Virus record (IMG/VR): IMGVR_UViG_3300035698_011344
Span: 1-27,404 of that record
Source of the DNA: a virus
DNA length: 27,404 bases
Strand: one strand, 5' to 3'
The notes under the pieces are model-generated. The model made no database searches. It saw only the letters and a program-made list of their open reading frames with translations, and had not been told where the DNA came from. The position numbers and the translations under genes were made by a program. The first letter of the stretch is position 1; each line of letters begins with the position of its first letter. Of this stretch, positions 1 through 27,404 are shown piece after piece.

Positions 1-249
1 CATGCTGCTTATGCTTATGCTGCTCATGCTGATGCTGATGCTGCTTATGCTGCTGCTGATGCTGCTTCTGCTGCTGCTCGTGCTGCTTATGCTGCTGATG
101 CTGCTGATGCTGCTCATACTGCTGCTCATGCTGCTGCTCATGCTGCTGCTGATGCTACTGCTGCTGCTGCTGCTTATGCTGATGCTTATGGTGCTGAGCA
201 CAAAGCTTTAGCCGATGAGCTGCTGAGATTGTTGAGGGGTGTTTCCTAA
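1..249 (+). CDS. Ala-rich AAX-repeat protein, C-terminal fragment (5' end outside window)
   Basis: The frame starting at base 1 is open from the window edge to TAA at 247-249. It encodes about 60 residues of Ala-Ala-X or Ala-X repeats, where X is mostly His, Asp or Tyr, followed by a non-repetitive tail ending DELLRLLRGVS. Almost every Ala codon is GCT, and the variable codons are CAT, GAT or TAT, differing only in the first base. This uniformity points to repeat expansion. Proteins with similar AAYAAD-type tracts are known in phages and bacteria, but I cannot assign a function. The Met/Leu-rich reading in frame 2 is a shadow of the same repeat and was discarded. Confidence 0.7.
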   Translation, partial: HAAYAYAAHADADAAYAAADAASAAARAAYAADAADAAHTAAHAAAHAAADATAAAAAYADAYGAEHKALADELLRLLRGVS

Positions 250-285
250 CCAACCTTCCGGATATCCCGGATAGTTGAAACAAAA

Positions 286-311
286 ACCCCGACTAGCCAT
301 TTAGCCGGGGT
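286..311. terminator. Hairpin, probable terminator (stronger for - strand)
   Basis: ACCCCG (286-291) pairs with CGGGGT (306-311). After one mismatch, CTA (293-295) pairs with TAG (302-304) around a six-base loop. On the - strand the stem is followed by TTTTTG, a good intrinsic-terminator tail. On the + strand the tail is only CTTA. It lies 37 bases after the stop of the repeat protein, so it may serve that gene weakly and block antisense transcription well. Confidence 0.6.
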
Positions 312-405
312 CTTAAAAATCTAGGGGGTACACAGAGTTCCCTGTCGGCCGATAAGCGAAGGGTCGTTAGTGGTAACATCAAACCAGTTGTTAGAAGGAC
401 GGACG

Positions 406-840
406 ATGCCGAATATCATCAAGTACAAACCGGAGTACTGCGAGGTACTCGTCACTCATATGGCAAAAGGACATAGCTTTGCCTCTTTTGCTGGCGTAGT
501 CGACATGAGTCGCCCGGGTTTATACAAGTGGCTTAAAGCCTACCCAGAATTTACCGAAGCTAAGAAGGTGGGCGAATCGAAGAACTTGCTAGCCCTCGAG
601 AAGATGGGCCTGGCCGGTATGCTTGGTAAGGTAAAGAACTTCAATACGGTCTCTTGGATTTTTATGCTCAAAAACATGCACCGAGATCTTTACAACGATA
701 AGCAGCAGGTAGAGCTCACGGCCAAGCCGACCGTCATTGAGCGTTTTGCTAGGACCGAAGACGGACAACGCCAAGAAGTTGTTCTAAGCTTAGAGCCACC
801 TGAAGACGACGAAACAGTAGAAGAAGACGAGGTAACCTAA
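406..840 (+). CDS. Terminase small subunit (TerS)
   Basis: The product is a 144-residue acidic protein. An N-terminal helix-turn-helix-like segment (about residues 15-45, around SFASFAGVVDMSRPGLYKWL) fits the DNA-recognition domain of phage small terminases, which bind the packaging site and load DNA for TerL. The C-terminus is strongly acidic (EPPEDDETVEEDEVT). The ATG at 406 is chosen because AAGGA lies six to seven bases upstream. An in-frame GTG at 370 would add 12 residues with no ribosome site. It is separated from TerL by two virion-like genes and a neuB-like gene, an unusual split. The family call rests on the HTH and its position at the head of the morphogenesis genes. Confidence 0.75.
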   Translation: MPNIIKYKPEYCEVLVTHMAKGHSFASFAGVVDMSRPGLYKWLKAYPEFTEAKKVGESKNLLALEKMGLAGMLGKVKNFNTVSWIFMLKNMHRDLYNDKQQVELTAKPTVIERFARTEDGQRQEVVLSLEPPEDDETVEEDEVT

Positions 841-842
841 CA

Positions 843-1610
843 TTGCCGACCGACCGTAGACGAAAACGCATTCAATTCGCATCGAGCTCAAGCCCCCACG
901 CAACATCGCTAAGAACAGATTCGCTAGCCGGCTACTGGAACCTAGACGAAACGTCGGGCACACGCTCGGCCAGTGTCGGCACCGATTTCAGTGATAGCGG
1001 AGGGTCGACGGGCTCGGCTACTGGCAAGATAGGAAACGCGGCTCTTTTTGTCGCTAATGGCGTGACCCACCTATCGATAGCTAACGTAAGCATGGGGGCA
1101 CTCCTGTTTGACGCGAGCTTCACTCTGGCTTTTTGGATGAAAACAGCGCAAGGGGCTTCAGGTGTTGGGGAGTCAGTCATGGCTGTGTATGACTTTGGGT
1201 CTGACCGCGCGTGGTTCATTTTCTGGGAAGGTGTAAACGATAAGTTACGCTTTGATGTATCGGCGAATGGAAACGACACCCCCTCCAGCGCTTACCTTCA
1301 GGCTAACGTGACGGGAGTGTATGGGACACACGACCCTGATCAGTGGATATTCGTCGTCGCAAGTTATGACGACTCGTCGGGAGTTGGTACGATAAGCATC
1401 GATAACGGACGTGTATCAGCAACCGATTCCAAGACAGCCGCTGGCGGAGTGTTCGCGTCTGGCCAAGCTCTGTTTATCGGTAAAGACTCAGGCGGGCGTG
1501 ATGCCCAAGTGACTATAGACGAGTTTGGAGCGTGGACGCGCGTGTTAACGGCCGACGAAATCACGTATCTTTACAACTCGGCTGTAGGGCGTAGCTACCC
1601 TTTCACCTAG
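843..1610 (+). CDS. LamG/concanavalin-like domain protein
   Basis: The product has 255 residues. From about residue 25 to 250 it reads as a laminin-G-like jelly roll: SLAGYWNLDETSG at the start, then GKIGNAALF, SFTLAFWMK, QWIFVVASYD, and ALFIGKDSGG followed by VTIDEFGAWTRVL near the end. This is the classical order of strands in LamG-3 domains, which usually bind carbohydrate or act as adhesion modules. There is no signal peptide, so a virion-attached decoration or receptor-binding role is likelier than secretion. The start is TTG at 843, two bases after the TerS stop, with GAGG at 829-832. The position between terminase genes says only that it belongs to the late structural group. Confidence 0.72.
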   Translation: MPTDRRRKRIQFASSSSPHATSLRTDSLAGYWNLDETSGTRSASVGTDFSDSGGSTGSATGKIGNAALFVANGVTHLSIANVSMGALLFDASFTLAFWMKTAQGASGVGESVMAVYDFGSDRAWFIFWEGVNDKLRFDVSANGNDTPSSAYLQANVTGVYGTHDPDQWIFVVASYDDSSGVGTISIDNGRVSATDSKTAAGGVFASGQALFIGKDSGGRDAQVTIDEFGAWTRVLTADEITYLYNSAVGRSYPFT

Positions 1611-1635
1611 AAAAATAAATAAAGGAAAACGAATA

Positions 1636-1980
1636 ATGAGTAACGAGGTAAGAGCTTTTGCGGTTTCTATGACGAGTGGCTCAACTATGAGTGCGCAAGT
1701 CGATATCTCTAAGGCTTACGACATGATTATGCTCGAGATACCAACAATGGCCTCGGGTACAGACATCTACATCCACGGCGCTACCGAGTCGGGTGGTACG
1801 TTTCGACGCATCTATAACGGCTCCTCTAACACGAGCTCAACCCCATCGGCCGTGTTCTTTGACTCATCGATAACGAATTGTTTTGTAGAGTGTGCTGGGT
1901 TTGCGCGCTACCTGAAGATTGAGCTGTCGACTGCAATGACGGCAACGCCAGCGTCGTTTAAGTTCCTTTGCGTCGATTAG
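1636..1980 (+). CDS. Small beta-rich phage protein, unknown
   Basis: The product is a 114-residue Ser/Thr-rich protein without signal peptide or membrane segment. Alternating hydrophobic stretches (YDMIMLEIPTMASGTDIYIHG, FVECAGFARYLKIELSTAM) suggest an all-beta sandwich. The ATG at 1636 follows AAAGGAA at 1621-1627. It sits directly after the LamG gene and both may be virion surface proteins. I recognise the general style from small phage structural proteins but cannot name a family. Confidence 0.65.
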   Translation: MSNEVRAFAVSMTSGSTMSAQVDISKAYDMIMLEIPTMASGTDIYIHGATESGGTFRRIYNGSSNTSSTPSAVFFDSSITNCFVECAGFARYLKIELSTAMTATPASFKFLCVD

Positions 1981-2005
1981 ACCGAGGTAACGGCAGGGTT
2001 TGATT

Positions 2006-2024
2006 TAGTTATAGTAGATAACTA
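2006..2024. repeat. Inverted repeat, possible operator
   Basis: TAGTTAT (2006-2012) and ATAACTA (2018-2024) are perfect inverted copies separated by AGTAG. The AT-rich stem is too weak to act as an intrinsic terminator, and the size fits a protein-binding palindrome. It begins 26 bases after the preceding stop codon. Confidence 0.4.
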
Positions 2025-2140
2025 GAACTTGTCTGTGCTAGACTAGGGTTAACCTTCTAAACCGATGTTAAGCCTACCGACGGGAGCGACTTCCTCTTAG
2101 CCGCTTCGGCCTTTGTGCGTGTCAGACCGATTTAATGACG

Positions 2141-2174
2141 TAACGGGCGGACATGGACGTTAGCCCGTTATTTT
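2141..2174 (+). terminator. Hairpin with T-run, probable terminator
   Basis: TAACGGGC (2141-2148) pairs perfectly with GCCCGTTA (2163-2170), a stem of eight base pairs, and TTTT follows at 2171-2174. It would end transcripts coming from the TerS/LamG group before the neuB-like gene. It overlaps the candidate promoter for that gene, which could insulate neuB from read-through. Confidence 0.6.
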
Positions 2175-2182
2175 CGTATATT
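2154..2182 (+). promoter_or_regulatory. Candidate promoter giving a leaderless neuB transcript
   Basis: TGGACG (2154-2159, four of six matches to TTGACA) is 17 bases from TATATT (2177-2182, five of six matches to TATAAT). Transcription would start seven or eight bases downstream, at or next to the A of the ATG at 2190. This fits with the absence of any Shine-Dalgarno sequence before that ATG. The -35 match is moderate. Confidence 0.4.
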
Positions 2183-2189
2183 CCCCTTT

Positions 2190-2990
2190 ATGACCAATAA
2201 AACATTTGTAATTGCAGAAGTGGGTAGCAACTGGAAGTCCAAGCAAGACTGCCTTGACTCGGTGCGCTACGCCAAGCAAACGGGTGCAGACGCCGTCAAG
2301 TTCCAGCTCTACACCCATATGGACATGTACGGCACCCCGGGTGAGATGGCGGGCGAGCTGCCTTGGGACTGGCTAGACGACGTAGCCTATCTGTGCGCCG
2401 ACGACGGCATAGAGCTGATGGTAACTCCCTTTTCTGTCGAGGCGGCTCGGTTCATAGACCCTTTGGTATCTCGCCACAAGGTGGCTAGCAGTGACTTAGA
2501 GAATCGCCCCCTTCTAGACTTCCTTGCTGGTACCGATAAGCCCCTTTACCTGTCTACCGGCGGGCATACGATCCAAGAGGTTATCGACATCGCCAAGGAC
2601 TACTTTCAGGCCGATCTGACGCTGCTTTACTGTGAGTCGGCGTACCCGGCAACGCGCCACCACTTGGGGCGTATGGATGCGCTTAAGAAGATAGGCCGAC
2701 CTGTGGGCTTGTCGGATCACTCACTAGACGTTTTCTGGACGCCCGTCTCAGCGGTACGCTACTTTTCATCGACGGTTATCGAAAAGCATTACAACCCGTT
2801 TGGCTACGACGACACGCCCGACGCTCGCCACGCGCTAACAACTCCTGACTTCACGCAGATGGTAGCGGCGATAAGAGACCCCGAGCACTACGGCCTAGAA
2901 CTATACGACAAGGCTGAGAAGGATATGCGTACCCACCATAACCGCAGAGACACTGAGCTTGGCTATTACCGCGTTAAACCAACCACCTGA
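2190..2990 (+). CDS. NeuB-family nonulosonic acid synthase lacking the SAF domain
   Basis: The product has 266 residues and resembles the TIM-barrel half of N-acetylneuraminate, pseudaminate or legionaminate synthases, which condense PEP with a six-carbon aminosugar. Visible motifs in order are IAEVGSN (8-14), GADAVKFQLY (32-41), KVASSDLEN (97-105), LYLSTGG (119-125), YCESAYP (147-153), GLSDHS (173-178) and IEKHY (197-201). His177 and His200 match the metal-binding histidines of NeuB. Typical family members have about 340 residues, with a C-terminal SAF/antifreeze-like domain that supplies an active-site arginine. This domain is missing. The ATG at 2190 has no ribosome site but is required to include the first barrel strand. 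The last 32 bases overlap terL. The exact sugar substrate cannot be read from the sequence. Confidence 0.85.
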   Translation: MTNKTFVIAEVGSNWKSKQDCLDSVRYAKQTGADAVKFQLYTHMDMYGTPGEMAGELPWDWLDDVAYLCADDGIELMVTPFSVEAARFIDPLVSRHKVASSDLENRPLLDFLAGTDKPLYLSTGGHTIQEVIDIAKDYFQADLTLLYCESAYPATRHHLGRMDALKKIGRPVGLSDHSLDVFWTPVSAVRYFSSTVIEKHYNPFGYDDTPDARHALTTPDFTQMVAAIRDPEHYGLELYDKAEKDMRTHHNRRDTELGYYRVKPTT

Positions 2991-4311
2991 GAGTGAGAGT
3001 GACAGTCAGATTTTTCGCCCCCACACGGCGAAACAAGACCGTTGTCTGTTTTCAGATAAAAAGATTATCGTCTTAGCTTGCGGCATACAATTTGGCAAGA
3101 CGACCATAGGCGCTACAGCTATGAAGCTGTGGATGCATCGCTACCCCGACCCTGAAAACAATTTCATCCTTACGGCACCGACCTACAAAGTCTTAGACCA
3201 GGCGACGCTGCCCGGGTTTTTAAACTCGATGAAAGGGCTTGGCGAATACCACAAGGGCGATTCTAAATTCATCATGCATAACGGGCCTACTTGTTACGTG
3301 AGGACGTCGACCGACCCTAACTCAATTATAGGTATTACAAACGTGCGTGGGGTGTGGGGTGACGAGGCTGGGTTATATCCTCTCTATTTTTGGGAGAATA
3401 TGCAGGCGAGGGCTTCGTTCAAGCAAGCGCAGATCATCCTGACTACGTCTCCCTACGCTATCAACTGGCTTTACACAGACATTATCCGGCCCTTTCACCA
3501 AGGGAAACTCCAGGACGAGGTTGAGCTTATCCAGGCCCGCTCGGACGAAAACCCTTACTTTCCTAAAGAAGAGTATGAGCGTAAGAAAAAGACTATGGAC
3601 CCTCGCCGGTTCAACATGGTCTATGGCGGAATGTTCGACCGCATGGAAGGTCTCGTCTATGACTGTTTTAATCCAGACGTTCACCTAACGCCTAAGCGCT
3701 CGCTGCCTGATGGTTCCACCGTGGTTTGCGGCGTGGATTGGGGCTACACGAACCCTTCGGCCATGGTAGTCATGGCTCAACTGCCTAGCGGCTCTTACGT
3801 TATCGTAGACGAGCACTATGAGACGCGCCTGACGGTTGCCGACATGGTTAAGATCGCTCGACGGAAAAAAGAGGTTTGGGGGATCACGCGTTTTTACTGT
3901 GACCCGTCTTCGCCGGCCAATATCGAGGAGTTTAACCGGGCTGGGCTAACAGCTCTCAAGGCCGATAACGACATACGGTCGGGTGTGGATAAGGTCTACG
4001 AGCTCTTCAAACAAGACCGCCTGCATATATTCACAGAAAACTCTAAGTACTTAGTCGACGAGCTTGAGACCTACCATTACCCTTCTGATAAGGACGTAGA
4101 CGGCAACACAGACGTTAAAGATTTGTTGCCGGTTAAGCAGAACGACCACTTACTAGATTCCTTAAGATATGTCATTTCTGCTGTCTACTACCGAGGCGTT
4201 GCTAAGCGAGCCCCCAAGTCGCCGACCGAGAACAGTCGCAAGGGAGATCCTGCCTATATGATTGGAGCTCTCTTAAAGTCAGGGACGAAAAACCATGAGG
4301 ATTGGTCATGA
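2959..4311 (+). CDS. terL: Terminase large subunit (TerL)
   Basis: The product has 450 residues. The N-terminal ATPase shows a Walker A variant, GIQFGKTT (42-49), Walker B with catalytic acid in VWGDEAG (132-138), and coupling motif LTTSPY (161-166). The C-terminal RNaseH-like nuclease has GVDWGYT (Asp260), an Asp in YCDPSSP and a terminal Asp in NDHLLDSLRY. The protein pumps DNA into the prohead and cuts the concatemer. The start is the TTG at 2959, inside the 3' end of the neuB-like gene; no ATG or GTG lies between it and the Walker motif, and the ribosome site is poor. Translation may be coupled to the gene before it. The stop overlaps the next start. Confidence 0.93.
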   Translation: MAITALNQPPESESDSQIFRPHTAKQDRCLFSDKKIIVLACGIQFGKTTIGATAMKLWMHRYPDPENNFILTAPTYKVLDQATLPGFLNSMKGLGEYHKGDSKFIMHNGPTCYVRTSTDPNSIIGITNVRGVWGDEAGLYPLYFWENMQARASFKQAQIILTTSPYAINWLYTDIIRPFHQGKLQDEVELIQARSDENPYFPKEEYERKKKTMDPRRFNMVYGGMFDRMEGLVYDCFNPDVHLTPKRSLPDGSTVVCGVDWGYTNPSAMVVMAQLPSGSYVIVDEHYETRLTVADMVKIARRKKEVWGITRFYCDPSSPANIEEFNRAGLTALKADNDIRSGVDKVYELFKQDRLHIFTENSKYLVDELETYHYPSDKDVDGNTDVKDLLPVKQNDHLLDSLRYVISAVYYRGVAKRAPKSPTENSRKGDPAYMIGALLKSGTKNHEDWS

Positions 4312-4676
4312 TCTACCCGTACGAGTGTTCCACGTGCCACCATCGTTTTGATGTCGCCAAGCCCTATAAGGATATCGATCTCCTTGAAACCTGTGCAGGG
4401 TGCGGCTCCGAGGACACAGCACGCTACATGGTGCCCTCGCGTTTGGTGGGTATATCGCCTGGCGAGGCCCACTACTGCGTGCCTTTGGGCGAGGTAGTTA
4501 GGAACGACCTCCATGCTCGAAAACTTGCCAAAGAGCGTGGAATGATAGAAATTGGGAACGAAAGCCTCGATTCCATTCATAAGCACACGGAAGTTGCACG
4601 CGAAAAGCGACTCGAAAAGAGCTATGATGAAGTGACCGACAAGCTCAGAACGGTAGATATTTCTTCGCAGTCCTAG
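4308..4676 (+). CDS. FmdB-like zinc-ribbon protein
   Basis: The product has 122 residues. The first 35 form a zinc ribbon of FmdB type: PYECSTC (Cys7, Cys10) and ETCAGCG (Cys29, Cys32). The remaining residues are charged and helical. Start ATG 4308 overlaps the terL stop (ATGA) and has GAGG seven bases upstream, so it is preferred over TTG 4302. Its place between large terminase and portal suggests a packaging or head-assembly accessory, but FmdB-like ribbons have no single known function. Its last codons lie inside a 48-bp tandem repeat. Confidence 0.7.
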   Translation: MIYPYECSTCHHRFDVAKPYKDIDLLETCAGCGSEDTARYMVPSRLVGISPGEAHYCVPLGEVVRNDLHARKLAKERGMIEIGNESLDSIHKHTEVAREKRLEKSYDEVTDKLRTVDISSQS

Positions 4677-4753
4677 TGATTCTTTAAAACCGAATAGATC
4701 CCAGATATTTCTTCGCAGTCCTAGTGATTCTTTAAAACCGAATAGATCCCAGA
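4655..4753. repeat. 48-bp tandem direct repeat, two copies
   Basis: Bases 4655-4702 and 4703-4750 are identical, with three further matching bases (4751-4753). The first copy includes the last six codons and stop of the zinc-ribbon gene. The period is a multiple of three, so the second copy repeats the same DISSQS-stop reading after the real stop. No hairpin is evident. It looks like a recent tandem duplication in the gap before the portal gene. Confidence 0.95.
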
Positions 4754-4781
4754 AAACCAAATAACTATTGGACGAGCTTTT

Positions 4782-6599
4782 ATGCCCGTAGCCGAACACT
4801 CTGCCTTAGGCGACCAGTCGTCGTCGGACACTAACCCCGACATCCCTGAAGAGATGCAGCGTACCGTCAAGATGGTTACGTCTCTCTTTATGAAGTACAA
4901 GGCTCACCGGGCTAAGTATGACCGCAACTGGATGCACTATTACAAGATGTTTCGTGGCGACCAGTGGGGTAAGCGCCCTAGCTATCGTCATACAGAAGTC
5001 ATCAACATGGTATTCCAGGCTATCCAGTCGTCGCTACCGCTACAGACGGACGTGCGGCCTAAGATTAATTTCATACCTGAAGAGCCAAGTGACCAGGCTT
5101 TTGCGCAAGCTCTAAACGAGATTGTCGAGTCGGACTGGGACCGCAACAACTGGTTGGCTGAGCTCTCGGAAGTTATTTTAGATGGCTATCTTTACGGGAC
5201 CGGCCTTAGTTCTCTGAACTATGACCCCGACGCAGACCATGGCGTAGGCTCGGCTAGGTACCGTAGTGAAGATCCTTTTTATTGCTACCCGGACCCTAAC
5301 GCTAGAGACATTAACGGCCCTGACTCTCGTGGGTTTATCCACGCCGAGCCCGTGGATACGGAGCTGGTTAAAGAACGCTATCCCGAGATGGCCCACTTTA
5401 TAAAGTCTGACATTACCAACTCGATTCGATCGTCAAAGACATCGATTAACGAGTTCAATATGGATAAGAGTGGCGGGACTAACGCGAGTGACCGCGAGTT
5501 GTCGTCGAATCAAAACGAAGACGGCGACGAGGTCACGGATAAGATGACCCTTGTTATCACGGCCTATCTAAAGCCAAGCGAGCTCGAAGAGATTAGCGAG
5601 ACGAACGAAGACCCCGAGACCCAAGAGACTTACGAGACTTACGTACTAAAACGCAAGTACCCGAACGGTCGCAAGATCATAGTAGCGTCGGGAGTGGTGG
5701 TTTCTGAGACTGAGCTACCCTACGCTCACGGCCAGATACCTTTTTCTCGCTACGTAAATTACATCTTGCCTCGAGAGTTTTTCGGGATATCCGAAGTCGA
5801 GCAACTCGAATCGCCTCAGCGCACGTTTAACAAGCTGCTGAACTTCTCGCTGGACGTTCTCTCGCTGATGGGCAACCCGATTTGGATTGTCGACACGGCC
5901 TCGGGTCTCGATACAGACCAGTTGATTAACCGACCAGGTCTGGTCATAGAAAAAGAGCCGGGCTCAGAGGTACGCCGAGAAGAGGGCGTGCAACTGCAAC
6001 CCTACGTGTTGCAACTGACTGACCGCTTAGTGGAGTGGTTCAATAATACGGCAGGCCTACAAGACGTGTCGCGTGGTCAGACGCCGGGGTCGATAACAGC
6101 AGCTTCGGCTATCGAACAATTACAAGAGGCTGCACGCACACGCATACGCCAAAAACAACGCAACCTCGACGATTACGTCAGAGATTTCGGTCGCCAGTAC
6201 TCGGAGTTAATCCTTGAGACCTACACGGCTAGGCGCGTGTTTCGGGTCACCAACAACGAGGGAACAGCTAAGTTTTTTAAACTATCTATGGAAACGACCG
6301 AATCAGGACAGAGAGTGGCGATTAGACAGCAAACAAACGAGGCCGGCATTGAGCAAGATATCGAGACGATGCTTATCAAGGGCCGATTTGACGTACAGGT
6401 TAATACCGGTAGCTCGCTACCGTTTACGGTGGCCGACAAGGAGCAAAAGGCTCTTAACCTTTTCGACCGTGGGATTATCGACGCCAAGGAAGTCCTTACA
6501 CAAATCGACTATCCGAATCGCGAGGTAATTTTGAACCGTCTTAAAGAAGCTCAACAGCAAGCCGCTCAACTAGAACAACAGCAAGGAACAGGCGTATGA
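4782..6599 (+). CDS. Portal protein
   Basis: The product has 605 residues, in the usual size range for podovirus portals, the dodecameric ring at one capsid vertex through which DNA passes. Supporting features are the N-terminal helical part with NWMHYYKMFRGDQWG, the EVINMVFQAIQSSLP segment, the acidic middle region, an FFGISEVEQLESPQRTFNK segment, SITAASAIEQLQEAARTRIR (a long helix typical of the portal stem region) and a Gln-rich C-terminus. It follows terL in the standard order. Start ATG 4782 has only a weak GGA/GAG ribosome site. The stop overlaps the next start (ATGA). Confidence 0.9.
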   Translation: MPVAEHSALGDQSSSDTNPDIPEEMQRTVKMVTSLFMKYKAHRAKYDRNWMHYYKMFRGDQWGKRPSYRHTEVINMVFQAIQSSLPLQTDVRPKINFIPEEPSDQAFAQALNEIVESDWDRNNWLAELSEVILDGYLYGTGLSSLNYDPDADHGVGSARYRSEDPFYCYPDPNARDINGPDSRGFIHAEPVDTELVKERYPEMAHFIKSDITNSIRSSKTSINEFNMDKSGGTNASDRELSSNQNEDGDEVTDKMTLVITAYLKPSELEEISETNEDPETQETYETYVLKRKYPNGRKIIVASGVVVSETELPYAHGQIPFSRYVNYILPREFFGISEVEQLESPQRTFNKLLNFSLDVLSLMGNPIWIVDTASGLDTDQLINRPGLVIEKEPGSEVRREEGVQLQPYVLQLTDRLVEWFNNTAGLQDVSRGQTPGSITAASAIEQLQEAARTRIRQKQRNLDDYVRDFGRQYSELILETYTARRVFRVTNNEGTAKFFKLSMETTESGQRVAIRQQTNEAGIEQDIETMLIKGRFDVQVNTGSSLPFTVADKEQKALNLFDRGIIDAKEVLTQIDYPNREVILNRLKEAQQQAAQLEQQQGTGV

Positions 6600-6952
6600 A
6601 TCCAGTAGCAGAGAATCCACAGACAGCTCCCGCACCGACAACTGTAGAGCCAGGCGCGGGTGGCCCTGCTCCTGAAGGCGAGGGCGGTCAAGGCGGTGAG
6701 GGTGGATTGCAGACTATGATAGCGGGCATGGATAACGGCTTTGGTCTGCTCATGGAAGTACTGCAATCGAGTGGCGCTCCCGAAGGGGCGTCGCAAGAGC
6801 TTGCTGGCATTCAAGGTGCTTTTCAAGAGTTCATCATGAAGTTACAGGGTGGCGGCCAAGGCGGCGGACCTTCAGCAGGCGGCTCAGCCCCGCAGCCAGT
6901 AGCTAACCCCGATGCGGGAGGCGGTATCCCAGCCTCACCTGCCGGAGTTTGA
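6596..6952 (+). CDS. Gly/Ala/Pro-rich small protein between portal and scaffold
   Basis: The product has 118 residues. The N- and C-terminal thirds are disordered Gly/Pro/Ala sequence (GEGGQGGEGG; GGGQGGGPSAGGS). A central helix, residues about 40-82 (MIAGMDNGFGLLMEVLQSS and QGAFQEFIMKLQG), is amphipathic. The start overlaps the portal stop, which suggests coupled translation. A role in head assembly is an inference from position only. No family is recognised. Confidence 0.65.
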   Translation: MNPVAENPQTAPAPTTVEPGAGGPAPEGEGGQGGEGGLQTMIAGMDNGFGLLMEVLQSSGAPEGASQELAGIQGAFQEFIMKLQGGGQGGGPSAGGSAPQPVANPDAGGGIPASPAGV

Positions 6953-6993
6953 TTTACGTGCAGCTTTTTTCTTAATTTAAAGAGGTTTTATTT

Positions 6994-7854
6994 ATGTCTC
7001 TTAGCGGTGAAGAGATCGTTAGCAACATCGAAACATACGGAACGCCCGAAGCGCCCGAGGCCCAAGCTACGCCTGAGGCCGCCCCTGAACCGGCTGCCAC
7101 AGCTCCCACGCCAGCCCCGAGACTGTTAAAGTACTCGGCCCTAGGCAAGGAGATCGAAGAGCCTGAGGACATGGTTCTAAAGCGTGCGTCGATGGGTTAC
7201 GACTACGCCCAAAAAATGGAGGCTTTTAAAAAAGATCAAGGCGAGTGGCAAGCTAAGATCGAGCGCGCCGAAGCCTTAGAGGGTAAGTGGAAACCTTACG
7301 ACGAGTATGCCCAACAAAACCCTGACTGGTATCAACACTGGTCGGACGCTTGGGCTAACAAGGGTATGCAACCGAACGGCCAAGAGTCTACCTCTGCGCT
7401 ACCGCCAGGTATCCAAGAGAAACTCGGGCAGTTCGACCAATTTATGTCCGAGCAGCAAGAGCGCGAGGCCAGCACGAAGGCTGCACGGGAAGACGAGGAG
7501 CTCACAGGTCAGATAAAGTCCATCCAGGAGAAATACCCGGATATAGACTTTAAGGCCACCGATCCTGAGACTGGAAACTCTTTAGAGAGAAAGGTTATCG
7601 ACCACGCGATTAAGTTCAATATCCCGTCGTTCGATATCGCCTTTCGAGATTTCTACCATGACTCTTTGATCACCCGCGCCAGTGAGCGCGCAAAGGAAGA
7701 CGCGACCAAACAGCGACAAGAGTTAGCTAAGAAAGGGATTATCGGCACTAGTTCGACTCCCCAAGCGAGCCCTAAACCGCCAGCGGACGTATCGAAACGT
7801 AGTTGGCAGGAACTCGACGAGCTCGCGTTTCAGTCGCTTGGAATTAAAAACTAA
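6994..7854 (+). CDS. Scaffolding protein
   Basis: The product is a 286-residue charged, mostly helical protein with a Pro/Ala/Glu-rich N-terminus (about residues 15-42), then a Lys/Glu-rich helical body and a basic/polar C-terminus (PKPPADVSKRSWQELDEL). Composition, length and place immediately before the major capsid gene match podovirus scaffolds, which direct prohead assembly and leave before packaging. AGAGG is eight bases before the ATG. No protease gene was seen nearby, so exit without cleavage is possible. Confidence 0.82.
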   Translation: MSLSGEEIVSNIETYGTPEAPEAQATPEAAPEPAATAPTPAPRLLKYSALGKEIEEPEDMVLKRASMGYDYAQKMEAFKKDQGEWQAKIERAEALEGKWKPYDEYAQQNPDWYQHWSDAWANKGMQPNGQESTSALPPGIQEKLGQFDQFMSEQQEREASTKAAREDEELTGQIKSIQEKYPDIDFKATDPETGNSLERKVIDHAIKFNIPSFDIAFRDFYHDSLITRASERAKEDATKQRQELAKKGIIGTSSTPQASPKPPADVSKRSWQELDELAFQSLGIKN

Positions 7855-7876
7855 TTATCAAGGGAGGGCCTAACCA

Positions 7877-8800
7877 ATGGCGCTTACTATCGACCAGCTA
7901 AATGCGGTCACACAAGACTATTACGTTAAGAAACTACACGATAACGTTTTCGACTCGAACGCTTACCTTCAGCGCTTGCGCAAGGGTGGCCACTACACGT
8001 CAGTAGCCGGAGGCACGAAGATTCGTGTTCCTTTGAACTACGCGACCACTAGTGCAGCGGGATGGTTTGACGGTGCCGACACTCTCGACACGACCGATAA
8101 CGACAACATCACTGCGGCCGAGTATGACTGGAAGTCGTTCTATGCGAACGTAACCATCTCCAAAAAAGATGAGTTAATGAACTCAGGCGCTCAGCAAGTG
8201 CTAAGCCTCGTTCGCTCTAAGATGCAAATCGCAGAGAAGACGCTCAAGGACACTTTGGGTACGGGCCTTTATTCAAACGGCACTACTGCTAAGTCTATTA
8301 TCGGCCTTCGAGATATCGTGGCCGTTGACCAGACTGTTGGTGGGATTAGCCAGACGCTTAACTCTTGGTGGCAGGCAAACGTTGATTCAACAACGACTAC
8401 CCTGACTATCTCTGCAATGAACGCCGTCTATGAGGATTGCGTTGTTGACAGCGAAAAGCCAAGTGTCGCCCTAACGACTCGCACACTCTATAACAGCTAC
8501 TACGCCCTCCTACAGCCACAACAACGGTTTATGGATGAAAGCACTGCTAAGGGTGGGTTTCAGTCACTGATGTTTAACGGCGTGCCAGTTATCGCTGATT
8601 CACATTGCCCGGCTAATCACATGTTTTTCGTTAACGAAGCGCACGCACCGTTGTTCTACCACCCGGATCGCAACATCAAGATGATGCCTTGGCAGGAGCC
8701 GATTAACCAAGAGGTTAAGGTATCGCGGGTTTTATGGATGGGCGCTTTCGGCTCTTCTAACAACAGATTGCACGGCGCTCTAACAGCGACGACTAGCTAA
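7877..8800 (+). CDS. Major capsid protein
   Basis: The product has 307 residues, with the strongest ribosome site of the head genes (AGGGAGG, about nine bases from ATG). It has an HK97-like pattern: an N-terminal helix (MALTIDQLNAVTQDYYVKKL), a beta stretch with TKIRVPLNY, the long helix region QQVLSLVRSKMQIAEKTLKD and an A-domain-like C-terminus ending near VSRVLWMGAFGSSNNRLHG. Position after scaffold supports the call. The middle is rich in surface-type Ser/Thr/Asn stretches (QTLNSWWQANVDSTTTTLTI), relevant because a Maf-type glycosyltransferase lies two genes downstream. Confidence 0.9.
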   Translation: MALTIDQLNAVTQDYYVKKLHDNVFDSNAYLQRLRKGGHYTSVAGGTKIRVPLNYATTSAAGWFDGADTLDTTDNDNITAAEYDWKSFYANVTISKKDELMNSGAQQVLSLVRSKMQIAEKTLKDTLGTGLYSNGTTAKSIIGLRDIVAVDQTVGGISQTLNSWWQANVDSTTTTLTISAMNAVYEDCVVDSEKPSVALTTRTLYNSYYALLQPQQRFMDESTAKGGFQSLMFNGVPVIADSHCPANHMFFVNEAHAPLFYHPDRNIKMMPWQEPINQEVKVSRVLWMGAFGSSNNRLHGALTATTS

Positions 8801-8817
8801 CCATAAGGATTAAAACT

Positions 8818-9291
8818 ATGTCTTTTCAAAGTGTAGCGCCCATAGGTTTCTATGGAAAATCACACGTAACGGACGCACTCGGTGGCAACCACCCTGAAGT
8901 TGGAACTCGAAAGGGTTTTGATGGAGAAGAGTACGTTTGGGTTTATAACGACGGTGGCGCGCAGATCCAGCCAAGCTATGCAGCAACAGTTGTTGCTAAC
9001 AGCGGCATGTCTGTAACCATCAGCTCGACAACTTCTAGCGACTTTTTGGTAGGTGTTTGTAAGCACTCCACCATCACAACCGCTGCTTACGGTTGGTTGT
9101 TGACCAAGGGGTTCGCAACCGTTGAGATGGAAGCGGATAACTCTTGTGTAACTGGCGGTCTGTTGACTGTCGCTGCTAACGGCGAGTTTGCACTCAAGAG
9201 CAACTCTACCGGCTACCCAGCTCCGGCTGTTGGTAAAGCAGTAGGGTCCATCGCTTCCGGCGCGTCTGGCAGTGCTTTTATTAACGTCTAA
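8818..9291 (+). CDS. Capsid decoration/head protein
   Basis: The product has 157 residues, beta-rich, Gly/Ser/Thr-rich and without cysteine clusters. It has the pattern common in phage head decoration proteins: KGFDGEEYVWVYNDGG, a Ser/Thr-rich hydrophobic stretch (SGMSVTISSTTSSDFLVGV) and a repeated TKGFATVEM / GKAVGSIASG turn. AAGGA lies eight bases before the ATG. It sits between the capsid gene and the Maf-like gene and is a reasonable candidate acceptor for glycosylation. The exact family was not identified. Confidence 0.72.
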   Translation: MSFQSVAPIGFYGKSHVTDALGGNHPEVGTRKGFDGEEYVWVYNDGGAQIQPSYAATVVANSGMSVTISSTTSSDFLVGVCKHSTITTAAYGWLLTKGFATVEMEADNSCVTGGLLTVAANGEFALKSNSTGYPAPAVGKAVGSIASGASGSAFINV

Positions 9292-9302
9292 AGGTTTATT
9301 TT

Positions 9303-10313
9303 ATGCCCCGAACGAGAGAAATAGTTTGCGAGTATCAACCGTACGTGTTCGATCCACCCGTTGCGAAAAACGACCTGTATAAGCAGGCTTGTACGAACGA
9401 CGGCAACACGGTCGAACGCTGGCGAGATCCTTGGATAGCAAACGTGCGTGCGAACAAGGAGCGTTTTGGCTCATTCGCCGATAACTCTGTCGGCTCGCTA
9501 TTTGGCCAGTACTTACACCGGCCGATAATCATAGCGGGCTCGGGGCCTAGCCTTAAGTACAATGTCGACACCCTTAAACACCGTGGCGAGGTCCCACTCG
9601 TTAGTTGCCTTCATAACTTTCACTTTATGGAAGATCATGACGCTAGAGTCGATTACTACGTCACCCTAGATGCGGGGGAGATCACTGTAGAAGAAGTTTC
9701 AGAGGGCGGCGATCCCGATAAGGACTATTGGGCTATAACGAAGGATCGCACCTTGCTTGCTTTTATTGGTACGCATCCATCGCTTCTCGAGAAGTGGCAG
9801 GGGAGGGTGTTGTTTTTTAACGCACCCGTACCTGACGATACGTACCAAAAAGAGGTTAACGAGATCGAGCCGTTCAATGTTTACGTCTCTAACGGCGGGA
9901 ACGTGTTCGGCTCTTGTCTTTATATCTCAAGAGCTATCCTGGGGTCTCCCACGGTTATTTTCGTTGGCGCTGATTTTTCGTTTGGCTACGATAAGCGCTT
10001 TCACGGGTGGGGGTCGAAGTACGACGCTAAGATGGGCCGCGTGGTTCCCTTAACCGACGTATTCGGCAACCGTGTTGCGACATGGCCTAGTTACGCTGGC
10101 TTTAAAGCTTGGTTTGATTGGGTGTCTTTAAACGTACCGGGAACCTATATTAACTGCTCCGAAGGCGGGTGTTTAGGCTCTTACCCTCACGGCAATCTGT
10201 CGTCTATTCGGCAGATGGATCTTGAGGAGTGTCTGGACATGTTCCACCAAAAAGCAGAGATCAAAGCACAGTGCGAGGACCCTTCGCAGGAGTCTCGCTT
10301 TATCATGTTTTAA
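9303..10313 (+). CDS. Maf-like/DUF115 (MptE-like fold) putative virion glycosyltransferase
   Basis: The product has 336 residues. Family signatures are RPIIIAGSGPSL (73-84), the nucleotide-binding loop of DUF115/Maf proteins, YVTLDAGE, VSNGGNVFGSCLYISRAILG, TVIFVGADFSFG and, near the end, YAGFKAWFDW followed by YINCSEGG. In Campylobacter, Aeromonas and some Gram-positives, Maf proteins of this family transfer CMP-activated pseudaminic, legionaminic or sialic acids to Ser/Thr of flagellin. Here it lies directly after the decoration protein, with AAAGG upstream. Other members of the fold are 6-hydroxymethylpterin diphosphokinases (MptE), but no pterin gene is present and five sugar genes are. 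Transfer to a virion protein is inferred from context. Confidence 0.75.
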   Translation: MPRTREIVCEYQPYVFDPPVAKNDLYKQACTNDGNTVERWRDPWIANVRANKERFGSFADNSVGSLFGQYLHRPIIIAGSGPSLKYNVDTLKHRGEVPLVSCLHNFHFMEDHDARVDYYVTLDAGEITVEEVSEGGDPDKDYWAITKDRTLLAFIGTHPSLLEKWQGRVLFFNAPVPDDTYQKEVNEIEPFNVYVSNGGNVFGSCLYISRAILGSPTVIFVGADFSFGYDKRFHGWGSKYDAKMGRVVPLTDVFGNRVATWPSYAGFKAWFDWVSLNVPGTYINCSEGGCLGSYPHGNLSSIRQMDLEECLDMFHQKAEIKAQCEDPSQESRFIMF

Positions 10314-10330
10314 TAAGGAGATTAAACGTT

Positions 10331-10597
10331 ATGGCGTTTACAGTTAGTCGCAAACATACGACGTTTGGTAACCAAAAAGTAGTGCTCATGGATGTTACTA
10401 CAGACGGTGCCGAAGATAACATTGACTCAGGCGTAGACGTTATTGACGCGTTTGCTATTGGAACGAAGTCTATAGCCACGTCCGCTTTCTCGCTGAAGCC
10501 AAACACTGACAGCTCGGGAGTTGTTTCTAAGGGAACGATTGGCGCTAGCGGTATGGCATCGGGTGACACTTTCTTTCTTACTATTTATGGTCGCTAA
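10331..10597 (+). CDS. Small beta-rich phage structural protein
   Basis: The product has 88 residues: an opening MAFTVSRKHTTFGNQKVV, an acidic middle (DGAEDNIDSGVDVIDAF) and a Gly/Ser/Thr-rich C-terminus. TAAGGAG is ten bases before ATG 10331, so upstream in-frame starts inside the Maf-like gene are rejected. Its position between head and connector genes suggests a minor virion protein. It is of a kind often seen after phage capsid genes but has no function I can name. Confidence 0.7.
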   Translation: MAFTVSRKHTTFGNQKVVLMDVTTDGAEDNIDSGVDVIDAFAIGTKSIATSAFSLKPNTDSSGVVSKGTIGASGMASGDTFFLTIYGR

Positions 10598-10624
10598 GAT
10601 TTATTTCTTTAATTGGAGTTTCTT

Positions 10625-11020
10625 ATGAGAGTCAAGGTTTACAACGATAATACGTTTCCTCTAACCGAAGAGTTTAAGGAGGAGCAGATTGTCATTGCAC
10701 CGGGTGGCTATGTCGAGATGGATCGAGGAGAGGCTGTTTTGTTTAAAGGACAGTTTCGACAACCGAAGTTTTTGGCTTCGGGCGTACAAGATCCAACATC
10801 TTTTAAGATGATTAGACTTGAGCCTTTAGCAGACAAGCCCGGCGGGTCAACCTCTTCTGTAAAGAGTGAGATTTCGGCGCGAGACGACGACACTATATGT
10901 CAGGCGTGTGGGTTTCAGGCTAAGTCTAAGTCGGGGCTACTAACCCACATTCGTCACTCGCATCAAGAGACGATGCTAGACGACGACGCCAAAAAGGAAC
11001 TAATAGAGAATGTTGTTTAG
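10625..11020 (+). CDS. Phage protein with C-terminal C2H2 zinc finger
   Basis: The product has 131 residues. Residues 1-70 look like a small beta domain (RVKVYNDNTFPL, IVIAPGGYVEMDRGEAVLFKGQF). Residues 92-113 form a classical C2H2 finger with Cys92, Cys95, His108 and His113 (spacing C-x2-C-x12-H-x4-H), followed by an acidic tail. ATG 10625 has GGAG six bases upstream; an in-frame TTG at 10613 is less likely. A zinc finger in a gene embedded among connector genes is unusual. It might bind DNA at the portal, or regulate, or just stabilise the fold. Confidence 0.75.
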   Translation: MRVKVYNDNTFPLTEEFKEEQIVIAPGGYVEMDRGEAVLFKGQFRQPKFLASGVQDPTSFKMIRLEPLADKPGGSTSSVKSEISARDDDTICQACGFQAKSKSGLLTHIRHSHQETMLDDDAKKELIENVV

Positions 11021-11489
11021 AAAAGATTGCGACAAAAACGACAAGCCTGGTTTGACGTTCAAGGGCCGCTGGTTCATGAGACGCTACGGTTCTTCCCACG
11101 AACTCTTAGAAGAGCTTTCGGGTGAGAACGTTATAACCGAAAACGGGTTAGAGTTTGTTGCATCCTATTTGAGCTCGGGCGCGGCTTCAGCGTCAACATT
11201 CACTATGGCGTACGTGGCAGTGGGTACAGATAGCACCGCAGAGGCTGCTAGCAACACGGCCTTAGGCACCGAGCTTGCTCGGACGACGGGAACGGTATCG
11301 TATGTATCAAACGCGATGTATCGGGTTACGGCAACATTTGTTGCGGGAGCTGGCACAGGAGCGATTGTCGAGTACGGGCTTTTCTCTTCGAGTACTGGGG
11401 GGACGATGTTCTCTCGAGATACCGAGGCGGCTATCAACAAGGGGGCGGGAGATTCTCTCGTCGTCCAGACGGATATCACCTTAGCCTAA
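11010..11489 (+). CDS. Beta-rich virion protein, unknown
   Basis: The product has 159 residues with a short basic N-terminus, then a beta-rich Ala/Ser/Thr/Gly body with AVGTDSTAEAASNTALGTEL, YRVTATF and VEYGLFSS. This TALGTEL-type arrangement recurs in phage tail- or fibre-associated proteins, so a surface or connector role is likely. The ATG at 11010 overlaps the previous gene by 11 bases. I assign no more precise family. Confidence 0.65.
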   Translation: MLFRKDCDKNDKPGLTFKGRWFMRRYGSSHELLEELSGENVITENGLEFVASYLSSGAASASTFTMAYVAVGTDSTAEAASNTALGTELARTTGTVSYVSNAMYRVTATFVAGAGTGAIVEYGLFSSSTGGTMFSRDTEAAINKGAGDSLVVQTDITLA

Positions 11490-11491
11490 GA

Positions 11492-11507
11492 CCTCTAATG
11501 TTAGAGG
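11492..11507 (+). promoter_or_regulatory. Palindrome that can mask a ribosome site
   Basis: CCTCTAA (11492-11498) and TTAGAGG (11501-11507) are perfect inverted copies separated by TG. As RNA this folds into a six-pair stem with loop AUGU. The right arm holds AGAGG, the only ribosome-site-like sequence before the GTG at 11523, although the spacing of about 15 bases is long. Confidence 0.45.
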
Positions 11508-11522
11508 ACGTACAAAAACGTA

Positions 11523-11918
11523 GTGACTGATTTTAGTATTACCATAACGAATCGATTGAACGTTATCGGCGGCGAGCCGGGATCGCAGTGGGGCGCTATG
11601 GTCTGGGGCGTAGACCAGTGGGCCGATACGACCGATTTGGTAACCGAGACGACTAAGATCCTAGATACGGTAACCGTTAGTTTATCAAACACGTTATCTT
11701 CAGTTGCGACTTTCAATAAAGACTTTACCAATGTCGCCACTCTCGGCTCGGACATAGCGGCTATGTATTTGATCGACTCAAACGGCTATTACTACGTATT
11801 CCCACCGAACACTACGGATGCTAACGACCAGGAGGTCGACGGTTTTACGCCGGTCACCCATCCCGCGACGAGCTGGACCGAGATAACAAACCCATCTACG
11901 GATTGGAGTGAAGCTTGA
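11523..11918 (+). CDS. Connector-region protein with WGAMxWG motif
   Basis: The product is 131 residues, starting at GTG. It carries PGSQWGAMVWGVDQW at residues 19-33, a motif that reappears near the C-terminus of the 639-residue protein two genes downstream. The rest is beta-rich and ends in repeats of SWTEITNPSTDWSEA type. Its order before the adaptor and the large propeller-like protein suggests a tail/connector component. The stop overlaps the TTG start of the next gene. Function unknown. Confidence 0.65.
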   Translation: MTDFSITITNRLNVIGGEPGSQWGAMVWGVDQWADTTDLVTETTKILDTVTVSLSNTLSSVATFNKDFTNVATLGSDIAAMYLIDSNGYYYVFPPNTTDANDQEVDGFTPVTHPATSWTEITNPSTDWSEA

Positions 11919-12541
11919 CCCCTTCAGAAATAGAGGCCGCTGCTAAGTCTCGATATAACGCTGACCAAGACGACTTTTTCCCGTCTACTATGTGTATGAA
12001 CTTGATCTATCAGGCGTCGATGGCCCTAGCGGTTGAGACGCATTGTATAGAAAAAACTTTCCAAATCAGCTCGGTAGCCGATCAAAGGGAGTACACAAAA
12101 CCAACGTATGCGATTGGTGTCAGGCGTGTCGAGTACGATGGGCGCAAGATTTGGCCAGCGAGACTAGAGGCTGACCCTAAGACGTCGACAACGGAGTCTA
12201 GTGGCAGGCCGACACATTACGCCGAGTGGGGGAGCGAGGTCATACTGTTTCCTACGCCTGACCAGGCTGGCAAGGTTATAAAGATGTTTACTTACAACGA
12301 GCCTCAACCCGTCTTGTCGACTTCGGTCTTAGAGGCTCCGAGCGAGTACCACCTGGACATGATCGACTTTTTATTGTCGTTCTTTTTCGCTAAGGACAAG
12401 GACCGCCAGATGGCGACTTACCACATGTCGCTTTGGAACGCTGCTGTAGGGCGGATAAAGAGAGACCGGGCCAAGAGAAAACGAGGCGACCAGTTGACGT
12501 CGGTTAAAGATGAGACCGAGCTAGGGCGGCGCTACGTATGA
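11915..12541 (+). CDS. Head-tail adaptor/connector protein
   Basis: The product has 208 residues. Helical N-terminus (TPSEIEAAAKSRYNADQDDF and LIYQASMALAVETHC) followed by a beta domain (SVADQREYTKPTYAIGVRRVEYDGRKIW, VILFPTPDQAGKVIKMFTY split by a turn) and a basic helical tail is the pattern of podovirus adaptors of the P22 gp4/T7 gp11 kind that dock under the portal. The TTG start at 11915 overlaps the preceding stop (TTGA) and has GGAG six to seven bases upstream. The stop overlaps the next ATG. Confidence is moderate because the family is divergent. Confidence 0.7.
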   Translation: MTPSEIEAAAKSRYNADQDDFFPSTMCMNLIYQASMALAVETHCIEKTFQISSVADQREYTKPTYAIGVRRVEYDGRKIWPARLEADPKTSTTESSGRPTHYAEWGSEVILFPTPDQAGKVIKMFTYNEPQPVLSTSVLEAPSEYHLDMIDFLLSFFFAKDKDRQMATYHMSLWNAAVGRIKRDRAKRKRGDQLTSVKDETELGRRYV

Positions 12542-14457
12542 CCTCACCCCACAACAGACGCTATCCGGCTAAGGGACGCGTGCTTTTCGACGCCGGGCTC
12601 AATAATAAGTTCGAGCGCGCTCTTATCGAAGATCATGAGTCACCCGATTGCCAAAACGTTGTATTCGGTAACATGGCCGTAGAGACGAGGGGCGGAAGCG
12701 ATCTGCTCAACTCGGCCTCGGTGGGCTCGTTTGTATGCGATGGTTTATTTACCCGCCATGACGACGCCGGCGACACCCAGACGATGGTTGCTTGGTGGGG
12801 CGGGACTTTGCATACCTATGACGGTGCGTCGACGTTTACGACGGTGCCGTCTTCGGTCTCTATCTTTACGGCAGGCGTGAATGTTACAGCCGCCGAGTAT
12901 GAGAACTATGTTTTTTTTGGTAACGGTAACTCAACTCCTTACAAGTACGGTGGGGGTGGGAATACGTTTACACGTCATGGCGTACCAGCTCCGACCACGT
13001 CTTTAACGGTAGCAACGGCAGCAACGGGCACAGCCCTGACGGGTGAGTTTCAGTATGGCTACACGAACGTTAACTCAAACCTAGTCGAGTCGGATCTTAG
13101 TCCGTTAACGCCGACGTTCACAGCGGCCTCTGAAAACGTAGCGCTAACGACGATAGGCACAGCTCCGGTATCACACGGCGTTAACACGAGAAACCTTTAC
13201 CGGACGGCAAACGGTGGGGCGACTTTCAAGCGCCTGGTATCTATTGCTGACAACTCGACGACGAGCTACGACGACGCTATCTTAGACGCGGCACTAGGCA
13301 CCGACGCCCCGGCAGACCAGGGTGAGCCCCCGGCGTATTCTCGGATTCTGTTCCACCAAGCGCGGATGTTCGTGATCGACGACACGGAACAACTGGTCAA
13401 ATACTCCGAGGTTGGTAACCCGTATGTTTTTAAGGCGACTAGTTTTTTACGTATTGGTGACGCTTCTGGCGACACACCTATTGGTCTCGACATTTTCGAT
13501 AACTCTTTAGTTGTCCTCTGTAGAAATTCGCAGTGGATTGTTTACATGCCATCGGCTACCGATACGGACTGGCGGATCATCAGGGTGAGAGCTCCCTACG
13601 GCACACGGTCACCCTTTGGCTCTTTTAAGTACGATAACAAGGTTATGTTTCCGGCCGTACAGAATGACCGTCTGGTAGGTTTCGCTGCTATTAACGGCGA
13701 TACAATCGACCCTTCGGTATCGTTTCTTACGGTTTCAGCGGCTGGCTCAGAGCTACAATCCGATCGCATTGAGCCTGATATTTTCCAGGTTCAAGACGGC
13801 CAGCTAGCTAAGATTCAATCGATCGTTCATAAGAACAAGGCTTACATCTCGGTTACCTACACTACGGGTGCGACGTCGAATGACCGCATCTATGTGTTTG
13901 ACTTTTCGTTGTCGTCTTCTAATCTTAACAATAAGAACCGAACCAGTTGGGTGCCTTGGACGGGAATTAATGCGTCTCACTTTACTACCTATGCGGGTGA
14001 TCTTTATGCGGCCGACGCTGCTGCAACGGGTCGAGTGTGGAAGTTAAACACGTCGACTTATAACGACAACGGCGCGGCGATTAACAGCTACCTTTGGACT
14101 AAGGAGTTCTCTGGTCTACCGGGTGACGAGCACTTACATAAAGATTTTCGTTTTGCGCAGATATTCTACGAGAAGTCTGGCGCTTACTATATGGGGCTTA
14201 CCTTAAGAACAGATTCTGATTCGGGGTCTGGCGATACGAGTCAAATCGATTTAGACCCTGGCCAATCGGTTTGGGGTGCAATGCGTTGGGGGCTGGAAAA
14301 CTGGGGTGGCGGGCAGTCGGAGTCGGAACTACGTCGATCGATCGCGCCTAAGCGTGGCAAGCGTATCCAGTTTAAGTTTTCTAATCAAAACACCGTGAAT
14401 CAAAAGTTTAAGGTTCTCGGTCTTAACTTTATCTACAACAATAAGGGGCCAAGGTAA
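12538..14457 (+). CDS. Stabilisation/nozzle-like tail protein
   Basis: The product has 639 residues and is almost all beta strand, with repeated blades (SFVCDGLFTRHDDAG, MVAWWGGTLHTYDG, YVFFGNGNSTPYKYGG, FHQARMFVIDDTEQLVKYSE, NSLVVLCRNSQWIVYMPS), a pattern resembling beta-propeller tail proteins such as P22 gp10 or the T7 nozzle. An N-terminal NNKFERALIEDHESPDCQNV is typical of these proteins. A WGAMRWGLENW motif lies near residue 575-590, shared with the gene at 11523. ATG 12538 overlaps the previous stop. Likely the tube below the adaptor through which DNA leaves. Confidence 0.75.
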   Translation: MTSPHNRRYPAKGRVLFDAGLNNKFERALIEDHESPDCQNVVFGNMAVETRGGSDLLNSASVGSFVCDGLFTRHDDAGDTQTMVAWWGGTLHTYDGASTFTTVPSSVSIFTAGVNVTAAEYENYVFFGNGNSTPYKYGGGGNTFTRHGVPAPTTSLTVATAATGTALTGEFQYGYTNVNSNLVESDLSPLTPTFTAASENVALTTIGTAPVSHGVNTRNLYRTANGGATFKRLVSIADNSTTSYDDAILDAALGTDAPADQGEPPAYSRILFHQARMFVIDDTEQLVKYSEVGNPYVFKATSFLRIGDASGDTPIGLDIFDNSLVVLCRNSQWIVYMPSATDTDWRIIRVRAPYGTRSPFGSFKYDNKVMFPAVQNDRLVGFAAINGDTIDPSVSFLTVSAAGSELQSDRIEPDIFQVQDGQLAKIQSIVHKNKAYISVTYTTGATSNDRIYVFDFSLSSSNLNNKNRTSWVPWTGINASHFTTYAGDLYAADAAATGRVWKLNTSTYNDNGAAINSYLWTKEFSGLPGDEHLHKDFRFAQIFYEKSGAYYMGLTLRTDSDSGSGDTSQIDLDPGQSVWGAMRWGLENWGGGQSESELRRSIAPKRGKRIQFKFSNQNTVNQKFKVLGLNFIYNNKGPR

Positions 14458-15272
14458 TGAGTTCTAGTTTACCGAGCTCGTCTATGGAGCGATTTAAAAA
14501 AGCCGAAGACAAGGCCGTCCAACAAACCCGAGCACAAGAGCAGGGGCAGTCAGATGCTTTAAAGCGTCGTTTCGCCGCCCAAGGTCTCCAGGGTTCGGGA
14601 GCGGCTATTAAGACCCAACAGCAACTCGGTAGCGAGACGGCTAAGCGTGTCGATGGCGTAAGGGGTCAGTTTGACGATGCCAGGCAAAACGAAGAGATCC
14701 AACGCGAGTTGATCGATGACCAAAGGAAATTCCAGACGAGCGAGCGGGAGTCGGCACAAGGTTTTGCTTCCGGCGAGACGGCTATGCAGCGTGCCTTTGC
14801 TATGACGGAGGCTGAAAAGCAGCGCGGGTTTGGATCTAGTGAGGCTGAAAAGCAGCGTGGTTTCGCTTCGGGTGAGGCAAAGATTGGCAGAGAGTTTCAG
14901 ACGGGTGAGAGACAAGGTGCTCAGGAGTTCGCGTCCACCCAATCTCTAATCGATCGCAACTTTCAGAGGGTGATCTTTGGCGAGCAGAACAAACAATTTT
15001 ACACACAACTCGAAGAGAACACGCGCCAGTTTAACGAGCAGTTAGAGCTTGATAAGTACGCTACTGAGATCAATAAGCAACTCGCTAACAAACCTCAGAA
15101 GGGCATGCTTGGGGGTCTGCTCGGCGACCTTGGTGTCGACACGGCCGGTGGCTTTGGCGGTCTCACGGGGTCTCTATGGGGCTCTGCTGCAGGCAACATG
15201 ATCTTCCCCGGAGTAGGAGGTATTATTGGTGGAGATATCGGCGGAAGTATCGGGAAAAAACTTGGTTTCTAG
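14457..15272 (+). CDS. Internal virion/ejection protein with 11-residue repeats
   Basis: The product has 271 residues. Gln/Arg/Glu-rich helical sequence fills residues 1-210. Between 86 and 173 there are eight exact 11-residue repeats with Phe at 92, 103, 114, 125, 136, 147, 158 and 169, usually preceded by Gln-Arg-X and followed by a Glu. The C-terminal 55 residues are Gly-rich and hydrophobic (GGLLGDLG, FPGVGGIIGGDIGGSIGKKLGF), able to meet a membrane. Helical plus glycine-zipper architecture after the tail genes fits podovirus ejection proteins that form a channel through the cell envelope. The start overlaps the previous stop. Confidence 0.7.
   Translation: MSSSLPSSSMERFKKAEDKAVQQTRAQEQGQSDALKRRFAAQGLQGSGAAIKTQQQLGSETAKRVDGVRGQFDDARQNEEIQRELIDDQRKFQTSERESAQGFASGETAMQRAFAMTEAEKQRGFGSSEAEKQRGFASGEAKIGREFQTGERQGAQEFASTQSLIDRNFQRVIFGEQNKQFYTQLEENTRQFNEQLELDKYATEINKQLANKPQKGMLGGLLGDLGVDTAGGFGGLTGSLWGSAAGNMIFPGVGGIIGGDIGGSIGKKLGF
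14712..14975 (+). repeat. Eight tandem 11-residue coding repeats
   Basis: These are codons 86-173 of the ejection protein. The period is 33 bases, with a Phe at the seventh residue of each unit and Glu at the eleventh of five or more units. Two central units share AEKQRGF. Hendecad spacing implies a long straight or slightly right-handed helix bundle. Confidence 0.85.
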
Positions 15273-15285
15273 GAGATTTAAATAA

Positions 15286-15600
15286 ATGGCCATTCCAATA
15301 GCAGCAATAGGCGCGGGAATAAGCGCTATAGGTTTACTTAGTCAGAAACAACAGGGGCCTCAACTGCTCGATAAGGGCGCTAAAGCGGCGGGCTCGGTTA
15401 ACACACAACCACAACCGACGTCTAACGCTCTTATGCGTCGTCAACAGCAACTATCCGACCCGGTGGGTATCTTACAGCGTGGCGCTGCACAGTTGGAGAG
15501 CTTAGATCCGGTTATGCGCTCAAGGGTAGAGCCGGTAATCCAAGAGGCCCTAGCTAAGGCACAAGCTCAAACCCAAGTCGCAACAGAGAGGCCCGTCTAA
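15286..15600 (+). CDS. Small virion-associated protein with hydrophobic N-terminus
   Basis: The product has 104 residues. An N-terminal hydrophobic Gly-rich stretch (IPIAAIGAGISAIGLLS) could insert in a membrane. The remainder is Gln-rich and helical. AGGAG lies ten bases before the ATG, and the gene abuts the next ejection gene (stop and start share an A). A minor ejection component is likely from context and composition; no family is recognised. Confidence 0.6.
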   Translation: MAIPIAAIGAGISAIGLLSQKQQGPQLLDKGAKAAGSVNTQPQPTSNALMRRQQQLSDPVGILQRGAAQLESLDPVMRSRVEPVIQEALAKAQAQTQVATERPV

Positions 15601-16667
15601 TGACCGTCCAGATTAACCAACCGAGACAACAGCGTAGCGGGCTAGCGGACCTGGGGGCGGCTTTAAACGTCGCGCAAAGTATTTTCGGTATTCGCAGTAA
15701 CCTTAAGCAAGACGAGCTTAGGGATGCGCAGTTAGCGAACGCTGACCAACAGTCAGAGATTAACGACATTAAGATAGCAGAGGCTAAGAATCAGCAGCAG
15801 CAGGGCCAAGACTTTCGTGATTCAAAGTTTGAGACGCCCTCGCAAGTAGCTTATGCCGAGCAACAAGGTTTGCGCTTTGCGCTACCTGGCACCCCGGGAG
15901 CTCAAGGGGCGTTTAGTCAGGCCATTGTCGGCGACCAGGAGCGATCGATCTTAACGGCGAACACCGTCAAAGAGAACGAAGCCCGGCTAGCTAGCCAGCA
16001 AAAAGCATCACAACTAGCGGAAAAACTGGCGCGAGACGACAACGCAAGTAAGTTCACTCGAGAAAAGCAGCTTAGGGATTCTTACTCCAAGGAGGCTAAG
16101 GTTACCCGGCTGGCACTAGACGGCTACAGAAAAGTCGAGGCCGCTGCCAATAGCAAAAACCCCACAGGTGCTACCGACGTGGCCCTTATTTTTGGTTTTA
16201 TGAAAACCATCGACCCGATTTCGACGGTAAGAGAGGGCGAGTTTGCGATGGCTGAGCAGACAACAGGCGTCCCGGATCGGATCTTAGCCACTTACAATAA
16301 GCTGCTCGAGGGCGATCTACTAACCGATGAGCAGAGAGCCAACTTCATTGAGGCGGCTAAAGACCAGCTCAAGGCTAAGTTGAGTTTGCAGCTCAGAGAC
16401 GACGAGATTTACGCAGGACTGGCCGAAAGGGCGGACGCCGACGTTATCGACGTAGTCAGCAATGGCGATCTGTTCAAATCGGAATTCGAGAGGATATTCG
16501 GTGGCGATTCAAATCAATTCGCTAACCAACAGGGGCCGGGACCGTTTCGTTCGCAGTTTGGAACGCCTCCGCAAGCCGCGCCGCAACCTTCACGTTTTGG
16601 TACGGCCCTAGCGGACCCCGCGCCTGCGAAACCGTTTAACCCATTGCAGTACCTTCAGGAGCAATAA
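15600..16667 (+). CDS. Internal virion/ejection protein
   Basis: The product has 355 residues, Gln/Ala-rich and helical. A central segment FGFMKTIDPISTVREGEFA (about residues 200-218) is a recurring signature in internal virion proteins of many podophages, usually just before a larger ejection protein, as here. The C-terminus is Pro/Gln-rich and flexible. The start is ATG 15600 with AGAGG eight bases upstream. Gene order and composition support ejection or core function; catalytic residues are not apparent. Confidence 0.75.
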   Translation: MTVQINQPRQQRSGLADLGAALNVAQSIFGIRSNLKQDELRDAQLANADQQSEINDIKIAEAKNQQQQGQDFRDSKFETPSQVAYAEQQGLRFALPGTPGAQGAFSQAIVGDQERSILTANTVKENEARLASQQKASQLAEKLARDDNASKFTREKQLRDSYSKEAKVTRLALDGYRKVEAAANSKNPTGATDVALIFGFMKTIDPISTVREGEFAMAEQTTGVPDRILATYNKLLEGDLLTDEQRANFIEAAKDQLKAKLSLQLRDDEIYAGLAERADADVIDVVSNGDLFKSEFERIFGGDSNQFANQQGPGPFRSQFGTPPQAAPQPSRFGTALADPAPAKPFNPLQYLQEQ

Positions 16668-16670
16668 TAG

Positions 16671-18722
16671 ATGCCTAAGGCGGATCAAGATTTAGAGGCT
16701 CTCGACTTTGTTGTTCGCAACCCAACCGACCAGAATGCGCCGGCCGTGGCCGCGAAACTGGGCTTGGCCCCAATGGATATCCAGGCGGCTAAGTACGTTG
16801 CCGATAACCCAGACGACGAGAACACGCCTAAAATCCGAGCGAAGCTTTTCGATAAAATAGCGAGCTCACGTCCAGCCGACCAAGAGCAGGGCGTTAGTTT
16901 TCTCGAGAGGGCGGGGCTTAAGAATCTGATAGGCCGCGATAAGAACCTGCAAAAAAAATGGTTAGATGAAAAGGGTTATCAAACCCGCGTCGACGAGAAG
17001 ACGCAACAAATAGAATTAAAACGACCGGGTGACATACGCTACCAGGTTTTAGACCCCAAGGGGTTTGACCTTCAAGATATCAGCGATCTTGGGCTGGACG
17101 CTGGTGAGGCGGTAGTTACCGGTCTGACTACGGGAGCCAAGGCCCTAGGGATTGTAGGCGCTCCCGTTACGGGTGGGGGGAGCCTGGCAGCAGCGAGTGG
17201 GCTTGGAGGAGCGGCCGCCGGTAGTTTCGAGTTAGCGCGCCAAGGCGTAGCCAAGGGGCTTGGGTTTCGAGACGACATCGATGTCGGCGACGTTGCTCTA
17301 GCTACGGGCGTAGGTGCTTCGGTGGGGCCGTTGTTCGCAGGCATAAGCAAGGGGCTCTCGTATATCGGCCCTGGTCTTAAGAAGGTCGGTTCGTTTCTAT
17401 TCAAAGAAAAACCAAACGCGGCCGCGATTAAAGAGGCTGCCGAACTTATCGGGGCTAAGGTAACGCCTGGTCAGATATCCGGCTCGAAGGCAGTCCAGGC
17501 TAGCGAGGGTCTACTCGAGGGTTCGGTTCTTACGGCAGGCGGTAGTGGCATAAGGCGTACCGTCGTTAAAAACAAAAAAGCTATCGAGGAGGCCGCCAAG
17601 AGCATAACGGAGGGGGCCTCGACTAGGTCGCAGACCGAACTGGCGGACCAAGCTAAAGAGCAGATCATAGACGCAGTTGCCAAGAGGCTGGAACCGGCCG
17701 AGGCTATTTACCAGAAATTCGACGATGTTTTAAACTCGAAAACTATCGCGCCGGTTAAAGACGACGTGGAAACGAAATTACTTCAGTTGGCCGATCGTTT
17801 CGATATTGACGAGGCCGCGTCGTCTCAGATCTGGAGGGTTTTCGGAAAGCTAGACAAGATAACGTCGATCGGAAAGCTACGCGAGCTGACAACCCAGGTC
17901 GGGCGTATGATTAGCGAAAGCCCAACGCCGTCGGTTAGGTCTGCAATGAAGATGCTTTATCCCGAGTTAAAGCAGGCGCAGTCCGACTCTCTTAGAAGGG
18001 TTTATCCTTGGGCTGCTGAGGAGCTAGCGCGTGCGGACGCCATCTACCGGGAGACGGCTCAAGACACGGCTATGGCTCTTCTGGAGAAGGGTCGGCGTAT
18101 TAGGGGGCCTCTTAAGGAGGGTATAGAAAAGACCCTAGAGAAGCTTGACGACGTCACAGCTGTTAGGAAAATGCTAAATCTAAAGAACCCGCAAAAGATT
18201 ACGGCCCTTCGAGATAAGTTTCCTGAGGCTTTCGACTCTCTTAGAGAGGGGGCTATTAACGAGATTGTTAAGAAGGCTACCCTAGCCGGTAGCGAGACAA
18301 TCAGCCCTCAGAAGCTTACGACGATTATCAAGGACCTGCCCCTCGAGACGGCCAACCTGCTTCTTGGCCCAGATCGCGTGGCGAAGTCTAAGGCGATTAG
18401 AATCTTTTTGAACGAACAGCAGACATTCGTAAAGCTAAACCCGTCCAGGACGGCCCAAGCGCTTTGGTATCTTTTCGCTGCTAACCCAGTGACGACAACA
18501 GCAGCTCAACTGGGAAGTCTTTTCCTTTCGGGGGCGGCTAACGCTCCGGGAGCTATCCAAGCAACCGGCAAGGGACTAGAGGCGGCCGGTAGGTTCTTTG
18601 CTTTACCAGTAGGTAGAGCGGCGGGCTTCGGAGCTGCTAGGTCCGTTTTTCCCCAAGCCCGACAAGCTGGATTCCAGCTACCCATTAACACGGTTACCGA
18701 ACTTAATAGTCCAGGAGAATAG
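16671..18722 (+). CDS. Large internal virion/ejection protein
   Basis: The product has 683 residues. The N-terminal 110 residues are charged and helical; residues about 140-255 are Gly/Ala-rich and hydrophobic (VTGGGSLAAASGLGGAAAG; LATGVGASVGPLFAGISKGL), like a glycine-zipper membrane segment. A long helical region follows, then a final hydrophobic part with WYLFAANPVTTTAAQLGSLF. No lysozyme motif is visible. Its size and place just before the fibre gene match the largest ejection protein of podoviruses that helps DNA cross the envelope. CAGGAG precedes the ATG. Confidence 0.72.
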   Translation: MPKADQDLEALDFVVRNPTDQNAPAVAAKLGLAPMDIQAAKYVADNPDDENTPKIRAKLFDKIASSRPADQEQGVSFLERAGLKNLIGRDKNLQKKWLDEKGYQTRVDEKTQQIELKRPGDIRYQVLDPKGFDLQDISDLGLDAGEAVVTGLTTGAKALGIVGAPVTGGGSLAAASGLGGAAAGSFELARQGVAKGLGFRDDIDVGDVALATGVGASVGPLFAGISKGLSYIGPGLKKVGSFLFKEKPNAAAIKEAAELIGAKVTPGQISGSKAVQASEGLLEGSVLTAGGSGIRRTVVKNKKAIEEAAKSITEGASTRSQTELADQAKEQIIDAVAKRLEPAEAIYQKFDDVLNSKTIAPVKDDVETKLLQLADRFDIDEAASSQIWRVFGKLDKITSIGKLRELTTQVGRMISESPTPSVRSAMKMLYPELKQAQSDSLRRVYPWAAEELARADAIYRETAQDTAMALLEKGRRIRGPLKEGIEKTLEKLDDVTAVRKMLNLKNPQKITALRDKFPEAFDSLREGAINEIVKKATLAGSETISPQKLTTIIKDLPLETANLLLGPDRVAKSKAIRIFLNEQQTFVKLNPSRTAQALWYLFAANPVTTTAAQLGSLFLSGAANAPGAIQATGKGLEAAGRFFALPVGRAAGFGAARSVFPQARQAGFQLPINTVTELNSPGE

Positions 18723-18728
18723 GCGAAC

Positions 18729-19919
18729 ATGGCGAATATTTCAGTTACATACTCATTTTCTAACTCAACGGTAGCCGACGCCGACCAGGTCAATACGAAC
18801 TTTACCGATATTATTAACGGTACGTCGGACGGTTCAAAAGACTTCTCGATTAACGCTCTGACAGTTGCCGGGGTTTCGACATTTAACGGCAACACGACTC
18901 TTGGAAACGCTGGCTCAGACGACGTTACCATAACCGGCTCTATAGCCTCTAACCTGACTTGGAAGACCCATAACACTTGGGGTGTTGGAGGCTCGGCTCT
19001 TGGGACGTCTTCTGTTTACCTGGCGGCTGGCGGAACTTACACAGCAGTTATTACAGCGGGCACGGCCTCTGCTAACTGGGGGTTTAAGTTACCAACGGGT
19101 GCAGGCCAGAAAGGACAGGTTCTTTACGATACAACGGGTGCGGGTGTGCTCGGTTGGGCTCCTTTGCAGACGGGCATTAATGCCGTAAGCGCTGACTACA
19201 CTATCTTAGACACGGACGGGTTCGCGACAATCCTTATGACCACAAGCACAACCGACCGGACGGTAACGCTCCCGACACTCTCGGCGAACCAGGGACGGCG
19301 TATCGTGTTGACCAAAGTAGATAGCGCTACGGGCTGGGTACGTCTAGACGGCGAAGGCAGTGAGACGATTAATGGACAAACGTATTTCTATATCTGCACT
19401 CAATACGGCTCGGTCACGGTGCTTGGCACGGCATCGGAGTGGATCATTGTCGACGGCAGAGAAGAGCTCCCAATCAGGTATACCGAGGAGACTACGTCGG
19501 GCACAGGAGCGGCGGACTCGCTTGCTACTACGTGGGCTCAGCGCGCGCTCACCCATTCGTATGGGAACACAAATCTAGCGGCCAATTTGACGGGCGGCGA
19601 TTTTTACTTAGAGCCAGGGAAATACCAAATCCAGGCTAAAACTACGGCATATGGAGGGGCTAACGGGCATCGATGTAGGCTAGCCGACGTGACCGGAACG
19701 GCTGTCTACCTGCTGTATTCCGATTCGGGCCGGGCCGAAGTTAACTCTAACAACTTTACCACGCTGGACGGCTACATTACTGTCACCGCAACAGCCCAGC
19801 TCAGAATCGAGCATTATACACAATCAGCGGCCGCTAGAGGCAAGGGACAAGCTTCATCTGCGTCAGGAGGAGCCCAGGAAGTTTACACAACTGTGCATGT
19901 TCGCAAGCTTGTGGCCTAA
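18729..19919 (+). CDS. Tail fibre/spike with C1q-like C-terminal domain
   Basis: The product has 396 residues. The N-terminal 75 residues (MANISVTYSFSNSTVADADQ; INALTVAGVSTFNGNTTLGN) are the attachment module seen in many podophage fibres. The middle has repeated beta-strand segments with ATILMTTSTTDRTVTLPTL, a common shaft sequence. The C-terminal 130 residues form a likely C1q/TNF-like jelly roll (GGDFYLEPGKYQIQAKTTAY, LDGYITVTATAQLRIEHYTQ), usually the trimer receptor-binding head. AGGAG lies about eleven bases upstream of ATG 18729. It closes the structural block. Confidence 0.85.
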   Translation: MANISVTYSFSNSTVADADQVNTNFTDIINGTSDGSKDFSINALTVAGVSTFNGNTTLGNAGSDDVTITGSIASNLTWKTHNTWGVGGSALGTSSVYLAAGGTYTAVITAGTASANWGFKLPTGAGQKGQVLYDTTGAGVLGWAPLQTGINAVSADYTILDTDGFATILMTTSTTDRTVTLPTLSANQGRRIVLTKVDSATGWVRLDGEGSETINGQTYFYICTQYGSVTVLGTASEWIIVDGREELPIRYTEETTSGTGAADSLATTWAQRALTHSYGNTNLAANLTGGDFYLEPGKYQIQAKTTAYGGANGHRCRLADVTGTAVYLLYSDSGRAEVNSNNFTTLDGYITVTATAQLRIEHYTQSAAARGKGQASSASGGAQEVYTTVHVRKLVA

Positions 19920-19931
19920 CATAGGGAACAT

Positions 19932-19960
19932 TTGACTGATTCATAGACAGAGCCTATAGT
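19932..19960 (+). promoter_or_regulatory. Sigma70-type promoter of the sugar/lysis operon
   Basis: TTGACT (19932-19937) and TATAGT (19955-19960) are each one base from consensus and are separated by the ideal 17 bases. Transcription should start near 19967. It lies in the gap after the fibre gene and reads into the tightly overlapping genes at 20034-25778. Confidence 0.8.
19935..19945 (+). promoter_or_regulatory. Operator-like site, left copy
   Basis: ACTGATTCATA overlaps the -35 element and has an exact inverted copy at 19987-19997. Each arm contains TGAWTCA, which is itself a palindrome. The two sites are 52 bases apart, close to five turns of DNA, as needed for looping. A repressor or activator site is inferred. 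Confidence 0.5.
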
Positions 19961-19986
19961 AAGCGAAATCTTAATAAGCTTTCTTT

Positions 19987-19997
19987 TATGAATCAGT
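19987..19997 (-). promoter_or_regulatory. Operator-like site, right copy
   Basis: TATGAATCAGT is the exact reverse complement of 19935-19945. It falls about 20 bases after the predicted transcription start and includes an ATG at 19988, the possible start of the small membrane protein below. Confidence 0.5.
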
Positions 19998-20033
19998 TTC
20001 TTTACATCAATATATTTTTTCCTCCTTATATCG

Positions 20034-20222
20034 GTGGTTTGTCTTAGTTTTTCCTACTGGCTCTACCGCAAATCAAGAATAGCCCCACCTAAACAGCCCC
20101 AGTTAACCCTCGATGCCAGCCAACTATTGGAGCATCTGCTAAGCGACGAGGCTGTCGTTGTCTTAAAAGTATGGGACCAACGGCACGTGTTGAATTGGTC
20201 GCCTAGAGGGCGAGACGTGTGA
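20034..20222 (+). CDS. Small membrane protein, start uncertain (possible frameshift)
   Basis: From GTG 20034 the product has 62 residues: a hydrophobic segment (VCLSFSYWLY), basic residues, then a soluble part with DASQLLEHLLSDEAVVVLK. GTG 20034 has no ribosome site and cuts into the hydrophobic stretch, because the open frame extends back to 19992 with more membrane-like sequence. If the T6 run at 20015-20020 were T5, ATG 19988 would read MNQFLYINIFFLLISVVCLS directly into this frame, a far better membrane anchor. The stop overlaps the next start (GTGA). Function unknown. Confidence 0.5.
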   Translation: MVCLSFSYWLYRKSRIAPPKQPQLTLDASQLLEHLLSDEAVVVLKVWDQRHVLNWSPRGRDV

Positions 20223-21070
20223 AGTATGTTATTTTCGGAGGTACAGGCACCTTAGGCCACGCATTGGCTAAGCGTCTTACGAACGAAGACGATGTCACGG
20301 TAATCTCACGGTGCGAGCTACGTCAAAAACAGATGGCCGTACTTTATCCTAAGTTTCAATTCATTCTCGGCGACGTAACCAGCCCGGACTATCATGCTTG
20401 GCCGCAGAGCGCGGACTTTGTCTTTAACTTCGCTGCTCAAAAGCACGTCGAAATAGCCGAGGCTAACCCGGCCTGGACGCACCGTGTTAACTACCTTGGT
20501 GCGGTTAATACGGCTCATTGGGCTGAGAGCGTCTTGGCGTCGTTTCATATATTCACGTCTACCGATAAGGCTGTGCTACCCATAAACACTTACGGAATGA
20601 CTAAGGGCTTGGCGGAACGCTACCTACTGTCGCTAAACACAACACGGCCAAACGGCCCCCACCAGGTGGTGTATCGCTGGGGAAATATCCTCGGCTCTCG
20701 GGGCTCGGTGCTATCGACTTTCGTAGACTTACTGAATAGACGCTTGCCGATAACGATAACTGACAAGCGTATGACCAGGTTCTGGGCTCACATTGACGAC
20801 GTCGTCGACTTTATGATGAACAACATTCCTGAGCGTAGTGGCGAGGTCTTGTATCCCGAGATGAAAGCCGCGCCGGTCGTGGATTTGGTTCACGTTTTAG
20901 CGCTACATCTCGGTATTAAAAATTACGAGATTAAAGAAATCGGAATACGTGCAGGAGAGAAGTTACACGAATGTCTCGAGACTTCGCACACTGGTTGTAT
21001 CAGATCGGACACGGCCCCTCAGTACTCGGTCGACGAATTGCGAGGATTAGTCGCGAGGGCGCTAGGATGA
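20219..21070 (+). CDS. SDR, UDP-HexNAc 4,6-dehydratase-like (PseB/CapD type)
   Basis: The product has 283 residues. It has the Rossmann loop GGTGTLG (7-13), FNFAAQKHVEIAEANP, STDKAVLPINTYGMTK with the catalytic Thr/Asp/Lys117 area and Tyr125-x3-Lys129, RWGNILGSRGSV, RMTRFW and IRAGEKLHE. These are signatures of the PseB/CapD/FlaA1 group, which converts UDP-GlcNAc to a 4-keto-6-deoxy sugar, the first step of pseudaminic- or legionaminic-type pathways. It is slightly shorter than the usual 330. GTG 20219 has GAGGG eight bases upstream and overlaps the previous stop. The precise stereochemistry (with or without C5 epimerisation) cannot be decided by eye. Confidence 0.85.
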   Translation: MKYVIFGGTGTLGHALAKRLTNEDDVTVISRCELRQKQMAVLYPKFQFILGDVTSPDYHAWPQSADFVFNFAAQKHVEIAEANPAWTHRVNYLGAVNTAHWAESVLASFHIFTSTDKAVLPINTYGMTKGLAERYLLSLNTTRPNGPHQVVYRWGNILGSRGSVLSTFVDLLNRRLPITITDKRMTRFWAHIDDVVDFMMNNIPERSGEVLYPEMKAAPVVDLVHVLALHLGIKNYEIKEIGIRAGEKLHECLETSHTGCIRSDTAPQYSVDELRGLVARALG

Positions 21071-21645
21071 TTCTACTCATTGGTGCCAAGGGAAACATGG
21101 GGCGACGCTACTCTCTGATATTAAAGCATCTGGGAGAGGACGTCCGCGAGGTAGACCTAGGCGATAGGCTGGACGCCTCCGGCTGTAAGGCTATCGTAAT
21201 CGCTACACCAACACCCACTCATTACGAGCTGATAAAACACTGCGCTGGCTACGGCCTGCCGATCCTCTGTGAAAAGCCCATAACCCAAAGCCTTAAAGAG
21301 CTTGAGGAGTTGTTAGAGCTCCCGATGCCCTTGGCGATGATTAACCAGTACCGCCATATCAGCTCAGATGCCGAGAACCGACCTAGCTATTACAACTACT
21401 TTAAGACGGGAGGCGATGGCCTCGGTTGGGACTGTATCAACATTCTCGGCCTGGCTAACGATGCCGTAGAGGTAGCGTCGGACGCATTCATTTGGGAGTG
21501 TACGATTAACGGCTCTACGGTAAAGATCGAGAATATGGACATGGCCTATCTCATGGAGCTTAGAGACTGGCTGAGTACTTACCGCGACGACCGCGAATAC
21601 ATTATCAAGGCTCATACGAGGGCGGCTAAATGGCGAGCATCCTAA
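21067..21645 (+). CDS. Short Gfo/Idh/MocA-like oxidoreductase
   Basis: The product has 192 residues. The Rossmann half is clear: LIGAKGNMGRRY (4-15), AIVIATPTPTHYELIKHC and LPILCEKPI (64-72) with the Glu69-Lys70-Pro71 motif whose lysine is catalytic. The substrate half is greatly reduced; family members normally have 300-350 residues. ATG 21067 overlaps the dehydratase stop (ATGA) and has GAGGG upstream, so upstream starts at 20971 are rejected. In sugar clusters these enzymes oxidise or reduce sugar nucleotides or sugar acids with NAD(P). The step here is unknown. Confidence 0.75.
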   Translation: MILLIGAKGNMGRRYSLILKHLGEDVREVDLGDRLDASGCKAIVIATPTPTHYELIKHCAGYGLPILCEKPITQSLKELEELLELPMPLAMINQYRHISSDAENRPSYYNYFKTGGDGLGWDCINILGLANDAVEVASDAFIWECTINGSTVKIENMDMAYLMELRDWLSTYRDDREYIIKAHTRAAKWRAS

Positions 21646-22328
21646 TAGGGATACAGGCTAGGTCAAACTCGACTCGCTTTCCCAATAAGGTCATGGCCCC
21701 CTTTAACGGCAAAACTATGCTGGACGCAGTTATCACGGCCGTAGAAAAGTCGGCGGGCTACGTCAATAGGATGCCCCGCTTCAAGGTCAGCGTCGCCTTA
21801 CTGGTGCCTTTTGGAGATCCTTTATTTGATCTTTATGGGCGGAAAATGTGTGTTATCCAAGGCCCAGAAGAGGACTTAGTGGCTCGCTACATGGAAGCGG
21901 TAAAGCTGTTTAAGCCTGAGTACGTTGTGCGTATCACGTCAGATTGTCCGATGATACCTCCTCCGATTATCACAAAGCATATAACCATCGCCGTAAACAA
22001 CAAGCGCGATTACGTCGCTAACTGCGACCCTGATCTTAGGACGGCCCCGGACGGTCACGACGTCGAGGTATTCTCGACACGTCTGTTCGAGTGGCTACAC
22101 ACTACGGCTACGTCTATGGCCGACCGCGAGCACGTCGGCACCCTGGTAAGAGAGTCGCCACCTGAGTGGGCAAACACCCATCACCTTAACGGATTCACGG
22201 ACCAATCGGAAAAGATGATATCGGTAAACACGCAAGCCGACCTTGAGAGGACGGTTAGCGAGCACTCGACGATTCAAGACAAGATAGATAGGGCGCGGAA
22301 AAAGTATGGCCAAGTTACCCAATTTTGA
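21630..22328 (+). CDS. SpsF/NeuA-type cytidylyltransferase
   Basis: The product has 232 residues. IGIQARSNSTRFPNKVM (6-22) is the nucleotide-binding loop of the SpsF/NeuA/KdsB group. EEDLVARYMEA, VRITSDCPMI, DGHDVEVFS, ADREHVG and SVNTQADLE follow in the expected order. The enzyme should activate a sialic-acid-like sugar with CTP to the CMP form. ATG 21630 has GAGGG seven bases upstream and overlaps the previous gene by 16 bases. SpsF proteins in bacteria often sit beside a class III aminotransferase, as here. The exact sugar is unknown. Confidence 0.85.
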   Translation: MASILIGIQARSNSTRFPNKVMAPFNGKTMLDAVITAVEKSAGYVNRMPRFKVSVALLVPFGDPLFDLYGRKMCVIQGPEEDLVARYMEAVKLFKPEYVVRITSDCPMIPPPIITKHITIAVNNKRDYVANCDPDLRTAPDGHDVEVFSTRLFEWLHTTATSMADREHVGTLVRESPPEWANTHHLNGFTDQSEKMISVNTQADLERTVSEHSTIQDKIDRARKKYGQVTQF

Positions 22329-23520
22329 AACGTGGCGTAGAGCTCAAAAAGTTATCGGACAAGGCTGTCTCACTAACTCAAAGCATCCGCGCACGTTTGT
22401 TCGTGGTGTATATCCGACCCATGCTACTCGGGGCAAGGGCTGCTATCTATATGACGAGACGGGTCGCGAGTACGTGGATTTTATCTGTGGACTTGGATCG
22501 AACCTTATCGGCTACGGTAATCCTTATATTTCTAAAGCGATAGAGCGCCACCTTTACGATGGTTTTTCTCACTCTCTACCTACCCTTTTAGAAATAAAGA
22601 TGGCCGAAAAACTCCAAGAGATAATCCCCTTTGCCGAGCAGTCTAAGTTTTTAAAGACGGGCTCGGAGGCGTGCTCAGCGGCTGTACGTATGGCTAGAGC
22701 AGCGACGGGCAGAGACCTTATCCTCTCGGATGGTTATCATGGGTGGAGTGACGGTTTTACGTCGTTAACGAAACCTGCTACTGGGTGCAACTGGTCTCAT
22801 AGGGTGTCGTCTCTAAGCGCACTAGAAGACATCACTAAAGACGTTGCTGCGGTGATAGTGGAACCAGTGGTTACTGATGACTCACAGGGACGCTACGAAT
22901 ATCTGGAAACACTCCGGCAGTCGTGTGACCAGGTAGGCGCTTTGCTGATCTTTGACGAGGTAATCACCGGTCTACGCTATGACCGCTGGTCGGTCTCTGG
23001 ACATTCGGGCGTAACGCCTGATTTGATAGTCCTTGGCAAGGCCTTGGGTGGCAATCTACCTTTGGCGGCCGTGTGTGGTCGACGAGAACTTTTGAGCGGT
23101 GACTACTTCGTAAGCTCAACTTTTGGTGGCGAGATCTTATCGCTAGCGGCTGGCCTTGAGCTGATAACCATCCTCCAGAAAAAATCAGACTATGACCCCT
23201 CGAATTTCTCTCGAGAGACGAGACGTTTTTGCGAAGAGTTTAACGCCTTCGACCCTCGCAGTATTCAGATCGAGGGCTTTGGCACTAGGGGAGTTTTAAG
23301 GGCAGACCCAGAATACAAGGCTTTATTTATGCAGGAAGCTTGTGATGCGTCGATGCTATTCGGCCCGAGTGTATTCTTTTGTTACTCCCACCTAGAGCAT
23401 TTAGGACGTTTGTTGAGAGACCTGTCTACAGTTGTCGACAAGGTCTCCAGCGGTAAAGTAGCGTTTCGTGGCAAGATGCCTGCTAGCCCGTTTGCACAAA
23501 AAGTCAGAGAAGGAACTTAA
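22306..23520 (+). CDS. Class III PLP aminotransferase (GSA-aminomutase-like)
   Basis: The product has 404 residues, a full-length family member. Hallmarks are LYDETGREYVDFICGLG (48-64), KTGSEACSAAVRMARAATG (117-135), YHGW (144-147), Asp217 in FDEVITG (216-222) and the probable PLP lysine Lys245 in LGKALGGNLP. It resembles HemL-type enzymes, but the sugar neighbours argue for a sugar aminotransferase, often annotated as spore-coat or polysaccharide aminotransferase beside SpsF. This differs from classical pseudaminate or legionaminate clusters, which use DegT-type aminotransferases. It overlaps the previous gene by 23 bases; the ribosome site is weak, so coupled translation is likely. Confidence 0.88.
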   Translation: MAKLPNFETWRRAQKVIGQGCLTNSKHPRTFVRGVYPTHATRGKGCYLYDETGREYVDFICGLGSNLIGYGNPYISKAIERHLYDGFSHSLPTLLEIKMAEKLQEIIPFAEQSKFLKTGSEACSAAVRMARAATGRDLILSDGYHGWSDGFTSLTKPATGCNWSHRVSSLSALEDITKDVAAVIVEPVVTDDSQGRYEYLETLRQSCDQVGALLIFDEVITGLRYDRWSVSGHSGVTPDLIVLGKALGGNLPLAAVCGRRELLSGDYFVSSTFGGEILSLAAGLELITILQKKSDYDPSNFSRETRRFCEEFNAFDPRSIQIEGFGTRGVLRADPEYKALFMQEACDASMLFGPSVFFCYSHLEHLGRLLRDLSTVVDKVSSGKVAFRGKMPASPFAQKVREGT

Positions 23521-23524
23521 AGTA

Positions 23525-23752
23525 ATGACAGACGACGAAAAGAAGATGGTTACGTTTACGAGTTTGACAGATGCCTTAGAGTTTCTCGGCAAAGAGGAGG
23601 AGGAGCTTGCGCGAAAGGGTACTCTTTTCGGCGCTCACTTCAAGGAGCTTTGTGGCTACCACCCCCAGCAACCCGTGACCGCTAGCGACGTTGTAAAGAT
23701 TGTCTCTCGCATGTTATCGGGTAACGAGACGGGCGGCGATGTCAAAGCTTAA
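23525..23752 (+). CDS. Small acidic protein in sugar operon, unknown
   Basis: The product has 75 residues and is charged and helical (TDALEFLGKEEEELARKGTL; VTASDVVKIVSRML). The ATG at 23525 is four bases after the aminotransferase stop, with AAGGAA upstream; the longer reading from 23468 is inside the aminotransferase gene. There is no DSL motif, so it is not an ordinary acyl carrier protein. It may be a small partner subunit of a sugar enzyme. It overlaps the next gene by 14 bases. Confidence 0.6.
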   Translation: MTDDEKKMVTFTSLTDALEFLGKEEEELARKGTLFGAHFKELCGYHPQQPVTASDVVKIVSRMLSGNETGGDVKA

Positions 23753-24257
23753 CGACAAGACGGCACTCGGGCCTTTGCGGGAGCAGAACCTAGCGCAGTA
23801 CTTTAAGTGGAGGAACACGCCCGATCTATGGCGCTGGTGTCGTCAAAGCGATGTACTGCAATGGTACGCTCACATTGACTGGTTTAACGGTTTGAGAGAC
23901 CGCACGGACCTTAGGATGTATGAGATCCTAGCGCCCAAAGAAAAGTGTGTCGGCGTGTGCGGGTTGACGAGTATAGACCAGTTGAACCAACGAGCGGAGT
24001 TTTCTCTTTACGTAGCACCGGAACACCAAGGGACGGGCTACGGTAAATCAGCCCTAGCGCTGCTCTTATCTCACGGTTTTAGGCACCTAAATCTGAACGT
24101 TATCTGGGGAGAATCGTTCGACAGCAACCCAGCGCTACAGATGTTTGAGGCCCTCGGGTTTGTAAACGAAGGCCGACGCAGGGACTTTTATTTTCGAGAC
24201 GGTAAGTTTATAGATGCGCATTTAGTGTCAATGAGGAGAGCCGAGTGGATCTCCTGA
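23739..24257 (+). CDS. GNAT N-acetyltransferase, PseH-like
   Basis: The product has 172 residues. The sequence begins LGPLREQNLAQYFKWRN, resembling PseH and RimJ/RimL-type enzymes (the KWRN motif at 23-26). The acetyl-CoA loop is EHQGTGYGKSAL (about 104-115), and SNPALQMFEALGFVNEGRRR is the usual C-terminal GNAT motif. In the pseudaminic pathway PseH N-acetylates the 4-amino sugar made by the aminotransferase. ATG 23739 has GGGCGGCG just upstream and overlaps the previous gene by 14 bases; the longer start at 23700 has no support. Confidence 0.82.
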   Translation: MSKLNDKTALGPLREQNLAQYFKWRNTPDLWRWCRQSDVLQWYAHIDWFNGLRDRTDLRMYEILAPKEKCVGVCGLTSIDQLNQRAEFSLYVAPEHQGTGYGKSALALLLSHGFRHLNLNVIWGESFDSNPALQMFEALGFVNEGRRRDFYFRDGKFIDAHLVSMRRAEWIS

Positions 24258-24487
24258 TACTAGAGGCTCTACAGACCGTCTTTCTGGGCTCGCTGTTATT
24301 ACTCGTGTTTTTAAGAAAAGACCTACGCCAAAAAGCCCACCTACCGTCGCCGCAAAAACACAGCAAAATAACTGGTAAAATAGTCTCAACCCCTTCGGGG
24401 ACTTTCACGATAGCTAACAAGAGAGCCCCGACGGCTCACTCGGAAGAGGAATTGTGGGCACGTGAACATGATCGATTTAGCCAGTAA
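24245..24487 (+). CDS. Small membrane protein, possible holin or lysis accessory
   Basis: The product has 80 residues with one N-terminal transmembrane segment (LILEALQTVFLGSLLLLVFL), then a basic soluble part. GTG 24245 has GAGGAG six bases upstream and overlaps the acetyltransferase by 13 bases. Being the first of several small membrane genes before an endolysin-like peptidase, it is a candidate holin or related lysis protein. No family match. Confidence 0.62.
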   Translation: MDLLILEALQTVFLGSLLLLVFLRKDLRQKAHLPSPQKHSKITGKIVSTPSGTFTIANKRAPTAHSEEELWAREHDRFSQ

Positions 24488-24740
24488 CGGCGATAACCTT
24501 CTAACGTTCATTGCTAGTGGCGCTATTACCGGTGCTATGGCCCTGCTGTTTTTCTTCATTCGTTCGTACTTCACGCGTATCCGAGAAGAGATCGGGGAGA
24601 TCAAGGGCGCTCTTGAGACCCTGCGCCGTGACTTAGGCGACACGAGAGAATCGCTTGTCATTGCAAGGAGTGAGCTCAAAGCAGTTTGGCGAATCTTAGA
24701 TAAAGGAAAACCCCATGAGTACTCAGCAGCACGGGATTAA
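24462..24740 (+). CDS. TM plus coiled-coil protein, holin/i-spanin-like
   Basis: The product has 92 residues. A transmembrane helix (FIASGAITGAMALLFFFI) near residues 16-34 is followed by a coiled coil (IREEIGEIKGALETLRRDLG). An N-terminal anchor plus a soluble coiled coil is the shape of an i-spanin or a small phage holin. GTG 24462 has AGAGGA eleven bases upstream; ATG 24468 is the alternative. It overlaps both neighbours. Confidence 0.62.
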   Translation: MNMIDLASNGDNLLTFIASGAITGAMALLFFFIRSYFTRIREEIGEIKGALETLRRDLGDTRESLVIARSELKAVWRILDKGKPHEYSAARD

Positions 24741-25008
24741 CGAGACTACCGAGGCAATGCACGCTGTCATCCAGCTCACTCTTTTCCTGGTGCGCAGGAT
24801 GAAGGACGGCCTGGACTTTCAAGACGCCATAGCGCTGTGGGAAAAGTTCAAAGGCGATAAAGAATTCGTAGACATCCTAAAGCGGGCCTTCGATAAGTAC
24901 GATGCCATCCCCGACGAGGTAGCAGACCTGGACCTTAGCGAGTCGGTGCAGCTAGCCCACGTGCTGCTGGCTTACTTGCCGGTAATGGTCGCCGAGTTCA
25001 AGAAGTGA
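24715..25008 (+). CDS. Small helical phage protein, unknown
   Basis: The product has 97 residues and is helical and amphipathic (MHAVIQLTLFLVRRMKDGLD; VQLAHVLLAYLPVMVAEFKK), with no signal peptide or cysteines. AAAGGA lies seven bases before the ATG. It overlaps the previous gene by 26 bases and the next by four (GTGA). Its position in the lysis group is the only functional hint. Confidence 0.6.
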   Translation: MSTQQHGINETTEAMHAVIQLTLFLVRRMKDGLDFQDAIALWEKFKGDKEFVDILKRAFDKYDAIPDEVADLDLSESVQLAHVLLAYLPVMVAEFKK

Positions 25009-25193
25009 GCTACATTCAACTGATCTTGGCAGGGATCTCACTCCTGCGCGAAGTGATCAAGTACTTGCGAGAGCGCGAGACCGATAAGTCCAAGCGACCA
25101 GAAGCTGTTAAGGCTCTTAAAGTAGCCTTTAAAAAAGCAAGAGAAACTAATGAAACTAAGGAACTCGAAGATGCTTTTAAGCGTTTTCTTTAG
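25005..25193 (+). CDS. Very small amphipathic protein, unknown
   Basis: The product has 62 residues: a short hydrophobic start (YIQLILAGISLLREVIKYL), then a highly charged Lys/Glu helix. GTG 25005 overlaps the preceding stop. It overlaps the next gene by 44 bases. The hydrophobic segment is too short and charged for a confident membrane helix. Function unknown. Confidence 0.5.
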   Translation: MSYIQLILAGISLLREVIKYLRERETDKSKRPEAVKALKVAFKKARETNETKELEDAFKRFL

Positions 25194-25419
25194 CATCGTG
25201 TTGGCTACGGCGTGGGGTTGCTGCTCAGCTCCTGTCGAGCCGTCTGGTATCCAAGGGCCTTTGGGTCCGTGGTCGCCTAAGATTTGGGCGTCGGATTTCG
25301 AGAGAAGCGGGGTCACCAGGGACGGTGTCCTCCTCCAATGCAATGACTGGACTTTCGATGGCTACCTTTGCATGCACGAACAGGATTTCGAGGAGCTGGC
25401 AGAGAGATGTCTTCAATGA
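25150..25419 (+). CDS. Secreted or lipoprotein-like lysis protein (o-spanin candidate)
   Basis: The product has 89 residues. A signal peptide is clear (MKLRNSKMLLSVFFSIVLA) with cysteines at 24 and 25 after AWG, a degenerate lipobox with Trp at -2, so lipid attachment is possible but not certain. The mature part has CNDWTFDGYLCMHEQDFEEL. ATG 25150 gives the needed positive n-region; ATG 25171 has a better ribosome site (AAGGA, eight bases) but lacks it. It overlaps the M15 peptidase gene, an arrangement often seen for outer-membrane lysis proteins. Confidence 0.62.
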   Translation: MKLRNSKMLLSVFFSIVLATAWGCCSAPVEPSGIQGPLGPWSPKIWASDFERSGVTRDGVLLQCNDWTFDGYLCMHEQDFEELAERCLQ

Positions 25420-25778
25420 TGATTACCGAGAATTTCTCTAGAGACGAGATCATGTGCCGCTGTGGTTGTGAAATCGCCAATATCGATTTGGAGTTTTTGA
25501 ACCGAGTTCAAACTCTGAGGACACACTACGACCGCCCGATGGTCATAACCTCAGGCTGCAGGTGCCCGGAGTGGAACGAGGAGCAGGGTGGCGCTAAGGC
25601 ATCGGCTCACCTGTCGACTACAACTCAGCAGTGCTACGCAGTGGATGTCCGTATCCACGGCAGCGCTGATAGGCATGACTTTCTTAGGATGGCTATGCAG
25701 CTCTTCGATGGTGTCGGCATCTACGAGGGCTGGATACACATCGATGGCCGCGTTGGCGAGACGTGCTGGGTTAGGTAG
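25407..25778 (+). CDS. M15-family peptidase, probable endolysin
   Basis: The product has 123 residues. SRDEIMCRCGC is followed by VITSGCRCPEWN (46-57), then SAHLS, YAVDV and WIHIDG. His68, Asp80 and His111 match the zinc ligands of M15A peptidases of the DUF882/VanY group, which cut peptidoglycan peptide cross-links. The loop between His68 and Asp80 is several residues longer than the usual SxHxxGxAxD spacing. There is no signal peptide, so release by a holin is expected. Start choices are 25407 (used), 25416 and 25419. The next gene converges after six bases. Confidence 0.82.
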   Translation: MSSMMITENFSRDEIMCRCGCEIANIDLEFLNRVQTLRTHYDRPMVITSGCRCPEWNEEQGGAKASAHLSTTTQQCYAVDVRIHGSADRHDFLRMAMQLFDGVGIYEGWIHIDGRVGETCWVR

Positions 25779-25784
25779 CCCTTT

Positions 25785-25964
25785 TTAAAGCATTGCTGTT
25801 GGGTCATCGCTATCCTCCGGGTGGTTCATCGCTGAACGGTCGCCACTAGAGAAATCTACCGCACAACATTTGCACAGATAAAACCTCTCATAGTCGGCGT
25901 ACTTAATTGTCTCGGCTTCGCTCTCGCCACAAGCTTCGCATACGATCTTGGTTTTTACAGTCAT
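25785..25964 (-). CDS. Small zinc-ribbon protein
   Basis: The product has 59 residues with two CxxC pairs, Cys9/Cys12 and Cys31/Cys34 (CEACGESEAE, LCKCC), a rubredoxin-like knuckle. ATG 25964 has AGAGGGA five bases upstream and is preferred over the start at 25994. It overlaps the 3' end of the upstream - strand gene by 62 bases. It converges with the peptidase gene with almost no gap. Confidence 0.65.
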   Translation of the reverse strand: MTVKTKIVCEACGESEAETIKYADYERFYLCKCCAVDFSSGDRSAMNHPEDSDDPTAML

Positions 25965-26205
25965 CGCTATCCCTCTGTTCCTCGTGAAGTCCATACAGGT
26001 ATACGTGTCTCTCCAGTAGATCGGGGGCTAAGTCCCTAGGGTCTACACCCTTAGAGCGTAGCCACCAAATAAAACCATAGGCCCTCTGCTCACCCGTCTC
26101 CTTGTCGCTATCGTCGAAGATAGGCCCTAGCGCCCAGCAGGTAGAGGAGTCGAACAAGATCCCGCATTGTGCGCCAGCGTCGTAAAGCACACTAAGGCTC
26201 ATCAT
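25903..26205 (-). CDS. Hypothetical early-region protein
   Basis: The product has 100 residues beginning MMSLSVLYDAGAQCGILFDS and then YGFIWWLRSKGVDPRDLAPD. ATG 26205 has AGGAGG six bases upstream, so the Lys/Thr-rich extension from 26247 (which is the shadow of an acidic tail in another frame) is rejected. No family recognised. It lies in the leftward early group. Confidence 0.62.
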   Translation of the reverse strand: MMSLSVLYDAGAQCGILFDSSTCWALGPIFDDSDKETGEQRAYGFIWWLRSKGVDPRDLAPDLLERHVYLYGLHEEQRDSDDCKNQDRMRSLWRERSRDN

Positions 26206-26371
26206 CGTCTTCTTCCTCCTCGTCTTCGTCTTCGTCTTCGTCTTCAAGCTCTTCTTGTAAGGCGAAAGTTTGTGCGTTAATTGCTTCCGTAATCTGCGCG
26301 AGCCCTACCTCTAGCGTCTGGGCTACTGCCAGTAAACCCTGTCGTATCGAATCCGTTACTTGCTCGTCCAT
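26192..26371 (-). CDS. Small protein with poly-acidic tail, nested in neighbours
   Basis: An open frame from ATG 26371 to TAG at 26192 encodes 59 residues: an amphipathic helix (DSIRQGLLAVAQTLEVGLAQ, then ITEAINAQTFALQ) and an Asp/Glu tail of about 18 residues. A TAG lies two codons before the ATG, so it begins there. AGGAG is twelve bases upstream. It overlaps 95 bases of the gene at 26277-26546 and 14 of the next gene. Short acidic proteins of this type can act as DNA mimics or SSB-like tails, but no function is established. Confidence 0.6.
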   Translation of the reverse strand: MDEQVTDSIRQGLLAVAQTLEVGLAQITEAINAQTFALQEELEDEDEDEDEEEEDDDEP

Positions 26372-26546
26372 TGTCTAACATCACTCCTGGTAAGGTGTTT
26401 TTGCGTAGCCGCTCTGCTGACCTGAGATGGTTTTGTGCGATCCTAGCCAGCCATTTAATCTCAGATCCGACGCCGTCTCTTTCCATCATCTCTAAGTACT
26501 TTCGTGCCTGCTGGTAATGGTGTGATAGCTGCTGTGTTTTAGTCAT
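26277..26546 (-). CDS. Hypothetical helical protein
   Basis: The product has 89 residues. Residues 1-50 are a convincing helical protein (SHHYQQARKYLEMMERDGVG; IKWLARIAQNHLRSAERLRK). The last 35 residues (Gly/Ser/Arg/Asp-rich) lie over the acidic-tail gene and look like a by-product of the overlap. AAAGGA is about eight bases before ATG 26546. It directly follows the ssDNA-binding gene, so it may belong to replication or recombination. Confidence 0.6.
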   Translation of the reverse strand: MTKTQQLSHHYQQARKYLEMMERDGVGSEIKWLARIAQNHLRSAERLRKNTLPGVMLDNGRASNGFDTTGFTGSSPDARGRARADYGSN

Positions 26547-26558
26547 TGACGCTTTCCT

Positions 26559-27074
26559 TTAGAAGGGAGTGTTATCTAAACTCATACTTTGCGTAGGGGA
26601 AACTAACGGCGGCGCAGCGTCGGGTAGGTAGCGAATTACCTCCTCGCTTTTTCTGCCGTTCCACTCTTTCAGCTTGGTATCGATACGGATAGTGCAACCG
26701 TTTAGAGGTGAGAGCTGTTGATCGATAGCTATCGACTTATCGTCAAAACTGTCTGTGTCGGGAGCTTCGATCTTAATCGTTTTACCGCAAGCGGTAGCGA
26801 ACTCTTTAAATCGAGACTTACCAATGTTCTCAGCGTCTACGCTGTCATTTTGCATATTGAATTGCGACCATACCTTAGCCTTAAAAGGCCCATCTAAGAC
26901 GTCAAACTCAACTTTGAACATCTCGCCCCTATTGACCTCACCAGCTATCTTTTTCTTGGTCTGCAAGACGTGGACGTCTACTACATAGGCACGGTAGCGT
27001 CCGGGCGGGAGAGGCTGGAAGTCCCCTCTGCCTGAAGTTTCGACAACCGTCTCATCACTATCAAAGTAACTCAT
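26559..27074 (-). CDS. DUF669-like ssDNA-binding protein
   Basis: The product has 171 residues. It has the opening LPPGRYRAYVVDVHVLQTKK, followed by FKVEFDVLDGPFKAKVWSQF and a C-terminal tip LDNTPF, like the acidic-aromatic end of single-strand-binding proteins that recruits partners. DUF669 proteins replace SSB in many phages and usually sit beside a Sak4 ATPase, as here. GGAGGT is six to seven bases from ATG 27074. The start overlaps the upstream gene stop (ATGA). Confidence 0.78.
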   Translation of the reverse strand: MSYFDSDETVVETSGRGDFQPLPPGRYRAYVVDVHVLQTKKKIAGEVNRGEMFKVEFDVLDGPFKAKVWSQFNMQNDSVDAENIGKSRFKEFATACGKTIKIEAPDTDSFDDKSIAIDQQLSPLNGCTIRIDTKLKEWNGRKSEEVIRYLPDAAPPLVSPTQSMSLDNTPF

Positions 27075-27404
27075 TTCTCTACCTCCAATGTTGGTTTACC
27101 TTCCATAACCCCGAAAACATCGGGATGCATAGCGATTTTATCGGGTAGGCCGAAGCGGTTTTTCGCCAGATAGCCCGGCGTCTCTATGCAGTAAAGCTCT
27201 CGCTTACCAGAACCGCGTCCTACCCTTTTACTGGTGCCTTCCTTGTCCTTAACAAAGACTTCATTGCGAGCGAACAAGACAGCATCTAAGTTGTTTACGA
27301 GCGACGGCGTACACTCTTTGTTGATGCTAATTTCGTGTCGATCGTAAGCCTCCGTTAGCGGGTCATCCACCTTCTTGACCACAGAGTGACCGACAAGGAT
27401 TACG
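27071..27404 (-). CDS. Sak4-like AAA ATPase, C-terminal part (5' end outside window)
   Basis: The frame is open to the window edge (VILVGHS before the GTG at 27382), so it is partial. Visible features are ILVGHS (a RecA-like strand end), NNLDAVLFARNEVFVKD, KRVGRGSGKRELYCIE and PGYLAKNRFGLPDKI. This series is typical of the C-terminal half of phage Sak4/AAA_24 single-strand annealing ATPases; the Walker A motif would lie beyond the window. It pairs with the DUF669 gene as a recombination/replication module. Confidence 0.75.
   Translation of the reverse strand, partial: VILVGHSVVKKVDDPLTEAYDRHEISINKECTPSLVNNLDAVLFARNEVFVKDKEGTSKRVGRGSGKRELYCIETPGYLAKNRFGLPDKIAMHPDVFGVMEGKPTLEVEK

Follow-up and report, generated by a model that had tools for sequence, protein, structure and literature searches.

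The DUF115 protein encoded in the capsid operon of a widespread group of uncultivated, tailed phages resembles the central domain of the flagellin glycosyltransferase Maf and occurs together with nonulosonate-type sugar genes in the same genomes. With a probability of about 0.63, these phages make a CMP-activated nonulosonate with enzymes of their own and use the DUF115 protein to attach this sugar to a virion protein. The window, i.e. the whole stretch of DNA that was analyzed, is an IMG/VR record of 27,404 bases and features a P22-type portal, a terminase, and a major head protein, as judged by family searches. Relatives of 34–40 kb suggest that it is a partial genome. The DUF115 gene and its closest neighbors are:

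7877–8800, + strand: major capsid protein, candidate acceptor (phrog_9953, E 1e-64)
8818–9291, + strand: putative decoration protein, Ser/Thr-rich, candidate acceptor (between the major capsid protein and DUF115 genes in 84 of 84 loci)
9303–10313, + strand: DUF115/Maf-central-domain-like protein, proposed CMP-nonulosonate:protein transferase (PF01973, E 1.3e-17; AlphaFold2 pLDDT 94.3; best fold match Maf 5mu5)
10331–10597, + strand: small conserved protein directly 3′ of DUF115, candidate acceptor or virion protein (16 of 17 genomes by local profile)

The DUF115 protein is a single-domain protein of 336 amino acids. Its gene starts 11 bases behind the stop codon of the decoration gene (9291) and is followed after 17 bases by the next small gene (10331), all on the same strand. 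In the Pfam scan, it matches PF01973 with 64.5 bits compared with a cut-off of 34.6; this is the DUF115/MptE-like family, which also contains the Maf central domain. The motifs GSGPSL (residues 79–84), VGADFSF (221–227), and NCSEGG (284–289), read as DUF115/Maf signatures in the preliminary description, are all present, and the family match bears this reading out. The location in the structural operon close behind the decoration gene, also proposed there, is confirmed and is kept lineage-wide. Sixty aligned relatives are 46–63% identical to the DUF115 protein of the window. Across 61 aligned DUF115 proteins, the motif residues G79, G81, L84, G222, F227, N284, and G289 are invariant, and so are H104, N105, D123, G198, G199, F233, H234, W236, Y240, D241, G297, and N298.

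The structure of the DUF115 protein was predicted with AlphaFold2 from 61 sequences at a pLDDT of 94.3 and a pTM of 0.92, superseding a model with a pLDDT of 74 that had been built from too shallow an alignment. A Foldseek search of the PDB ranks Magnetospirillum Maf (5mu5) first (E 5e-9) and archaeal MptE/HPPK (8sd5) second (E 3e-5). The comparison with Magnetospirillum Maf proposed in the preliminary description gives the same order in VIA-align: Maf superimposes with a Z score of 22.6 over 242 residues at 3.1 Å and MptE with 14.9 over 194 residues at 3.0 Å, followed by SteA (10.4), Cst-II (9.6), and ST8SiaIII (9.4). In the comparison with GT42/Cst-II, His234 of the DUF115 protein is invariant among its relatives. 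A profile of 61 DUF115 relatives has a sole significant match among solved chains, again Maf 5mu5 (E 2.4e-4). The match covers residues 238–515 of 5mu5 only, which is the central Maf domain. As modeled, the DUF115 protein is thus closer to the Maf central domain than to MptE; a best structural match to MptE, named as a refutation in the preliminary description, did not arise, and the Maf-like identity given in the preliminary description stands for the central-domain fold. It does not extend to a full Maf, as both flanking Maf domains are absent; with no flagellin present either, the DUF115 protein is not a true Maf. MptE is a smaller protein than Maf and is aligned over 194 of its 216 residues (90%), and hence the fold alone leaves the function unsettled. 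Two further PF01973 matches in actinomycete genomes appear SteA-like and thiamine-pyrophosphokinase-like, as judged by eye.

The donor of the proposed reaction would come from sugar genes on the same contig, a phage-borne nonulosonate pathway that was not part of the finding in the preliminary description:

2190–2990, + strand: NeuB/PseI-like nonulosonate synthase (PF03102, E 9e-39; 8h2c, E 2e-23; 16 of 17 genomes)
20034–20222, + strand: small conserved protein with a hydrophobic N terminus, preceding the sugar cassette (16 of 17 genomes)
20219–21070, + strand: PseB/FlaA1-like UDP-GlcNAc 4,6-dehydratase of the SDR type (PF02719, E 1e-52; 2gn4, E 3e-40)
21067–21645, + strand: Gfo/Idh/MocA-type oxidoreductase-like protein (PF01408, E 7e-11; conservation pattern)
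21630–22328, + strand: CMP-sugar synthetase, CTP_transf_3 (PF02348, E 3e-18; cytidylyltransferase 6oew, E 5e-18)
22306–23520, + strand: class-III (HemL-like) PLP aminotransferase (PF00202, E 2e-42; 6w80, E 2e-45)
23700–24257, + strand: PseH-like GNAT N-acetyltransferase (PF13302, E 1e-16)

The closest solved relatives are the UDP-GlcNAc C6 dehydratase 2gn4 for the dehydratase, the pseudaminic acid synthase 8h2c for NeuB, and the glutamate-1-semialdehyde aminomutase 6w80 for the aminotransferase (E 2e-45). Conserved motifs comprise STDKA...YG..K in the dehydratase (15 genomes), QAR..S.R.P.K in the CMP-sugar synthetase, and the GKA lysine of the aminotransferase at residue 245. The open reading frame of the MocA-like protein is listed from 20971; its conservation begins only at the internal ATG at 21067. 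Compared with the curated families, the acetyltransferase lies slightly below the cut-off of TIGR03585 PseH (83.8 bits, E 1e-23; cut-off 93.1), the best NCBIfam match of the dehydratase is TIGR03589 at 157 bits (cut-off 408), and NeuB matches TIGR03586 and TIGR03569 equally at approximately 123 bits, far under their cut-offs. Family scans of the cassette reveal no PseC of the DegT type—the class-III HemL-like enzyme occurs there instead—and no PseG UDP-sugar hydrolase among the cassette reading frames scanned in this partial genome. The pathway therefore differs from the textbook one, and since no enzyme reaches an equivalog cut-off either, the evidence reaches no further than a nonulosonate-type, pseudaminic-like product. 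Part of the gene combination is not unique to phages, since on a Methylomagnum plasmid, an SDR gene and a NeuB-family gene adjoin a gene related to that of the aminotransferase; the other plasmid relatives of the aminotransferase that were inspected lie mostly in different loci. Among the remaining genes of the window, the protein at 20034–20222 has a conserved C-terminal end resembling RSPR, the gene upstream of NeuB (843–1610) encodes a LamG/concanavalin-like domain protein with relatives in a few related genomes only, and a Peptidase M15 protein (25368–25778) is a probable endolysin.

In the proposed mechanism, NeuB, the PseB-like dehydratase, the class-III aminotransferase, the PseH-like acetyltransferase, and the CMP-sugar synthetase would yield a CMP-activated nonulosonic acid in the infected cell, and the sugar produced would be a pseudaminic-acid-like nonulosonate. 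The DUF115 protein—putatively a stand-alone Maf central domain with a sialyltransferase-like fold—would transfer this sugar to Ser/Thr residues of a virion protein. The transfer would take place in the cytoplasm during assembly, while the virion proteins are made. Maf likewise acts on flagellin in the cytoplasm, ahead of export and assembly (PMC4065374). The genomic context lends good support to the donor and the reaction. Fold class, gene content, and the conserved position and linkage are direct results, from which the reaction, the nature of the sugar, and a virion protein as acceptor are inferred.

The association of the DUF115 gene with capsid and sugar genes recurs throughout the relatives. 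A single-protein search of viral contigs identifies 9 loci with DUF115 relatives and a profile search 137, and the order capsid–decoration–DUF115 on one strand is found in 84 of the 84 loci that show both ends; together with the conserved motif residues, this excludes chance as the origin of the DUF115 placement. NeuB occurs in 33 and the CMP-sugar synthetase in 18 of 46 DUF115-bearing records; in long relatives of at least 33.9 kb, both are present in 15 of 16. Local profiles across 17 genomes, including the window, detect the DUF115, decoration, and capsid proteins and the aminotransferase in all 17, NeuB, the CMP-sugar synthetase, and the acetyltransferase in 16 each, and the dehydratase and the MocA-like protein in 15 each. 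All members belong to one lineage, and the linkage counts are hence non-independent. Loci sampled via an unrelated conserved tail-region protein (12538–14457) carry DUF115 in 51 of the 51 cases with enough upstream sequence, so that the association is no artifact of searching by DUF115. When sampled via the aminotransferase, the best approximately 50 loci carry cassette genes, nearly all together with other markers of the phage group. Divergent members (L362, L374, L379, L387, and others) have the cassette upstream of the terminase in a changed gene order, in most with NeuB inside; DUF115 still follows the capsid and decoration genes in the four of these loci that are long enough (L362, L374, L379, and L387).

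Among 50,697 isolated-phage records, DUF115 has no relatives at E 1e-3, the tail-region protein (12538–14457) and the CMP-sugar synthetase have none, and the sole match of NeuB is a record of the bacterium Moritella viscosa. The capsid protein of the window is 32–33% identical to the major capsid proteins of Mx8 and BUCT555, and in a sister capsid lineage (61–66% identical to Mx8), DUF115 and NeuB are both absent from all 80 loci and from all 19 long contigs. Scanning genomes for hosts yielded a single short contig, from an actinomycete MAG, a signal too weak for a host call. Six members (G007, G010, G012, G013, G024, and G035) share a protein of 350–390 amino acids that is tyrosine recombinase-like by eye, which suggests that some members are temperate.

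The position of the DUF115 gene implies a co-produced virion protein as candidate acceptor without specifying which one. Leading candidates would be the operon neighbors, i.e. the decoration protein, the capsid protein, and the small 3′ protein (10331–10597). The label of the putative decoration protein is based on position and size only, with zero family matches in Pfam and phrog searches. Ser/Thr-rich stretches had been taken in the preliminary description to mark the decoration and capsid proteins as acceptors; this is not upheld, as the Ser+Thr content barely exceeds that of counterparts in phages without DUF115, at 20.1% versus 18.1% for the decoration proteins and the gene in the same place, and 17.5% versus 14.7% for the capsid proteins. 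Four other structural proteins of the window are richer in Ser/Thr than these two, and the small 3′ protein reaches 24% in the window copy; Ser/Thr richness was hence rejected as a non-specific acceptor signal. Maf glycosylation sites follow no known sequon (PMC11339370). A mirror-tree analysis detects no extra coevolution of DUF115 with the decoration protein (partial r 0.01), and the partial r is small for the protein at 10331 (0.21), the zinc-finger protein (0.19), and the capsid protein (0.16). Neither Ser/Thr content nor coevolution thus points specifically to the decoration protein among the candidate acceptors. The structural operon also encodes a conserved protein of zinc-binding type with a C2H2-like finger (CQACGF...HIRHSH; 10628–11020) and, between terminase and portal, a conserved Zn_ribbon_8-like protein (4302–4676). 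A scan for promoters and terminators yielded matches at chance level.

A target outside the virion is the foremost alternative, and an improbable one: the DUF115 protein might place the phage-made nonulosonate on the host surface (LPS, capsule, or flagellin), altering the receptor and excluding superinfecting phages. The sialyltransferase Cst-II, whose substrate is lipooligosaccharide, shares the DUF115 fold (Z 9.6), and a role in O-antigen modification is frequently ascribed to glycosyltransferases of phages, as in pelagimyophages (PMC7029224). However, in 84 of 84 loci the DUF115 gene has a fixed place between the decoration gene and further structural genes, and it stays by the capsid gene even where the sugar cassette has moved. 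The annotated genes include no flippase, polymerase, or membrane partner. Another phage type, with a capsid protein of the SU10 type (PF17236), likewise bears a DUF115 gene, encoding a protein of 23–26% identity, directly behind the capsid gene—in one locus from an actinomycete genome assembly (L215) and in one from IMG/VR (L295). The latter, a 28-kb fragment, carries neither NeuB nor a CMP-sugar synthetase; methyltransferase and radical-SAM genes lie between its DUF115 gene and the next structural genes.

Several members retain DUF115 without the main cassette. One genome (G021) lacks NeuB, the dehydratase, the MocA-like protein, the CMP-sugar synthetase, and the acetyltransferase; its DUF115 is intact, and at the usual cassette place it has an aminotransferase shortened to 316 amino acids (L106 8140–9090, corresponding to G021 28140–29090), possibly the remnant of a natural loss of donor synthesis. 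In L290 and L292, most of the cassette is missing at the usual place and DUF115 is kept, and L273 keeps DUF115 with zero cassette genes within the stretch read. L290 also features an inverted repeat of one coding stretch (1–247 and 3926–4366), probably an assembly artifact. A phage-made donor is therefore not obligatory, and DUF115 is retained more strictly than the genes that would supply its donor. This pattern would be expected where certain hosts themselves produce a CMP-nonulosonate that DUF115 can use. The same retention, along with the descent of all counts from one lineage, would also fit a DUF115 protein without catalytic activity that serves in assembly or in the virion on a borrowed fold and is linked to the cassette by mere common ancestry. 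This is quite unlikely, as the pocket-type residues G79-x-G81, H104-N105, D123, H234, and N284 are invariant over 46–63% identity and in G021, and the cassette survives rearrangement. Least probable of all is a function on a small molecule, either that of an MptE-like 6-hydroxymethylpterin diphosphokinase or that of some other nucleotide-dependent enzyme. It has the common Pfam family name and the second-best fold match (Z 14.9) in its favor, whereas Maf covers more of the DUF115 chain with a higher score, the window proteins scanned include zero pterin/folate genes, and long relatives almost always carry CMP-sugar genes.

Transfer of a nonulosonate to a virion protein is kept as the main reading. 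A more far-reaching version of it is tentative and falls somewhat short of even odds: the capsid would be coated with a sialic-acid-like (nonulosonic) sugar lineage-wide and self-sufficiently, the transferase being a free-standing Maf core and the pathway a variant with a class-III aminotransferase and a MocA-like protein instead of PseC and PseG; phages with SU10-type capsids would use the same type of transferase. If the main reading is true, enzymes of their own give these phages a negatively charged coat resembling sialic acid, which would likely affect adsorption, stability, and recognition. Glycoengineering would also gain small Maf-type enzymes that stand alone and act on acceptors other than flagellin, and phage genes labeled "MptE-like" and annotated as coding for pterin kinases would find an explanation. 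Virion glycosylation as such is already known; a Maf-type transferase together with own sugar genes as near-core phage genes appears to be new, as the part of the literature covered holds no account of phages pairing a capsid-operon Maf-type transferase with a nonulosonate pathway.

Compared with known systems, the DUF115 protein resembles the Maf flagellin nonulosonate transferases (5mu5 of Magnetospirillum; CbMaf) in three respects: the PF01973 domain, with the best fold match over 242 residues; the nonulosonate synthesis genes in the same genome; and the predicted cytoplasmic protein glycosylation. Maf has a three-domain architecture (PMC11339370). The DUF115 protein, in contrast, comprises 336 amino acids without the N-terminal Rossmann-like and C-terminal helical domains, is 15% identical, and at every locus has its gene within the capsid operon of a phage, with no flagellin genes. 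Archaeal MptE/HPPK (8sd5) shares the Pfam family and the core fold but features a lower structural match and another genomic context. The "MptE-like" proteins of uncultured Caudovirales in BFVD (e.g. A0A0F7L3H2) have the same fold and are of phage origin; they differ by an identity of 15–16% for the best matches and are annotated by domain name only. The sugar genes share with the pseudaminic acid pathway (PseB-C-H-G-I-F) a PseB-like dehydratase, a PseH-like acetyltransferase, a PseI/NeuB-like synthase, and a CMP-sugar synthetase; unlike in that pathway, a class-III aminotransferase stands in for the DegT-type PseC, a MocA-like protein is added, no PseG is seen among the cassette reading frames scanned, and the scores stay under the equivalog cut-offs. 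Glycosylation of capsid and tail is known from mycobacteriophages (PMC12619734, PMC12691614), with glycans at the C termini of capsid and tail-tube proteins (PMC12619734), as far as the accessible parts of these accounts go. The system presented here resembles mycobacteriophage virion glycosylation (Freeman et al. 2023) in a phage-encoded glycosyltransferase and a proposed glycan on capsid or tail proteins. Unlike in those accounts, which in their accessible parts give no CMP-nonulosonate cassette or enzyme type, the phages of this group would combine a nonulosonate-type donor with a DUF115 transferase.
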